Source: Parvibaculaceae bacterium (GTDB taxonomy: Bacteria; Pseudomonadota; Alphaproteobacteria; Parvibaculales; Parvibaculaceae). Taken from it: a DNA stretch of 64,000 bases. The notes beneath the pieces were generated by a model. The model was not told the origin of the DNA and searched no databases. It saw only the letters and a list, made by a program, of their open reading frames with translations. The DNA lies in the NCBI GenBank assembly GCA_028283765.1, contig JAPWJY010000007.1:62001-126000 (forward strand), in the 5' to 3' direction. Made by a program: the position numbers and the translations under genes. Below, in pieces: positions 1 through 64,000 of this stretch (within the stretch, counting starts at the first letter, position 1; each line of letters begins with the position of its first letter).

Positions 1-2
1 TC

Positions 3-353
3 GTTTCGGAATTCATGGGCGAGGTCAATATCGTCCAGGTCCGGCCGGACGGGGCGGGGCGCTACAGGTCGGAAGACCTTGCGGGCAGCTTCACCGTCAA
101 TGCGCCTCCCTCCACCGATGGTTATGTCGTGATCCGCCCCGAGTTCCTGCGCTTTCTCGCGTCGCCGTCGGATGCCGACAACCACCTTACCGGGCGCGTG
201 CACAACGAATATTCGCTGGGTTCGCGTGTGCAATATCAGGTCCGGGTCGGCGAGCGGATGTTTCTGGTCGAGCAACCCCGCCGCCAATCCTTCGGAGGCG
301 GCGATGTCACGATCGGCTGGGACGCCGCCGATGCCATTTTTGTGGCGGAGTGA
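3..353 (+). CDS. ABC transporter ATP-binding protein, C-terminal part (polyamine type), partial
   Basis: This is the tail of a gene that begins outside the window; the open frame runs to the left edge. The residues read VSEFMGEVNIVQVRP near the start, which resembles the linker before the TOBE domain of PotA/FbpC-type ATPases. The remaining roughly 110 residues fit a TOBE_2 domain, which binds substrate or regulates the transporter. The Walker motifs would lie upstream and cannot be seen. The stop codon is 3 bases before the start of the first permease, so this is an operon with the two permease genes that follow. The polyamine assignment rests on the permease types and the aminotransferase next to them; another small solute is possible. 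Confidence 0.8.
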   Translation, partial: VSEFMGEVNIVQVRPDGAGRYRSEDLAGSFTVNAPPSTDGYVVIRPEFLRFLASPSDADNHLTGRVHNEYSLGSRVQYQVRVGERMFLVEQPRRQSFGGGDVTIGWDAADAIFVAE

Positions 354-356
354 GCG

Positions 357-1271
357 ATGAAAATCCACGCGCTTCAAATTCAGGATGCCGCCATTTCTGG
401 CACAGCGAAAAAGAGTCGTGGGCCTTTCCTCACGCCCGGGGCCCGCTGCGCCCTTCCGGTCATCGTGTTATTGCTGCTCGGCTTTGCGGCGCCGCTCACG
501 GCTGTCATCGCCTACTCCTTCGCTGAGCCGCATTCGTTCAATGTCTTCAGCAGCTTCACCTTCGCCAACTATGCCGAGATCTTCAATACGGAGAACACGG
601 TATGGATGTCGTTCCTCTGGTCGCTGAGCCTTGCCGCCGTCACGGTTCTCATTCTCTCCGTCATTGCCTATCCGATCGCCTATGGCATGGTTTATGTGTT
701 CGGGCGCTGGTCCGGACTTGTCAGCATTCTCTTCGTCTTTCCACTCTTCATTTCCGAGAATGTCCGGCTTTACGGCTGGGTGCTGTTCTTTATCAAGAAC
801 GGCGTCTTTGACGGCACGCTCAATCTGCTGGGCGGCTCCGATGCGCCGGAGGTGCTTTATTCACCCGGCATCATCCTGTTCGGGATGATCTACACCTATC
901 TGCCGTACATGCTTTTCCCGTTGGTGCTGGGCCTTTCCCTGCTGCCGCGCGATGTGGTCGATGCGGCAAAGGATCTGGGGGCGAGCCGCTATCAGGTCTG
1001 GCGCGAGATCGAGCTTCCCCTTGCCATGCCCGGTTTCATGATCGGCCTGCTGCTCACCTTCGTTCTTGCGGTCGGGGCCATCGCGGAATCGAAAGTGCTC
1101 GGCGGCCAGTCGGTCATCGTTCTCACCCACGATATCGAGGTGTCCTTCACCTATGCGCAGAACTGGCCGCTCGGTTCGGCGCTGGCCGTGCTCATCACCC
1201 TCATTACCGGCGGATTGACCTTGTTCATGCTGTTCAAGCTCGATCTAGACCGCGTGCTCGGCCGGAAGTGA
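357..1271 (+). CDS. ABC transporter permease, PotB type
   Basis: This is a 304-residue inner-membrane permease of the spermidine/putrescine/iron(III) importer class. About six hydrophobic segments can be seen, the first near residues 32-55 after a polar N-terminus. The cytoplasmic EAA loop reads DAAKDLGASRYQVWREIELP around residues 200-220 and is the docking site for the ATPase. It is usual length for PotB. The gene follows the ATPase tail with a 3-base gap and is followed 10 bases later by the second permease, so the two should form the heterodimeric channel. No periplasmic binding protein gene is seen; it probably lies left of the window. The substrate is inferred from family and neighbours only. 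Confidence 0.88.
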   Translation: MKIHALQIQDAAISGTAKKSRGPFLTPGARCALPVIVLLLLGFAAPLTAVIAYSFAEPHSFNVFSSFTFANYAEIFNTENTVWMSFLWSLSLAAVTVLILSVIAYPIAYGMVYVFGRWSGLVSILFVFPLFISENVRLYGWVLFFIKNGVFDGTLNLLGGSDAPEVLYSPGIILFGMIYTYLPYMLFPLVLGLSLLPRDVVDAAKDLGASRYQVWREIELPLAMPGFMIGLLLTFVLAVGAIAESKVLGGQSVIVLTHDIEVSFTYAQNWPLGSALAVLITLITGGLTLFMLFKLDLDRVLGRK

Positions 1272-1281
1272 GGGGCGCATC

Positions 1282-2085
1282 ATGAATCAGGAACAGGCCG
1301 CTCTTCGCACCAGAACGCTCCTTTGGGTCTGGACGATCTTCGTGATCGTCGTCGTCTATCTCCCCGTCGTCTGCAGCGCGCTCGCCTCGCTGACCAAGTC
1401 CCGCTATTTCCTGTTCCCCATCAGAAAATGGTCGTTCGACTGGTGGGACAAGACAATGGCCTCCATCGAGGTCAGCACGCTGGTCAAGACCTCGCTGATG
1501 CTGGCAGGCAGCGTCACGGTGCTGGCGACGCTGATCGGCTTTTTCGGAGCGCTGGCCTTTGCGCGCTATAACTGGAAGGGGCGCAGCCTTTTTCAGAAGG
1601 TCGTTCTTCTGCCGATCTTCTTTCCCCAGCCGGTTCTGGGGCTGGCGCTGCTGCTCTGGTTCAATGCGCTGGGTCTGCCCCTGAGCTGGCACACGGCGGT
1701 GATCGCCCATCTGGTCTGGATTGCGCCTGTCGTCACGCTCGTCATCGCCATTCAGGTCTATGGTTTCGACCCCGTGGTGGAGGAAGCAGCCTTCGATCTC
1801 GGCGCGAGCCGGCTTCAGGTGATGAAGGAGGTGACGCTTCCCATGCTCTGGCCAGGCATCTGGTCCGGCATGCTGTTCGCCTTCCTGCTGTCATGGGGCA
1901 ATTTCCCGCTCTCGCTCTATACGTCGGGTGCGGACAGCACCGTGCCGAAATGGCTATTCACCAAAATGATCGCGGGCTACACGCCCATGGTGCCGACGCT
2001 CGGAACCATGAGCACGCTTGGGGCGGCTCTTGTTCTCAGCATCGGCGGCGTGGCGGTCATCCTCGCCCGCCGGCGCTCGAACTGA
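1282..2085 (+). CDS. ABC transporter permease, PotC type
   Basis: This is a 267-residue membrane permease, partner of the preceding PotB-type protein. The first transmembrane segment is near residues 12-34. The EAA loop, around residues 168-187, reads EEAAFDLGASRLQVMKEVTL. The length and the short N-terminus before the first helix are typical of PotC. The ATG is preceded by GAGGGGC. It sits in a tightly packed operon with the aminotransferase gene starting 36 bases downstream, which suggests that the imported compound is an amine or amino acid processed by that enzyme. Confidence 0.88.
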   Translation: MNQEQAALRTRTLLWVWTIFVIVVVYLPVVCSALASLTKSRYFLFPIRKWSFDWWDKTMASIEVSTLVKTSLMLAGSVTVLATLIGFFGALAFARYNWKGRSLFQKVVLLPIFFPQPVLGLALLLWFNALGLPLSWHTAVIAHLVWIAPVVTLVIAIQVYGFDPVVEEAAFDLGASRLQVMKEVTLPMLWPGIWSGMLFAFLLSWGNFPLSLYTSGADSTVPKWLFTKMIAGYTPMVPTLGTMSTLGAALVLSIGGVAVILARRRSN

Positions 2086-2121
2086 CGGCGCGCACCGGGT
2101 TTTATTCATCGGGAGACTGAC

Positions 2122-3405
2122 ATGTACGATTACGGCTTTTTCAAATATGCCTCCAAGGCCGAGGTTCTCGAAAAGTCGGCGCGCTACTGGAATCCGCACA
2201 AGACGGATTTCTGGATCGAGGCGGGCACGGATCTCGTGATCGACAGGCGCGAGGGATATTTTCTCTGGGACATGTCGGGCAAGCGCCTGATCGATGTGCA
2301 CCTGAACGGGGGTACCTATAATCTGGGTCATCGCAACCCTGAGCTGGTCGAGACGCTGAAGCTGGCGCTCGATCATTTCGACATGGGCAACCATCATTTC
2401 CCCTCGCTCGCCCGGACGGCCTTCGCTGAAGCCGTGTCGAAGACGATGCCATGGGAAACCTGCTACACGGCCTTTGCGTCGGGCGGCGGCGAGGCCATCG
2501 ACATCGCGCTCAAGAGTGCGCGCCACGCGACCAAACGCAAGCGCATCGTCAGCATCATCAAGGCCTATCATGGCCATACCGGCCTTGCCGTCTGCACCGG
2601 CGACGAGCGCTTCTCCCGCCTGTTCCTGTCCGAACGGCCGGACGAATTCACCCAGGTGCCGTTCAACGATCTCGAGGCGATGGAGCAGGCCCTGTCCGCG
2701 GGCGATGTCGCCGCGGTCATCATGGAGACCATTCCGGCGACCTATGGCTTTCCCATGCCCGCCGAAGGCTATCTGCCGGGCGTCAAGGCGCTCTGCGAGA
2801 AATACGGTTCGCTCTATATCGCCGACGAGGTCCAGACCGGCCTGATGCGCACCGGCACGCTCTGGGCCATCGAGGGCTATGGCGTCGTGCCCGACATTCT
2901 GGTGTCGGCCAAGGGCATCACCGGCGGCCTTTATCCCATCGCCATCGTGCTGCTGAACGAGAAGACGGGGGCATGGCTGAAGGAGGACGGCTTTGCCCAT
3001 ATGTCGACCGGGGGCGGCGCGGAACTCGGCTGCATCGTGGCGCTGAAGACGCTCGAAATCACTCAACGTCCCGATGTGGTGGCCAATGTCGCGGCGGCGA
3101 CCGGCGATTTCACGAAGGGGCTGGCGGAACTCAAGGCCCGGCACGGCGATTTCTTCAACGAGATTCGCCAGAATGGCCTGATCATGGGTCTGGGCTTCGA
3201 TCATCCCGAAGGGGCGAAATTCATGTCCCGGGCGCTTTATGAAAACGGCGTCTGGGCCATCTTCTCCTCGCTCGATCCGCGTGTGCTCCAGTTCAAGCCG
3301 GGGTTGTTGATTTCCCCCGAACTGCGCGCCGAGGTGCTGGAGCGGGTGGGCTTGGCCCTGCCGCGAGCTCGCGAACTGATGCAGATCGCGCAAAAGGCGG
3401 CCTGA
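2122..3405 (+). CDS. class III pyridoxal-phosphate aminotransferase
   Basis: This 427-residue enzyme belongs to the ornithine/4-aminobutyrate/glutamate-semialdehyde fold-type I family. The PLP-binding pattern is visible: SGGGEAIDIALK (cofactor phosphate cup), IADEVQTGLMRTG (the Asp that contacts the pyridine nitrogen) and LVSAKGITGG with the Schiff-base Lys. The ATG follows GGGAG with good spacing. It is last in the polyamine-type transporter operon and is followed by a DeoR regulator. A role in transaminating an imported amine such as putrescine or 4-aminobutyrate, or a beta-amino acid, is inferred. The exact substrate cannot be read from the sequence. A gabD homologue is present about 9.7 kb away but is not linked. 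Confidence 0.85.
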   Translation: MYDYGFFKYASKAEVLEKSARYWNPHKTDFWIEAGTDLVIDRREGYFLWDMSGKRLIDVHLNGGTYNLGHRNPELVETLKLALDHFDMGNHHFPSLARTAFAEAVSKTMPWETCYTAFASGGGEAIDIALKSARHATKRKRIVSIIKAYHGHTGLAVCTGDERFSRLFLSERPDEFTQVPFNDLEAMEQALSAGDVAAVIMETIPATYGFPMPAEGYLPGVKALCEKYGSLYIADEVQTGLMRTGTLWAIEGYGVVPDILVSAKGITGGLYPIAIVLLNEKTGAWLKEDGFAHMSTGGGAELGCIVALKTLEITQRPDVVANVAAATGDFTKGLAELKARHGDFFNEIRQNGLIMGLGFDHPEGAKFMSRALYENGVWAIFSSLDPRVLQFKPGLLISPELRAEVLERVGLALPRARELMQIAQKAA

Positions 3406-3536
3406 ACCGGAGAAGCGGGAATATCCTTCGCCCGGGATGCCTGACGTGCCCGGGTGTGCCATATATTCATGGAAGCGGGGCATGGACCGGATTCGCCTCT
3501 GGCAGGGATCTGGCAGGGATAAGGGGAAGCGCAGGC

Positions 3537-4325
3537 ATGAGCGAGCCATCGGGCGGGCGGCTCTCCAAGGGAGCCCGGCAGGAGCGTATCCTCTCCGAGG
3601 TGAACGCTTCCCCGACATTGCGGGTTTCCGAGCTTGCGGGCCATCTCAAGGTTTCGACCGAAACCATAAGGCGCGATCTCGACGAACTGGAGGTCCGGGG
3701 CCTCATCAGCCGGACCTATGGGGGGGCGGTGCGTCCCTTCGGGCCGGAGCCCGGCATCATGGAGCGCCACCAGATGATGGTGGCGGAGCGCGAGGCCATC
3801 GCCGTCGTGGCGGCGGGCCTTGTCCGGCACAATGACGTGGTGGTGATGGGGGGCGGTGCGACCACGGTTCATGTGGCGCGGCGTCTGGCGGCGGAAAAGC
3901 GCGAACTGACCGTCATCACCCATTCCTTTGGCGTGGCGACGGTGTTCGCCCCCAATCCCACCATCAAGGTGCTGGTCTGCCCGGGCCATTATAATGGCCG
4001 TGAGGGCCAGATGTTCGGCGCCGAAACCATCGACTATCTGCGGAAGTTCTATGCGAACTGGGCCATCGTCGGCGCGACCGGCCTGACCGGGGACGGCCCC
4101 AACGATGCCGACGCCGATTCAGGAGCGGTCTACCGGGCGATGCTGTCGCGCGCGGCCAACACCATGGTCGTGGCCGATCATGGCAAGTTCGACCGTCCGG
4201 CCCTTTCCGTTTATGGGCACTGGACCGAGGTCAACCGGCTGATAACGGATGTGGCGCCTTCGGGCACGCTGCTCCATGCGCTGGAGCGCGCAGGCGTCGA
4301 GGTCATGGTGCCGAACAGGCCCTGA
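3537..4325 (+). CDS. DeoR/GlpR family transcriptional regulator
   Basis: This 262-residue protein has an N-terminal DeoR helix-turn-helix (residues about 10-65, with VSTETIRRDLDELEVRGLI as the recognition region and the typical YGGAV end). A C-terminal DeoRC sugar-phosphate sensor domain follows. The start at 3537 is chosen because AAGGGGAAG lies just upstream and the helix-turn-helix then begins where the family expects. An open frame continues further upstream to 3456 but lacks family similarity. DeoR proteins usually repress a neighbouring catabolic operon and release DNA on binding a phosphorylated intermediate. The obvious target is the transporter-aminotransferase operon just upstream on the same strand, but no clear operator was found. 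Confidence 0.88.
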   Translation: MSEPSGGRLSKGARQERILSEVNASPTLRVSELAGHLKVSTETIRRDLDELEVRGLISRTYGGAVRPFGPEPGIMERHQMMVAEREAIAVVAAGLVRHNDVVVMGGGATTVHVARRLAAEKRELTVITHSFGVATVFAPNPTIKVLVCPGHYNGREGQMFGAETIDYLRKFYANWAIVGATGLTGDGPNDADADSGAVYRAMLSRAANTMVVADHGKFDRPALSVYGHWTEVNRLITDVAPSGTLLHALERAGVEVMVPNRP

Positions 4326-4334
4326 TCCCGATTA

Positions 4335-4976
4335 TCATCCGCTCAGCGTGCGCCGGGTCGTCTCCAGCACCACCTTGCGGATGCGGGGCAGGTCCGTGGA
4401 GGGATCGAGCAGCCATTCCAGCGTCAGCCCCATCAGCAGGCCGGTGGCCATGTCGGCTGCCGCGCCGGCGTCGAGTTCGGGGCGCACGGTGCCCTCCTGC
4501 TGGGCTCTTTCGATCAGGGTGCGCAGGCGCTGGGTCGTGCGGGTCTTGGAGGCGACGAAAGTCGCGCGGATGCCCGGCAGCACGCCGATGGATTCGGAAA
4601 CCAGCACATGATAGGCGCGCATGGTTGTTTCCGAATTTTCGAGATTGGACAGATAGATGTCCAGATAGGCGATGGTCGCGTCCAGCCCCGGCAGCAGATT
4701 GATGCCGCTCACGTCCAGCAACTCGTTGAAGTGCTGGTGGAGCTGTTCGACCAACACCTCGATCAGCCCCTCCTTGGAGCCGAAGCGCTGGGTCACGAGG
4801 CCCCGGCTGTAGCCGGCGCGCAAACCCACCTGTTCCAGAGTCGTGGCTGAAAAGCCCTGCATGGCGATCAGTTCCACGGCGGCGGCCAGCATTTTCTGGT
4901 CCGATTCAGCGCGCCTTTCCGCCTTTGTCCGGGGAGAGGGGGCCATTTTTCGGGGGGAGAGCGCGGTTTCGGTCAT
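4335..4976 (-). CDS. TetR family transcriptional regulator
   Basis: This protein of about 213 residues has the TetR N-terminal DNA-binding domain: a helix-turn-helix with TTLEQVGLRAGYSRGLVTQR and then FGSKEGLIEVLVEQL, which is the TetR signature. It is followed by a helical ligand-binding domain. I place the start at 4976; an in-frame ATG at 4985 is also possible and neither has a strong ribosome binding site. The gene is convergent with the DeoR gene (9 bases apart) and divergent from the MerR gene. An 8-bp-arm palindrome at 4993-5014 lies just upstream and is the likely operator for autoregulation. The ligand is unknown; the context of acyl-CoA dehydrogenases suggests an acyl-CoA or fatty acid. 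Confidence 0.88.
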   Translation of the reverse strand: MTETALSPRKMAPSPRTKAERRAESDQKMLAAAVELIAMQGFSATTLEQVGLRAGYSRGLVTQRFGSKEGLIEVLVEQLHQHFNELLDVSGINLLPGLDATIAYLDIYLSNLENSETTMRAYHVLVSESIGVLPGIRATFVASKTRTTQRLRTLIERAQQEGTVRPELDAGAAADMATGLLMGLTLEWLLDPSTDLPRIRKVVLETTRRTLSG

Positions 4977-4992
4977 GCAAAGCATATAAATG

Positions 4993-5014
4993 GGTTGCTA
5001 ACGCGATAGCAACC
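4993..5014. promoter_or_regulatory. operator palindrome in the tetR-merR divergent promoter
   Basis: A perfect inverted repeat, GGTTGCTA - 6 bases - TAGCAACC, sits between the divergent TetR and MerR genes. The spacing and length fit a TetR-family dimer site. On the plus strand TTGCTA (4995-5000) and TTTATT (5018-5023) are spaced by 17 bases and could be the -35 and -10 boxes of the MerR gene, so a bound repressor would cover the promoter. On the minus strand the palindrome ends 8 bases before the upper possible TetR start. Which regulator binds it is inference. Confidence 0.7.
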
Positions 5015-5087
5015 ATGTTTATTGCTTTTCGCGCCGGGATGGAGATGGCGCGACCAGAGGGTTTTCGTAGGCCAGAGGTTTAGTGGG

Positions 5088-5522
5088 ATGGAACTGGTTA
5101 CGGTTGAAAACATGAATGGCCACACGATGGCCATGCCGGGTGGACATGAGGATGTCCTCACCATTCGCGAAGTGGCGGGTGAGCTTGGGCTGACGCAGCG
5201 CGCGATCCGCTTCTATGAGGAAAAGAAGCTGGTGAGCCCGCAACGCAACGGCTCGACGCGGCTCTACCGCCGTAAGGACAGGGCAAGGCTCCAGCTCATC
5301 AAGCGGGGCTCGGAAATCGGCCTGTCGCTGGGCGAGATCAGGGAGATTCTCGATCTCTATGACCCTGCCCGGGGCTGCCGCGAGCAATATCAGCGCGCCC
5401 TGCAACTGTTCGAGCGCCGGATTGCGGTCCTGCGCGAAAGGCGCGAGGAGCTTGAGCGGCAAGAGGAAAAGCTGCTGAGCAGCTGCGAGCGCTTCAGCTC
5501 CTACATTTCGGCGGCTGAATAA
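5088..5522 (+). CDS. MerR family transcriptional regulator
   Basis: This 144-residue protein has an N-terminal winged MerR helix-turn-helix (LTIREVAGELGLTQRAIRFY, then EEKKLVSPQRNGSTRLYRR). The C-terminal half is a long coiled coil (about residues 95-140, with RRIAVLRERREELERQEEKL) that forms the dimer. Metal-sensing cysteine pairs of the MerR/CueR kind are absent. It is closer in layout to LiuR-like regulators of branched-chain or fatty acyl-CoA catabolism, in keeping with the acyl-CoA dehydrogenase gene 126 bases downstream. The start at 5088 is chosen for the AGAGG upstream; 5112 is possible. The promoter probably overlaps the tetR-side palindrome. Confidence 0.85.
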   Translation: MELVTVENMNGHTMAMPGGHEDVLTIREVAGELGLTQRAIRFYEEKKLVSPQRNGSTRLYRRKDRARLQLIKRGSEIGLSLGEIREILDLYDPARGCREQYQRALQLFERRIAVLRERREELERQEEKLLSSCERFSSYISAAE

Positions 5523-5647
5523 TTATCTTGAAGATCGTGCGTAGGCGGCCTGCGTGAAGCGGCGACCGTTCGGGTCGCCGCTTGCGCTTGTGCCTTTCCC
5601 GCGCCAAACAAGAAAAGCCTGTCAGGGGCGCTCAAGGGGGAATATCC

Positions 5648-6850
5648 ATGAATCTCGAATTCGGCGCGGCGGATGCCGCGTTTCGCGACGAGGTCCGCGC
5701 CTTCATCGCTGAAAACCTCACGCCTGAATTGCGGGCGGCGGGCAAGCTCACCACCAGCGTCTTCACCGACAAGCCCTATGCGCTCGGCTGGCAGCGCATT
5801 CTGCATAAAAAGGGCTGGGCGGCCCCTGCATGGCCGGTTGAATATGGCGGCACCGGCTGGACCGAGATGCAGCGCTACATCTTCGCTTCCGAATGCACGC
5901 GGGCCCAGACGCCCGGCCTCTCCCCCATGGGCTTGCGCATGTGTGCGCCGGTGCTGATGAAATTCGGCACGCCGGAGCAGAAAAGCTTCTATCTGCCACG
6001 CATGCTGGCCGGCGAGGATTACTGGTGCCAGGGCTATTCGGAGCCGGGTTCGGGCTCGGACCTGTCCTCGCTCCAGCTTCGCGCCGTCGCGGATGGCGAC
6101 GATTATGTGCTCAACGGCACCAAGATCTGGACCACCCACGCCCATTTCGCCAACCGCATGTTCTGCCTCGTGCGCACCGGCAACAGCGGCCGCCAGCAGG
6201 AGGGCATCAGCTTCCTGCTGCTGGAAATGAACAGCCCCGGCATCAAGGTTGAGCCGATCATCACGCTTGCGGGCGAACATGAGGTCAATCAGGTCTTTTT
6301 CGACGATGTCCGCGTGCCGAAGGCCAATCTGGTCGGCGAGGAGAACAAGGGCTGGACGGTCGCCAAATATCTGCTCGAATTCGAGCGCGGCGGGGCTTAT
6401 GCGGCGGGGCTTGCCGTGCAGCTTGAAAAGATCGAGACGATCGCCGCGACGGAGCGTTCAGGCGACGGCCGGGCGCTGGACGAGGACCCCGCCTTTGCCC
6501 GGCGGCTTGCCGAGATCGCCATCGAGGTCAAGGCGATGGAGATCACCGAGCACCGGATCATGTCGGCCATCTCGAAGGGCGGCAATCCGGGGCCCGCGTC
6601 CTCCATGCTCAAGATTCGCGGTACTGAAACGCAGCAGAAGATCGACGAGATCGCGACCGAGATTCTGGGCTGGTACGTGTTCCCCGATCAGCTTGCGGCG
6701 CGCGAACCGGGCTCCAACATAGCGCCGGTCGGTTCCGAATATGGCCTCACCATCGTGCCGCGCTATCTCAACAATCGCGCGGCCTCGATTTATGGCGGCT
6801 CCAACGAAATCCAGCGCGGCATCATCGCCAAGCTGGTGCTGGGGCTCTAG
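5648..6850 (+). CDS. acyl-CoA dehydrogenase family protein (PimC-like)
   Basis: This 400-residue flavoprotein has the three acyl-CoA dehydrogenase domains: an N-terminal helical part, a middle beta domain with YSEPGSGSDL and GTKIWTTHAHFANRM, and a C-terminal helical part ending in IYGGSNEIQRGIIAKLVLGL. The last motif is typical of FAD- and tetramer-contact regions of the family. The start is set by AAGGGGG seven bases upstream of ATG 5648. It resembles the large subunit type (PimC) that often works with a second, smaller dehydrogenase-like subunit, but none is adjacent here. The acyl substrate is not predictable. The stop codon overlaps the end of the convergent TetR gene by 4 bases. Confidence 0.88.
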   Translation: MNLEFGAADAAFRDEVRAFIAENLTPELRAAGKLTTSVFTDKPYALGWQRILHKKGWAAPAWPVEYGGTGWTEMQRYIFASECTRAQTPGLSPMGLRMCAPVLMKFGTPEQKSFYLPRMLAGEDYWCQGYSEPGSGSDLSSLQLRAVADGDDYVLNGTKIWTTHAHFANRMFCLVRTGNSGRQQEGISFLLLEMNSPGIKVEPIITLAGEHEVNQVFFDDVRVPKANLVGEENKGWTVAKYLLEFERGGAYAAGLAVQLEKIETIAATERSGDGRALDEDPAFARRLAEIAIEVKAMEITEHRIMSAISKGGNPGPASSMLKIRGTETQQKIDEIATEILGWYVFPDQLAAREPGSNIAPVGSEYGLTIVPRYLNNRAASIYGGSNEIQRGIIAKLVLGL

Positions 6851-7464
6851 ACCGGCCCCCCCAGCAAATTCTCGATGGAGACGATCAGCGCCTCCATCGT
6901 GCCCTTCTGGGCCCAGAAAGGGCGGGCCCATGGCTGGTCGTCGAACGCGGCTTCCCGCGAGGAAAGAGCGCTGCTCAGCAGCAGGCCCATGAACAGCAGG
7001 CGCCTTGTCATGATCGCGGCGGGAACCTCCGGCAGCAGATGGCGGATCAGGGCGAGGCAGCGCAGATAGCCCGAGTTCCATTTATTCTCCAGCGCATCCA
7101 GAAACTGGTCGCGATGGTGCATCTGCAGCATCATGATGAAGCGGATGTAGGTGTCTTCCTCCGCCGTGCCGCCAAGGCGTGTGGAGGGCCATACAAGAGC
7201 CTCCACGGTATCGCGCAGGGAAAGCCCGTTCGCCTCGCGGGCGTCGAGCCAGGCGTTGCGCCGTTCGTCGATGAGCTTTGCGCCATCCACCACAAGCTCG
7301 CGGATCAGCCCTTCCTTGGAGCCGAAATAATAGTGCAGCGAGCCGCTGTTGCGCTGGCCCGCCGCCGCCACGATTTCCCGCACCGAAACGCCGTCGATGC
7401 CCCGCGCCGCGAACAGGCGGCGGGCGGCGAGTTTGAGGGCGTCGCGGGTGTCTTCTGCTTTCAT
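6847..7464 (-). CDS. TetR family transcriptional regulator
   Basis: This 205-residue protein has a TetR DNA-binding domain (AARRLFAARGIDGVSVREIV, then GSLHYYFGSKEGLIRELV) and a longer helical ligand domain. I chose ATG 7464 over the in-frame ATG 7491. The upper start would leave only one base between the start codon and a large palindrome at 7493-7524, which looks like its operator. The gene is divergent from the SDR gene at 7549 and so is likely to control the SDR-dehydrogenase-ADH-kinase operon. The ligand is probably an acyl-CoA or hydroxyacyl-CoA, by analogy with regulators of such operons; this is inference. Confidence 0.88.
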   Translation of the reverse strand: MKAEDTRDALKLAARRLFAARGIDGVSVREIVAAAGQRNSGSLHYYFGSKEGLIRELVVDGAKLIDERRNAWLDAREANGLSLRDTVEALVWPSTRLGGTAEEDTYIRFIMMLQMHHRDQFLDALENKWNSGYLRCLALIRHLLPEVPAAIMTRRLLFMGLLLSSALSSREAAFDDQPWARPFWAQKGTMEALIVSIENLLGGPV

Positions 7465-7492
7465 GCTTGACCTGATGCCATGGAGGGCCATA

Positions 7493-7524
7493 TTAGGTCA
7501 AATGCTTTAAAGCAAATGACCTAA
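7493..7524. promoter_or_regulatory. near-perfect 32-bp palindrome, probable TetR operator
   Basis: The arms TTAGGTCA (7493-7500) and TGACCTAA (7517-7524) flank a perfect inner palindrome TGCTTTAAAGCA (7503-7514), with AA on each side as the only mismatch. All 32 bases are therefore symmetric except two positions per arm. It lies between the divergent TetR and SDR genes, 24 bases before the SDR start codon, where a bound protein would block transcription of both. Confidence 0.78.
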
Positions 7525-7548
7525 AAAGGCATATCCGGGAGGCGCGTG

Positions 7549-8283
7549 ATGAAGCTCGATTTCACAGGGAAAAGGGCGCTGGTGGTTGGTGGTTCGAGTG
7601 GTATCGGCAACGGTATCGCCCAGGCCTACCGCGCGGCGGGGGCCGAGGTTCACATCTGGGGCACAAGGGACAGCGCCGCCGATTATGGCGATGAGGAGGG
7701 CTCGGACCTCACAGGCCTTCACTATGCGCGGATGGACGTTTCGGACTTCGACGCCATCGAGGCCTACAATTCGCCCTTCGAGAACCTCGATATTCTCGTT
7801 CTCTGCCAGGGTACGGTCATTTACCGGCGCGGCGAATTCAGGATGGATGGCTTCCAGAAGGTGATGGATGTCAACCTCAACAGCCTGATGGCCTGTGCTG
7901 TCAAATATCACGACATGCTGGCGGCGGCCAAAGGCTCGCTGATCACGGTGAGTTCCACCGCCGCATTCCACTCGACCCGCGGCAACCCCGCCTATAACGC
8001 CTCGAAGACGGGCGCGGTCGGGCTGACCCGCACGCTGGGCGAGGCCTGGGCGGGCGATGGCATCCGCGTCAACGGCATTGCGCCGGGGCTGGTCGACACC
8101 AAGCTCACCCGCGTTACCACCAATGATCCCCGCAGGCTCGAAGGCGCGCTGCGCGGCATTCCGCTCGGGCGGCTGGGCACGCCGCAGGACATGGCGGGAG
8201 TGGCGCTTTTTCTTGCCTCGCCATTGGCCGCCTATGTCGTCGGCCAGACCATCCCCGTCGATGGCGGTCTTATCCTTTCCTGA
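7549..8283 (+). CDS. SDR family NAD(P)-dependent oxidoreductase
   Basis: This 244-residue short-chain dehydrogenase shows the Rossmann motif GGSSGIGNG near residue 15, the catalytic Ser in TVSSTAAFHS, and the YNASK motif carrying Tyr and Lys. The C-terminus IPVDGGLILS is typical of the classical SDR fold. ATG 7549 follows GGGAGG; a GTG three bases earlier is possible. It is the first gene of an operon with an acyl-CoA dehydrogenase, an alcohol dehydrogenase and an APH-type kinase. In the levulinate pathway, LvaD is an SDR that reduces a 4-oxoacyl-CoA to a 4-hydroxyacyl-CoA. That role is a good candidate here but is inferred from the neighbours. Confidence 0.88.
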   Translation: MKLDFTGKRALVVGGSSGIGNGIAQAYRAAGAEVHIWGTRDSAADYGDEEGSDLTGLHYARMDVSDFDAIEAYNSPFENLDILVLCQGTVIYRRGEFRMDGFQKVMDVNLNSLMACAVKYHDMLAAAKGSLITVSSTAAFHSTRGNPAYNASKTGAVGLTRTLGEAWAGDGIRVNGIAPGLVDTKLTRVTTNDPRRLEGALRGIPLGRLGTPQDMAGVALFLASPLAAYVVGQTIPVDGGLILS

Positions 8284-8315
8284 ACCAGAACAAACAATAA
8301 TATTGGGAGTGAACC

Positions 8316-9608
8316 ATGGCCTGGGACTTTGAAACCGACCCGGAATTTCAGAAAAAGCTCGACTGGATCGACGAGTTCGTGCGCCTTGAGGTCGAGCCGC
8401 TCGATCATGTGCTGGGCAGCCCCTACGATGTGAAGAATCCAAAGAACATCAAGCTGGTGCGCCCGCTTCAGGAGAAGGTGAAGGCGCAGCAGCTCTGGGC
8501 CTGCCATCTGGGGCCGGAACTCGGCGGGCAGGGCTATGGTCAGGTCAAGCTCGCGCTGATGAACGAGATTCTGGGCCGCTCTCATTTCGCCCCCACCGTG
8601 TTCGGTTGTCAGGCGCCCGATACGGGCAACGCGGAGATTCTCGCCCATTACGGCACGGCAGAGCAGAAGGAAAAATATCTTCGCCCCCTGCTCGATAATG
8701 AGATCGTCTCCTGCTTTTCCATGACCGAGCCGCAGGGCGGCGCGGACCCGCTGCTCTTCACCACCTCGGCGGTGAAGGAAGGCAACGAGTGGGTCATCAA
8801 CGGGGAGAAATGGTTCTCGTCGAATGCCAAATATGCCGATTTCTTTATCGTCATGGCGGTCACGGATCCCAAGGCTCCGCCTTATGAGCGCATGTCGATG
8901 CTGATCGTGCCTGCGGATACGCCGGGCATCGAGATCTTGCGCAATGTCGGCTATGGCGCGGAAGGCGAGGGCTCCCATGCCTATATCCGCTATACCGATG
9001 TGCGTGTGCCGCTCGACCATATGCTGGGCAAGCCGGGGCAGGCCTTCGTGGTGGCGCAGGTGCGCCTTGGCGGCGGGCGCATTCACCATGCGATGCGCTC
9101 TCTGGGCGAGGCGCGCAAGGCGTTCGACATGATGTGCGAGCGGGTCATCTCGCGCAGTACGCAGGAAGGGCGGCTGTCTGAAAAGCAGATGGTGCAGGAA
9201 AAGATCGCCGATTCATGGATCGAACTTGAGCAGTTCCGCCTTCTGGTGCTGCGCACGGCGTGGATGATCGACAAGCACAAGGATTATCGCGTCGTCCGCA
9301 AGGACATTGCCGCCATCAAGGCCGCCATGCCCAAGGTGCTCCACGATGTGGCCTCGCGGGCGCTGCATCTCCACGGCTCGCTTGGCCTTTCCAATGAAAT
9401 GCCTTTCATGGGGCAGGTCATCTCGTCCTATTTCCTGGCGCTGGCCGACGGTCCCACCGAGGTGCACAAGGTCACGGTGGCCAAGCAGATTCTGCGCAAC
9501 TATCGCCCCTCGAACGAGCTGTTCCCCGCCTATCATCTGCCCCGCGTGCGCGAGGCGGCCCGGGAAAAATATGGGGATATTCTCGATGCCGTCGACGACA
9601 TGATCTGA
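8316..9608 (+). CDS. acyl-CoA dehydrogenase family protein, ACAD10/11-LvaC-like
   Basis: This 430-residue acyl-CoA dehydrogenase fold protein has SMTEPQGGADPLLFTT and NGEKWFSSNAKYADF in the middle domain and GSLGLSNEMPFMG near the C-terminus. The N-terminal stretch ETDPEFQKKLDWIDEFV and the overall length are like the dehydrogenase part of ACAD10/ACAD11 and bacterial LvaC rather than short-chain acyl-CoA dehydrogenases. In LvaC and ACAD11 the protein removes a 4-phosphate from a phosphoacyl-CoA to give an enoyl-CoA. The partner kinase of that chemistry is encoded 1.1 kb downstream (10706-11758), which strengthens the call. It starts 33 bases after the SDR gene. Confidence 0.82.
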   Translation: MAWDFETDPEFQKKLDWIDEFVRLEVEPLDHVLGSPYDVKNPKNIKLVRPLQEKVKAQQLWACHLGPELGGQGYGQVKLALMNEILGRSHFAPTVFGCQAPDTGNAEILAHYGTAEQKEKYLRPLLDNEIVSCFSMTEPQGGADPLLFTTSAVKEGNEWVINGEKWFSSNAKYADFFIVMAVTDPKAPPYERMSMLIVPADTPGIEILRNVGYGAEGEGSHAYIRYTDVRVPLDHMLGKPGQAFVVAQVRLGGGRIHHAMRSLGEARKAFDMMCERVISRSTQEGRLSEKQMVQEKIADSWIELEQFRLLVLRTAWMIDKHKDYRVVRKDIAAIKAAMPKVLHDVASRALHLHGSLGLSNEMPFMGQVISSYFLALADGPTEVHKVTVAKQILRNYRPSNELFPAYHLPRVREAAREKYGDILDAVDDMI

Positions 9609-9645
9609 CTCGAAATCAATAAAGAAAAATCATGAGGAAACCATC

Positions 9646-10683
9646 ATGAAGGCGCTCTGTTATTTCGGTGAACGCGACATCCGCTACGACAGCTTCGAGG
9701 ATGCAAGGCTTCAGTCCGACGACGATGTGATCGTGAAGATGGAGAAATGCGGCATCTGCGGCAGCGATCTGCATATCTATCACGGCCATGGCTTCAGCGC
9801 GGATACCGGCTTCTGCGTGGGGCATGAGGCGGTCGGCGAGGTTGTCGAAACCGGGCGGTCCGTCAAGCGTCTCAAAAGCGGGGACAAGGTGATGATCTCG
9901 GCCGCCGCCGGCTGTGGCGAGTGCGGACCCTGCCTTGCCGGTCACATCAACCGCTGTCAGGGCCGGGGCGCGGCGTGCTATGGGCTCAGCCACGCGCTGG
10001 AAGGCTGCCAGGCCGAGGCGATCCGCGTGCCCAAGGCGGATTTCAACGCCTGGAAAATCCCCGATGGGATCAGCATCGATCAGGCGCTGATGCTGACGGA
10101 CAATCTGCCGACGGCCTATCTGGGCTGCCTCAATGCGGATATCGGCCCGGGCAAGACGATTGCGGTCGTCGGTCTCGGTCCCATCGGCCTGATGGCCGTC
10201 GAGGCGGCGTTCGTGCTGGGCGCGTCTCGCGTTTTTGCGGTCGATCTGGTGGCGGAGCGGCGCGCCATGGCGGAAAAGCTCGGGGCGACGCCGGTCGATG
10301 GCAAGGAGGCGGGGGACGTCATCCGCGAGGCGACGAAGGGCCGGGGCGCGGACAGCGTTGTTGAAGCCGTGGGCTCGGACGCCACTATCCGACTTGCGCT
10401 TTCCCTTGCCGGGCGTCAGGGCACGGTCTCCGTCATCGGCGTCAACCAGACGCGCGATTTCTCCTTTCCCATGGGGCTTGCGTTCGCCAAGGGTCTCACC
10501 TTCCGCATCGGCACCTGTTCGGTGCAGTGCCACTGGCCCGATCTGGTGCCCCTGATCCGCGACGGGCGGCTGCACCCTGAGCGCTTCATCACCACGGAGC
10601 TTCCGCTTTCGCAAGGGGCCGAGGCCTATCGTCTGTTCGAGGCGCGCGAGGCGGGCACGCTCAAGACCGTTCTGGTGCCCTAA
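9646..10683 (+). CDS. zinc-dependent alcohol dehydrogenase (MDR family)
   Basis: This 345-residue protein has the zinc alcohol dehydrogenase pattern. Catalytic Zn ligands lie in CGICGSDLHIYHG and GHEAVGEV, the structural Zn cluster is GCGECGPCLAGHINRC, and the Rossmann motif is VVGLGPIGLMAVEAA followed by an acidic Asp that favours NAD. It is located between the ACAD10/11-like dehydrogenase and the kinase, in the same direction with short gaps, so it is part of the operon. It could oxidise a diol or hydroxy acid to the compound that the other enzymes process. The exact substrate is unknown. Confidence 0.88.
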   Translation: MKALCYFGERDIRYDSFEDARLQSDDDVIVKMEKCGICGSDLHIYHGHGFSADTGFCVGHEAVGEVVETGRSVKRLKSGDKVMISAAAGCGECGPCLAGHINRCQGRGAACYGLSHALEGCQAEAIRVPKADFNAWKIPDGISIDQALMLTDNLPTAYLGCLNADIGPGKTIAVVGLGPIGLMAVEAAFVLGASRVFAVDLVAERRAMAEKLGATPVDGKEAGDVIREATKGRGADSVVEAVGSDATIRLALSLAGRQGTVSVIGVNQTRDFSFPMGLAFAKGLTFRIGTCSVQCHWPDLVPLIRDGRLHPERFITTELPLSQGAEAYRLFEAREAGTLKTVLVP

Positions 10684-10705
10684 CTCTTGCCGGGAGGCTA
10701 AGCGA

Positions 10706-11758
10706 ATGACGTCGGAAAGCTGGCGCGATCTCGTCGATCTCGACCGGCTCGTTCAATGGATGGACGGGCAGGGCATCGAGAGCGGCCCGCTGGAGAACAT
10801 CGAGCAACTGGCCGGAGGCACGCAGAATATCCTGCTGCGCTTCACCCGGGGCGGGCGGGCTTTCGTGCTGCGCCGTCCGCCGCGCCATCCCAAAATGAAC
10901 GGGAGTGGCACCATGCGCCGTGAGGCGCAGATGCTTGCGGCGCTGGCTGGTAGCGATGTGCCCCATCCGCGCCTGATCGCGGCCTGCGACGGGGAGGAAG
11001 TGCTGGGCGTCGCCTTCTATCTGATGGAGCCGGTCGATGGCTTCAACGTCACGGTGGGAATGCCCGCGCTCCATGCGGGCGATCCGGCCATCCGCCACAA
11101 GATGGGGCTCGCGCTCGCCGATGGCGCGGCCGCGCTGGGCCGCGTCGATCATGTCGCCGTCGGGCTTGCGGATTTTGGCAAGGCCGAGGGCTATCTGGAG
11201 CGGCAGGTCGCCCGCTGGCGCTCGCAACTGGAAAGCTACGGCGAATATCAGGGCTGGGCGGGGCCTTCGGAAATACCGGGGATAGAGGAGGTGGCGGCAT
11301 GGCTCGACGCTAATTGCCCGTCATCCTTCACGCCGGGCATCATCCATGGCGACTATCATCTGGCCAATGTGATGTACCGCAAGGACGGGCCTGAGCTTGC
11401 CGCCATCGTCGACTGGGAGTTGACTACCATCGGCGATCCGCTGATCGATCTGGGCTGGCTGATGGCAACCTGGCCTGACGAGGAGGGTGGCCGCCCCGGC
11501 AGTCCGGTCATCGTGCAGCCATGGAGCGGTTTCCCCAAGATCGGAGAACTGGTGGCGCGCTACGGCGAGGGGTCGAGCCGGGACCTCTCCGCCATCGGCT
11601 GGTATGGCGTGCTGGCCTGCTACAAGCTTGGCATCATTCTGGAAGGGAGCAACGCCCGCGCCTCGGCCGGCAAGGCGCCCAGGGACATCGGCGACCGGCT
11701 GCACGCGACCACCATCGGCCTGTTCCAGCGTGCGCTCGGCATGATCGCCCGGGCCTGA
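10706..11758 (+). CDS. APH-type phosphotransferase, ACAD10/11-LvaA-like
   Basis: This 350-residue kinase has the aminoglycoside phosphotransferase/choline kinase fold. The N-lobe has LAGGTQNILLRF. The catalytic loop is HGDYHLANVMY (Asp and Asn) and the metal-binding motif is IVDWELTTIGDPLIDLGW. These features and the nearby acyl-CoA dehydrogenase point to the ACAD10/11 kinase group, in which LvaA phosphorylates the 4-hydroxy group of a 4-hydroxyacyl-CoA. It is last in the SDR-ACAD-ADH-kinase operon. A small LvaB-like partner, needed by LvaA in Pseudomonas, is not visible. It is not expected to be an antibiotic resistance enzyme. Confidence 0.82.
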   Translation: MTSESWRDLVDLDRLVQWMDGQGIESGPLENIEQLAGGTQNILLRFTRGGRAFVLRRPPRHPKMNGSGTMRREAQMLAALAGSDVPHPRLIAACDGEEVLGVAFYLMEPVDGFNVTVGMPALHAGDPAIRHKMGLALADGAAALGRVDHVAVGLADFGKAEGYLERQVARWRSQLESYGEYQGWAGPSEIPGIEEVAAWLDANCPSSFTPGIIHGDYHLANVMYRKDGPELAAIVDWELTTIGDPLIDLGWLMATWPDEEGGRPGSPVIVQPWSGFPKIGELVARYGEGSSRDLSAIGWYGVLACYKLGIILEGSNARASAGKAPRDIGDRLHATTIGLFQRALGMIARA

Positions 11759-11761
11759 CGA

Positions 11762-12892
11762 TTACCCGTTTTCCCGAGCCCACTCGCCAAGGCCCCTGAG
11801 CGCGCGCTCATAGCATTCCGCGCTGTTCGCGATCACGGCCTCATACCAGGAGAGGCGATGGGGGGCGTATTCCTCGCGGATTTCCGCGAAATAGCCGGGC
11901 GCTTCCGGGGCGTTGAAGCCGCCCTCGAAGCGCAGCCAGCGCTCCAGCATCGGCACGCGCAATGAGGCGGCGGAATCGTCCTTGGGCCGGGCGGAACGGA
12001 ACTCCACCACCGCGCCGGTCAGGCTGGCGCGGGGCCGCAACAGCTTCTCGATGCCCCAGAACAGGATGCCGCGCCGCGTCGGGCGCTTCGAGCCCCACTG
12101 GGCCTCGATGGTCCGGGGGTCCAGATGGTCCTCGCCCCACCAGCGGGTCGCGCGCGCGAACTCAGGTCCGCGCGGGTCGGAAAAGCTCAGATAGATCAGT
12201 TCGCCGTCGCCCACAGGTCCCGAATGCCAGTCGATCAGGCCGACGCGGCTGGCATGGGCCAGTTCCTCGTCCAGCAGGCGGGTCAGCACGAGGTTCGACC
12301 ATTCGGGCGCCCGCCCGCCATAATGATAGCCGTCCGGATGGCTGTACTGGCCCCGGCTGATCGCGTCCTCCAGCGCCCAGCGGCCATGCTCGGCGATGAA
12401 GCGCGTACCCTCGCGCAGCAGCTCGCGGATGGCCCCCTCGTCGATGCGGCGCGGGCTGAGCAGCCGGTGCAGCCGCTCATAGAGCGGGTTTTCCGGGAGT
12501 GGCTGGCTGTGGTCGAGGAAATTGCGGTTGAGATCGACGTTGTTCTCGGTGCCGCGCAGGCCCCAGGCGAAGCCGAACGGGTTGAGCGCATGGATCAGCA
12601 GCACGGCAACGTCGCGGGGCAGGGCGCGCGGCCCGCCGCTCGCCATCCAGGCGCACTGGGCCGCCGAGCCGCCATAGCCTTCCGCGCCGTGGGTGCCGCA
12701 GATATTGACGAGCACGGTTGACGCCTCGCGCGGGCCGAACCAGGCCGTGTCGAGAAAAAGGTGAATGCCGTCCGGTCCTGTCGCGTGCCGGTTGAGGTAG
12801 TGGCTCACCCGTCCGCCCGCCGCCTCCGCCGCTTCCAGGAAGCGTTTGCGGGCTTGCGCGTAGGTTTCCGTGAAGAAAAACTCTGGCTTCAT
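11762..12892 (-). CDS. M14-family metallocarboxypeptidase-like protein (DUF2817)
   Basis: This protein of about 376 residues resembles the DUF2817 branch of zinc carboxypeptidases. The expected zinc ligands are visible: His and Glu in GTHGAEGYGG and His in DWHSGPVGDGE. NVDLNRNF carries the substrate-binding Arg, and a Glu in AVVEFRS may be the catalytic one. No signal peptide is present, so it should act in the cytoplasm. ATG 12892 is preferred; the frame also extends to a TTG at 12937. It ends 3 bases after the convergent kinase gene, so it is not part of that operon. The substrate is unknown. Confidence 0.75.
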   Translation of the reverse strand: MKPEFFFTETYAQARKRFLEAAEAAGGRVSHYLNRHATGPDGIHLFLDTAWFGPREASTVLVNICGTHGAEGYGGSAAQCAWMASGGPRALPRDVAVLLIHALNPFGFAWGLRGTENNVDLNRNFLDHSQPLPENPLYERLHRLLSPRRIDEGAIRELLREGTRFIAEHGRWALEDAISRGQYSHPDGYHYGGRAPEWSNLVLTRLLDEELAHASRVGLIDWHSGPVGDGELIYLSFSDPRGPEFARATRWWGEDHLDPRTIEAQWGSKRPTRRGILFWGIEKLLRPRASLTGAVVEFRSARPKDDSAASLRVPMLERWLRFEGGFNAPEAPGYFAEIREEYAPHRLSWYEAVIANSAECYERALRGLGEWARENG

Positions 12893-13017
12893 GCGCGTTG
12901 AGGGTCCGGCGTCCGGGGCTTGCTGGCGTTTAATCAATTAAACAGGAGGCGCTGGCGGCCTCTTTGCGCGCTTCCTCTTGAGTGATAACAAGAACCTAGG
13001 CAGGCGTCTCCCTCTTT

Positions 13018-13035
13018 CCGCGCCAGAAGGCGCGG
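13018..13035. other. short GC stem-loop before gabD
   Basis: CCGCGCC - AGAA - GGCGCGG forms a 7-bp stem with a tetraloop, 25 bases before the gabD start. There is no U-run, so it is not a plain terminator. It may be mRNA leader structure. Confidence 0.3.
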
Positions 13036-13060
13036 GGTGAACCTCATCAAGGATATTCCC

Positions 13061-14539
13061 ATGACCTTTCCCCATACCTTGCGCGATCCCTCGCTGCTCA
13101 GGACCTTGTGCTACATCGACGGCAAATGGGCGGGCGAGGATCTGGTGAAGGCGGGCAAGGGCATCGAGGTCACCGATCCCGCCACGGGCAAGGTGCTGGC
13201 CGTGGTGCCTTCCATGGGCGCGGATGAAACCCGCCACGCGATCGAGGCGGCTGAACGCGCCCAGAAGCTCTGGGCGGCGAAGCTCGCCAAGGAGCGCTCC
13301 GCCATCCTGCGCCGCTGGTTCGATCTGATGATCGCCAATCAGGACGATCTCGCCGCCATCATGACCGCCGAGCAGGGCAAGCCGCTGGCCGAGGCCAAAG
13401 GCGAGATCGCCTATGCCGCTTCCTTCATTGAATTCTATGCCGAAGAAGCCAAGCGCGTTTATGGCGCGGTCGTGCCCGCTCCCGTCGCCGACCGGCGCAT
13501 CGTCGTGCTGAAGCAGCCGATCGGCGTCTGCGCGGCGATCACGCCATGGAATTTCCCCGCCGCCATGATCACCCGCAAGGCGGGGCCTGCGCTTGCGGCC
13601 GGCTGCGCCATGGTCGTCAAGCCCGCCACCCAGACGCCCCTTTCCGCCTTCGCGCTCGCCGAGCTTGCTGAACGCGCGGGCGTGCCTGCCGGCGTTCTCA
13701 GCGTGCTCACCGGCGGGGCGTCGGCCATCGGCGGCGAAATGACGTCGAGCCATATCGTCCGCAAGCTGACTTTTACCGGCTCCACCGGCGTCGGCAAGCT
13801 TCTGATGGCGCAGGGCGCCTCGACGGTGAAGAAAATGTCGCTGGAACTCGGCGGCAATGCGCCCTTCCTCGTCTTCGATGAGGCCGATCTCGACGCGGCG
13901 GTCGAAGGCGCGATGGCGTCCAAGTTCCGCAACACCGGCCAGGCCTGCATCGCAACCAACCGCTTCCTCGTGCAGGACGGTGTCTACGACGCCTTCGTCG
14001 AGAAATTTGCCGCAAGGGTGGCTCAGCTCAGGGTCGGCGCGGGCTTTGAGGAGAATGTCTCGGTCGGTCCGCTGATCGACATGAAGGCGGTCGACAAGGT
14101 TGAGGAGCATGTGGCGGATGCGGTCGCGGGCGGCGCGCGCGTCGTCACCGGCGGCAAGCGCCATGCCCTTGGCCAGACCTTTTTCGAGCCGACGGTGGTC
14201 GCGGACGTCACCCCCGCCATGCTGGTGGCGCGGGAGGAAACCTTCGGCCCGCTCGCGCCCATCTTCCGCTTCAAGACCGAGGCGGAGGCGATCGCCATGG
14301 CGAACGACACCCCCTTCGGCCTTGCCGCCTATCTCTACAGCCGCGATCTGGGCCGGGTCTGGCGCGTGGCGGAGGCGCTCGAATCCGGCCTTGTCGGCGT
14401 CAATGCCGGTCTTATATCCAATGAAGTCGCGCCGTTCGGCGGCGTCAAGGAATCCGGCATTGGCCGCGAGGGCGGCCTGTGGGGCATCGAGGAATTCCTT
14501 GAGGTCAAATATGTCGCCATGGGTGGCATCGCCAGCTAG
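13061..14539 (+). CDS. gabD: NAD(P)-dependent succinate-semialdehyde dehydrogenase
   Basis: This 492-residue aldehyde dehydrogenase is of the GabD type. It has the cofactor motif TPWNFPAAMITRK, the second motif FTGSTGVGKLL, the general-base Glu in LELGGNAPF and the catalytic Cys in NTGQACIATNRFLVQ. It oxidises succinate semialdehyde to succinate and so completes the 4-aminobutyrate route into the TCA cycle. The start at 13061 has AAGGA eight bases upstream. It is followed closely by rpiA and gor in the same direction. A related semialdehyde (glutarate semialdehyde) is an alternative substrate. A transaminase that might supply its substrate is at 2122-3405. Confidence 0.88.
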   Translation: MTFPHTLRDPSLLRTLCYIDGKWAGEDLVKAGKGIEVTDPATGKVLAVVPSMGADETRHAIEAAERAQKLWAAKLAKERSAILRRWFDLMIANQDDLAAIMTAEQGKPLAEAKGEIAYAASFIEFYAEEAKRVYGAVVPAPVADRRIVVLKQPIGVCAAITPWNFPAAMITRKAGPALAAGCAMVVKPATQTPLSAFALAELAERAGVPAGVLSVLTGGASAIGGEMTSSHIVRKLTFTGSTGVGKLLMAQGASTVKKMSLELGGNAPFLVFDEADLDAAVEGAMASKFRNTGQACIATNRFLVQDGVYDAFVEKFAARVAQLRVGAGFEENVSVGPLIDMKAVDKVEEHVADAVAGGARVVTGGKRHALGQTFFEPTVVADVTPAMLVAREETFGPLAPIFRFKTEAEAIAMANDTPFGLAAYLYSRDLGRVWRVAEALESGLVGVNAGLISNEVAPFGGVKESGIGREGGLWGIEEFLEVKYVAMGGIAS

Positions 14540-14572
14540 AATCCCCGCGCTTCGCACGGGAAGGGAAGAGAC

Positions 14573-15274
14573 ATGTCGCCGGATGAACAAAAGCGCGCGT
14601 CCGCGGTGAAGGCGCTGGATTATGCCGAGCCCGGCATGAAGCTCGGGCTCGGCACGGGCTCCACCGCCGAGCATCTGGTGCGGGAGCTTGCCTTGCGCGT
14701 GAAGGCGGGGCTCGACATTGTCGGCGTGCCCACCTCCGAACGCACCCGCCAGCTCTGCGAGGAACTGGGCGTGCCGCTTTCGACGCTGGAGGACACCCCG
14801 GCTCTCGATCTCACCATCGACGGCGCGGATGAGTTCGACGCCGAGTTGCGCCTGATCAAGGGCGGCGGCGGGGCCCTGTTGCGCGAAAAGATCGTGGCGG
14901 CGGCGTCCCGGCGCATGATCGTCATCACCGATGCCTCCAAGGAAGTCGATTGTCTCGGCCGCTTCCCCCTGCCCATCGAGGTTGTACCGTTCGGCGCCGG
15001 CGTTACCGCAAGGCTGATCGACGAGACGGCGCGCGCCCATGGTTGCGGCGGCGCCATCGTGCGCCGGGCCGACAAGTTCGGCGAACCCTTCCTCACCGAT
15101 ACCAGCAATTTCATCTATGACTGCGACTTCGAGCGCATTCCCGATCCCGATGGCCTGGCTGCCGCGCTCAATCTCATTCCCGGCGTGGTTGAAACGGGCC
15201 TGTTCATCGGCATTGCCTCGCTCATCATCGTCGGCACGCCGGATGGCGTGAAGCTGATCGAAAAGAAGAACTGA
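14573..15274 (+). CDS. rpiA: ribose-5-phosphate isomerase A
   Basis: This 233-residue enzyme interconverts ribose 5-phosphate and ribulose 5-phosphate in the pentose phosphate pathway. Hallmark motifs are [33 protein letters not shown] (catalytic Asp) and [16 protein letters not shown] (Lys and Glu). Length is normal for RpiA. The ATG is preceded by GGGAAGAG. The stop codon lies one base before the gor start, so the two are cotranscribed. The pairing makes sense because the pentose phosphate pathway supplies NADPH to glutathione reductase. Confidence 0.95.
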
Positions 15275-15275
15275 C

Positions 15276-16643
15276 ATGACCAGCTATGATTATGATCTCT
15301 TCACCATCGGTGCGGGCTCTGGCGGCGTGCGCGCCTCGCGCATGGCGGCGTCCTATGGCGCGAAGGTGGCGGTGGCCGAGGAATATCGCGTCGGCGGCAC
15401 CTGCGTCATCCGCGGCTGCGTGCCCAAGAAGCTGTTCAAATATGCCAGTGCGTTTGCGGATGATTTCGCCGATGCCGCGGGCTTTGGCTGGGATGTTGGC
15501 ACGCCGGTCTTTTCATGGCCGAAGCTGGTGGAAAACAAGGATCGCGAGATCGACCGGCTGAATGGCATCTATATCCGCAATCTTGAAAACGCGGGCGTCG
15601 AGATCCTCGAAAGCCGCGCAGTTCTGTGTGATGCCCACACCATCTGCCTGCCGGGGCTCAACCGCAAGGTCACGGCAAAGCACGTGCTGATCGCGACCGG
15701 CGGCAGGCCCTTCATGCCTGCCATTCCCGGCATCGAGCATGCCATCAGTTCCAACGAGGCGTTCCACCTGCCGGAACTGCCGAAGCGCATCGCCATTGTC
15801 GGCTCCGGTTTCATCGCCGTTGAGTTCGCGGGGATATTCCATGGCCTCGGCGTCGAGGTCTCTCTGATCTATCGCCAGCCGAACCTGCTGCGCGGCTTCG
15901 ATGCGGATGTGCGCGACGCGCTCACCGTCGCCTATGAGAAAAAGGGCATCCGGCAATATTCAGGTGAGGAAGTCGCCAGCATCGAAAAGACCAGCGGCGG
16001 ACTGGTGCTGCACTTTAAAAATGACATGCGGCTTGAAACCGACATGGTGATGTACGCCACGGGCCGCCACCCCAACACCACGGGCCTCGGCCTTGAGGAT
16101 GCGGGCGTGCAACTGGGCGATCACGGCGAGGTCAAGGTCGATGATTATTCCAGAACCTCGGTCGACACCATCTATGCGGTCGGTGATGTCACCAACCGCG
16201 TCAATCTCACGCCGGTCGCCATCCGCGAGGGCGCGGCCTTCGCCGAAACGGTGTTCAATAACAACCCGGTCGCCGTCGATCATACGATCGTCCCCGAAGC
16301 TGTGTTCTCCCAGCCCGAGATCGGCTGTGTCGGCATGAGCGAGGAGGCTGCCCGCCTCATCCATGGCGCGCTCGATATCTACAAGACCCGTTTCCGTCCG
16401 ATGAAGAACGTGCTTTCCGGGCGTGACGAGCAGACCTTGATGAAGCTGGTGGTCGAGCCGGAGTCCGGCCGTGTGCTTGGCGTTCATCTGGTCGGGCCGG
16501 ACAGCGCCGAAATGGTCCAGATGGCCGCCATCGCCGTCACCATGGGCGCGACCAAGGCCCAGTTCGACGCGACCATAGCGCTCCACCCGACATCGGCAGA
16601 AGAACTCGTTACCCTGAAACAGAAATGGGTCGCCCCGGCATAA
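15276..16643 (+). CDS. gor: glutathione-disulfide reductase
   Basis: This 455-residue FAD flavoprotein reduces oxidised glutathione with NADPH. It has the FAD-binding GAGSGGVRASRMAA, the redox-active disulfide in GGTCVIRGCVPKKLFKY, the NADPH-binding VGSGFIAVEFAGIF and the dimer-interface HPTSAEELVTL, which supplies the catalytic His. The form CVIRGC is common in alphaproteobacterial and plant enzymes. The gene starts right after rpiA. Other members of the disulfide reductase family (mercuric or lipoamide reductases) are less likely given the fit of the C-terminal motif. Confidence 0.94.
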   Translation: MTSYDYDLFTIGAGSGGVRASRMAASYGAKVAVAEEYRVGGTCVIRGCVPKKLFKYASAFADDFADAAGFGWDVGTPVFSWPKLVENKDREIDRLNGIYIRNLENAGVEILESRAVLCDAHTICLPGLNRKVTAKHVLIATGGRPFMPAIPGIEHAISSNEAFHLPELPKRIAIVGSGFIAVEFAGIFHGLGVEVSLIYRQPNLLRGFDADVRDALTVAYEKKGIRQYSGEEVASIEKTSGGLVLHFKNDMRLETDMVMYATGRHPNTTGLGLEDAGVQLGDHGEVKVDDYSRTSVDTIYAVGDVTNRVNLTPVAIREGAAFAETVFNNNPVAVDHTIVPEAVFSQPEIGCVGMSEEAARLIHGALDIYKTRFRPMKNVLSGRDEQTLMKLVVEPESGRVLGVHLVGPDSAEMVQMAAIAVTMGATKAQFDATIALHPTSAEELVTLKQKWVAPA

Positions 16644-16741
16644 TCCGGTTGCTGAATACCCCCTTGTCCCTTTGGGGTGACGGGTTCCGAGTCCACTGTA
16701 TCTTATTGAATGCTGTCCCCCTTACCTGGCGCTCCGTGCCG

Positions 16742-16765
16742 ACCTCTCCCTCAAGGGGGCGAGGT
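16742..16765. repeat. short hairpin, possibly REP-like, 3' of gor
   Basis: ACCTC (16742-16746) and GAGGT (16761-16765) flank a C-run and a G-run that also pair. A similar TCCCC...GGGGA hairpin is found at 17461-17481, on the other side of brnTA. They could be short interspersed inverted repeats or weak terminators. No U-run follows either one. Confidence 0.35.
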
Positions 16766-16838
16766 GATTTAAGCAAAGGCGAGTTCAGGCATATCGGCGT
16801 ATCTGGAGCGTCCCGCCCGCAACCTCGGCTCCCATCCC

Positions 16839-17096
16839 CTATTCAGCGCTGATTTTGGCCGCCTTGCGCAGGTCCTCATCAATTCTTTTCTGCCAGCCCG
16901 ATCCGAGTGCCTTGTAGTGCGCGACCACTTCAGGACTCAGACGAATGGAAACCGGAACTTTCTTGGGCGCTTTCTGTGGTCCCCGCGTTTTGGGAAACGC
17001 GGCCATCACATCGGCGGGGAGAACCTCATGCGGCGGACGCGCCCGGGAAAAATTCTCTTTTGTCCACTCGGGATTGTCTTTGTCTTTACGGGGCAT
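16839..17096 (-). CDS. brnA: BrnA family antitoxin
   Basis: This 85-residue protein is the antitoxin of the BrnT toxin encoded just upstream. The C-terminal half (VPVSIRLSPEVVAHYKALG, then WQKRIDEDLRKA) is the ribbon-helix-helix DNA-binding domain typical of BrnA, with a flexible N-terminal part that wraps the toxin. ATG 17096 overlaps the end of brnT by 11 bases, the usual translational coupling. BrnTA dimers normally bind and repress their own promoter. Confidence 0.88.
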   Translation of the reverse strand: MPRKDKDNPEWTKENFSRARPPHEVLPADVMAAFPKTRGPQKAPKKVPVSIRLSPEVVAHYKALGSGWQKRIDEDLRKAAKISAE

Positions 17097-17340
17097 AGCG
17101 AGCGATCTCCTTTTTGTGAGCCCGGCGCAGGCTGATGGCTCTGACCTTCTTGCCGCGAACAGTGAAGGCCAGGCAATAATAGGCGCCATCGATCAGGCCC
17201 CATGCCCGAAATCGTTCCTCATCCTCAAACCGGCCATCCGGCAGAACGGCCAGCATGTCGAGGTCCGATGCGCGAACGAGCGAGATGCCATGCTTTGCAA
17301 GGTTCGCTTCGTTTTTTGCCGGGTCGAACTCGATTTTCAT
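17086..17340 (-). CDS. brnT: BrnT family toxin (RNase)
   Basis: This 84-residue protein matches the BrnT toxin fold, a RelE-like ribonuclease that blocks translation. The characteristic start KIEFDPAKNEANLAKHGIS, the FEDEERFRAWGLIDG region and the end VRAISLRRAHKKEIARY are seen. Toxin-first order is typical of BrnTA modules. The pair lies between gor and an RNA methyltransferase gene and is flanked by small hairpins. No integrase or attachment site is visible, so I cannot say if it came by transfer. Confidence 0.9.
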   Translation of the reverse strand: MKIEFDPAKNEANLAKHGISLVRASDLDMLAVLPDGRFEDEERFRAWGLIDGAYYCLAFTVRGKKVRAISLRRAHKKEIARYAP

Positions 17341-17346
17341 GGATCG

Positions 17347-17375
17347 AATATAGGGGAAATATGGTCTCTCGGCAA
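17347..17375 (-). promoter_or_regulatory. candidate brnTA promoter
   Basis: Read on the minus strand, TTGCCG (17375-17370) and TATATT (17352-17347) are separated by 17 bases and resemble -35 and -10 boxes. Only six bases lie between the -10 box and the brnT ATG, so the transcript would be almost leaderless. An AT-rich stretch at 17375-17420 lies just upstream and could hold the BrnA operator. Confidence 0.4.
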
Positions 17376-17525
17376 ATTAAATCGTATATACAATATATAT
17401 GCCTGATATAAAATTTATCCGTGCAGCAGGGCCAATATCAGGCCGCCCAGCCACTCCACTTCCCCCTCGCCCTTCTGGGGAGAGATACGAAGGATGGAAG
17501 ATTCAAATATTATCCGTCTAAAGAG

Positions 17526-18311
17526 CTATTTTCCATGCGCTGTATGGTAAGCGTAAAGTGCCACGCTGGCCGCCACCGTCGCATTCAGAGACTCGACCGC
17601 GCCAGTCGTCGGCACGGTAAGCCGCGCCACGTCGAGGGCTGGCGGTACGCCCAGCCCTTCCTCACCCAATAGCAGGCGCACATTGTGCGGCCATGTGAAC
17701 GCTGCGAGATCGGCTCCCCCGGCATCGAGCGCCAGCACCGGCCCGGCGATATGGCCCGCCTCAGCCGTCAGTTCGCTCCATGAAGGGCCGCGCACGAGTT
17801 CGACGGAGAACTGCGCATTGGCGGCGGCGCGCAGGGCTTTTGGGTGAAACGGGTGCGCCGATTCCGTCAGGAGCACCACGCGCGCCGCGCCGAAGGCGGC
17901 AGCGCTGCGCAGCAGGGCGCCCAGATTGCTGGGATCGCTCAGGCCACAGATGAGTTCAAGCCCGCGCGGGGCCGCCGTCAGGTCGGCTTGCGCCATTTCC
18001 GGCACGGTGCCGATGAGGAGCGGAAAGCCGGTGCCGCTTGTATCCAGTTCCTGAAAAAGTGCGGAGCCCGCCTCGATCACTTCAAGACCGGGCGGCAGCG
18101 TCCAGCCCGTCAACTGGGCGGGCGACGTCACCAGCAGCGTTTCGAAAAAGCGGGGATAAGTCCGCAGCGCTTCGGGCACGGTCTTGCGGCCGGCGAGGAT
18201 GAACTGCCCGGCCTTCTTCAGGCCGCGCGGCGTCAGCAGGGAAGCCCAGAGCTTCGCCCGGGGATTGTCCCTGCTGTCGATGCGTTTCGGAGGCCGTTGG
18301 GCGTGCGTCAT
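17526..18311 (-). CDS. TrmH/SpoU family RNA methyltransferase
   Basis: This 261-residue protein has the SPOUT knot signature motifs: LSDPSNLGALLRSAAAFGA (motif 1), LLLGEEGLGVP (motif 2) and VESLNATVAASVALYAY (motif 3). An N-terminal L30e-like substrate-binding domain (roughly residues 8-95) precedes the SPOUT domain. It methylates a ribose 2'-OH in rRNA or tRNA using S-adenosylmethionine. The exact site cannot be predicted; RlmB-like 23S rRNA or TrmH-type tRNA targets are both possible. It lies 19 bases downstream of a CurA-type reductase gene on the same strand. Confidence 0.85.
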   Translation of the reverse strand: MTHAQRPPKRIDSRDNPRAKLWASLLTPRGLKKAGQFILAGRKTVPEALRTYPRFFETLLVTSPAQLTGWTLPPGLEVIEAGSALFQELDTSGTGFPLLIGTVPEMAQADLTAAPRGLELICGLSDPSNLGALLRSAAAFGAARVVLLTESAHPFHPKALRAAANAQFSVELVRGPSWSELTAEAGHIAGPVLALDAGGADLAAFTWPHNVRLLLGEEGLGVPPALDVARLTVPTTGAVESLNATVAASVALYAYHTAHGK

Positions 18312-18330
18312 GCCCTGACTTCTAGCCCAT

Positions 18331-19356
18331 TCAGATCGCGCTGTCCGGGCCGATCTTCACGAGCATCTTGCCGAAATTATCCCCGCTGAAAAGCTTCATG
18401 AAGGCTTTGGGCGCGTTCTCGATGCCGTCCTCGACCGTGGTGTGATATTTGATCTTGCCCGACGCGATCAGCGGGGCCGCTTCGGCCAGGAACTTGTTGT
18501 AAAGGTCGAAATGGTTGGAGACGATGAAGCCTTGCAGCTTGAGGCTCTTGCCGACGATCAGGATCAGGTTCGAGGGGCCGGGGCGTGGTGTGGTGTCGTT
18601 ATATTGCTCGATCATGCCGCAGAGCGCAGCCCGCCCGAACGGGTTCAGATGATTGATCGCGGCTTCCAGATGCGCGCCGCCGACATTCTCGAAATAGACG
18701 TCGATGCCCTCGGGGAAGGCCTCGCCCACGGCCTTGTCGAGATCGCCGCAGGTCTTGTAATTGATTGCCTTGTCGATGCCCGCCACATCCGTCAGCCATT
18801 TGCACTTCTCGTCGGAGCCCGCGCTGCCGACCACATAGCAGCCATGGGCCTTGGCAAGCTGGCAGACGATGGCGCCGACCGCGCCCGAGGCGGCGGAGAC
18901 GAAAACCCTGTCGCCGTCCTTCAGTTCGCCGATGTGCATCAATCCCACATAGGCGGTCAGCCCGGGCATCCCGAGCGAGCCGATGAAGGATTCAACCGGG
19001 GCGAGAGCGGGATCGACCGGCGTGAACATCGCCTCGTTGCTTACGGCATATTCGCGCCAGCCGAGCATGTGGTTGACGAAGGTGCCGACCGGCAGCTTCG
19101 CCGATTTCGAGGCGACGACCTGGCCGATGGCGCCGCCCTGAAGCGCTTCGCCGATCTGGAATGGCGGCACATAGCTTTTGCGGTCGGTCATGCGGCCGCG
19201 CATGTAGGGATCGACCGACATCCAGATATTGCGCACCAGCACTTCGCCGTCGCTGGGCTGGGCGATATTGACGGTGGCCAGCTCGAAATCCTCGTCCTTC
19301 GGCGCGCCGACCGGGCGCGATTTCAGGCGGATTTCCTTCGATTGAATGTTCGACAT
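18331..19356 (-). CDS. NADP-dependent oxidoreductase, CurA/PTGR type
   Basis: This 341-residue zinc-free MDR reductase has the NADPH-binding region VFVSAASGAVGAIVCQLAKA with the following GSAGSDEKC, and DVYFENVGG, typical of the prostaglandin/curcumin/2-alkenal reductase group. MSVDPYMRGRM near the N-terminus is another group motif. Such enzymes reduce activated C=C bonds of enones and alkenals. It is followed upstream on the same strand by a paralogue at 19426-20433, so the pair looks like a tandem duplication with divergence. The natural substrate is not known. Confidence 0.9.
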   Translation of the reverse strand: MSNIQSKEIRLKSRPVGAPKDEDFELATVNIAQPSDGEVLVRNIWMSVDPYMRGRMTDRKSYVPPFQIGEALQGGAIGQVVASKSAKLPVGTFVNHMLGWREYAVSNEAMFTPVDPALAPVESFIGSLGMPGLTAYVGLMHIGELKDGDRVFVSAASGAVGAIVCQLAKAHGCYVVGSAGSDEKCKWLTDVAGIDKAINYKTCGDLDKAVGEAFPEGIDVYFENVGGAHLEAAINHLNPFGRAALCGMIEQYNDTTPRPGPSNLILIVGKSLKLQGFIVSNHFDLYNKFLAEAAPLIASGKIKYHTTVEDGIENAPKAFMKLFSGDNFGKMLVKIGPDSAI

Positions 19357-19425
19357 GGGGTTTCCTCGTTCTGTGCCTGTTTTCAGGCTGTTTCTGTTTT
19401 CAGTGCGTCATTCGAATAGGGACGA

Positions 19426-20433
19426 TCAGGCGACCCGGACCATGCGCTTGCCGCGATTTTCGCCGGCAAGCAGGCCGATCAGTGCACCGGGCGTATTTTC
19501 AAGTCCGTCGAGAATATCCTCCTGCACCTTGAGCTGGCCCGAGGCGACCCAGCTTTCAAGGTCGGCCAGCGCCTGTTCGCGCTCATTCTCGTAATCGGTG
19601 ACGATGAAGCCTTGCAGCGACAGGCGCTTGACCACGATCAGGCCGGGCACGCCGCGCGGGCCATGGGGCGAGGGCGCGCCGTCATATTGCGAAACCGCGC
19701 CGCAGCAGGCGATGCGGCCATAAAGCTTCATGTTGAAGAGGCAGGCCTCGAAAATATCGCCGCCCACATTGTCGAAATAGACGTCGATGCCATGGGGCGC
19801 GGCGGCTTTCAGCGTCTTGAAGATCGGGCCCGCCTTGTAGTCGATGGCCTGGTTGAAGCCCAGCTCGCTCACCAGCCAGTCGCATTTTTCCTGGCCGCCC
19901 GCGATGCCGATGACGTGGCAGCCCTTGATCCGGGCGATCTGGCCGGCGATGGAGCCGACCGAGCCCGCCGCCGCCGAGACGGCCACCGTTTCCCCGTCCC
20001 TCAGGCGTCCTGCGCGCAGCAGGCCGAAATAGGCGGTGAGCCCGGCGATGCCATAGACGCTGAGCAGATGGCTCATTGGTTCGAGCTTCGGCATCTTCGT
20101 CGCGGCGCGGGCCGGGATCGCGGCATAATCCTGCCAGCCGGTGTCGGCGAATATGAGATCGCCCGGCGCGAAGCCCGGGGCTCTGGACTCGATTACTTCC
20201 GCAATCGCGCCGCCCGCCATCACGCTGTCGGCTTCCACCGCCGAGCGGTAGGTCGCGCCCTGCATCCAGGCGCGGTTCGCGGCGTCGAGCGAAATCAGCC
20301 GGGTCCGTACCAGCAACTCGCCGTCGCCCGCCACCGGGGCATCGCTCTCGATCAGCCGGAAGTGGCTCTGCTCAAGTTTGCCCTTCGGGGTTTCGGCAAG
20401 CAGGATCTGGCGGTTGACGGTCGGTGCACCCAT
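19426..20433 (-). CDS. NADP-dependent oxidoreductase, CurA/PTGR type (second copy)
   Basis: This 335-residue protein is a paralogue of the protein encoded at 18331-19356. It shows VAVSAAAGSVGSIAGQIARI, GIAGGQEKCDWL and DVYFDNVGGDIFE at the same relative positions. The N-terminal substrate region differs (RLISLDAANRAWMQGATYRS), so the two probably act on different compounds. It is first of the two on the minus strand and is divergent from nadE across a 350-bp gap. No zinc-binding cysteines are present. Confidence 0.9.
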   Translation of the reverse strand: MGAPTVNRQILLAETPKGKLEQSHFRLIESDAPVAGDGELLVRTRLISLDAANRAWMQGATYRSAVEADSVMAGGAIAEVIESRAPGFAPGDLIFADTGWQDYAAIPARAATKMPKLEPMSHLLSVYGIAGLTAYFGLLRAGRLRDGETVAVSAAAGSVGSIAGQIARIKGCHVIGIAGGQEKCDWLVSELGFNQAIDYKAGPIFKTLKAAAPHGIDVYFDNVGGDIFEACLFNMKLYGRIACCGAVSQYDGAPSPHGPRGVPGLIVVKRLSLQGFIVTDYENEREQALADLESWVASGQLKVQEDILDGLENTPGALIGLLAGENRGKRMVRVA

Positions 20434-20783
20434 GGCTTCTTCCTTTTTGATCTTGTGTCGGCTTTTTTGATTTTACGTTGGGGCGAGCTTAGCCGGGGCG
20501 GGATGTGAAAGCATCCTCTCAGGGCTGCCATGCTTGTGCAGAAATGAACAGATATAAATGAGGTGAACGTTTTTAGAGGGGGCTAAGGCATTTTTCACCC
20601 TGTTTTCCACCTTGCCGGCACCCTGCCAATAGCTTGCCCGGAGGTGGAAAAACCCTCCCTTTTCGGAGGCATGAGCAGGGTGTGTGGGTAGCCCTTTTAC
20701 CACCGCCCTTGTCGTTCTCCGGCTCCCGGGATAAAACGCTCGACGGGACTTATACCCATTTTGAGCCTAACTGGATCATACCG
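20434..20783. other. divergent intergenic region, no gene seen
   Basis: These 350 bases separate the second CurA-like gene from nadE. Open frames cross it (for example an upstream extension of nadE to 20634), but they have no family similarity and no ribosome binding site. AT-richer sequence at 20535-20600 is where the divergent promoters probably lie. I see no clear -35/-10 pair or palindrome. Confidence 0.5.
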
Positions 20784-22445
20784 ATGACGAACCGGCTGCG
20801 TATCGCACTTGCCCAGTTGAACCCTGTCATGGGCGATGTGGAGGGCAATCTGGGCCGCGCCCTTGCCGCGCGATCCGAAGCTGCGGCGCAGGGAGCCGAT
20901 CTCGTCCTGTTCAGCGAGCTTTATCTGGTCGGCTATCCGCCCGAGGATCTGGTCTGCAAGCCCGCCTTCCAGCGCGCCGCGCGGCAGGCGCTGGAACAGC
21001 TTGTGCGGGCGACGGCGGATGGCGGCCCCGGCGTTCTGGTGGGGCTGCCCTGGGCGGAGGATGGCAAGCTCTACAATGCCGTCGCGCTGGCCGATGGCGG
21101 TGAGCTTAAGGGATTGAATTACAAGCATCATTTGCCAAATTACGGTGTCTTCGACGAGATCCGCGTGTTCGACGAGGGCCCCTTGCCGGGGCCGCTCAAC
21201 TTTCGCGGCGTCCGGATTGGCGTGCCGGTCTGCGAGGACATCTGGTATCCCGATGCCGTTGAATGTCTGGCGGAAACGGGCGCGGAACTGCTGCTGGTCC
21301 CCAATGGTTCGCCCTATGAGGCGGGCAAGTTCGACGTTCGCATCCAGCTCGCCATTTCACGGGTCCGGGAAAGCGGCCTGCCGCTCGCCTATCTCAACCA
21401 GTTGGGCGGGCAGGACGAACTGGTGTTCGACGGCGCGTCCTTCGTGGTCAATCCGGATTTCAGCCTCGCGGTGCAGATGCCCGCCTGGAAGGAGCAGATC
21501 ACGCTGACCGACTGGGAGCGCGGCCCGGATGGCTGGGTCTGCGCGCCGGGGGAAAAGGCCCTGGTCGAGGAGGGGCTCGAGTCGATCTACATGGCGCTGG
21601 TGCTGGGCCTTCGCGATTATGTCCGCAAGAACCGTTTTCCCGGCGTCGTGCTCGGTCTTTCCGGCGGCATCGACAGCGCCCTTGTCGCGGCGCTGGCGGC
21701 GGACGCCATCGGCGCGGACAAGGTGCACTGCATCATGCTGCCCTATCGCTATACCTCGGCGGAAAGCATCGAGGATGCGGAGCTGTGCGCGAAGGCATTG
21801 GGCGTGCGCTATTCCATCGTGCCCATCGAGGAGCCGGTCGCGGGCTTCACGCGCGCGCTGGCCCCGCTGTTCGAGGGCACCAATTCCGACACGACGGAGG
21901 AAAACCTCCAGTCGCGGACGCGGGGCGTCATCGTCATGGCGATCTCCAACAAGTTCGGCTCGCTGGTGCTGACCACCGGCAACAAGTCGGAAGTGTCGGC
22001 GGGCTACGCGACGCTCTATGGCGACATGAATGGTGGTTTCAATCCGGTCAAGGATCTTTACAAGACGCGGGTGTTCGCGCTCTGCGATTTCCGCAACAAG
22101 GTCCGCCCGGCCGGTTGCCTCGCGCCCGAGGGCGTCGTCATCCCCGAGCGCATCATCACCAAGCCGCCGTCGGCTGAACTGAAACCGGACCAGAAGGACC
22201 AGGACACGCTGCCGCCTTACGAGGTGCTGGACGATATTCTTGAATGCCTGATCGAGAAGGAAATGGCGGTACGCGACATCGTGGCGCGGGGTCATGACCG
22301 CGTATTGGTCAAGCGCGTCGAGCACATGCTTTATCTGGCGGAATACAAGCGCCGGCAGGCGGCGCCGGGTGTCAAGATCACGGCGCGCAACTTCGGCCGC
22401 GACTGGCGCTACCCGATCACGAACTGGTTCCGCGATGCGGAATGA
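20784..22445 (+). CDS. nadE: glutamine-dependent NAD+ synthetase
   Basis: This 553-residue two-domain enzyme makes NAD+ from nicotinic acid adenine dinucleotide, ATP and glutamine-derived ammonia. The N-terminal glutaminase (nitrilase fold) shows its triad: Glu in FSELYLVGYPPEDL, Lys in NYKHHLPNYGVFDE and Cys in PVCEDIWYPDAVE. The C-terminal synthetase has the PP-loop LGLSGGIDSALVAALAAD. The start at 20784 begins at MTNRLRIALAQLNP, the usual beginning of the glutaminase domain. gltX follows 12 bases later, so the two genes are likely cotranscribed. Confidence 0.95.
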   Translation: MTNRLRIALAQLNPVMGDVEGNLGRALAARSEAAAQGADLVLFSELYLVGYPPEDLVCKPAFQRAARQALEQLVRATADGGPGVLVGLPWAEDGKLYNAVALADGGELKGLNYKHHLPNYGVFDEIRVFDEGPLPGPLNFRGVRIGVPVCEDIWYPDAVECLAETGAELLLVPNGSPYEAGKFDVRIQLAISRVRESGLPLAYLNQLGGQDELVFDGASFVVNPDFSLAVQMPAWKEQITLTDWERGPDGWVCAPGEKALVEEGLESIYMALVLGLRDYVRKNRFPGVVLGLSGGIDSALVAALAADAIGADKVHCIMLPYRYTSAESIEDAELCAKALGVRYSIVPIEEPVAGFTRALAPLFEGTNSDTTEENLQSRTRGVIVMAISNKFGSLVLTTGNKSEVSAGYATLYGDMNGGFNPVKDLYKTRVFALCDFRNKVRPAGCLAPEGVVIPERIITKPPSAELKPDQKDQDTLPPYEVLDDILECLIEKEMAVRDIVARGHDRVLVKRVEHMLYLAEYKRRQAAPGVKITARNFGRDWRYPITNWFRDAE

Positions 22446-22457
22446 AGGAAGCGGCAA

Positions 22458-23798
22458 GTGACCGTCACGGTACGTTTCGCCCCGAGTCCCACGGGCCGGC
22501 TGCATATCGGCAACGCCCGTGCCGCGCTCATCAACCGGCTGTTCGCGACGCGGGCGGGCGGGCGCTTCCTGCTGCGGTTCGACGACACGGATACGGAGCG
22601 TTCGAGCGCGGACTATGAGCAGGGAATCTATGAAGATCTGGCCTGGCTCGGCATCCATCACGATCTTACCGATCACCAGTCGGCGCGCATCAGGCGTTAT
22701 GAAGAGGCGGCAGCGAAGCTCAGGGAATCCGGCAGGCTCTATCCCTGCTACGAGACGGCGGAAGAGCTTGAGCGCAAACGCAAGCGCCAGCATGCGCGCG
22801 GTCTGCCGCCGGTCTATGATCGCGCCGCCCTTTTGCTGAGCGACGCGGAGCGGGCCGCGTTCGAAGCGGAGGGCCGCCGGCCCCACTGGCGCTTCAAGCT
22901 CGACGCCATTGTTGTCCGCTTCGCCGACATCATCTGCGGCGATACCCATATCGACGCGAAGTCCCTGTCGGACCCGGTGCTGATCCGCGAGGACGGGCGC
23001 TTTCTCTATACATTGCCGAGCGTGGTCGATGACGTCGACTTCGCCATCAGCCATGTCATCAGAGGGGCCGATCACCTCACCAATACCGGCGTCCAGATAC
23101 AGATTTTCGAGGCGCTGGGCGCGACCCCGCCGCTCTTTGCCCATTATTCCCTGATGCAGGGGCCCGACGGGCGGCCCATGTCGAAGCGCGATGGCGACCT
23201 TTATTCGCTGGAAGGCTTGCGCAGTCGCGGCTATGAGCCGATGGCGCTCAATGCCTTGCTGGCGCGGCTCGGCACGCCCGATCCTGTCGAGCCGCGGCTG
23301 ACCATCGGGGAACTGGCGGCGGCGTTCGATCTCGGCAAGTTCGGCAAGTCCGATATCCGTTTCGATCCCGCCGACATCGACAAAGCCAATGCCGCTTTTT
23401 TGCACATGCTGCCTTATGAGGCGGTCGTTGGACGCCTTGGCGCGTCCGGCTGTGATCTGGGGCCTCTGTTCTGGGAAACGGTCCGGCCCAACCTCGCCAA
23501 ATTCGGCGACGTGTCGCTATGGGCGCAGGTGGTCAATGGCCCCGTCACGCCGGTGATCGGCGATGCCGCCATGCTGATCCGGGCGGCGGAACTGCTGCCT
23601 TCCGAGCCATGGGACGGCGAGACGTGGGGTGTCTGGGCCGAGCGTGTCAAGGCAGTGTCCGGGCTCAAGGGCCGGAGCCTGTTCATGCCCCTGCGCCTGG
23701 CCCTGACCGGGCTTGACCATGGACCGGAGCTGAAAAATCTGTTACCGCTCATCGGCAGAGAGCGGGCATCAGCCCGTCTTCGCGGGGAAACCCGCTGA
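22458..23798 (+). CDS. gltX: glutamate--tRNA ligase
   Basis: This 446-residue class I aminoacyl-tRNA synthetase has the HIGH-type motif APSPTGRLHIGNARAAL at the N-terminus and the KMSKS-type motif as MSKRDGD near residue 240. It starts with GTG, with AAGGAAG just upstream. Many alphaproteobacteria carry two gltX genes; this shorter form is one of these types, and a glutamyl-Q-like truncation is excluded by its full-length anticodon-binding part. The leader peptide of cimA begins only 22 bases after its stop, so any cimA promoter must lie in the 3' part of gltX or further upstream. Confidence 0.9.
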   Translation: MTVTVRFAPSPTGRLHIGNARAALINRLFATRAGGRFLLRFDDTDTERSSADYEQGIYEDLAWLGIHHDLTDHQSARIRRYEEAAAKLRESGRLYPCYETAEELERKRKRQHARGLPPVYDRAALLLSDAERAAFEAEGRRPHWRFKLDAIVVRFADIICGDTHIDAKSLSDPVLIREDGRFLYTLPSVVDDVDFAISHVIRGADHLTNTGVQIQIFEALGATPPLFAHYSLMQGPDGRPMSKRDGDLYSLEGLRSRGYEPMALNALLARLGTPDPVEPRLTIGELAAAFDLGKFGKSDIRFDPADIDKANAAFLHMLPYEAVVGRLGASGCDLGPLFWETVRPNLAKFGDVSLWAQVVNGPVTPVIGDAAMLIRAAELLPSEPWDGETWGVWAERVKAVSGLKGRSLFMPLRLALTGLDHGPELKNLLPLIGRERASARLRGETR

Positions 23799-23820
23799 AC
23801 GTACGGCGAAGGAACACCCC

Positions 23821-23880
23821 ATGATCCGCCTCAGGGCCTCGGCCCGGATCATCATCGGGACCATTATTATTAGCGGCTGA
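23821..23880 (+). CDS. isoleucine-rich leader peptide of cimA
   Basis: This 19-residue open frame reads MIRLRASARIIIGTIIISG and then TGA. Seven of the 19 codons are isoleucine, in two runs of three (ATC ATC ATC and ATT ATT ATT). AAGGA lies seven bases before the ATG, so it should be well translated. It sits 101 bases before the start of cimA, whose product starts threonine-independent isoleucine synthesis. These are the marks of an attenuation leader, in which ribosome stalling at Ile codons when charged tRNA-Ile is scarce changes the downstream RNA fold. The peptide itself probably has no function. Confidence 0.8.
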   Translation: MIRLRASARIIIGTIIISG

Positions 23881-23887
23881 CATCGTT

Positions 23888-23977
23888 CTGCCGCCGCCGT
23901 ACAAGCTCATCCAAAATCAAGAGTAAGCGCACGGGCCGGTCGGTGGCGGCAGGACCGTGTTTGTCCCTCGGGAACAA
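23888..23977 (+). promoter_or_regulatory. candidate cimA attenuator (competing RNA folds)
   Basis: CTGCCGCCGCCG (23888-23899) can pair with CGGTGGCGGCAG (23941-23952) to form a 12-bp stem with one G-U pair, the likely antiterminator. A competing small hairpin pairs CGGTC (23937-23941) with GACCG (23953-23957) and is followed by TGTTTGT. The end of the leader frame, GCGGC (23873-23877), can pair with GCCGC (23890-23894), so a ribosome that finishes the peptide would alter the choice. A third small hairpin, TTGTCC with GGAACAA (23961-23977), would hide the GGGAA ribosome binding site of cimA. The terminator is weak by eye, so control may be translational. Confidence 0.5.
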
Positions 23978-23981
23978 GAAA

Positions 23982-25602
23982 ATGACGAACCGGGAACGGC
24001 TCTATCTGTTTGACACCACGCTGCGCGACGGCGCGCAGACGGCGGGCGTTGATTTCAGCGTCGAGGACAAGCGCCTCATTGCCACGCTGCTTGACCAGTT
24101 GGGCCTTGATTATGTCGAGGGCGGCTATCCGGGGGCCAATCCCACCGATACCTCGTTTTTCAGCGAGCGCCCTTCCTTACAGCGCGCCAAATTCACCGCA
24201 TTCGGCATGACCAAGCGGGCCGGGCGCTCGGCCTCGAACGATCCGGGCCTTGCCCCGCTGCTCGATGCGCCGGTCGATGCCATCTGCCTTGTAGCGAAAA
24301 GCTGGGACTTTCATGTGAAGGTGGCGCTCGGCGTCAGCAACGAGGAGAACCTTGAAAGCATCGCTGACTCGGTCAAGGCCGTCGCCGCGCGCGGCCGGGA
24401 ACCCCTGATCGATTGCGAGCATTTCTTCGACGGCTACAAGGCCAATCCCGCTTATGCCGTTTCCTGCGTGAAGACGGCGCTGGAGGCGGGCGCGCGCTGG
24501 GCGGTGCTGTGCGACACCAATGGCGGCACGCTGCCCCACGAGGTTGGCCGCATCGTGGGCGAACTGATCGCACAGGGGGTGCCGGGCGAGAGGCTCGGCA
24601 TCCATGCGCACAACGATACGGAACAGGCCGTCGCCAATTCGCTGGCCGCCGTGAATGCGGGCGTGCGCCAGATTCAGGGCACGCTCAACGGGCTGGGCGA
24701 GCGCTGCGGCAACGCCAATCTGGTGTCGCTGATCCCCACCCTGCTGCTGAAGCCGGAGTTCGCGGACCGGTTCGAGATCGGCGTGAGTCTTGAAGGGCTG
24801 ACGGGCATCACCCATGTGTCGCGCACGCTCGACGAGGTTCTTAACCGTTCGCCCAATCGCTATGCGCCTTATGTGGGTGAAAGCGCCTTCGCCTCGAAGG
24901 CGGGCATCCATGTTTCCGCTCTGCTGAAGGACCCGCGCACCTATGAGCATGTGCCGCCGGAAAGCGTGGGCAACACGCGCCGGATTTCCGTTTCCGATCA
25001 GGCGGGGAAGTCGAACATCGTGGCGCGGCTGGAAGCGGCGGGGCTGCATGTCGACCCGCAGGACGAACGCATCGGCCGCCTGCTCGAGGTGGTGAAGGAA
25101 CGCGAGTTCCTTCGGTTATTCCTATGACGGGGCGGATGCTTCCTTCGAGCTTCTGGCGCGCCGCCTGCTGGGGCAGGTGCCGGAATTCTTTCTGGTCGAA
25201 TCGTTCCGCGTGCTGGTCGAGCGGCGCTACAACGCCACGGGCGACCTCGTCACCGTCTCGGAGGCCACGGTCAAGGTCGATGTGGACGGGGAAAAACTTA
25301 TCTCGGTGGGTGAAGGCAACGGTCCCGTCAATGCGCTCGATCAGGCATTGCGCAAGGATCTCGGCAAATATTCGCCTTTTATCGAGGATCTGCGGCTTGC
25401 GGATTTCAAGGTCCGTATCCTCACCAGCGGTACGGACGCGGTGACCCGCGTGATGATCGAAAGCGCTGATGGCAAGGGCAATCGCTGGTTCACGGTGGGT
25501 GTATCGCCCAACATTGTCGACGCCTCGTTCGAGGCGCTTTCAGACAGCATCATCTACAAGCTGCTGCGCGACGGGGCGCCTGCGCCGGTCAAGCAGCGTT
25601 AG
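23982..25602 (+). pseudogene. cimA: citramalate synthase with a one-base frame shift
   Basis: CimA condenses pyruvate and acetyl-CoA to (R)-citramalate, the first step of threonine-independent isoleucine synthesis. The first frame (23982-25127) holds the catalytic TIM-barrel: LFDTTLRDGAQTAG with the metal-binding Asp, HAHNDTEQAVANS with the metal-binding His pair, and GTLNGLGERCGNANL. It stops at 25125-25127. The second frame, which resumes as GYSYDGADASFELLARRLLG at 25114, holds the LeuA-type allosteric domain to 25602. Reading both frames gives a normal-length enzyme of about 540 residues. The break lies in GAGTTCCTTCGG (25104-25115); removing one C restores the frame. It may be a sequencing error, or a true mutation giving an enzyme without feedback control. 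Confidence 0.8.
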
Positions 25603-25628
25603 CTCCGTCCTCTTGTTCCGGACAGATT

Positions 25629-25680
25629 GAAGCCTGTGCCCTGTCCCTCATGCGTGAACAGGACGAAGGCTTCTTTTCTG
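25629..25680 (+). terminator. rho-independent terminator after cimA
   Basis: GAAGCCT (25629-25635) pairs with AGGCTTC (25667-25673), with a nested CCTGT/ACAGG stem (25640-25644 and 25658-25662). TTTTCTG follows at once. It ends the nadE-gltX-cimA region before the convergent LOG-family gene. Confidence 0.65.
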
Positions 25681-25754
25681 ATTCTTAACGGTACGCAATT
25701 TGGGATTGTTCATCCTGCCCGCAGGCCCAAGACGTTTTCCCGGTCATAAGAGCT

Positions 25755-26303
25755 TCACAGCCCGGCCCTGACTCTGGGAAGAATGTCTTCGACCCGGTCC
25801 ACGACCCCGAAGACCGAGCGCAGGTTCGAGCGGACGAAGCCGGTCTCTATCATGTGCTCGATCAGTTCGATCAGCGGATTCCAGAAGCCGCCTATATTGG
25901 CGAAGATGATCGGGTAGCTGTGCCGTCCTAGCTGGGCCCAGGTCAGCATCTCGATCACTTCCTCCAGCGTGCCGATGCCGCCGGGGAGCGCCACGAAGGC
26001 CTGAGAGCGGCTGAACATATCCCATTTGCGCTCATGCATGCTGCCGGTGACGACCAGTTCACTCACGTCAGGCATCATCACTTCGGCTCTTTGCAGGAAA
26101 TCGGGGATGACGCCTGTTACCTTGCCACCGCCCTCCAGCACCGAACGGGCCAGCGCGCCCATCAGGCCGATGCTTGCGCCGCCATAAACGAGGCCGACCT
26201 TCTCACGGGCAAGGACTGCGCCCAGACGGATGGCGGCGTCGAGATAAAGATCCTCCCGGCCGTCGCTCGATCCGCAATAGACGCACAGATTTTCCAGCTT
26301 CAT
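25755..26303 (-). CDS. LOG family protein (TIGR00730)
   Basis: This 182-residue Rossmann-fold protein has the family motif ALPGGIGTLEEVIEMLTWAQ, and CVYCGSSDG at the N-terminus. Related LOG proteins are cytokinin riboside 5'-monophosphate phosphoribohydrolases, which release free bases from nucleoside monophosphates; bacterial members often serve in purine nucleotide turnover. ATG 26303 is chosen because GGAGGAAAA lies upstream at good spacing; the frame runs to 26330. The gene is divergent from the LysM protein gene. Making a plant hormone is a possibility only in a plant-associated host. Confidence 0.88.
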   Translation of the reverse strand: MKLENLCVYCGSSDGREDLYLDAAIRLGAVLAREKVGLVYGGASIGLMGALARSVLEGGGKVTGVIPDFLQRAEVMMPDVSELVVTGSMHERKWDMFSRSQAFVALPGGIGTLEEVIEMLTWAQLGRHSYPIIFANIGGFWNPLIELIEHMIETGFVRSNLRSVFGVVDRVEDILPRVRAGL

Positions 26304-26485
26304 GTCACTTTTCCTCCGGTGCCGCGACAAATTTCACGGAGACCGGCGTATTTCAAGCCAGATTATGATTTCAGTTCTGCAACAAGCCGTTCATGTTGTG
26401 CGACAGACAGAGGTATGTTTCCGCTTTATGCTGCGCCGCCAGCCTGCTGGAGCATGTTCTGCGGGATTTATAGGGGGAGTATCTT

Positions 26486-27454
26486 ATGCGAAGCGCCCTG
26501 ATTGCGATCGGGATCATTATCATTCTGGTGCTGGCTTTTCTGACCGGTCAGCATTACGGCCTGTTCAGGCTGGGCGAGGCCCCGGCCGGGGCGCCTGCCG
26601 CATCGAGCGCGACCGAACCCGGCGCCAGCCCGAATGCCCCCGCTCCCGGGGTTCCGACGTTTGACGTGGTGCGTGTCGACAAGGATGGCTCGGTCGTGAT
26701 GGCAGGCCGTGGGGAGCCCGGCGCGGAGATCTCGATTCTCGCCAACGGGGCGGTCGTGGCGACGGTGAAGGCCGACCAGAACGGCGAGTGGGTCGTCAAT
26801 CTGGACAAGCCACTGGCCGCCGGCGCGACCCAGTTGACCCTCAGCGCCAAAAATCCCGATGGCAGCACCAAGGTTTCGACCCAACTGGTGGCGGTCAATA
26901 TTCCCTCGAAGGCGGGCGAGGAGACGACGGTGGCTCTTTCGGAGCCCGGCAAGGCGACCCGCGTGTTGCAGGGACCGGGGCTTCAGGCCAGCGCGGGGTC
27001 GTCCGTGGTGCTGCAGGCCGTGGACTATGACGGCAAGGGCAATGTGATCTTCTCGGGCAAGGCCAGGCCCGGCACCGTCGTGGCGCTCTCCATCGATGGC
27101 AAGGAGGTTGGCAGGACCATAGCGGATGCGGATGGCCACTGGGAAGTGAAGCCCGAGGGCTCCATCTCGGTCGGCCAGCATTCCCTGAAGGTTGAGGAAC
27201 TGAATGCCGCGGGCGCGGTCGTCGGCGTGATCGAGGTGCCCTTGCAGCGCGAGGACCCTGCGAAGGCGGTGGCCGGGCTCAAGGCCGGCCAGGTGGTGAT
27301 CCAGCCCGGCAACAATCTGTGGAACATTTCCCGCAAGCTTTATGGCGAGGGCACCCAGTACACCGTGATCTATGAGGCCAACAAGGACCAGATCAAGGAC
27401 CCGGACCTGATCTATCCGGGGCAGGTGTTCACGACGCCGCAAACCAAACCCTGA
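26486..27454 (+). CDS. LysM domain protein with N-terminal membrane anchor
   Basis: This 322-residue protein starts with one hydrophobic segment (ALIAIGIIIILVLAFLTG) that should anchor it in the inner membrane or act as an uncleaved signal. An Ala/Pro-rich linker follows. Two Ig-like beta domains come next (GRGEPGAEISILANG and SGKARPGTVVALSIDGKEVG mark the same element of each). The C-terminal LysM domain (VIQPGNNLWNISRKLYGEG to IYPGQVFTTP) binds peptidoglycan. The layout is common in alphaproteobacterial envelope proteins of unknown role. A GC stem-loop overlaps its stop codon (CTGAGCC 27451-27457 with GGCTCAG 27476-27482). Confidence 0.85.
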   Translation: MRSALIAIGIIIILVLAFLTGQHYGLFRLGEAPAGAPAASSATEPGASPNAPAPGVPTFDVVRVDKDGSVVMAGRGEPGAEISILANGAVVATVKADQNGEWVVNLDKPLAAGATQLTLSAKNPDGSTKVSTQLVAVNIPSKAGEETTVALSEPGKATRVLQGPGLQASAGSSVVLQAVDYDGKGNVIFSGKARPGTVVALSIDGKEVGRTIADADGHWEVKPEGSISVGQHSLKVEELNAAGAVVGVIEVPLQREDPAKAVAGLKAGQVVIQPGNNLWNISRKLYGEGTQYTVIYEANKDQIKDPDLIYPGQVFTTPQTKP

Positions 27455-27546
27455 GCCGGGCCAGACACCGGACCGGGCTCAGGTTCAGGCCTAAATCCGG
27501 GAAAGGGCGGGCTTGCCATCGGCGATGGATGAGGTAAGCCTGCCCT

Positions 27547-29438
27547 ATGAGACGTTCAAGCCTTCCCCCGCCTTCCGCGCACGACAGGGCGGCTGACCCG
27601 ATGCGCATCGTGCGGGCGCTCGCGCCTTTTCTCTGGCCTCAGGGCCGGGCGGACCTCAGGCGGCGGGTCGTGCTCTCCCTCATCGCGCTGCTGGCCGCCA
27701 AGGGCGTCACGGTCTATGTGCCGTTTCTCTACAAGGACGCGGTTGACGCCCTGAGCCCCAAAGGCGGCGTCACGGCCATGGTCGCGGTGCCGATCGCGAT
27801 GCTGGTCGCCTACGGGGTCGCCCGCATCCTCATGGCGGCGCTTGCGCAGTTGCGCGACGGGCTCTTTGCCGCCGTCGAGCAGCATGCCGAGCGCGGGCTG
27901 GGCCTGCGGACCTTCCGGCATCTGCACCGCCTGTCGCTGCGCTTCCATCTCGACCGGCGGACGGGCGGGCTCAGCCGCATCGTCGAGCGGGGCACGAGGG
28001 CGGTCGATTTCCTGCTGCGCTTCTCGCTGTTCAATATCGCACCGACGATTCTCGAAATGGTGCTCGTCTGCGGGATTCTGGGCTGGAAATTCGACTGGCG
28101 CTATGTGCTGGGCATGGCGCTTACCGTCATTGTCTATATCGCCTTCACCTTCACGGTGACCGAATGGCGTATCAAGCTGCGCCGGGAAATGAACGCGCTC
28201 GATACCGACGCCAACACCAAGGCGGTCGACAGCCTGCTCAATTTCGAACCGTCAAATATTTCGGCAATGAGAACCATGAGGCCATGCGCTTCGATGCGGC
28301 GCAGGCGGGTTATGAAAAGGCGGCGGTGCGCACGGGCACCTCGCTTGCCTGGCTGAATGCGGGACAGGCGGTGATTTTTACCGTCGGGCTGGTCGCCGCC
28401 ATGCTCATGGTCGCGCAGGGCGTCATGGCGGGCCGGATGACCATCGGCGATCTGGTGCTGGTCAACGGCTTTTATATCCAGCTCTATCAGCCGCTGAACA
28501 TGCTCGGCAATTTCTACCGCGAGATCCGGCAGGCTCTGATCGACATGGAGCTGATGTTCGATCTGCTGGATACGCCGCCCGAGGTGACGGACAAGTCCGG
28601 CGCGCCGCCTCTCAAGGTGACGGGGGGCGAAATCCGTTTCGAGCATGTGTCGTTCTTCTATGACGCCGCGCGCGGCATTCTCGACGATGTGAGCTTCACT
28701 GTGCCGCCGGGCCACACCGTCGCCATCGTTGGCCCCTCCGGAGCGGGGAAATCCACTATTTCGCGCATCCTGTTCCGCTTCTACGACATCCAGAAGGGGC
28801 GGGTGCTGATCGACGGGCAGGATATAGCGGGCGTCACGCAGGACAGCCTGCGCGCCGCCATCGGCATGGTGCCGCAGGACACGGTGCTGTTCAACGACAG
28901 CATCGGCTACAACATCCGCTATGGACGGCCGGATGCGAGCGAGGCCGAGATCGGGGAGGCGGCAGGGCTTGCCCAGATCGCCGGTTTCATTGAGCGGCTG
29001 CCCCGGGGCTACGAAACGCTGGTCGGCGAGCGCGGGCTCAAGCTCTCGGGTGGGGAGAAGCAGCGGGTGGCCATCGCCCGGACCATCCTGAAAAATCCCC
29101 CCATTCTGCTGCTCGATGAGGCGACCTCGGCGCTGGACACGCACACCGAGCAGGAAATCCAGTCGGCGTTGAAGCAGGTGTCGCACAATCGCACCACGCT
29201 GGTGATCGCCCACCGGCTTTCCACCGTGGTCGACGCCGACGAGATCATCGTGCTCGATCGGGGCCGGATCGCCGAGCGGGGCAGCCATGCCGGATTGCTG
29301 GCGCTGGGCGGGGAATATGCCTCGATGTGGCACAACCAGAAGGAAGCGCAGGAGAGCGGCGCGCCTCTGGGACCGGAAAAGGCAGGCCCGGGGCGGCTTT
29401 CGGAGCCCTTCCCGGATGAACTTTCCGCCGAGGCTTAA
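27547..29438 (+). pseudogene. Atm1-type ABC exporter with a one-base frame shift
   Basis: Together two frames encode a half-size ABC exporter of the Atm1/HMT family. The first frame (27547 to about 28248) covers five or so transmembrane helices and the line NTKAVDSLLNFE. The second resumes as TVKYFGNENHEAMRF from about 28249 and runs to 29438, with Walker A VGPSGAGKSTI, signature LSGGEKQRVAIAR, Walker B ILLLDEATSALD and H-loop VIAHRL all intact. The expected text at the join is GAAACCGTC; the sequence has GAACCGTC (28246-28253), one A short. Atm1 proteins export a glutathione-linked sulfur compound for Fe-S cluster or metal handling. The second part has no good start of its own, so the gene is broken or the base is a sequencing error. 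Confidence 0.82.
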
Positions 29439-29528
29439 CGTTCGCGTCCATGGAGGGTAGAGTGCGCCCCTGCCGGCCCCCGGGCCGGACTGACATCGCC
29501 ATCGCCAACAGCGAGAGGTCGCGCCGAT

Positions 29529-30197
29529 ATGGACAATCTTACCTCGATCCTGACCCCGATCCATCGGGAGGGCTATCGTTACATACTGATGTTCGCGGCC
29601 GCCGCCTTCATCCTGTTCTTCCTGTGGACGCCTCTTGGCTGGGCAGGTGTGGTCCTGACGCTCTGGTGCGTCTATTTCTTCCGGGACCCCGAGCGTGTGA
29701 CGCCGCGCCGCGAGGGCATCGTGGTCAGCCCCGCCGATGGCATTGTCAGCCTGATCAGCGAGGCCGTGCCGCCGCCGGAGCTGGGATTGGGCGAGGAGGC
29801 GCTGCCCCGCGTCAGCGTGTTCATGAATGTCTTCAACTGCCATGTGAACCGCGCGCCGGTACCCGGCATCATCAAGCGGATCGCCTATCGTCCCGGCAAG
29901 TTCATCAACGCCAAGCTCGACAAGGCCAGCGAGGACAATGAGCGCAACTCCATCCTGATCGAGCGCCCGGACGGGGCGCAGTTCGTGATGGTGCAGATCG
30001 CGGGCCTCGTGGCGCGCCGGATCGTCTGCGAGGCGACCGAGGCAAGCGAGGTGGCGGCGGGCGGCCGGGTCGGCATCATCCGCTTCGGCAGCCGGGTCGA
30101 TGTCTATATGCCCACCGGGATGTGGCCCTGCGTCGAGGTCGGGCAGACCATGGTGGCCGGTGAAACGGTCCTCGCCGACCCGCGCATTTCTCTCTGA
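29529..30197 (+). CDS. psd: phosphatidylserine decarboxylase (short form)
   Basis: This 222-residue enzyme turns phosphatidylserine into phosphatidylethanolamine. It has two N-terminal hydrophobic helices (about residues 17-50), then [10 protein letters not shown], the core [19 protein letters not shown], and a C-terminal [10 protein letters not shown]. Self-cleavage between Gly187 and Ser188 should give the pyruvoyl group. The short length is typical of the form common in alphaproteobacteria. pssA follows 20 bases later, so the two steps of phosphatidylethanolamine synthesis are made from one transcript. Confidence 0.92.
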
Positions 30198-30217
30198 CCT
30201 CAAGGATTGGATGTTCC

Positions 30218-31027
30218 ATGGAGGTTGAGTTTGAAACCCCGGAAGAGCCCGGCGCGGACCAGAAGGACCGGCGCCTCGTCGTCCGCAGCCTGATCCCCAA
30301 CGGGATCACGGTGCTTGCCTTGTGCGCGGGGCTGACCGCCATGCGGTTCGCCATGGCCGGCCAATTCGAGCGTGCGGTGGTTGCGATCATCGTGGCTTCC
30401 ATCCTCGACGGGCTGGACGGACGCGCCGCCCGCCTGCTCAAGGGCACCACCAAATTCGGGGCCGAACTCGACAGCCTGACGGACTTCGTCAATTTCGGCG
30501 TTTCGCCGGTCATGGTGCTCTATATCTGGTCCATGCAGGAACTGGGCGGTATCGGCTGGATTGCCGTGCTCGGCTATGCCATCTGCTGCGCGCTGCGGCT
30601 GGCGCGCTTCAATGTCGCGCTGGACGATCCCGACAAGCCTGAGTGGACGGCGAATTATTTCGTTGGCGTGCCGGCTCCCGCGGGGGCGTGGCTGGTCATG
30701 CTGCCGCTCTATCTGAGCTTTCTGGGACTGGTGAACCTCAATCATGTGCCGGTGCTGATCGCGGCCTACAGCCTCTTCATCGGGTTCCTGATGATCAGCC
30801 GCATTCCGACCTTTTCAGGCAAGAAGATGCGCATCCGGCTCGGGCGGGAATGGGTGCTGCCGATTCTGCTCGGCGTCGGGCTGGTGGCCGCCATGAGCCT
30901 CAATTTCCCCTGGCATACGCTCTGCCTGATCGCGTTCATCTATCTGGGCTTCATCCCCTTCAGCCTGTCACGCTACAGACGCCATATGGCCGAAGACGCA
31001 CGGCTCGACGTCTCCAGCCTGCCCTAG
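30218..31027 (+). CDS. pssA: CDP-diacylglycerol--serine O-phosphatidyltransferase
   Basis: This 269-residue membrane enzyme makes phosphatidylserine from CDP-diacylglycerol and serine. The CDP-alcohol phosphatidyltransferase motif DG..AR......FG...DS..D is seen in DGLDGRAARLLKGTTKFGAE and the following LDSLTD. About seven to eight hydrophobic segments are present. Its product is used by the Psd encoded just upstream. The ATG follows GGATTGGATGTTCC, an ordinary site. Confidence 0.94.
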   Translation: MEVEFETPEEPGADQKDRRLVVRSLIPNGITVLALCAGLTAMRFAMAGQFERAVVAIIVASILDGLDGRAARLLKGTTKFGAELDSLTDFVNFGVSPVMVLYIWSMQELGGIGWIAVLGYAICCALRLARFNVALDDPDKPEWTANYFVGVPAPAGAWLVMLPLYLSFLGLVNLNHVPVLIAAYSLFIGFLMISRIPTFSGKKMRIRLGREWVLPILLGVGLVAAMSLNFPWHTLCLIAFIYLGFIPFSLSRYRRHMAEDARLDVSSLP

Positions 31028-31405
31028 GACCAGCCTTTTGCGTCCCGCCCGGGGCAGGGGGCGGGGCCCTATGACGCAAGAGCATCCGGTCGCATGGCAG
31101 ATGTTCCATGCCTGATGTCATTTCAGTGTGTCGAAGCTGTCACGTCACAAAATCATCATTTGACCCCGTAACACAAAACGAAAATCTTGGCCCTCGAAAC
31201 GGGGGTTGTCACGGCATCGAAGCTGAAATGTCGTCTTCGGACGGGTTTGGCCGGATATGTGGCGGCGATGTTGTCGATGCGCGAATATGGTTCGTAACAG
31301 GACGATATTGCGCAGCACGCCGGTGCGCCTCGGATCACAGGATTTGTAAACGGCCTCATATCTCGATGCCGTCCCCATCTGCCATCTGACAGGGAACAGA
31401 CTCGC
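31028..31405. other. pssA-pstS1 intergenic region
   Basis: No gene is seen in these 378 bases. A strong stem-loop lies at 31038-31079 (TTGCGTC with GACGCAA, with an inner CCCGCCC/GGGCGGG stem) and may end the psd-pssA transcript, although no U-run follows. The conserved pst element is at 31144-31168. The remaining 230 bases form the long leader of pstS1, in which I find no reading frame with a ribosome binding site. Confidence 0.5.
31144..31168 (+). promoter_or_regulatory. conserved element upstream of pstS1 (putative Pho box)
   Basis: These 25 bases, starting GTCACAAAATCATC and ending TTTGACCCCG, are identical to 32663-32687 upstream of the second pstS gene. CTGTCAC (31137-31143) lies next to it and matches half of the PhoB box. 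Identity in otherwise different leaders argues for selection. A phosphate-starvation role (PhoB binding) is inferred from the genes. Confidence 0.6.
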
Positions 31406-32449
31406 ATGTTCAACTTCAAGACGTTCGTCCGGGCGGCGACGGTCGCCATCGGTACGATGGCCGCCATGGCCACCGCGCACGCCGACACCAGCATCACTGG
31501 CGCGGGTGCCACATTCCCGTATCCGGTTTATGCCAAGTGGGCAGAAGCCTACAAGGCCGAGACCGGCGTGGGCCTCAATTATCAGTCGATCGGTTCCGGT
31601 GGCGGCATCAAGCAGATCCAGGCCGGCACGGTCGATTTCGGCGCGACCGACCGTCCGCTCGACAAGGCCACGCTCGATATGACGGGCCTCGTCCAGTTCC
31701 CGATGGTCATGGGCGGCATCGTGCCGGTCGTCAACCTGCCGGGCATTGCTCCGGACTCGATCGTGCTCACCGGTCCTGTCCTCGCGGGCATGTATTCGGG
31801 CAGCATCACCAACTGGAACGATCCGCAGATCGCCCAACTCAACCCCGGCGTCACCTTCCCTGACAAGGCCATTCTGCCGGTCTACCGTTCGGACGGCTCG
31901 GGCACGACCTTCAACTTCACGACCTATCTTTCGCGCGTTTCCGAATGGCGCGACGTGAACACCTCCGTTGAATGGCCGACCGGCCTCGGCGGCAAGGGCA
32001 ACGAAGGTGTTGCCGCTCTCGTCAGCCAGACCGACGGCGCGGTGGGTTATGTTGAGTTCGCCTATGCGATCCAGAACAAGATGACCTACACGAAGATGAT
32101 CAACGCTTCCGGCAAGACCGTGAGCCCCAGCCTTGCCACTTTCCAGTCCGCCGCCGCGAAGGCTGACTGGAACTCGGTTCCGGGCTTCGGCGTGATCCTT
32201 GCCAACCAGTGGGGCGACGATGTCTGGCCGATGACGGCCGCCACCTTCATCCTGATGCACAAGAAGGCGGGCAACGCTGTTACTTCGGCTGCCACGCTCA
32301 AGTTCTTCAAGTGGAGCTATGAGAAGGGCCAGAACCTCGCCGAGGGTCTGCAGTATGTGCCCATGCCCGCGAACGCCGTACCGCAGTTCGAGGCGGTCTG
32401 GAACGGCATCACGAACGATGACGGCAAGCCGGTTCTCGCCGCTAACTAA
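31406..32449 (+). CDS. pstS: phosphate ABC transporter substrate-binding protein (copy 1)
   Basis: This 347-residue periplasmic phosphate-binding protein has a Sec signal peptide (about residues 1-26, ending AMATAHA) and then ITGAGATFPYPVYAKWAEAY. The phosphate-contact stretches GSGGGIKQI, DFGATDRPL, YRSDGSGTTFNFT and GGKGNEGVAALV are all present. A 12-bp-stem terminator follows at 32478-32517, so most transcripts end here and make PstS in excess. A second, similar pstS gene follows 411 bases later. The protein delivers phosphate to PstCAB. Confidence 0.94.
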   Translation: MFNFKTFVRAATVAIGTMAAMATAHADTSITGAGATFPYPVYAKWAEAYKAETGVGLNYQSIGSGGGIKQIQAGTVDFGATDRPLDKATLDMTGLVQFPMVMGGIVPVVNLPGIAPDSIVLTGPVLAGMYSGSITNWNDPQIAQLNPGVTFPDKAILPVYRSDGSGTTFNFTTYLSRVSEWRDVNTSVEWPTGLGGKGNEGVAALVSQTDGAVGYVEFAYAIQNKMTYTKMINASGKTVSPSLATFQSAAAKADWNSVPGFGVILANQWGDDVWPMTAATFILMHKKAGNAVTSAATLKFFKWSYEKGQNLAEGLQYVPMPANAVPQFEAVWNGITNDDGKPVLAAN

Positions 32450-32477
32450 AAGTTGAATCAATGCCTCTGTGAGGCCC

Positions 32478-32517
32478 GGGCCGGGAAAGACTGAGCGCTT
32501 TCCCGGCCCTCTTCTTG
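32478..32517 (+). terminator. terminator after pstS1
   Basis: GGGCCGGGAAAG (32478-32489) and CTTTCCCGGCCC (32498-32509) form a perfect 12-bp stem with an 8-base loop, followed by TCTTCTTG. The tail is only moderately U-rich, so some read-through is likely. Confidence 0.7.
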
Positions 32518-32662
32518 CCGGGCCCCGGCAGATCATAATCCGGGGAAATCAAGACTTATCCACAGGCTGACTGTCCCGTTCCGGGGCGACTGCCGCAAAT
32601 TCGTAACATGATTGATATATGGATAGCCCTGCCCGGGTGGCGGTGAGTTCGTGACGAAATGT

Positions 32663-32687
32663 GTCACAAAATCATCATTTGACCCCG
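32663..32687 (+). promoter_or_regulatory. conserved element upstream of pstS2 (putative Pho box)
   Basis: This is the second copy of the 25-base element found at 31144-31168, with no mismatch. It lies 173 bases before the pstS2 start codon; the first copy lies 237 bases before the pstS1 start. The bases on either side of the element differ, so it is not simply part of a long duplication. Confidence 0.6.
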
Positions 32688-32860
32688 GGCTCCGGACGCC
32701 AAATGGTGGGGCTACCAAGACATTCGTGTTTCGGTTTTGTGACGGTGGCCCGCTCTCGATCTCTGGAAATGGCCACTGCAGGGTGGCCTGACCGGAGCTG
32801 CCAGGTTCGGACTGACAGGGAAAACGGCTCTCGCCGCTCAACTAACAGGGACAATCGCCT

Positions 32861-33901
32861 ATGTTCAAACTGAGAAAGCTTCTTGCGACGGCCGCAATCC
32901 TTGCGGTGACCGCATCTGGTCTTGCAACGGCGCAGGCTGCGGATATTTCGGGTGCAGGGGCGACCTTCCCCTATCCGCTCTATGGAAAATGGGCTGCCGA
33001 ATACAAGAACGAGACCGGCGTCGGCATGAACTACCAGTCGATCGGTTCGGGCGGCGGCATCAAGCAGATCAAGGCCAATACGGTCGATTTCGGCGCCAGC
33101 GACAAGCCGCTGAGCGGAACCGAGCTTGAACAGGCCGGGCTGCTCCAGTTTCCCGTCGTGATGGGCGGCATTGTTCCGATTTTCAACATCGATGGCGTGA
33201 AGCCGGGTGAGGTGGTTCTCTCCGGCGATGTGCTCGCGCAGATCTATCTGGGCAAGATCAAGAACTGGAACGACCCGGCGATCGCCGCGCTGAACAAGGG
33301 CGTGAAGTTGCCGGATCTCGCGCTGATCCCGATCTACCGTTCGGACGGGTCGGGCACGAGCTTCAATTTCACCTACTTCCTCAATGAATCGAACAAGGAT
33401 TGGGCTGAAGTCGGCGTCAATACCTCGGTCGAATGGCCGGTGGGCCTTGGCGGCAAGGGCAATGAAGGCGTGGCGGCACTGGTCGGCCAGACCAAGGGCG
33501 CTATCGGCTATGTCGAATACGCCTATGCCCTTCAGAACGCCCTGCCTTACAGCCGGATGCTGAACAAGGATGGCAAGGTTGTCGAGCCGAGCCTTGAAAG
33601 CTTTCAGGCCGCTGCCGCCAATGCTGACTGGAAGGGAACGCCGGGCTATGGCGTGATCCTCGCCAACCAGCCCGGTGCGGCCAGCTGGCCGATGACGGCC
33701 GCCACCTTCATCCTCGTCCACAAGGCACCGGCGAAGCCCGAAGGCACCGCCTCGACCCTCAAGTTCTTCGACTGGGCCTACAGCAAGGGCGACAAGATGG
33801 CCGAAGATCTCCACTACGTTCCTCTGCCAGATGCGACTGTCTCACTTGTCGAGAGCAGCTGGAAGCAGGTCGTCGATAAAGACGGCAAGCCCGTTTTCTG
33901 A
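32861..33901 (+). CDS. pstS: phosphate ABC transporter substrate-binding protein (copy 2)
   Basis: This 346-residue PstS has a signal peptide (residues about 1-26, ending GLATAQA), then ISGAGATFPYPLYGKWAAEY, and the same phosphate-binding stretches as copy 1 (GSGGGIKQI, DFGASDKPL, YRSDGSGTSFNFT, GGKGNEGVAALV). The two proteins are clearly homologous over their whole length but differ in many surface residues, so the duplication is not recent. This copy is 62 bases from pstC and heads the pstSCAB operon. The two may differ in affinity or in expression. Confidence 0.94.
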   Translation: MFKLRKLLATAAILAVTASGLATAQAADISGAGATFPYPLYGKWAAEYKNETGVGMNYQSIGSGGGIKQIKANTVDFGASDKPLSGTELEQAGLLQFPVVMGGIVPIFNIDGVKPGEVVLSGDVLAQIYLGKIKNWNDPAIAALNKGVKLPDLALIPIYRSDGSGTSFNFTYFLNESNKDWAEVGVNTSVEWPVGLGGKGNEGVAALVGQTKGAIGYVEYAYALQNALPYSRMLNKDGKVVEPSLESFQAAAANADWKGTPGYGVILANQPGAASWPMTAATFILVHKAPAKPEGTASTLKFFDWAYSKGDKMAEDLHYVPLPDATVSLVESSWKQVVDKDGKPVF

Positions 33902-33963
33902 TAACCGGATCTTCATCCAGGGGGCGGGAGGGGCCTGAAAGCCTCTTCCGCAGCGCAGGGGAA

Positions 33964-34938
33964 ATGCAGTCAACAACAACAGTTGCGAAGGTCATGGACG
34001 AAGCGCCGCGTCGAAAAGGTAACGCCCGGTCTCGAATCGGCGATCCGTTGTTCAAATGGCTCACATGGTCGTTCACCATGCTGGTGCTGCTCATTCTGGG
34101 AGGAGTCGTCTTCACGCTGGTGGAGGGCTCTATCCCCGTCTTCAAGACCATGGGTCTTGATTTTCTGATCACGGCGAAATGGAATCCGGTCACCGATCAA
34201 TATGGCGTCATTGTGCCCCTGGTGGGCACGCTGGTGACCGCGCTGATCGCCATGCTGGTCGGCGTGCCGACAAGTTTCGCCATCGCGTTCTTCCTGACGG
34301 AACTCTGTCCGTATTTTATTCGCCAGCCGATCAGTATCGCCATCGAGTTGCTGGCCGCGGTGCCAAGCATCATTTATGGCATCTGGGGCCTCTTCATCGT
34401 CGCACCTTACTTCCAGAGCCATATCGAGCCGGTGCTGATCGCCGTGCTGGGGCCCATCCCGGTTCTGGGCGCGCTGTTCCAGGGGCCTGCCATCGGCATC
34501 GGCATGCTGCTCGCCGGACTTATCCTCGGCCTGATGATCCTGCCTTTCATCACTGCCGTGACCCGCGACGTCTTCTCGTCCGTGCCCGCCGTGCTGCGTG
34601 AATCGGCTTACGGACTTGGCTGCACCCGCTGGGAAGTGGTTCGCCGCATCGTGCTGCCTTATTGCCGGACCGGCGTCGTCGGCGCCGTCATGCTGGGCCT
34701 TGGCCGCGCGCTGGGCGAAACCATGGCCGTCACCTTCGTGATCGGCAATGCGCATCGCCTCTCCACCTCATTGATGGCGCCCGGGACCACCATCTCGGCA
34801 ACGCTCGCCAACGAGTTCACGGAAGCGGTGGGCGACGTCTACACATCGGCGCTGATTGGCCTTGGTCTGGTCCTGTTCGTGCTGACCTTCTTCGTGCTCG
34901 CCCTCGGCAAGCGTCTCCTTCTCCGCGCCGGTCATTAA
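33964..34938 (+). CDS. pstC: phosphate ABC transporter permease PstC
   Basis: This 324-residue inner-membrane permease pairs with PstA. It has six hydrophobic helices, the first near residues 33-57. The cytoplasmic EAA-like loop reads [20 protein letters not shown]. The family-typical [21 protein letters not shown] and [17 protein letters not shown] follow the first helix. It starts 62 bases after pstS2 and is followed 11 bases later by pstA. Confidence 0.94.
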
Positions 34939-34949
34939 CGAGGTCCGCC

Positions 34950-35792
34950 ATGAACCCTGTCGTTCGCCGTCACCTCACCGACAAGATCGTGGTCGCGGTT
35001 TCATTCGCGGTCACGGCCGCCATTCTTGCGGTTCTTGCCTTCATCCTCGGCACGTTGATCTACAACGGGCTCGCCGCCATGAAGCTTTCTCTCTTTACCG
35101 AGAGCACACCCCCTCCCGGCAGCGCCGGAGGCCTCGCCAACGCCATCATGGGCAGCCTCATGATGACGGTGCTGGCGACTCTGATCGCAACGCCGGTCGG
35201 CATTCTCGCCGGCACCTATCTGGCCGAATATGCCCGGGGCAACAAGCTGGCGTCCGTCGTGCGCTTCATCAACGACGTGCTGCTGAGCGCGCCGTCGATC
35301 ATCATCGGCCTGTTCGTCTACACCATCATCGTCATGCCGATGGGCCATTTCTCGGCCTGGGCGGGCACGGTGGCGCTGGCCATCATCGCGGTGCCGATCA
35401 TTGTGCGCACCACCGAGGACATGCTGTCGCTCGTGCCTGACACGCTGCGCGAGGCGGGCATGGCGCTCGGTACGCCGAAATGGATGGTCATCCTTCATAT
35501 CGGCTACAAGGCCGCGTTCCAGGGCATGCTGACGGGCATCCTGCTCGCCATCGCCCGGGTCAGCGGTGAAACGGCGCCGTTGCTGTTCACCGCCCTCAAC
35601 AACCAGTTCTGGAGCATGGATCTCAATGCTCCGATGGCGAACCTTCCGGTCGTCATCTTCCAGTTTGCCATGAGCCCCTATGCGGACTGGCGTGAGCTTG
35701 CCTGGGGTGGTGCGCTTTTGATCACCTTCACCGTGCTTGTCCTCAACGTCCTTGCCCGTGTCCTGTCCTCACAGAAAAAGAGAGCTGCCTGA
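34950..35792 (+). CDS. pstA: phosphate ABC transporter permease PstA
   Basis: This 280-residue permease is the second channel subunit. It has six hydrophobic helices, and the EAA-like loop is [20 protein letters not shown]. The ATG at 34950 has GAGG six bases before it. The frame extends far upstream inside pstC, but that part is only an overlap with the pstC frame. The stop codon shares one base with the pstB start. Confidence 0.94.
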
Positions 35793-36613
35793 TGAGCACG
35801 CAGATTTTCGCACCCACCATTTCCGGTACGGCCGCGACGTCGCTGGGCGATGATGAGGCCAAGGAAAAAATCGGCATCCGCGACCTGCGCTTCTACTATG
35901 GTGATTACGAAGCGCTCAAGGGGATCAATATCTCGATCCGCGACCGGCGCGTGACGGCCTTCATCGGTCCGTCGGGTTGCGGCAAGTCGACCCTGCTGCG
36001 CACCATGAACCGGATCTATGAAATGTATCCGGGCCAGCGCACGACCGGCGAAATCAATGTCGATGGCCGCAATATCCTTGATCCCAAGGAAGATCTGACG
36101 CGGCTGCGCTCCAATATCGGCATGGTCTTCCAGAAGCCGACGCCCTTCCCGATGTCGATCTGGGAAAACGTCGCCTTCGGCATCCGGCTCTACGAGAACC
36201 TCCCCAAGGCCGATCTCGACGAGCGCGTGCACTGGGCGCTGTCGCGCACGGCGCTCTGGGATGAGGTCAAGGACAAGCTGAACCAGCTCGGCACCGGCCT
36301 TTCAGGCGGCCAGCAGCAGCGCCTCTGCATCGCCCGCGCGGTCGCGGTGAAGCCCGGCATCCTGCTGATGGACGAGCCGGCCTCCGCGCTCGATCCGATC
36401 TCGACCGCAAAGCTCGAAGAGCTGATCGCCGAATTGCGCGACGATTTCTGCATCGTGATCGTGACGCACAACATGCAGCAGGCCGCCCGCGCCGCCGACT
36501 ACACCGCCTTCATGTATCTGGGCGATCTGGTCGAATATGACACGTCGGAAAAGATATTCACCAATCCGGCGGACAAGCGCACCCGCGACTATGTGACGGG
36601 CCGCTTCGGCTAA
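35792..36613 (+). CDS. pstB: phosphate ABC transporter ATPase PstB
   Basis: This 273-residue ATPase powers phosphate uptake. It has Walker [17 protein letters not shown], signature [17 protein letters not shown], Walker [13 protein letters not shown] and the H-loop [13 protein letters not shown], all intact. The end [25 protein letters not shown] is typical of PstB. A strong terminator follows at once. phoU, which usually comes next, is missing from this site, so phosphate signalling must use a phoU elsewhere or another way. Confidence 0.96.
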
Positions 36614-36637
36614 GGCTTTTCTAGCTGGTGGAATATC

Positions 36638-36671
36638 ACGCGCGGAACGTCTGTTCCGCGCGTTTTTTATT
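36638..36671 (+). terminator. rho-independent terminator after pstB
   Basis: ACGCGCGGAAC (36638-36648) and GTTCCGCGCGT (36653-36663) form a perfect 11-bp stem with a GTCT loop, followed by TTTTTATT. It is placed between pstB and the convergent pip gene and could serve the pip transcript as well, though the U-run favours the plus strand. Confidence 0.88.
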
Positions 36672-36680
36672 GCGTTCCGC

Positions 36681-37583
36681 TCAGCCGATGGGATCGAGGA
36701 ATTTGACCACGGCGTCGAGGCAGGCTTCCTTCTCTTCCACATGGGGCATGTGGCTTGAGTGCTCGAAGATGATCCAGCGGACATCGGGGATATTGTCGGC
36801 GAAGGGCTGCACGCAGGCCGGCGTGGCCTCGTCATAGCGCCCGGAGATCAGCAGCGTCTTCGCTTTGATGAGGTGCGCGCGGGCTTCCACGGTCCAGTTC
36901 TTCATCGTGCCGATGACGTGGAATTCGTTGGGGCCGTTCATGGTGCCATAGACGGTCGGATCGTCCTCGATGGCGGCGAAGGTGCGGGCGACTTCCGGCG
37001 GATTGGGCACGATGCGGCAGACATGGCGGTTGTTGAAAACCTCGGTCGCGGCCTTGTATTCGGGCGAATCCGTCGTTTCCGCCTGCTCATGTTCGAGCAG
37101 CGTCGCCTGCACGTCGGCGGGCAGGTCGAGGCGCAGCCGGTTCGCCTCCTTCACCCAGGTGATCATGGAGGCGGGCGAATTGGCGATGATCAGGCCCTTG
37201 AGCCCGGCCGGTTGCAGAACGGCGTGTTCGGACCCGAGCATGCCGCCCCAGGACTGGCCGTAGAGGTGGTAGCCGTCATTGATGCCGAGGTGGATCAGCA
37301 GGTTTTCAAGCTCGGCCAGAAAGAATGGGACGGTCCAGAAGTCCGCGCCCTTGTCGCGCAGATGGGTGGATTTGCCATTGCCGATCTGGTCGTAGTGGAT
37401 GACGGCGCGGCCGCTGGCGGCGGCGATGTCCTTCAGGGAGTCGACGTAATCATGCGTACATCCGGGCCCGCCATGGACCACGACGAGAGGCAATTTGCCG
37501 GACGCCAGATCGCCGGTGACCCGGTACCAGGTTTTATATCCCTGAAAATCGGCGAAGCCTTCATGGGTTTGAATATCCGACAC
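36681..37583 (-). CDS. pip: proline iminopeptidase-family alpha/beta hydrolase
   Basis: This 300-residue S33 hydrolase has the oxyanion-hole stretch [14 protein letters not shown], the nucleophile Ser in [13 protein letters not shown], and the His in [12 protein letters not shown] near the end. The acid should be the Asp in [11 protein letters not shown]. No signal peptide is seen. It starts with GTG (AAAGGGG upstream). The gene is directly downstream of a LuxR solo gene on the same strand. Such pip genes are the known target and neighbour of the OryR/XccR/PipR group of LuxR solos. A lux-box-like site with a -10 box lies 34 to 82 bases upstream of its start. It may release N-terminal proline from peptides or act on a plant amide signal. 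Confidence 0.85.
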
Positions 37584-37616
37584 GCGCTTGCCCCTTTGCT
37601 GGAAAGACCATGGGCA

Positions 37617-37665
37617 AGGCTAGCGTGGGGTGAGGAGGGGAGACCAGCTAGCAAAACCTATAGGA
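37617..37665 (-). promoter_or_regulatory. lux-box-like element and -10 box of pip
   Basis: On the minus strand the 20-mer at 37665-37646 reads TCCTATAGGTTTTGCTAGCT, with a CTA-N10-TAG dyad like the CTG-N10-CAG of lux boxes. After 23 more bases comes TAGCCT (37622-37617), a possible -10 box. The same arrangement, with 17 of 19 core bases identical and TAACCT at the same offset, is found upstream of the peptide ABC importer (38592-38640). A class II LuxR-type activated promoter is inferred. Confidence 0.65.
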
Positions 37666-37699
37666 GTGTCCCGTTTCGGGATCCTGCTCGTCTTGTTTG

Positions 37700-38470
37700 T
37701 CAGCAATGACCTTCAAGCAGCCGGTAATGGGCCGCGCGGGCGACGGCCTGAAAGCGGTTGCGGGCCCCCAGCTTGCGGGCGGCGCTGTTCATGTGCAGCG
37801 TCACGGTGGCGATCGAGCGGTCGAGCCTGTGGGCGATTTCCTTGGCGGTCAGGCCCTCGGCGCTCAATTGCAGGCACTCGCGCTCCTTGTCCGTGATGCG
37901 GATATGGGTGCAGCGCCGTTCGCGGTCGCTGAACAGGGTAAAGATCGAGTCATGGAAAAGATTGCCGAGGAGCCCGATGTCGGCGAGCCGGCTTTCGGCG
38001 TCCCGGTCAAAGCCCTTTTCCGGGTCGATGCGGATGCCGGTGAAGGTGGCAAGGCCGCCGCCTGCCGGGTGGATCGGCACGGTCACGCCGCAGGTCATGC
38101 GGGTATCCTTGAGGTAGCGCACCACCGGGTCATGGGCCTTGTTGAGCACCCGGTCCATCACGCTGCTCTGCCGGCCGTCATAGGACCAGACGAAGGGGGC
38201 CGTCACCTCCATCGCGGCATGCTGCACCGGGTCGATCTGATAATAGCCGCCCCGGTTCCACAGCTCGGACATGCTTTCCGGCACGTTGCGGAAGCGCAGG
38301 ACCGAGGGGGTGATCAGCCCGCCGTCATGGGCGGTCGGAACCGGGGAGTAATCGTAGATCACGGAGGTGAAGCCGAATGCCGCCATCAGGGCGGAAGCCT
38401 GGTCGAAACGGCCCTCCAGCGTGGTTTCCTTGAGAAGCGCTTCGTTCATGTCCGCAATTTTATGTCTCAT
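37700..38470 (-). CDS. LuxR family regulator, plant-responsive LuxR-solo type
   Basis: This 256-residue protein has an N-terminal autoinducer-binding domain and a C-terminal LuxR helix-turn-helix (ITDKERECLQLSAEGLTAKE to IATVTLHMNSAARKLGA). Aligned on the DP motif of LuxR/TraR, the family positions W57 and Y61 are here Met67 and Trp71 (SMSELWNRGGYYQIDP), while D70, P71 and W85 are kept (Asp80, Pro81, Trp95). Met/Trp at these two sites is the hallmark of the OryR/XccR/PsoR/PipR solos that respond to plant compounds rather than acyl-homoserine lactones. No luxI is in the window. The start is uncertain: 38470 is used, and 38449 or 38524 are possible. Its gene lies between pip and the divergent peptide importer, both probable targets. 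Confidence 0.85.
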   Translation of the reverse strand: MRHKIADMNEALLKETTLEGRFDQASALMAAFGFTSVIYDYSPVPTAHDGGLITPSVLRFRNVPESMSELWNRGGYYQIDPVQHAAMEVTAPFVWSYDGRQSSVMDRVLNKAHDPVVRYLKDTRMTCGVTVPIHPAGGGLATFTGIRIDPEKGFDRDAESRLADIGLLGNLFHDSIFTLFSDRERRCTHIRITDKERECLQLSAEGLTAKEIAHRLDRSIATVTLHMNSAARKLGARNRFQAVARAAHYRLLEGHC

Positions 38471-38591
38471 GGCGCCAACTTCGGGTTGTCTCATCGGGGA
38501 GAAACAGGCCTGAGGGAGCAACATGCATGAAATGAGCCAGATTTACGAATGCTTAATGTGATTTGCCGGGTTCTCCCGGATTGACCCCACA

Positions 38592-38640
38592 ACCTATAAG
38601 TTTTTCTAGCTATCCCCGCTCCTTTGCAGCTTTGTAACCT
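38592..38640 (+). promoter_or_regulatory. lux-box-like element and -10 box of the peptide importer
   Basis: The 20-mer at 38592-38611 reads ACCTATAAGTTTTTCTAGCT, with a CTA-N10-TAG dyad. TAACCT (38635-38640) follows 23 bases later. The element matches the pip promoter element in 17 of 19 core bases and the -10 offset is the same. It lies between luxR and the importer genes, about 125 bases before the first importer start codon. Confidence 0.65.
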
Positions 38641-38737
38641 AGACGCAGAACCATGGCTCGCCGCAGACTTGGGAATCGGGGCAGCGGATCCCATGGACGG
38701 GCAGATCCATGTTGGGCATCACAGGAGGCACATTTCC

Positions 38738-40414
38738 ATGAAACAGTCTGGATGGCTTCGCAGGGGAGCCGCTGTCGCGGTCCTCGCGATGGCGACAGCG
38801 GGGGCCGGGCTCTCGCCAGCACTGGCGGACGATGCTCCCCACAAGGGTGGCGTGATGCGTCTGGTGGCGCGATCCGCGGCGGGCACGATCGATCCGCAGA
38901 TCAACTACACGCTGCAATATTTTCAGATCAACTATGTGCTCTATGACACGCTGGTGACCTTCAAGAAGGTCGGCGGCACGGACGGCTTCACCATGGTGCC
39001 GGACTTGGCCGAGAGCGTCCCCCAGCCGGAAGACGGCGGCAAGACCTACACCTTCAAGATCCGCAAGGGCATCAAGTTCTCGAACGGCCAGGAACTGACC
39101 GTGAAGGACGTGGTTGCCTCCTATCAGCGCATCTTCAAGATTTCCGGCCCGACCTCGGGCACCTTCTATAACGGCATCGTCGGGGCGGACGCCTGCCTGA
39201 AGACGCCTGCTACCTGCACGCTCGCGGGGGGTGTCGTGGGGGATGAGGCGGCGGGTACGGTCACCTTCCACCTGACCCAGCCGGACGCCGAATTCTTCTA
39301 CAAGATCGCCATGCCTCACGCGGCCATCGTGCCGGCCGATACGCCGGCCAAGGACGCGGGCACCACGCCCATTCCCGGCACCGGCGCCTACTCCATCGCC
39401 AGCTATGATCCCAACAAGCAGTTGAAGCTTGTGCGCAATCCCTATTTCAAGGAATGGAGCAAGGATGCGCAGCCGGAAGCCTATGTCGATGAAATCGACT
39501 ATGATTTCGGGCTGACGGACGAGGCTGAGGTCACCGCCGTGCAGAACGGGCAGGCCGACTGGATGTTCGACCAGCCGCCGTCTGACCGTCTGGCTGAAAT
39601 CGGCACCAAATATGCCGATCAGGTTCATATCAACACGCTGATGGCGATGTGGTATGCGCCGATGAACACGAACATGGCGCCCTTCAATGATGCACGTGTG
39701 CGTCAGGCCGTGAACTATGCCATCGACCGCAAGGCGCTTGTCGATCTCTTCGGCGGGCCGGTGCTGGGTTCGCCCACCTGCCAGATCCTGCCGCCCGGCT
39801 TCCCCGGACATGAGGATTACTGCCCCTACACCAAGAACCCGGGCGCGAAATGGACGGCTCCTGATCTCGAAAAAGCCAAGGAGCTTGTGAAGGCTTCGGG
39901 CACGGCGGGCCAGAAGGTCTCCATCGTGGTCGAGGACACCACGGTTTCCCGCGCCATCGGCGTCTATCTGCAAAGCGTGCTGAACAGCCTTGGCTATGAC
40001 ACCTCGGTCAAGGCGATCTCGCCCAATATCCAGTTCACCTACATCCAGAACACCAACAACAAGGTGCAGATGAGCGTTTCGCAATGGTATCAGGACTATC
40101 CGGCGGCGTCGGACTTCCTGAACATCCTGTTCAGCTGCGCCGCGTTCCATCCCGGATCGGATGCCTCGGTGAACATTTCAGGCTTCTGCGACAAGGATGT
40201 GGACGCCAAGATCCAGAAGGCGATGGCGCTGGCGGTGACCGACCAGGCCGGGGCCAACAAGATCTGGGCCGAGGTGGACAAGGATGTGACGGACAAGGCT
40301 CCGGTGGCCGTGTTCTTTACGCCGAAGCACGTTGACTTCGTGTCGAAGCGGCTGGGCAACTTCCAGTTCAATCCGCAGTTCCAGTGGATCGTGTCGCAAG
40401 GCTGGGTGAAATAA
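38738..40414 (+). CDS. peptide ABC transporter substrate-binding protein (family 5)
   Basis: This 558-residue periplasmic binding protein is of the DppA/OppA family. It has a signal peptide (residues about 1-30, ending LSPALA) and the family-5 motif FKIRKGIKFSNGQELTVKDV, followed by the lobe regions ending in FNPQFQWIVSQGW. ATG 38738 follows AGGAGG. It is the first gene of a complete importer (binding protein, two permeases, two ATPases). The ligand could be a peptide or another amide. The LuxR-solo neighbour suggests a plant-derived signal or nutrient, as in the PipR system of a cottonwood Pseudomonas, where a peptide importer is next to pip and the regulator gene. Confidence 0.9.
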   Translation: MKQSGWLRRGAAVAVLAMATAGAGLSPALADDAPHKGGVMRLVARSAAGTIDPQINYTLQYFQINYVLYDTLVTFKKVGGTDGFTMVPDLAESVPQPEDGGKTYTFKIRKGIKFSNGQELTVKDVVASYQRIFKISGPTSGTFYNGIVGADACLKTPATCTLAGGVVGDEAAGTVTFHLTQPDAEFFYKIAMPHAAIVPADTPAKDAGTTPIPGTGAYSIASYDPNKQLKLVRNPYFKEWSKDAQPEAYVDEIDYDFGLTDEAEVTAVQNGQADWMFDQPPSDRLAEIGTKYADQVHINTLMAMWYAPMNTNMAPFNDARVRQAVNYAIDRKALVDLFGGPVLGSPTCQILPPGFPGHEDYCPYTKNPGAKWTAPDLEKAKELVKASGTAGQKVSIVVEDTTVSRAIGVYLQSVLNSLGYDTSVKAISPNIQFTYIQNTNNKVQMSVSQWYQDYPAASDFLNILFSCAAFHPGSDASVNISGFCDKDVDAKIQKAMALAVTDQAGANKIWAEVDKDVTDKAPVAVFFTPKHVDFVSKRLGNFQFNPQFQWIVSQGWVK

Positions 40415-40450
40415 TCAGCCGGAGTGTGACTGTTTGAGGCAGGATTTCCC

Positions 40451-41503
40451 ATGAGTATGACGTCGGAGGACCTGCCTTCGGATTTCCCCGCGGCGGTAGC
40501 GCTCAAGAGGCGTCCCGCTGCGGGTCCATGGATCACGGCCTGGCGCAAGCTGCGGCGCGACAGGGCGGCCATGGCGGCGCTGGGCGTGCTTTTGCTGGTT
40601 CTGCTGCTGTGCCTGCTGGCCACGGCCTATGCCCGCCATGTGGCCCACACCGATCCGTTCGTGTCGAATATCAGCGGCAGCTTCACGCTCGATGGCGTGA
40701 CAAGGCCCGTGCTGGAGCCCTCGACCACGGGGCTGGGACTGGGTTTCACGCCCATCGGCCCGACATGGAACATCAATGGCTATTTTCTCGGGGCGGACAA
40801 TCAGGGCCGCGACGTCGCCGCGCGCATTCTTTATGGCGGGCGCAACTCGCTGCTGATCGCGGGCACATCGACCCTCATCTGCCTTGTGCTTGCGACCGTG
40901 ATCGGCGTGGTCGCAGGCTTCATGGGCGGGCTTGTCGATGCAGTGCTGTCGCGCCTGCTCGATGTACTCTGGGCCTTTCCCATCTATCTGCTGGCGATCT
41001 CGCTCTCCATCGTGCTGATCTCGAAGGGCTTTGACATAGGGCCGATCTCGATCACCTCGGGGAGCCTGTGGCTGCCGATCTTCATCATCGGCATCGTCTA
41101 TGTGCCCTATGTGGCGCGCCCGATCCGCGGCGAGGTGCTGTCGCTCAAATCGAGCGAATTCGTGCTGGCGGCCATCGGCCTTGGCGTGCCTTCGCTGCGC
41201 ATCCTGTGGAAAGACGTGTTGCCCAATGTGATGACCCGGGTGATCGTGTTCGTGCCGATCATGATCGCGCTCAACATGCTGACGGAATCGGCGCTGTCGT
41301 TCCTTTCGATCGGTGTGCAGGCGCCTGACGCAAGCTGGGGCACGATCATTCAGGATGGCCAGACCATGCTCTACACGCGCCCCATCGTGGCGCTCGCTCC
41401 GGGCCTTGCCATCGTCATCACCGTGCTCGCGCTCAATGTGCTGGGCGATGGCGTGCGCGATGCGCTCGATCCCAAGTCGAAGCTCAGGATCGGGGGCGCC
41501 TGA
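40451..41503 (+). CDS. peptide ABC transporter permease, DppC type
   Basis: This 350-residue permease has an N-terminal helix (residues about 41-62), a long periplasmic loop with FFLGADNQGRD-like text (NGYFLGADNQGRDVAARILY) and a standard five-helix core. The EAA loop is LSLKSSEFVLAAIGLGVPSL. LGADNQGRD is the usual DppC/OppC motif. It is placed before the DppB-type gene, the reverse of the common dppABCDF order. Its stop codon overlaps the next start by one base. Confidence 0.9.
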   Translation: MSMTSEDLPSDFPAAVALKRRPAAGPWITAWRKLRRDRAAMAALGVLLLVLLLCLLATAYARHVAHTDPFVSNISGSFTLDGVTRPVLEPSTTGLGLGFTPIGPTWNINGYFLGADNQGRDVAARILYGGRNSLLIAGTSTLICLVLATVIGVVAGFMGGLVDAVLSRLLDVLWAFPIYLLAISLSIVLISKGFDIGPISITSGSLWLPIFIIGIVYVPYVARPIRGEVLSLKSSEFVLAAIGLGVPSLRILWKDVLPNVMTRVIVFVPIMIALNMLTESALSFLSIGVQAPDASWGTIIQDGQTMLYTRPIVALAPGLAIVITVLALNVLGDGVRDALDPKSKLRIGGA

Positions 41504-42477
41504 TGATCAGCATGATCGTTCGCCGCCTCGCGCAGATGATTTTCGTGATGTTCGGCATCAGCGTCGTCGTCTTCCTGATTTTCTTCGCGACGCCGGGAGC
41601 GGACCCCGCCTCGCGCATTGCGGGGCGCAACGCCTCGCCCGAAACGCTGGCGGCGGTGCGCAAGGATTTCGGCCTCGACCGGCCAGTGCCGGTTCAATAT
41701 GCCATCATGATGAAGCGGCTTTTCATCACGCAGGATCTGACCTCCTTCGTCAATCGCGGCCAGAAGGTGGTGCCGTCCGTGATGGGCGCGGTGCCGGTGA
41801 CGCTGTCGCTGGTGATCGGCGCGGCGATCCTGTGGGTGATCGGGGGCATTGTCGTCGGCGTCATGGCCGCCGCGTGGCGCGGATCGGTGCTGGACCGGGG
41901 ATTGATGATTGTCGGCCTGATCGGCGTTTCCATGCCGGTGTTCTGGCTCGGCGAGATGATGAACCTCGTCAGCCAGAGCCGTTTCCACGACAGTTTCCTG
42001 TTTTCATGGGTGCCGGGGCTCGGCTACACGCCGCTGACGCAGGATCCTTTCGGCTGGTTCAAGGCGCTGGTCATTCCGTGGATGACGCTGGCGGTGCTCT
42101 ATATCGGGCTTTACGGACGCGTGCTGCGGGCAAGCCTGATCGAGGCGAGCCAGGAGGATTATATCCGCACCGCGCGCAGCAAGGGCCTGAGCGAGACGCA
42201 GGTGCTGCTGCGCCATGCTTTGCGCACCTCTCTCATCACCTTCGTCACGCTGTTCGGCCTCGATTTCGGTGCGCTCGTCGGTGGGGGCGCGCTGCTGACC
42301 GAGGTGGTCTTCGGTTTGCAGGGCGTGGGCAAGCTCACGTATGACGCGCTCCAGAACCTCGACCTGCCGATGATCATGGCGACCGTCATTTATGCTTCGT
42401 TCTTTGTCGTTACGGCCAATTTCCTGGTGGATCTGCTTTATGCCTTTCTCGACCCCCGCGTCCGGCAAGATGCCTGA
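41503..42477 (+). CDS. peptide ABC transporter permease, DppB type
   Basis: This 324-residue permease has six helices, the first near residues 9-30 (MIFVMFGISVVVFLIFF). The family motif after it reads PGADPASRIAGRNASPETLA. The EAA loop is EASQEDYIRTARSKGLSETQ. It forms the channel with the DppC-type protein. The gene overlaps the ATPase gene that follows by 8 bases. Confidence 0.9.
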   Translation: MISMIVRRLAQMIFVMFGISVVVFLIFFATPGADPASRIAGRNASPETLAAVRKDFGLDRPVPVQYAIMMKRLFITQDLTSFVNRGQKVVPSVMGAVPVTLSLVIGAAILWVIGGIVVGVMAAAWRGSVLDRGLMIVGLIGVSMPVFWLGEMMNLVSQSRFHDSFLFSWVPGLGYTPLTQDPFGWFKALVIPWMTLAVLYIGLYGRVLRASLIEASQEDYIRTARSKGLSETQVLLRHALRTSLITFVTLFGLDFGALVGGGALLTEVVFGLQGVGKLTYDALQNLDLPMIMATVIYASFFVVTANFLVDLLYAFLDPRVRQDA

Positions 42478-43516
42478 GCCGCTTCTCCCCGAGCCACTGC
42501 TTGACGTCCGCGACCTGCGCGTGTCGTTCCGGACGGAGCAGGGGCTTGTGCGGGCGGTCGATGGCGTTTCATTCACGGTCGGCCATGGCGAGATCGTCGG
42601 CATGGTGGGCGAATCCGGTTCGGGCAAGACCATGTCGCTGCTGAGCGTGGCCGGTCTCATCAACGATCCCAACGCCGTCATCGAAGGCTCGATCCGCTTC
42701 AAGGGGCAGGAGCTTCTCGGCCTCTCGCGCAAGGGGTGGCGCCATATTCGCGGCAACGAGATCGCGGTGATCTTCCAGGACCCGATGACGGCGCTGACGC
42801 CCGTTTACACCATCGGCTGGCAGATCATCGAGCAGATCCGGGTGCACAACAATATCTCCAGACGCGCCGCGCGCACCCGCGCCATCGAGATGCTGGAGGC
42901 GGTGGGCATTCCCCATCCCCATGTGCAGGTGGATCGCTATCCCCACCAGCTCTCGGGCGGGATGCGCCAGCGCGCCTTCATCGCCATGGCGCTTTCCTGC
43001 AATCCCGCGCTGCTGATCGCCGATGAGCCGACCACGGCGCTCGACGTGACCGTGCAGGCGCAGATTCTGGAGCTGATCCGCAAACTGCGACAGGATTTCG
43101 GCTCCTCCATCGTCATGGTCACTCACGATATGGGTGTGGTCGCGGAGGTGGCTGACCGGGTGATGGTGATGTATGCCGGGCGCATCGTCGAAAAAGGCAC
43201 CAAGCGCGACATATTCAAGGCGGCGGAACATCCCTATAGCTGGGGCCTGTTCGACTCGATTCCGCCGCTCGACGGCGTGAGACCGCACCGGCTGAAATCC
43301 ATTCCGGGTTCGCCGCCCTCCCTGCTCGATCTGCCGAAGGGTTGCGCCTTCGCGCCCCGCTGCCGCTATCGTTTCGATAAATGTGCGGAACGCCCGTTCC
43401 TGACCGGCGAGGAGGGCCATCTGGCGGCCTGTTTCCTGCCCGATGCGCAACGCCACAACCGGGCGCTCGCAGATGCCGCGCTTGCCGATGCAGCCATGAC
43501 GGGGATAGCCCGATGA
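42470..43516 (+). CDS. peptide ABC transporter ATPase, DppD type
   Basis: This 348-residue ATPase has Walker [18 protein letters not shown], signature [15 protein letters not shown], Walker [21 protein letters not shown] and the H-loop [14 protein letters not shown]. The C-terminal oligopeptide/dipeptide motif with cysteines ([15 protein letters not shown]) may hold an Fe-S cluster, as in DppD proteins. ATG 42470 is inside the end of the permease gene. Its end overlaps the next ATPase start (ATGA). Confidence 0.92.
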
Positions 43517-44511
43517 GCCCGGCAACCCTGGCAAGGCCGCTCCTTCAGGTCACGGAACTTTCCAAGCAATACAGGGTGGGCCGCAGCCTGCTGCCAAGCC
43601 GCCGCAAAACCGTCTATGCCGTCGATAACGTGACTTTCGATGTCGAGGAGGGAGAAACGCTCGGCCTTGTCGGGGAATCCGGCTGCGGCAAGTCGACGCT
43701 GGGGCGCTGCCTGCTGCGACTCTATGACATTACCTCCGGCACCATCCTGTTCGATGGACAGGACATATCGCGGAAATCCGTGCGCGCGATGCGTCCGCTC
43801 CGGCGCGAGATGCAGATGGTATTTCAGGACCCGTCGGCCTCACTCAACCCGCGCCGCCGTATCGGCGATCTGCTGGCCGAACCGTTGCGCGTCCACGGCA
43901 AAAAGACGCGCAGCGAAATCGATGACCGGGTGCGTGAACTGATCCGGCTGGTGGAATTGCAGCCCGATCACATCAACCGGTTTCCGCATGAATTTTCCGG
44001 TGGCCAGCGCCAGCGCATCGGTATCGCCCGGGCGCTTGCGCTCGAACCGCGTCTGATCGTGGCCGATGAGCCGGTTTCCGCGCTTGACGTTTCCGTGCAG
44101 GCGCAGATCGTCAATCTGTTCGCGGATCTGCGCGAGCGGCTGAATCTCACCTATGTATTCATCGCCCATGATCTGAGCGTGGTGCGGCAGGTGGCGAACC
44201 GCACCGCCGTGATGTATCTGGGTTCCATCGTTGAACTGGGGCCGACGGAGGAAACCTTCCAGACACCGCTTCATCCCTATACGGCGGCTCTTATCTCATC
44301 AGTGCCGGTGCCCGACATCGACCTGATCTCGCGGCGCAAGCGCATCATCCTGCGGGGCGATGTGCCGAGCCCGATGAACCCGCCAGCCGGTTGCCGCTTC
44401 AACACGCGCTGTCCTTATGCCACGGATCATTGCCGCACGGAGCGGCCCTTGCTGCGGCCCATGGGAAATGGACGCTCTGTCGCCTGCCATTATCCCCTCT
44501 CTCCAGCCTGA
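43513..44511 (+). CDS. peptide ABC transporter ATPase, DppF type
   Basis: This 332-residue ATPase is partner of the DppD-type protein. It has Walker [18 protein letters not shown], signature [17 protein letters not shown], Walker [21 protein letters not shown] and the H-loop [14 protein letters not shown]. The C-terminal motif is [15 protein letters not shown]. The start at 43513 overlaps the stop of the previous gene, showing translational coupling. The hydrolase gene starts 12 bases after its stop, so it belongs to the same operon. Confidence 0.92.
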
Positions 44512-44523
44512 TGAGGTAATGCG

Positions 44524-45216
44524 ATGACCTCGTGGAAAACAGCCTACCGGTCTCTTTATTATGAGGGCGCACCCGAGCCGGAAGATCCGGTGCTGGAAAA
44601 GGGTAGGGTTGCGCTACTCGTCATCGACGTCCAGAACACCTATCTCGAACGGCCTGACCGGAGCGCCCTGAATGCGGCGGAACAGGCCCGCTATGACAAG
44701 TGGACGCCTTTTCACGAGCGCATGAACAATATTGTCATTCCTACTATCGCAAGGCTGATAGCAGCTTTCCGTGAGGGAGGGCACGAGGTGCTCTTCGCCC
44801 GGATCGCCTGCCAGACGAAGGATGGGCGTGACCGCTCGCTCAGCCAGAAAAAACCGGGCTGGAACAATCTGCTTCTGCCGAAAGACGAGGCGCCATCGCA
44901 GCTTGTGGCTGCGCTTGCGCCGTGTGGGGATGAAATCGTCGTCACCAAGACGACCGACAGCGCGCTGACTGGCACGAACCTTCGGCTTATCCTCGCCAAT
45001 CTCGGAATCAATCATGTCGTCTGTGCCGGGATATTCACGGATCAGTGTATTTCATCGACGGTCCGCAGCCTCGCGGATGAAAGCTTCGATGTCACCGTCA
45101 TCGAGGATGGATGTGCGGCGGCAAGCGATGCGCTGCATCATCATGAACTGGAAATCATCAATATGATTTATTGTCATGTGATGAACAGTCATGAACTGAT
45201 CCAGTACCTGCCCTGA
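44524..45216 (+). CDS. isochorismatase-family cysteine hydrolase
   Basis: This 230-residue hydrolase has the expected triad: Asp in LLVIDVQNTYLE, Lys in IVVTKTTDSALTGTN and Cys in CAGIFTDQCISSTVRSLAD, with a nearby cis-peptide region. Members cut C-N bonds of small amides (N-carbamoylsarcosine, ureidoacrylate, nicotinamide, maleamate) or vinyl ethers such as isochorismate. The long N-terminal tail before the first strand is like N-carbamoylsarcosine amidase relatives. Being in the importer operon, it probably cleaves the imported amide-type compound. This is inference. Confidence 0.87.
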   Translation: MTSWKTAYRSLYYEGAPEPEDPVLEKGRVALLVIDVQNTYLERPDRSALNAAEQARYDKWTPFHERMNNIVIPTIARLIAAFREGGHEVLFARIACQTKDGRDRSLSQKKPGWNNLLLPKDEAPSQLVAALAPCGDEIVVTKTTDSALTGTNLRLILANLGINHVVCAGIFTDQCISSTVRSLADESFDVTVIEDGCAAASDALHHHELEIINMIYCHVMNSHELIQYLP

Positions 45217-45324
45217 TTTCCAAGGTCCTCAAGTCGTAGTCGCCATGCTGCGACCGAATAGCCCTTTTACATTTGCCTTTCTGCGCTAGCATGATTTCCG
45301 AGAGAACATGATCGGAGGGGCAAT

Positions 45325-46878
45325 ATGGCTGAGGCGGCTGTTTCCAACAAGATCGGGCTTCTGCCCGCAACATTGATGGTTGCGGGAAATATGATGGGGT
45401 CGGGCGTTTTCATGCTTCCGGCCAATCTGGCGACAACAGGCGGCATTTCGCTCATCGGCTGGATCGTCACCATGATCGGGTCTGTGTCTCTCGCCCTGGT
45501 GTTCGCCAAGCTTGCAGCCATCAATCCGGCGGCGGGCGGACCCTATGCCTATACGCGCATGGCATTCGGCAACTATATGGGCTACCAGACGAACCTGATC
45601 TACTGGCTGGCGAACGTGGTCGGCAATGTCGGGCTGGTAGTGGCGGGACTTGGCTATCTCACGCCCTTTTTCCCGGAACTGAGAAACCAGTGGGTGCTCG
45701 CCTTCGCGCAAATCGCAATCATCTGGCTGTTCATCTACATCAATATTCTCGGGCCCAAACTGGTCGGCCGCGTCCAGTCCTTCACGACCATGTTCGCGTT
45801 GCTGCCGATTGTCGGCACGGCCATTCTGGGCTGGTTCTGGTTCAGCGGCGGCACCTATATGGATGGCTGGAACGTCTCCGGGACAGGCACGTTCGGCGCG
45901 GTGGCGTCAACGCTCAGCATCACCTTGTGGGCATTCATCGGCGTTGAAACTGCGTCGGTGTCGGCGGGCGTGGTGGAAAATCCGGCGCGCAACGTTCCCA
46001 TCGCCACGGTGGTCGGAGTGCTGATCGCGGGTACGTGCTACATACTCAGTTCCAGCGTCATCATGGGCATGATCCCGAACAAGGCGCTGATCGCCTCCTC
46101 GGCGCCTTTCGCCGATGCAGCCCGGGTTGCGCTCGGTCCTGTTGCCGGCAACATCGTCGCCGCCTGCGCCGCCATCGGCTGCCTGGGGTCGCTGCTGGGC
46201 TGGACGCTGCTGGTCGGTCAGACAGCCAAGGCCGCCGCCGATGACGGGCTGTTCGCCAACATCTTCTCGAAGGTGAACGCCAAGGGCGTGCCCGCGGCGG
46301 GGCTCGCCATCGTCGGTCTCATCATGACCATTCAGGTGCTGCTGACGGTTTCTCCCTCGGCAAGCGAACAGTTCGGCAAGATCATCTCCATCGCCGTGAT
46401 CATGACACTGCTGCCCTACATCTATTCCGCGATCTCGATCAAGGTCATCGCCTACAAGCAGATCCCGGACAAGACCTACAGCCTTTATGTCGTCATCGGC
46501 ATTCTGGCGGCGATCTACAGCCTTGCGGCGCTGGTCGGCTCCGATGGCGAACAGACCCGATGGTCGCTCATCTTTGTCATCGCCACGGTGGTGTTCTATT
46601 CGGCTGCGATCACGAGGCAGCGCGAGATCGCCGAGCATCATATCACGGTGGGTGGCAAGTCGCCCCGCTGGATACGCTATATCGCGGTGGCGGCCACCAT
46701 CATCGCGCTGATCCTCATGTTCTGGGTGTCGGTCGGGCAGAACCGGGATCTGCATCTGTTCCGCCGCTCACCGCTGCCTGTTGCGCCGACAGAGCAGGCC
46801 GCGCCGCCTGCGGGCGTCCCGGCGGCAACGCAGGCGCCAGCACCGGCATTGCCGCCGGCAGACGCGCCAGCGCCCTGA
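45325..46878 (+). CDS. APC family amino acid/polyamine permease, PotE/AdiC-like
   Basis: This 517-residue transporter has about 12 transmembrane helices and the APC motif VAGNMMGSGVFMLPANLA in helix 1, which binds the amine and carboxyl ends of the substrate. It is close in layout to arginine-agmatine (AdiC) and putrescine-ornithine (PotE) antiporters. An unusual C-terminal tail of about 40 residues is very rich in Ala and Pro (APTEQAAPPAGVPAATQ and on). It starts 108 bases after the hydrolase gene, with GGAGGGG before the ATG, and may have its own promoter (TTTTAC at 45265, TAGCAT at 45287). Its place beside the importer suggests uptake or exchange of an amine derived from the same compound. 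Confidence 0.87.
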   Translation: MAEAAVSNKIGLLPATLMVAGNMMGSGVFMLPANLATTGGISLIGWIVTMIGSVSLALVFAKLAAINPAAGGPYAYTRMAFGNYMGYQTNLIYWLANVVGNVGLVVAGLGYLTPFFPELRNQWVLAFAQIAIIWLFIYINILGPKLVGRVQSFTTMFALLPIVGTAILGWFWFSGGTYMDGWNVSGTGTFGAVASTLSITLWAFIGVETASVSAGVVENPARNVPIATVVGVLIAGTCYILSSSVIMGMIPNKALIASSAPFADAARVALGPVAGNIVAACAAIGCLGSLLGWTLLVGQTAKAAADDGLFANIFSKVNAKGVPAAGLAIVGLIMTIQVLLTVSPSASEQFGKIISIAVIMTLLPYIYSAISIKVIAYKQIPDKTYSLYVVIGILAAIYSLAALVGSDGEQTRWSLIFVIATVVFYSAAITRQREIAEHHITVGGKSPRWIRYIAVAATIIALILMFWVSVGQNRDLHLFRRSPLPVAPTEQAAPPAGVPAATQAPAPALPPADAPAP

Positions 46879-46899
46879 ATATCGGGGGATTCCCAAGCA

Positions 46900-46932
46900 A
46901 AAACGCCGCCTGATCCAGTCAGGCGGCGTTTT
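46900..46932. terminator. bidirectional terminator between the APC gene and lysS
   Basis: AAAACGCCGCCTGA (46900-46913) and TCAGGCGGCGTTTT (46919-46932) form a perfect 14-bp stem with a 5-base loop, with A- and T-runs at the ends so that it can work on both strands. It separates two convergent genes. Confidence 0.9.
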
Positions 46933-46951
46933 CATGTGAGGAAGCGGGGCG

Positions 46952-48469
46952 TCAGTTCTGCGGACGGTGAGTCGGGAACAGGATGACGTCGCGGATCGAG
47001 GCTGAATCGGTCAGCAGCATGGTCAGCCGGTCGATGCCGATGCCAAGGCCGCCCGTCGGCACGAGGCCATATTCCAGCGCCCGGACGAAATCGCGGTCCA
47101 TCGACTGGGCTTCGACGTCGCCCGCATCTTTCTGGGCGGTCTGCGCCTCGAAGCGGGTGAACTGGTCCTGCGGATCGGTCAGCTCGGAGAAGGCGTTGGC
47201 GACCTCCCAGCCATTGATGAAGGTCTCGAACCGCTCGGTCAGGCGCGGGTCAGTGCGGTGGCCCTTGGCAAGTGGTGAGATGTCGCGCGGGTGCTCGGTT
47301 GCATGGGTAGGCTGCACCAGCGACTTTTCAACTTTCTCGCCGAACACCAGTTCGACGGCCTGGCCCCAGTTCTCCTTGCCTGTGACGGCAAGGCCCAGCG
47401 CCTTGCAGCGTTCGCGCGCTTCCTCGGCGGTCTTGACGTCGAGGAAATCCACGCCGGTCGCCTCGCGCACCAGTTCCGTCATGGTTTCACGCCGCCATGG
47501 CCGGGTCAGGTCGAGTTCGCGTTCGCCGAATTTGATCTTGAGCGAACCGTTCACGGCAAGGCACGCCCGGGTGACGATGGCTTCCGCCAGTTCCAGCATG
47601 TCGTTGTAGTCGCCAAATGCCTGATAGGCTTCGAGCGTGGTGAATTCCGGGTTGTGGCGCGGCGAGATGCCCTCGTTGCGGAAGCAGCGGTTGATCTCGA
47701 ACACCCGGTCCGACAACTGTCCGACGATCAGCCGCTTCAGGTGCAGTTCCGGCGCGATCCGCAGGTAAAGGTCGATGTCGAGCGCATTGTGGTGCGTGAT
47801 GAAGGGACGCGCGGAAGCGCCGCCCGCGATCTGGTGCAGCATCGGCGTTTCAACTTCGAGAAAGCCGCGATCGATCATCTCCCCGCGCACCTCGGAAATG
47901 ATCCGGCTGCGCTTGCGGAACACCGCCCGGCTTTCATCGTTCATGATCAGGTCAAGATAGCGCTGGCGCTGGCGCGTCTCGATGTCGACGAGACCATGAT
48001 ATTTTTCCGGCAGCGGCAGCAGCGCCTTCGACAGCACGGTGAGGTCCTGCAAGGCCACGGTCAGCTCCCCGCGCCGGGTGCGCCGGATCGTGCCCTCGAC
48101 GCCGATCATGTCGCCAATGTCGATCAGTTCCAGGATCTTGGCAGTGCGCCCGTCGAGCGTCTTCAGGTCGGAATAGATCTGGATGCGGCCTGTGGTATCG
48201 GCAAGATCGATGAACATGCCGCCATTGCGCACGGCGCGCACACGGCCCGCGACCCGCACCTTGTCCTCGGTATAGGTGTCGAGCGCCAGCCCTTCATATT
48301 TGCGCTGCAATTCGTCGGCATGGGCGGTCGGGTCGTAGCTGTAGGGATAGGGATCGATCCCCAGGGCCCGAAGCTCGGCCAGTTTTTTCAGCCGCGGCGC
48401 CGTCTGCGAGTTGCTGTCCACATCATGGGGCGCGCGCTGGTTGTCGGGGATCTGGATGGTATCGCTCAT
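46952..48469 (-). CDS. lysS: lysine--tRNA ligase, class II
   Basis: This 505-residue synthetase has an N-terminal OB-fold anticodon domain (VRVAGRVRAVRNGGMFIDLA) and the class II catalytic core. Motif 2 is FRNEGISPRHNPEFTTLEAY and motif 3 GLGIGIDRLTMLLTD. The start at 48469 is preferred (MSDTIQIPDNQRAP); a GTG at 48481 is in frame. A compound stem-loop lies just upstream of the start in the leader. Confidence 0.95.
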   Translation of the reverse strand: MSDTIQIPDNQRAPHDVDSNSQTAPRLKKLAELRALGIDPYPYSYDPTAHADELQRKYEGLALDTYTEDKVRVAGRVRAVRNGGMFIDLADTTGRIQIYSDLKTLDGRTAKILELIDIGDMIGVEGTIRRTRRGELTVALQDLTVLSKALLPLPEKYHGLVDIETRQRQRYLDLIMNDESRAVFRKRSRIISEVRGEMIDRGFLEVETPMLHQIAGGASARPFITHHNALDIDLYLRIAPELHLKRLIVGQLSDRVFEINRCFRNEGISPRHNPEFTTLEAYQAFGDYNDMLELAEAIVTRACLAVNGSLKIKFGERELDLTRPWRRETMTELVREATGVDFLDVKTAEEARERCKALGLAVTGKENWGQAVELVFGEKVEKSLVQPTHATEHPRDISPLAKGHRTDPRLTERFETFINGWEVANAFSELTDPQDQFTRFEAQTAQKDAGDVEAQSMDRDFVRALEYGLVPTGGLGIGIDRLTMLLTDSASIRDVILFPTHRPQN

Positions 48470-48791
48470 GTCATTTCTCACATTGCCGTAACGCCGTCGC
48501 CGGTGGCGACCAAGAGAGACGTTTACGGCTTGGTCCTACAGGGAAAATACGGGCAAAAGCCAGAAAATTTCTTGAATCCGGACGAACGCGGGCTGTCGCA
48601 GGTGCCCCTGTCCGGCACGGAAACCGGCGCTGTCCTGCTGCCTCGAAAGCGTCATAAGGCCCCGATAGGGTGCCATGGGACTGACACGGGCCTGATGCAA
48701 TGCGACAACTTCCCGGGTTAAACTTTCGTTCTATCCGTTAGCGAGCATGCGCCGGTCTTTAGCCTTCATGGCGCAGGGAATATGGAACAAT
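48470..48791. other. lysS leader and divergent intergenic region
   Basis: These 322 bases between lysS and the FMN protein gene hold no convincing gene. In the lysS leader, GCCGTAA (48485-48491) pairs with TTACGGC (48523-48529), and inside it GTCGCC (48496-48501) pairs with GGCGAC (48505-48510). The remaining 260 bases have no clear promoter boxes that I can defend. Confidence 0.45.
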
Positions 48792-50432
48792 ATGAACTCC
48801 AGCAGCCTTTTTCGGGCCTTTCTTGGCCGCAGCGGCGTGCTTCGCGCCCTCGTTCCTCTTCTGGTGATCCTTGGGTTGATTGTCTGCAACGCGGTTGCCA
48901 TCTGGCATCCCGGCTGGCTGTGGGCCGATCTCCTGCTTCTGCCGCTTGCGGCCATTGGCGTGCGCGATGTCCTTCAGCCGAAACATTCGCTGATGCGCAA
49001 CTATCCCATTACCGCGCACGTGCGCTGGCTGTCCGAAGAGCTGCGCCCCTATCTGCGGGCTTATATCGTTGAGAGCGATCTGGAGGGGAGCCCCTTCAGC
49101 CTGGATCAGCGCAGAACGGTTTATGAGCGCGCCAAGGGCGACAAGGACGAACATCCTTTCGGCACCGAACTGGATGTTTATTCCAGTGAATATCAATGGA
49201 TGGTCCATTCCATAGCGCCGGCGCAGACGCCCGCGGAACCACCCCGCATACGTATCGGCGGGCCGCAATGCACCCAGCCCTACGATGCCTCGATCTTCAA
49301 TATATCCGCCATGAGTTTCGGCTCGCTCTCGGCCAAGGCCATCGAGGCGCTCAATCTGGGAGCGGCACAGGGCGGTTTCTATCATGACACCGGCGAAGGC
49401 TCCGTCAGCCCTTATCATCGCAAGCATGGGGGCGATCTGGTCTGGGAACTGGGTTCGGGCTATTTCGGCTGCCGGGACAAGGACGGGCGCTTCGACCCCG
49501 AGCGGTTCCGTGCGGCGGCATGCGATCCCCAGGTGAAGATGGTCGAGATCAAGCTCAGCCAGGGGGCCAAGCCCGGTCATGGCGGCATGCTGCCCGGCCC
49601 CAAGGTTTCGCCTGAAATCGCGGAAACGCGCGGCGTGCCGGTGGGGGTGGACTGCATCTCCCCGGCAGGGCATTCCGCCTTTTCCACGCCCCGCCAGATG
49701 ATCGGCTTTGCGGCGCAGCTGCGGGACCTGTCCGGGGGCAAGCCCGTCGGCATCAAGCTGTGTGTCGGGCACCCCCATGAGGTGATGGCGATCATGAAGG
49801 CGATGATCGCGAGCGGCGTCTATCTGGATTATATCGTTGTCGATGGTGCGGAGGGGGGCACAGGCGCCGCGCCGGTCGAGCTTTCCGACCATGCGGGGAT
49901 GCCGCTTACGGAAGGCCTGATCTTCATGCGCAACGCCCTTGTCGGCGCAGGCCTGAAAGACAGGATCAAGCTTGGCGCAAGCGGCAAGATCTATTCGGGC
50001 GAAGGCATTGCGGCGGCCTGCGCCATGGGGGCGGACTGGGCCAACGCGGCCCGTCCCTTCATGTTCGCGCTCGGCTGCGTCCAGTCCATGCGCTGCCATC
50101 TCGATACCTGCCCGACCGGCATCGCGACCCAGGATCTGGGCCGCCAGCGCGGTCTGGTGGTGGAGGACAAGGCGCAAAGGGTCGCCCGTTTCCACAGCAA
50201 GACGGTGGAGGCCGCCATGGGGCTGGCCGCCGTGGTCGGCGTCGATCAGCTTGGCGATCTGAGGCCCTACCATCTCTACCATCGGGTCACGCCGACCGAG
50301 GCGCGGACCATAGACAATATCTATCCCTTCATCGGCGCGGGCGATCTGATCAGCGATGCTGACGCCACGCCTTACGCGCAATGGTGGAATGCGGCGGACC
50401 CCGACAGCTTCCGCCCGCGTATCCTTTCCTGA
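48792..50432 (+). CDS. FMN-binding glutamate synthase family protein
   Basis: This protein of about 546 residues starts with one or two membrane helices (about residues 12-50: LRALVPLLVILGLIVCNAVA, then WADLLLLPLAAIGV). The rest is a TIM barrel like the glutamate synthase FMN domain. FMN and 2-oxoglutarate regions include NISAMSFGSLSAKAIEALN and VDGAEGGTGAAPVELSDHAG. The 3Fe-4S cysteines are seen in VQSMRCHLDTCPTGIATQD and CVQSM just before. The glutaminase and FAD parts of true glutamate synthase are absent, so it is one of the stand-alone membrane-linked homologues of unknown role. The start could also be 48747 or 48768. OsmC follows 49 bases later. Confidence 0.85.
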   Translation: MNSSSLFRAFLGRSGVLRALVPLLVILGLIVCNAVAIWHPGWLWADLLLLPLAAIGVRDVLQPKHSLMRNYPITAHVRWLSEELRPYLRAYIVESDLEGSPFSLDQRRTVYERAKGDKDEHPFGTELDVYSSEYQWMVHSIAPAQTPAEPPRIRIGGPQCTQPYDASIFNISAMSFGSLSAKAIEALNLGAAQGGFYHDTGEGSVSPYHRKHGGDLVWELGSGYFGCRDKDGRFDPERFRAAACDPQVKMVEIKLSQGAKPGHGGMLPGPKVSPEIAETRGVPVGVDCISPAGHSAFSTPRQMIGFAAQLRDLSGGKPVGIKLCVGHPHEVMAIMKAMIASGVYLDYIVVDGAEGGTGAAPVELSDHAGMPLTEGLIFMRNALVGAGLKDRIKLGASGKIYSGEGIAAACAMGADWANAARPFMFALGCVQSMRCHLDTCPTGIATQDLGRQRGLVVEDKAQRVARFHSKTVEAAMGLAAVVGVDQLGDLRPYHLYHRVTPTEARTIDNIYPFIGAGDLISDADATPYAQWWNAADPDSFRPRILS

Positions 50433-50481
50433 GCGTGCGGTTCAGTACGGCAGGCTTTCACTCGAAACAAGGAGCAGGAAG

Positions 50482-50907
50482 ATGAAGAAGTCTGGATCCG
50501 CTGTCTGGCAGGGCAGTTTCAAGGATGGCAAGGGCGCGATTTCAACCGAAACCGGCGCGCTCAAGGACGCACCCTACAGCGTCAACAGTCGCTTCGAGGG
50601 CAAGCCCGGCACAAATCCCGAGGAACTCATCGGCGCGGCTCATGCGGGCTGTTTTTCGATGGCGCTGTCGCTGATCCTCGGTGAAGCGGGTTTTACTGCT
50701 GACAAGATTGAAACCCGGGCCGACGTCACGCTTGAAAAACAGGCTGACGGTTTCGCCATCACTGCCGTCCACCTGACGCTCAAGGCCCAAATCCCGGACA
50801 TCGATCAGGCTGCGTTCGATGATCTGACGGCCAAGGCGAAAGCGGGCTGTCCGGTCTCGAAATTGCTGAAGGCCGAAATCACGCTCGACGCCACGCTGGC
50901 GGCGTGA
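50482..50907 (+). CDS. OsmC family peroxiredoxin
   Basis: This 141-residue protein has the OsmC fold with its two reactive cysteines, in AAHAGCFSMALSL and KAGCPVSKLLKAEI. These proteins reduce organic hydroperoxides using lipoyl or thiol donors. AAGGAG and a nearer AGGAA lie before ATG 50482. It starts 49 bases after the FMN protein gene and may be cotranscribed with it. A hairpin terminator follows. Confidence 0.92.
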   Translation: MKKSGSAVWQGSFKDGKGAISTETGALKDAPYSVNSRFEGKPGTNPEELIGAAHAGCFSMALSLILGEAGFTADKIETRADVTLEKQADGFAITAVHLTLKAQIPDIDQAAFDDLTAKAKAGCPVSKLLKAEITLDATLAA

Positions 50908-51208
50908 TCCGAAGGCGCCGCATTACCGGTGCCTGTCATTCCATCCATGCGGCCCATCCATGCCGGGATGGAATGACATTATTTTATATGAGCCGCTCCG
51001 GTCTGCGTGGCGCAGGCGAACAAAACGGTCTCAGGCACGTCCGTCCATTGCCGAGGCATTTCCAGACGGTCTTTTAGCGGGGGCGTGCGACCTTTCGTTG
51101 CCGTCTTCCATCAACAGCAATCGCATTTACGCCTCCGGACCGGCACCGGCAGGGTAATTGCAACAAATATAACCGCTGTGAGACAGGGACGGCCCCGGGT
51201 ATCACCGC
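50908..51208. other. intergenic region 3' of osmC and of the giant RTX-like gene
   Basis: The two genes are convergent here. Apart from the stem-loop at 50934-50978 I see no gene or repeat in these 301 bases. Base composition is more AT-rich around 50978-50990 and 51155-51175. Confidence 0.45.
50934..50988 (+). terminator. terminator after osmC
   Basis: TGTCATTCCATCC (50934-50946) and GGATGGAATGACA (50966-50978) are a perfect 13-bp inverted repeat with a 19-base loop, followed by TTATTTTAT. The U-rich tail follows the plus strand. Confidence 0.7.
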
Positions 51209-54200
51209 TCAGCTGCCATCATGATGCTGGTCGCCCGGATCGCCGTCGAGGCCGAAGTCGGGCGATGGATCAACGTGGGAGTCACTGCTGTCCGGCGTGA
51301 ATGGGTGGTCGGCGCCCGCGTCGATGTCTCCGGCGTTGCTGAGTTGATCTGGTGGCGGCATGTCCGGATGGTCATCTCCAGATGGATGATCTGCGGCGAG
51401 GTGGGTGTAGTCGCTGTCGGAATCCGTGCCGCCGCCCGGCGTGGGCATGGCATCGTGTGTTGCCGAGGAGGCATCGGTATCGGCCAGTGACATATAGTCG
51501 TTCGGGGTATCATGCCCTTCAGCGCCACTGCCCAGGTCGGTGAAGGCACCGGTGTCACCATCCACCGTGGCGTGCGAGGCATGGTCCGGAGCGTCGCCGG
51601 TATCGGCGTCCGCCGGCGCGGCGAGATCGAGATAGCCCTGCAGCGGGGAACCGCTCTCGGCGGTATCATTCCCCGCAATAGGGCCGGTCCCCACATCCGT
51701 CTCGGGAGCGTCCATGGCAGCGTTATGATCGCCGGAGAGGCCGCCGTCATCATGGGCTGCGGCGGTGTCGTCAGGTGTGATCGCGCCATCGCCGATCTGG
51801 CCGTGCGAAGTGCCGTCGTCGGATATAATCACGCCATCGTCGCCGTGGGCATGCGCAGCGCTGTCATCAGGCGCAGCCGTGCCCTCGTCGCCCTGGGCAT
51901 GGGCGGTGTGGTCGCTGGAGCTGTCGTCCGTCGCTGCCGCCGTTTCCAAAGACTGCTCATGGAGCGACAGACCCTGCACGGCGGCGTCACCATGTCCCTG
52001 ACTGCTCCAGTCATCGACTCCGGCCGTAGAAATAGACAGCGAGTCATCGCCCTCGGTGCTGTTCGGCAGGGTGGTGTCGGTGACCTCGCCGAGCGTGTCG
52101 GTCCCTGCTTGCACACCTGGATCGAGATCATGGAAGGAGAACGAGAAGTCATGGATGTCGAATCCGGCGCCCTGCACCTGGATTGAGAAGGTGATGGTGT
52201 CACCTGCATGAAGCTCAGGCTTGTAGTCCTGCCCCTCGTTCGTGAAGGTGTGAGTTGAGGGATCGAACGCGACGGTGCCATTATAGCCGTCGAGCCAGCC
52301 GGTCGTGACAGTGGCATTGGGATTGTCGATGCCGACCTTGAGGTTCCACGACTCCAGATCGCCGCCCTTCGCCATGTCGTCAGTGACCGTCAGCGTGAAG
52401 GTCGCGTTATAACCGCCGCCCCATGCGGGGTTATACCAGTCGTTGACATTGGACACCGACACATCCGCCGTCGCATCGAACACACCTCCGCCGATCCCGC
52501 TAACGGGCAGGGGTTCGGGCTGATTGCCTGCCTCTGCTGCCACCGTCGTGCCACCACTATCAAGCCCATGGCCGGCCGCATCAGGCGCGACGGCATAGTC
52601 TGGCGGCGTGGCTGGGACGTCACCTCCGGCGGCTGTGCCGGTGAGCGGTTCGGAAGCGACCGTATCCACCGTGGTGTGATCGTCAGGCGTGGTTGCCGTG
52701 GTGGTATCATTGCCCGCAGCAGTACCTGCGCCCGGTTCAGGGATCGCTACATCCACTGAAGTGTGCTCGCCTGGCGAGTCCGGTGCGGCAGCATCATCGC
52801 CTGCGACGGCGTCAGTGCCCGACACAGGCGCGCTCGCGTCGGCTGAAGTGTGGTCGTCAGGCGCGGCGGTTGTATTCGTATCATCGCCTGCGGCTGCATC
52901 GGCACCCCGTGCAGAGGCATCCGTATCTACTGCGGTGGCATGATCGTCAGCCGGGCTTGCTGCAGCAGCATCTTCCCCTGTGGTCGCATGGGTACCCGGC
53001 TCTGACGATGTCGCATCCGTCGCGGCATGGCCGTCGGGCGTGGTGGCGACCATGTCATCGGCCACGGCTATGCCATCGTGCGCATCCATGGAGGTTGCAT
53101 CCAGCGCGGAAGACGACTCGTCGGGCGCATCAGCACGGACTTCACTCTCGCCACCGCCGGTGACCGTCTGCTCCTCACCGGTGCCGACCGTGACGGAAAC
53201 TGTTGTCGTGTTGGTATCGCCGTTGGCTTCGGTCGCGGTGACGCTGATGTTCATGTCGAACTCCGGCGCGTCCTTGGGCACGGTCATGGTGATGCCATTG
53301 GCCGCCTCGTCGGGGCTGATGACCCATTTGTCGTCTTCCATGTGGCCGGCGCTGAACGTCGTGCCGTCGGGCACGCCGTTCATGTCGATCTCGATGTTCG
53401 AAAGCGATTCAGAACCACTGTGATCGCTGAGGATGGCATCGACATTGAGCGGATATTCGGTGCCGCCGCCGCCTGATCCCTCCGGTGGATTCAGCAGGTC
53501 GCTGACGGGAATGTCACCATCGTTGAAGCGGAAGGTGTTGCCATCGTAAACCGTATCGGTGCCGTCGCGATCAGGCACCGTATCGTGGATGGTATAGGAA
53601 CCGTCAGAGTTCTGGGTGATCTCATATTCGTCACGATTGCCGGCATAGACGATCGTATCGTCGCCGCCGCCGGCATGGATCGTATCGTCACCCTTGCCGC
53701 CAGCGATGGTGTCGTCGCCGTCATGCCCGGTGTTCCAGCGATAATCGCCGTAGATCGTATCGTCGCCATCGCCGCCGGCGATGGTATCGTTCCCGGCACC
53801 GCCGATCACCGTATCGTTACCCGAGCCCGCATCGATGCGATCGTTGCCGCCGTCGGTCTCCCAGTCGAAATCGCCCTGGATCTGATCGTCGCCGGCACCA
53901 CCTGCGATCGAATCGTCGCCCTGACCGCCGATTACGATGTCATTGCCATCTCCGGCATCGATCGTGTCATTGCCGGGAGCAGGCGAGGTGCCCTGGTAAT
54001 CGCCATAGATCGTATCGTCGCCAGTGCCGCCGCTGATCATGTCATCGGCGTCACCTCCGGTGATCGTGTCACGGCCATCGCCGCCAAAAATCGTATCGTT
54101 GCCGGCTTCGTTGTAATCGTGATCGCCATAGACAGTGTCATCGCCACCGCCTGCGTCGATCGTCTGGCCTCCCTGGCCGCCTTCGATGAAATCGGAACCG

Positions 54201-57200
54201 CCGCTGCCGCCGATGTCGAAACCGGGCGGTGCCGGTACCGAAATATCAAGACCGAGTTCGGTGTCGCCGCCGCCGCTGACGACTTCTCTGACATTGCCGC
54301 CACCATCGTCTCCGGCGCCGAGGGTGACTGTCAGCTCCGGAGAATCGGCCACACCGACAACCTCGATATTGGCTGTCTGCGAGACATTGTTGGTGCCGTC
54401 CGTCACATCGTAGCTGATCGTGACATCGCCCTTGAAATCAGGCGATGGCGTGTAGGTATAATTGCCGTGCTCGTCGGGTCCGGAAAGTGTGCCGTCACCC
54501 TCGTTCACCACCACATTGGCAATGCCAAGCCCATCAGAATCGGAACTGCCCGCAAGTAGCTGATCCTCCGAGATGGTGATCGTCCCGTCCTCATTCATCG
54601 TGAACTGAGGCGCATCTCCAACTTCGGGCGGAAGGTTTTCCTCGGGGCCAGGTTTGCCGGTGTCCGCGTCACCATCCGTATCGGCATCGGCATCTGCGTC
54701 TGCGTCAGCATCGCCGTCTGCATCTCTCAACCGCATCTGCATCAGAGTCAGCGTCTGCATCAGCATCAGCGTCAGAGTCGGCATCGCCGTCAGCGTCGGC
54801 GTCCGCATCAGCGTCTGAGTCGGCGTCAGCATCAGCATCAGAGTCACCGTCTGCGTCAGCATCAGCATCAGCATCAGCGTCTGCGTCAGAGTCGGCATCG
54901 CCGTCAGCGTCGGCGTCCGCGTCCGCGTCAGCATCAGCGTCCGCATCCGCATCTGCGTCTGCGTCAGCATCGCCGTCTGCATCTGCGTCAGAGTCAGCAT
55001 CTGCATCAGCGTCGGCGTCCGCATCTGAGTCGGCGTCAGCATCAGCATCAGAGTCACCGTCTGCGTCAGAATCGGCATCTGCGTCTGCATCAGCATCAGA
55101 GTCAGCATCGCCGTCGGCGTCCGCGTCCGCGTCACCATCTGCGTCAGAGTCGGCATCTGCGTCAGAGTCGGCATCGCCGTCAGCGTCGGCGTCCGCGTCT
55201 GCATCAGCGTCCGCATCCGCATCTGCGTCTGCATCAGCATCAGAGTCAGCATCACCGTCGGCGTCCGCGTCCGCGTCAGCATCGGCGTCCGCGTCCGCGT
55301 CCGCGTCTGCATCAGCGTCCGCATCCGCATCGGCATCTGCGTCTGCATCAGCATCAGAGTCAGCATCGCCGTCGGCGTCCGCGTCAGCATCGGCGTCTGC
55401 GTCAGCATCGGCATCAGCATCAGCATCAGCGTCTGCGTCAGAGTCGGCATCGCCGTCAGCGTCTGCATCAGCGTCCGCATCCGCATCGGCATCTGCGTCT
55501 GCATCAGCATCAGAGTCAGCATCACCGTCGGCGTCCGCGTCAGCATCGGCGTCCGCGTCCGCATCAGAGTCACCGTCTGCGTCAGCATCGGCATCAGCAT
55601 CAGCGTCTGCGTCAGAGTCGGCATCGCCGTCAGCGTCAGCGTCGGCGTCCGCGTCTGCATCAGCGTCCGCATCCGCATCGGCATCTGCGTCTGCATCAGC
55701 ATCAGAGTCAGCATCGCCGTCGGCGTCCGCGTCCGCGTCACCATCTGCGTCAGAGTCGGCATCTGCGTCAGAGTCGGCATCGCCGTCAGCGTCGGCATCC
55801 GCGTCTGCATCAGCGTCCGCATCCGCATCTGCGTCTGCATCAGCATCAGAGTCAGCATCACCGTCGGCGTCCGCGTCAGCATCGGCGTCCGCGTCCGCGT
55901 CCGCATCAGAGTCACCGTCTGCGTCAGCATCAGAGTCACCGTCTGCGTCAGCATCAGAGTCACCGTCTGCGTCAGCATCGGCATCAGCGTCTGCGTCAGA
56001 GTCGGCATCGCCGTCAGCGTCTGCATCAGCGTCCGCATCCGCATCCGCATCTGCGTCTGCATCAGCATCAGAGTCAGCATCAGCATCAGAGTCAGCATCA
56101 CCGTCGGCGTCCGCGTCAGCATCGGCGTCCGCGTCCGCATCAGAGTCACCGTCTGCGTCAGCATCGGCATCAGCATCAGCGTCTGCGTCAGAGTCGGCAT
56201 CGCCGTCACCATCGGCATCCGCATCTGCGTCAGAGTCGGCATCGCCGTCGGCGTCCGCATCAGCGTCACCATCGGCATCAGCATCTGAGTCACCGTCTGC
56301 ATCTGCGTCAGCATCAGCATCAGCATCAGCATCAGCATCAGCATCAGCATCAGCATCAGCATCAGCATCAGCATCAGCATCAGCATCAGCATCAGCATCA
56401 GCATCGGTGTCAGAGTCAGCATCGCCGTCGGCGTCCGCATCAGCATCTGCATCTGAGTCACCGTCTGCATCTGCGTCAGAGTCAGCATCGGCGTCAGCGT
56501 CGGCATCAGCATCAGCGTCACCATCGGTGTCCGCGTCAGCATCTGCATCTGAGTCACCGTCTGCATCAGCATCTGCATCTGCATCTGCGTCAGAATCAGC
56601 ATCAGCATCAGCATCTGAGTCATCGTCTGCGTCAGCATCGCCGTCTGCATCTGCGTCAGAGTCAGCATCGGCGTCAGCGTCTGAGTCAGCATCGCCGTCA
56701 GCGTCGGCGTCCGCATCAGCATCAGCGTCCGCATCAGAGTCACCGTCTGCGTCAGCATCGGCATCAGCATCAGCGTCTGCGTCAGAGTCGGCATCGCCGT
56801 CACCATCGGCATCCGCATCTGCGTCAGAGTCGGCATCGCCGTCACCATCGGCATCCGCATCTGCGTCAGAGTCGGCATCGCCGTCGGCGTCCGCATCAGC
56901 GTCACCATCGGCATCAGCATCTGAGTCACCGTCTGCGTCAGAGCATCGCCGTCTGCATCTGCGTCAGAGTCGGCATCGCCGTCAGCGTCGGCGTCCGCAT
57001 CAGCATCGCCGTCTGCATCTGCGTCAGAGTCAGCATCGGTGTCCGCGTCAGCATCTGCATCTGCATCTGCGTCAGCATCAGCATCACCATCGGTGTCAGA
57101 GTCAGCATCGCCGTCGGCGTCCGCATCAGCATCTGAGTCACCGTCTGCATCTGCATCTGCGTCAGAGTCAGCATCGGCGTCAGCGTCAGCATCCGCATCA

Positions 57201-58676
57201 GCGTCACCATCGGCATCAGCATCAGCATCAGCATCAGCATCAGCATCAGCATCAGCATCAGCATCGGCGTCCGCGTCGGCATCGCCGTCGGCGTCCGCGT
57301 CCGCATCAGCGTCACCATCGGCATCAGCATCAGCATCACCATCGGCATCAGCGTCGGCGTCCGCGTCCGCATCAGCATCGCCGTCTGCATCTGCGTCAGA
57401 GTCAGCATCAGCATCAGCATCAGCATCAGCGTCACCATCGGCATCGGCATCAGCATCAGCGTCTGCGTCAGCATCGCCGTCTGCGTCAGCATCGCCGTCT
57501 GCATCTGCGTCAGAATCGGCATCCGCATCAGCGTCTGAGTCAGCATCGCCGTCCGCATCCGCATCCGCATCGGCGTCCGCATCAGCATCAGAGTCACCGT
57601 CTGCATCTGCATCTGCATCAGCATCTGCGTCAGAGTCAGCATCGCCGTCGGCGTCTGCATCGGCATCCGTCATCGCCATCGGCGCGTCAGCATCGGCAGT
57701 CTGCGTCCCATCAGAGTCACCGTCAGCGTCGCATCAGCATCTGCATCAGCGTCTGCATCAGCGTCACCGTCTGCGTCAGCATCAGAGTCAGCGTCGCCGT
57801 CGGCATCAGAGTCTGAGTCAGCATCAGCATCGCCATCAGAGTCTGCATCGGCATCCGCATCGCCATCGGCGTCTGAATCAGCATCCGCGTCAGCGTCACC
57901 GTCAGCATCAGAGTCACCGTCTGCATCAGCATCAGCATCGCCATCAGCGTCTGAGTCAGCATCCGCATCAGAGTCTGAGTCAGCATCAGCATCAGCATCG
58001 CCATCAGAGTCTGCATCGGCATCCGCATCGCCATCGGCGTCTGATCAGCATCCGCGTCAGAGTCACCGTCTGCATCAGCATCTGAGTCAGCGTCAGCATC
58101 AGCATCAGCATCTGAGTCACCGTCTGCATCAGCGTCGGCATCCGAATCTGAGTCGGCGTCCGCATCAGCATCCGCATCGGCGTCAGCATCGGCATCAGCA
58201 TCGTCCCCGCCTCCACCACCACCTCCAGGCGAACGCTCTTCCTGGCCGCCGGGTTGGTTGGTATCCCCACCTTCCATTTCTGGGCGCGCGGTATTGGATA
58301 TCAGGGCTTCGTTGCCTGACGCGGGCTGGAAGGGGTCGATGGATGAGGCTGGGTAACCAGCTTGGGGCGGTTGGGCTTCGCCGGGGTGGTCGAGGGATGG
58401 TTCGGCGTTGCCGGCGGCCGGGCCTTCTGTGCCGCCTGGGCCGTCCGGCAGGGGAGAAAGATCGCCCGGTTCGGGGAGATTCAGATTGGCGTCGTGAACG
58501 TCATTGCCCTGAGATGGACGGATCTCGCCATCCGGACCGAAATCCCAGCCGATGGGCGTGTCCTCGTCGGCTTTGGGTGGCTGGCCGATCGGTTTTTCGA
58601 CAGCCTTGCGCAACTCCTCGTCGGGCGGTTTTCTATCACCTCCACTTCCATTTCCGCCTCGGGGTGACCTGGCCAT
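51209..58676 (-). CDS. giant secreted Asp-rich RTX-like adhesin (type I secretion substrate), with apparent frame shifts
   Basis: One gene of about 2,490 codons is read from 58676 down to 51209. The N-terminal part (58676-58206, about 157 residues) is Pro/Gly-rich with no signal peptide, followed by a Gly run. Next is a tract of about 1,180 residues in which every second residue is Asp (54662-58205). Then come a cadherin-like/VCBS domain (about 54330-54630), RTX Ca-binding repeats such as [20 protein letters not shown] (about 53640-54215), an Ala/Thr/Asp-rich linker, a CBM2-like domain (about 52110-52470) and an acidic, His-rich C-terminus. The frame changes four times, near 58044, 57730, 56940 and 54730, by one-base-equivalent steps, all inside the tract. 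The flanking parts are in good order, so the gene looks real. GGAG lies before the start, 13 bases after hlyD. It should be exported by the HlyD and ABC proteins encoded upstream. Confidence 0.8.
54662..58205 (-). repeat. hexanucleotide-based Asp-X repeat tract
   Basis: About 3.5 kb is made of six-base units (GAY plus a second codon) that encode Asp-Ala, Asp-Ser, Asp-Gly and a few Asp-Thr dipeptides. Longer units also recur, such as [11 protein letters not shown]. Codons vary (GCT, GCG, GCA, GCC for Ala), so the protein pattern is kept more strictly than the DNA. Because the unit is two codons long, whole-unit slippage changes length without changing frame. The other strand gives long Ser-Ala open frames by chance. 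Confidence 0.95.
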
Positions 58677-58689
58677 GGGCTGCTCCGCC

Positions 58690-60051
58690 TCAACGTTCCC
58701 GGAACGCCGTATCGAGGGTCAGGAAAACGGGCTTCAGCAGATATTGGAAGATGGTCTTCCGGCCGGTAAGGATCGTTGCCTCGCCAGTCATCCCGGGTGT
58801 GAGCACATGGCTCTTGTCTGTGCCCACATAAAACCGGTCCAGTGCGATTTCGACCAGGATGTAGGGTGCCTGGTCAGGCGCATCCTGCGTGTTCGAGGCG
58901 GCGATTCGCGTCACCTTGCCATGCACCGTGCCGAAGCGGCTAAAATCGAAGGCATCGGATTTTACGGCCACGTTCTGGCCGAGCTTGACGAAACCGATGT
59001 CGCGCGGGGAGACATGTGCCCGCATCAGCACGCCGCCTTCCAGCGGCACAATTTCTGCCACCGTGCCGCCCGGCGGGATCACTGTGCCAGCCAACGTTTC
59101 GGAGATCTTCTGGACGATCCCGGCCACCGGCGAATGCACGTCAATGTCCTGCGAGCGGGCGCTATAGGCGGCCCGGGTGGCCTTGAGCTGGTTCATCTGG
59201 GTCAGCAATTGCGCCTGCTGGTCGCGGGCGTCTGCGGCGGATTTCGCCTTGGCCGCCGCGCGTTCGGCCTCAAGCCGCTTGATCCGTGCCTGATGCTGGG
59301 CTGGCGCCGCGGCGAGCTGGGTATAGGTCCGCTCGATCTGCGCCGTGTCTTCCTGGGTCTGGGCGATGCGATTGCGGGCGACGAAACCTCTGGCGGCACC
59401 GTCCTGCATGCGCTTCAACACTTCGTTGGCAGCGTTCCGGCTCTCACGCGCGGCAGGCAGTTCGCTTTGCGCCGCAGCCAGAGCAGTCTGCTCCTCGTCA
59501 ATCTGGCGGTCACTCTGGTCAATGATCCGGTCCAGTTCGAGTTGTTGCTGCTGATAGAGATTCTGCGCGTCGAGAACCGTGTCGGGATAGCTCGCGACCC
59601 AGGGCGTGAAATTGGGCGTACGGCCCGAGGCAAAGGCATCCAGCCGCTCGATATTAACCTGCAGATAGGCCATCTGGATATTGGACTGCTGGATGTCGCG
59701 CAGCAGATTGGTCGCCTTGAACCGCGCGATCACCTGACCTCGACGGACATGATCGCCATTCTGGGACAGTACCGCTTCCACCGCGCCGCCCTCTGCGGTC
59801 TGGATCACCTGCGTGTGTCGCACAGGGACAAATTCGCCACGCGCGCGCGCCACTTCCTCCACGGGAATCACCAGCGACAGGAACAGCAGCACGAGATGGA
59901 TCGCGACGATGCCGATCAGCAGGCCACGAACCTTTCGCGTCACCTGGATATAATCGATGTCGTCGCCAATCAGGATCGCAGGCCGACGTTCCAGCCCGAT
60001 CGCGGTGGTGATGCTTTTGCCAAGCTCGGCAAGGGAGGTCTGTGCGTCCAA
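58690..60051 (-). CDS. HlyD family type I secretion membrane fusion protein
   Basis: This 453-residue adaptor has one N-terminal transmembrane helix (about residues 41-63, GLLIGIVAIHLVLLFLSLVI), a biotinyl-lipoyl-like half (GEFVPVRHTQVIQTAEGGAV), a long coiled-coil hairpin (about residues 140-310) and a C-terminal HlyD beta-barrel part (VHSPVAGIVQKISETLAGTV, and GMTGEATILTGRKTIFQYLL at the end). The start is TTG 60051 with AAGGA eight bases before it; no ATG is available nearby. It links the ABC exporter to an outer-membrane TolC-like channel, for which no gene is visible here. Confidence 0.92.
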   Translation of the reverse strand: MDAQTSLAELGKSITTAIGLERRPAILIGDDIDYIQVTRKVRGLLIGIVAIHLVLLFLSLVIPVEEVARARGEFVPVRHTQVIQTAEGGAVEAVLSQNGDHVRRGQVIARFKATNLLRDIQQSNIQMAYLQVNIERLDAFASGRTPNFTPWVASYPDTVLDAQNLYQQQQLELDRIIDQSDRQIDEEQTALAAAQSELPAARESRNAANEVLKRMQDGAARGFVARNRIAQTQEDTAQIERTYTQLAAAPAQHQARIKRLEAERAAAKAKSAADARDQQAQLLTQMNQLKATRAAYSARSQDIDVHSPVAGIVQKISETLAGTVIPPGGTVAEIVPLEGGVLMRAHVSPRDIGFVKLGQNVAVKSDAFDFSRFGTVHGKVTRIAASNTQDAPDQAPYILVEIALDRFYVGTDKSHVLTPGMTGEATILTGRKTIFQYLLKPVFLTLDTAFRER

Positions 60052-60061
60052 GGGCCAATCC

Positions 60062-62260
60062 TTATCCTGTCTTGCTTTCGGGCCGCAGGGTAGGGCCGAA
60101 ATGGCGGACGCTGCCGCGTTCGAGGAGCAGCATCTGGTCGCTGTCCTGTATATGCTTGATGGAATAGGGCGCCCAGATGACGGTCGTGCGGCCCCGGATG
60201 GAATCGAGATAGGCGGCTATCCGTTCATCCCACATCGGATCGCCGTCCAACCCCACGCCGTCGAGCAGAAGGATGGCCGGCCTGCCAAGAGTGGCCGCGA
60301 TAAAGGCGACGATATAGCGCAACCGGGCTTCCGCCTGGTTGTCGTTGAAGGGATTAAGCTCGCGGTCGAGCAGGGAGCCGCCCTGGCAGGCAAGGGCGGG
60401 CAAGGTTTGCCAGTCCATCCCAAGCACCTGCTCGAATGCGCTCCAGGCCTCGTCGTCGCTCAGGGCCGGCACGCGCAACTGCAGATATTCCCGTACGGTG
60501 ATCGGCAACGCCGGGACGACCTGCGGCACATAGCCGATCCAGGCGCGATATTCGGTGACGTCGAACTGGCGGATGTCGCGCCCATTGATCAGCACGCGGC
60601 CCGATTGCGGCCGGCGCAGCCCGGCGAGGCATTCCAGCAAGGCCGTTTTGCCACCGGCGTTGGGGCCGACCACGGCTACGCGCTGTCCCGTCGGAACCGA
60701 GAAGGTGACGCCGGACAGCGCTGCCTCGAGATCGGAAGAAGGCCGGTAATATAGCCGGTCGGTCGCGACGGTGGCGCTCATCAGGCCGAAGGGACTGGAA
60801 ATCTCGACGCCGGGGCGCTCGCTGGGGGTGGCCATCAGCCGGTCGACCTGGCCTACGGCGCTGCGCACCTGCCGCAGACGCACCAGAGAGCCGAAAGCCT
60901 GTTGCGCGGGCGTGACGATGCGCCAGATCAGCATCATGCTTGCCACCAGCCCGCCAGCTTGCATCGCTCCTTGCAGCACAAAGAACACCCCGGTGCACAT
61001 CGTCGCCAACACAGTGAACCGGCCCAGCACGTGCCCGACCGCCTGGGCCCGGGCCAGCGCGATGGCATAGTCGCGGTTGCGGGCCGCTGACTCCCGGGCC
61101 AGGTCGGCAAAGCGGTTGAGCCACTGGGTGCCGGCACCGGCGTGCTGGAAGGCGTCGACCGCCATCAGCGCCGCCCTGGCATGCTCCTCCACCTTGCCGG
61201 CAGCGACACCGGCGGCGCTGGCCTTGCTGGAAATGTAGTCGGCAGTCGGAATCGCGAGCGCGCTGAACAGAAGCAGCGACAGGATGGGTACGATCACCAG
61301 CCAGCCGCTGAGCAGGGCGATCGCCAGCAGGAAGATCACGAGGAAAGGATAGTCGATCAGATAGGTGCCGCCCGCACCCGTCAGGAACTGACGCGCATTT
61401 TCAAAGCTGCGCATGCGGATGACATTGTTGAGAATGCCCATCCGCGCCGTGGTGTCCATCGGAAAGCTGAGCATCTTGCGCATGGTCACCATGCCGATTC
61501 GCGTCCCGGCCCAGCGACTCAAGTCCGACATCGCCGACTGTCGCCCGATCCTGAGCACCCAGCCCGCGGCGGCTGCAATGAAGGCGAGCAGTGCGACGCC
61601 CCACAGCGTGGAGGTCGTGCCGGAAGGAATCACCACGGAATAGACCTGCATGGTGTAAAGCGAGACACTGACCGCCAGCAGATTGATGAACCCGCTGATC
61701 GCCAGCACGGCGAACAGCTGATCGCGCATCCGCTCGAACAGGTTGCGAAACCAGTTGGGCCGCGCTTCATTGGCGGGATGAAAGGCAGGATCGCGTTCGA
61801 CGGCAAGAATCCGGTCGCCGACCGTTGGGGTGAAGCTGGCGTCGCCATGCTCGGTCCACCACAGGTCGGTGCCATAGGGTTGGCCGAGATAAACTGCGAT
61901 CCCCCCGGCATGCGTGACCAGGCTGCCGGCGCGCAGGCGCATGGTATCGGTGAGATCGCCACGCGCGAACAGCTCCCGGGCGCGAAAGCCCAGATCGGCG
62001 AGTAGCCGCTCGAGTAGTTCCGGGGTTAAAGGAGTATCGGGTGGTGGCAGCAGTGCGGCCAGGTTGCGTCCCGTGCCGGTCCAGCCGATCGCGATCAACA
62101 TCGGCGGCAGGACGACGGCAAGCGGCGACCGGGTCCGCCGTTGTTCACCGATGACTTCGGCCAGCCGGTCCAGCCAGACCGCCTCACTCCAGCTAGCCTG
62201 CTCCTGCGGCTGGACATTGGCCAGCAGGGCGGCCTGGCTTTCGGGGGTCTGATCAGCCAT
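60062..62260 (-). CDS. type I secretion ABC transporter subunit B (Walker A intact, other motifs degenerate)
   Basis: This 732-residue protein has an N-terminal soluble domain of about 180 residues that resembles a C39-like domain without the catalytic Cys, five or six transmembrane helices, and a C-terminal nucleotide-binding domain. Walker A is complete (VVGPNAGGKTALLE) and the Q-loop is IGYVPQ. The signature is replaced by FNDNQAEARLRYI, Walker B reads AILLLDGVG with Gly in place of the catalytic Glu, and the H-loop His is missing (TTVIWAPYS). It should therefore bind ATP but needs a partner for the signature. The start overlaps the end of subunit A by 8 bases. Confidence 0.85.
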   Translation of the reverse strand: MADQTPESQAALLANVQPQEQASWSEAVWLDRLAEVIGEQRRTRSPLAVVLPPMLIAIGWTGTGRNLAALLPPPDTPLTPELLERLLADLGFRARELFARGDLTDTMRLRAGSLVTHAGGIAVYLGQPYGTDLWWTEHGDASFTPTVGDRILAVERDPAFHPANEARPNWFRNLFERMRDQLFAVLAISGFINLLAVSVSLYTMQVYSVVIPSGTTSTLWGVALLAFIAAAAGWVLRIGRQSAMSDLSRWAGTRIGMVTMRKMLSFPMDTTARMGILNNVIRMRSFENARQFLTGAGGTYLIDYPFLVIFLLAIALLSGWLVIVPILSLLLFSALAIPTADYISSKASAAGVAAGKVEEHARAALMAVDAFQHAGAGTQWLNRFADLARESAARNRDYAIALARAQAVGHVLGRFTVLATMCTGVFFVLQGAMQAGGLVASMMLIWRIVTPAQQAFGSLVRLRQVRSAVGQVDRLMATPSERPGVEISSPFGLMSATVATDRLYYRPSSDLEAALSGVTFSVPTGQRVAVVGPNAGGKTALLECLAGLRRPQSGRVLINGRDIRQFDVTEYRAWIGYVPQVVPALPITVREYLQLRVPALSDDEAWSAFEQVLGMDWQTLPALACQGGSLLDRELNPFNDNQAEARLRYIVAFIAATLGRPAILLLDGVGLDGDPMWDERIAAYLDSIRGRTTVIWAPYSIKHIQDSDQMLLLERGSVRHFGPTLRPESKTG

Positions 62261-63857
62261 GCACCACCCGTCTTTCGATCCGCACCGTCTGGTCGGCAAG
62301 CTCCAGCATGGTCGGATTGTTCGAGCAGATCAGGATGGTGATATGGCCTTTCAACTGCCGCAATACTTCCATCAGGCGCTTCGTCCCGTCGAGATCAAGC
62401 GCGCCGCCGATGTGATCGAGGCAGAGGATCGCCGGACGACGGACCAATGCGCGGATCAGCCCGATCCTGACAGTCAGACCCTGGCTGACGATTTCCGCAC
62501 CGACCGCACCGACCGGCGTCATAAGGCCGTCGGGCAGGCTGTCCACAAAGGAATCAAGGCCCAGGCGCTGGGCCATGCGCAGTGCATCAGGCTCATATTG
62601 TGGGCTGAACAGGGTGAGATTGTCGAGCAGCGTGCCAGTGACGAGAGGGGTTGTGGCGTTGGCCAACGCAATGTGGTGCTTGAGGCTCACACTGTCATAA
62701 GCGATGCCGGGCAGGCCATCATAACTCACCGTCAGGCCGAGCGCGTCGTCGAGCCGGGCGACGGCATGAAGCACGGCGGTCTCGGTCAGGGGATCGGGGG
62801 CGTCGATCCGCACGATACGGCCGAACGGGATCGTGGCTTCCCCGCCGGCGACGGCCTCTCCGGCAAGCCGGATTTCGCCGCCCGTGAACATGCGTTCGCC
62901 GCTTCCTTGCCATAGCGGGGCCAGCGGCAGGGACAGGACTTCTTCGATCTTCTGTTCGGCTTCATTGCGCCGGGAGCGCTGATTGAGATAGGAAAAGGCG
63001 CTCATCGCCGGCGCGATGGAGCGGCCGGCGATGAGCGAGCAGGCAGCCAGCCCGCCGGTCGTCAGGGTGCCATCGATGATCATGCCGGCGCCGAACCCGA
63101 CGATCAGAATCGTGGAAAGCTGCCCCAGCAGATGCCCGTTCTCGCGAATGAGGGTAGCGCTGCTGTCCTGCCGTGCGTGGGTTTCCAGCGTCTCGGCCAC
63201 AGCATCGCGATATTGCCGCGTCATGATTGCTTCGGCGGCCATCGTCTTGACCTCGACAATGCCGCCGAAAATACCCCAAAGCAGGCTGCGCTGGTGGATT
63301 TCCGCCGCATTGACCTCCTGGGCGACCTCCATCGCCGAGCGGCTGACATAATAGGCCGCGGCCAGTGCCGCGATGGTGAGCAGGAAGGGAATCAGAGCCA
63401 GCCAGCCGCCGATATAACCGATAAGCGCGATGTAAATGACGACGAAGGGTAGCTCGTGCAGCCCGGCTGCGGCGCTGCCGGTCCAGTTGTCCCGTGCGGC
63501 AGTCACCGCGCGCAAGGCATCGGACAGCACCGGCGTGCCCAGCCCGTGAACGTGCCGGCTTTCGGACTGCATCACATGGTTCAGCACACGCAGCGTCATC
63601 CGCGATTCGAAGACCGCGCCGATGTTCGCAAACAGGATGGAACGCCCATATCGCAGGACGGCTTCGCCGATGATGGCCAGCAGAACGCCAAAGCCCAGCA
63701 AAAAAGTGGTGGCATAAGCCTGGTTGGGAATGAGCCGGTCATAGGCCTGGACCAGAGCCAAAGGCACCGCAAGCGACAAAATATGTGCACTGAAGGAGGC
63801 TACCACAGCCATGGGAGTGATCCCCCGGTGCTTTACCTCTTCCTCGATCAGCAACAT
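62253..63857 (-). CDS. type I secretion ABC transporter subunit A (pseudo-ATPase lacking Walker A)
   Basis: This 534-residue protein has an ABC transporter membrane domain with about six helices and a C-terminal nucleotide-binding fold with several lost motifs. Where Walker A should be, the text is RIDAPDPLTETAVLHAVA with no GK(S/T). The signature is EIVSQGLTVRIGLIRAL, close to the normal pattern. Walker B is AILCLDHIGGALD with His instead of Glu, and the H-loop His is replaced by Asn (ILICSNNPTM). The start at 63857 has GAGGAG upstream. With subunit B it should form a heterodimer in which the only possible ATP site joins Walker A of B with the signature of A. Confidence 0.85.
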   Translation of the reverse strand: MLLIEEEVKHRGITPMAVVASFSAHILSLAVPLALVQAYDRLIPNQAYATTFLLGFGVLLAIIGEAVLRYGRSILFANIGAVFESRMTLRVLNHVMQSESRHVHGLGTPVLSDALRAVTAARDNWTGSAAAGLHELPFVVIYIALIGYIGGWLALIPFLLTIAALAAAYYVSRSAMEVAQEVNAAEIHQRSLLWGIFGGIVEVKTMAAEAIMTRQYRDAVAETLETHARQDSSATLIRENGHLLGQLSTILIVGFGAGMIIDGTLTTGGLAACSLIAGRSIAPAMSAFSYLNQRSRRNEAEQKIEEVLSLPLAPLWQGSGERMFTGGEIRLAGEAVAGGEATIPFGRIVRIDAPDPLTETAVLHAVARLDDALGLTVSYDGLPGIAYDSVSLKHHIALANATTPLVTGTLLDNLTLFSPQYEPDALRMAQRLGLDSFVDSLPDGLMTPVGAVGAEIVSQGLTVRIGLIRALVRRPAILCLDHIGGALDLDGTKRLMEVLRQLKGHITILICSNNPTMLELADQTVRIERRVVHG

Positions 63858-64000
63858 CGGTATACGTCTCCTCGCGACTCCGGCGATCCAAACATAATGC
63901 AAAAAAGCTTATCGGGATGAAATATATCTGTCTGTGTACGGGACTTGGATTGTTCAGATCATGCGGAATGGTGTCGCCATCGGCCTGATTTCCGGCAAGC
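63858..64000 (-). promoter_or_regulatory. probable promoter region of the type I secretion operon
   Basis: The right end of the window lies upstream of the first gene of the minus-strand secretion operon. It is AT-richer than its surroundings (63890-63930), in keeping with a promoter. I see no certain -35/-10 pair and no gene on either strand. Confidence 0.35.

Follow-up and report, generated by a model that had tools for sequence, protein, structure and literature searches.

Citramalate synthase, encoded by cimA, is the committed enzyme of the threonine-independent route to isoleucine, and attenuators that act on amino acid genes are in general a textbook subject. In a genome of the Parvibaculaceae (Alphaproteobacteria; 3.24 Mb in 9 contigs), cimA is preceded by a short open reading frame that is unusually rich in isoleucine codons. 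This locus raises the question of whether the DNA in front of cimA encodes a switch that reads the supply of isoleucine and, if so, by which means the switch would act on the gene. From the comparison of sequences presented here, we consider it highly likely that cimA is controlled through its 5' leader by ribosome-mediated attenuation that responds to isoleucine. The locus was analysed within a stretch of 64 kb of DNA, referred to here as the window, and in related genomes.

The isoleucine-rich leader and its neighbouring genes

The order of genes at the locus is nadE, gltX, leader and cimA, and the features of the locus that are described below lie on the plus strand. The gene for a gltX-type glutamate-tRNA ligase (22458-23798; TIGR00464 with 321 bits, cut-off 290) ends 22 nt 5' of the start of the leader. 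The leader ORF itself (23821-23880) encodes MIRLRASARIIIGTIIISG followed by a stop codon, and its ribosome binding site, AAGGA (23809-23813), can be read in the sequence 7 nt before the ATG. Seven of the 19 codons are for isoleucine, i.e., codon 2, codons 10-12 and codons 15-17; the first run, ATC ATC ATC, occupies positions 23848-23856 and the second, ATT ATT ATT, positions 23863-23871, and the last two codons of the second run correspond to a pair that is near-invariant in relatives and that we regard as the putative sensor. The sequence thus bears out the original prediction of a 19-codon frame with seven isoleucine codons, two runs of three and a good ribosome binding site. When both strands of the window were considered, only three ORFs of 8 to 30 codons with at least six isoleucine codons were found, and the cimA leader ORF is the only one of these three that contains two isoleucine triplets.

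The gene downstream had been taken to be cimA, and this identification held, since, among the NCBIfam models, TIGR00977 (citramalate synthase) scored best for each half of what is a split gene. The catalytic part, as far as the frameshift (23982-25127), scored 431 bits, and the C-terminal part in the shifted frame (25126-25602) scored 157 bits over profile positions 374-520; the cut-off of 450 bits applies to the whole protein, and the two halves were scored separately. The frameshift, of 1 nt, is located near 25110 (within 25100-25130), where the catalytic domain ends, and consists of one extra base in comparison with the sister genome (window TTCCTTCGG, L003 TTTCTTGG); in the other family loci examined, cimA is a single long ORF. 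An ATM1-like ABC transporter gene is likewise split by a frameshift, near 28250 (within 28160-28360 of the window). The one-base change in cimA is possibly a sequencing error and, because a second gene is also split, both frameshifts may be sequencing errors of the assembly.

A candidate promoter was detected within the 3' end of gltX (about 23718-23750), formed by the -35-like element TGGACCG (23720-23726), a 14-nt spacer and the -10-like element GTTACCGC (23741-23748). This layout resembles the RpoD consensus TTGaCgS / GCtANAWC (PMC8144410), which is that of Caulobacter. The leucine codon included in the -10-like element is CTA or TTA in all of the 41 leader-bearing loci, versus 1.5% of the other leucine codons of gltX. 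The same codon is also CTA or TTA in the gltX gene of 6 out of 12 other alphaproteobacteria, so the promoter-like block may predate the leader; it may be an internal promoter of old origin that serves the genes located 3' of gltX.

Alternative RNA folds in the window

Three stretches of the leader RNA, named here regions 1, 2 and 3, are predicted to pair in mutually exclusive ways. A 12-bp stem between 23888-23899 and 23941-23952 had been proposed originally; these pairs are exact, and the stem grows to 15 contiguous pairs formed by region 2 (GTTCTGCCGCCGCCG, 23885-23899) and region 3 (CGGTGGCGGCAGGAC, 23941-23955). The fold of positions 23885-23955 has a predicted energy of -36.3 kcal/mol, with a z-score of -4.6 versus mononucleotide shuffles. 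In addition to the pairings proposed earlier, region 1 (GCGGCTGA, 23873-23880), which comprises the last codons of the leader and its stop, can pair with positions 23887-23894 (-9.3 kcal/mol, z -2.5), and this 1:2 hairpin is also backed by the pair counts and by the covariation of the stop codon that are described in the next section. Therefore, region 2 has two exclusive partners.

Region 3 also has a competitor fold, the 3:4 hairpin (23929-23960), with 12 pairs, two mismatches and a predicted energy of -17.3 kcal/mol. The small hairpin at 23937-23957 that had been proposed as the competitor does exist; however, the one at 23929-23960 is stronger. A hairpin that had been proposed to hide the ribosome binding site of cimA is also present, at 23961-23977, over the Shine-Dalgarno GGGAA (23970-23974), but it is weak, with an energy of about -3 kcal/mol and a z-score of -0.95, and is not common to the relatives in that form.

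Conservation in the Parvibaculaceae

A cimA-like match was found in all 40 genomes of the family that were examined (strong in 39), and the upstream DNA was readable for 37 cimA loci (L001, L003 and L005-L039). The original prediction had pointed to the conservation of the isoleucine codons in relatives as a means to evaluate it; an isoleucine-rich ORF of about 14-20 codons is present 5' of cimA in each of these 37 loci, and such leaders also occur in a second order, which is considered below. The named relatives in which this leader is also present are Parvibaculum and further MAGs of the Parvibaculaceae or Rhodobiaceae. In 35 of the 37 loci the leader ends with two isoleucine codons, one variable codon, glycine or serine, and the stop. 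The peptide ends are GLIISG (22 loci), ILIIRG (3), TIIISG (2), TVIITG (2), GLIIRG (2), GIIIRG (2), GLIITG (1), ALIISS (1) and MITWGS (2, L028 and L029). Isoleucine is encoded by ATT or ATC at 170 of the 171 isoleucine codons of the family leaders, and the interchange of these two codons is what selection on the amino acid would be expected to produce.

With the first base of the stop codon taken as reference, region 2 starts at 8-12 nt and region 3 at 55-61 nt, L011 and L031 being the exceptions, and the distance from region 3 to the start of cimA goes from 46 to 281 nt across the family. The part that is fixed is the leader together with regions 1-3. In three loci (L010, L013 and L039), inserts that measure roughly 40 to 215 nt separate an intact 1-2-3 core from cimA; these inserts are repeat-like and palindromic, e.g., CCCTCCCCCTGTGGGAGGG. 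The leader stop of L011 is followed by about 105 nt of inserted sequence before region 2 begins, and the switch may be broken at this locus. Both this insert and the divergent MITWGS ends of L028 and L029 count against the attenuator reading.

The conservation of the stems, which had also been suggested as a means of evaluation, was examined in the relatives, and the competing pairings were found to be kept, with compensatory changes. RNAalifold, applied to 25 distinct cores, predicted the 1:2 hairpin without any constraint, and at two of its pairs both sides have changed. Pair counts on the same 25-core alignment revealed 87% of paired cells for the 1:2 hairpin and 3 double-change cells versus 0.5 in shuffles (0/500); the unslid register gave the top score for pairing as well as for double changes. 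The identity of the stop codon (TGA, TAA or TAG) covaries with region 2: genomes with TAA have TTGGCCGC in this region, most genomes with TGA have a C at the matching place and some a G-U pair, and those with TAG, which belong to the second order, have CTGGCCG or CTCGCCG. Likewise, a change of glycine GGC to serine AGC in the leader of L006 is matched by a change of C to U in region 2. These changes in regions 1 and 2 are informative because the stop codon is involved; the independent covariation events are nevertheless few, since closely related sequences are counted repeatedly.

For the 2:3 duplex, energies from -18.5 to -39.5 kcal/mol were obtained in 34 of the 34 loci tested. Regions 2 and 3 from the same locus pair slightly better than swapped partners (-24.6 versus -23.6 kcal/mol, permutation p 0.006), a small effect that is calculated ignoring relatedness. 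The CCG repeats of region 2 permit several registers, and for this reason the argument for the 2:3 stem comes mostly from energy, with a modest contribution of covariation. The exclusive 1:2 and 2:3 pairings are conserved, as in a leader-peptide attenuator.

Related leaders in front of cysS-cimA

A covariance model of the family core (R1) was run over 385 genomes of the class. Outside the Parvibaculaceae, it found only two genomes of another family, each with a weak match (E about 0.005), and both of these weak matches sit between gltX and cysS-cimA. A leader was found in this position in five of the six genomes of a second alphaproteobacterial order (MARTPRNCRLIITG, MARICNQCCLIITG, MARITIHCPIFISGIITG and two with the end MIIGG); some of them contain cysteine codons, which vary in number and place, and the isoleucine pair is invariant in all five. 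The matches of a joint model (R2) to these five leaders arise by construction, because they are included in its alignment. In contrast, L049 (MAG Hyphomicrobiales bacterium OFTM207) is absent from that alignment and its match to R2 (E 0.002) before cysS-cimA is therefore independent support, the tail of its leader being cut by the end of the locus. We regard the element before cysS-cimA as homologous to the leader of the Parvibaculaceae.

No isoleucine leader was found directly 5' of cimA in 71 loci of other alphaproteobacteria, among them L049, which has the element before cysS; none was found in the gltX-cysS gap of 22 other alphaproteobacterial loci, and no model match occurred at 31 cysS loci. 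Model matches inside lepA (G267:C254), inside a flagellar gene (G350:C115) and in genomes G247, G255 and G325 have no cimA nearby and were taken as chance. A class-wide search with a DNA pattern for the leader tail was also set aside: outside the two groups its matches lacked a suitable start, were read through or had unrelated genes downstream, and a reversed control gave about equally many matches. In one genome of the Parvibaculaceae (G008), a short ORF with three cysteine codons, MTCRCCRKNTTESLA, is located about 135 nt 5' of the relocated cysS (L172), and it may be a separate cysteine leader.

Proposed mechanism and mode of output

A ribosome with the last isoleucine codon in its A site would be expected to cover about 12 nt beyond this codon, which correspond to region 1, and two consecutive isoleucine codons stand ahead of region 1, where regulatory codons would be placed, in 35 of the 37 family loci and in all five second-order leaders. 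We infer that the leader is translated and that ribosomes stall on it, as well as the direction of the response. When Ile-tRNA is scarce, the ribosome would stall at the isoleucine codons near the leader stop and would cover region 1; region 2 would then be free, the 2:3 stem would keep region 3 from the 3:4 hairpin, and cimA would be expressed. When Ile-tRNA is ample, the ribosome would reach the stop and cover the start of region 2, or would leave and allow the 1:2 hairpin to form; with region 2 occupied, region 3 would fold into the 3:4 hairpin and the expression of cimA would fall. A hairpin that may compete for region 3 is predicted in all the loci analysed, and its form differs by clade.

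The original prediction had described the terminator as weak and had left both transcription and translation as possible levels of control, and the comparison agrees with this, given that no conserved U-tract was found after the best 3:4 hairpin of the loci (a mean of 1.9 U in 9 nt, with 0-3 at most loci). In the window the tail after the hairpin is TTGTCCCTC, where TTGTCCC is a poor U-tract, not that of an intrinsic terminator. We place the element among the leader-peptide attenuators, outside their intrinsic-terminator subtype, whose U-run it lacks, and because no U-tract is conserved, we give Rho-dependent or translational control the same likelihood as intrinsic termination. We lean towards a transcriptional output, possibly Rho-dependent, which we consider to have about an even chance of being correct. 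According to this proposal, the 3:4 hairpin, alone or with Rho, would halt RNA polymerase ahead of cimA in cells with ample isoleucine. The hairpin of -17.3 kcal/mol in the window, followed by TTGTCCC, is consistent with such a role, and so are the inserts of L010, L013 and L039, since they lie downstream of an intact core, a situation that direct masking of the Shine-Dalgarno would tolerate badly; nevertheless, the scarcity of U residues after the hairpin at most loci argues against it.

A translational output has a lower, still appreciable, probability. In this case, in the absence of the 2:3 stem, region 3 and the sequence on its 5' side would pair with the Shine-Dalgarno region of cimA and block initiation. 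Modelling gives some loci in which the unpaired fraction of the Shine-Dalgarno drops without region 2, i.e., L005 (0.80 to 0.19), L008 (0.82 to 0.36) and L030 (0.65 to 0.13), and in the Parvibaculum clade a helix beside the Shine-Dalgarno shows a double change from G-C to A-U (TTGTGGA/TCCACGA versus TTGTAGA/TCTACAA). However, the modelled exposure is unchanged in the window (0.59 with 2:3 forced versus 0.56 with region 2 masked) and in many Parvibaculum loci; the mean values are 0.53 and 0.41, respectively, with differences by clade, and occlusion of the Shine-Dalgarno as a uniform mechanism is unsupported across clades by these models. Furthermore, direct masking is disfavoured as the general output because three loci have inserts between region 3 and cimA.

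It is very improbable that the conserved tail (IISG or IITG, followed by the stop) arrests the ribosome as a nascent chain in response to free isoleucine, instead of sensing Ile-tRNA at the level of codons. The tail is kept as a peptide, with GLIISG in 22 of 37 leaders, but the residue before the last glycine varies (S, T, R or G), the last glycine and the stop are accounted for by base pairing, and the number of isoleucines and the position of the runs also vary. Finally, the intergenic region is GC-rich and has CCG repeats, and short ORFs and GC-rich stems often arise by chance; nevertheless, the notion that the isoleucine-rich ORF is such a chance product is refuted for practical purposes by the conservation in the whole family and in the second order, with covariation.

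Comparison with known attenuators

In attenuators of the E. coli trp and ilv type (the Yanofsky model), regions 1-4 form exclusive pairings and the stalled ribosome covers region 1. The cimA leader has the same plan of regions and the same placement of the regulatory codons; it differs in its terminator part, which is weak or absent, and in its target gene, cimA. An isoleucine-codon leader peptide on a branched-chain amino acid gene has its alphaproteobacterial counterpart in the ilvBN (ilvIH) attenuator of Caulobacter crescentus (Tarleton et al. 1994, as described in PMC4117421). In that description, ribosome pausing prevents the formation of the terminator hairpin, and a comparable pausing is proposed for the cimA leader; however, the Caulobacter leader is described as having isoleucine and valine codons and a rho-independent terminator, whereas the cimA leader has only isoleucine codons and no conserved U-tract, and the ilvB genes of the family lack such a leader. 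The idea that the cimA leader came from an isoleucine leader of ilvB was rejected, as none was found in 30 family ilvB loci, where ilvB follows miaA.

The uORFC-8-2 motif, an attenuator with a uORF located 5' of cysS in Rhodobacterales (PMC8632094), resembles the leaders of the second order in that these also precede cysS and some of them contain cysteine codons. Compared by features only, the motif has tandem cysteine codons at about positions 14-15 and a terminator with a U-run, whereas the leaders described here have an invariant Ile-Ile before X-Gly/Ser-stop and no conserved U-run. In the window's genome cysS is located elsewhere (G000:C3:799916) and the leader has no cysteine; in the second order the cysteine codons are present, but they are not consistently tandem. 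A speculative and rather unlikely scenario is that an ancestral attenuator, located between gltX and cysS-cimA, read cysteine and isoleucine codons, and became an isoleucine-only leader for cimA in the Parvibaculaceae after cysS left, without an intrinsic terminator. If true, the ancestral leader would have coupled a tRNA synthetase gene to isoleucine synthesis.

No match to Rfam at the gathering score was obtained: the window region gave three chance matches below the cut-off, and six relatives gave none. In keeping with the original prediction, our search of the literature found no description of an attenuator or leader peptide for cimA or citramalate synthase, and the main text of a terminator survey (PMC2965389) does not mention cimA; subscription literature was outside the scope of this search, so the novelty is provisional.

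Isoleucine supply in the family

The regulatory domain of IlvA (PF00585) was found only in the window's genus, in 2 of the 40 family genomes, with a search that would miss a short threonine deaminase devoid of this domain. A biosynthetic-type IlvA with two C-terminal regulatory domains, present in the window's genus only, is encoded at G000:C3:1670015-1670575 (L222, L223), and no isoleucine leader was seen at ilvA of this genus. Given that PF00585 was not found in 38 of the 40 genomes, most of the family probably relies on cimA as its main entry to isoleucine, and a sensor on cimA that reads only isoleucine therefore makes metabolic sense. Overall, the interpretation that prompted this analysis is supported, and the leader is very probably a familiar type of isoleucine-sensing switch placed on a gene for which none was found described. 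The 37 natural leaders, in which the stop codon and the RNA fold covary, are together with their cysteine-containing relatives a good system to address how the amino acid specificity and the mode of output of attenuators change.
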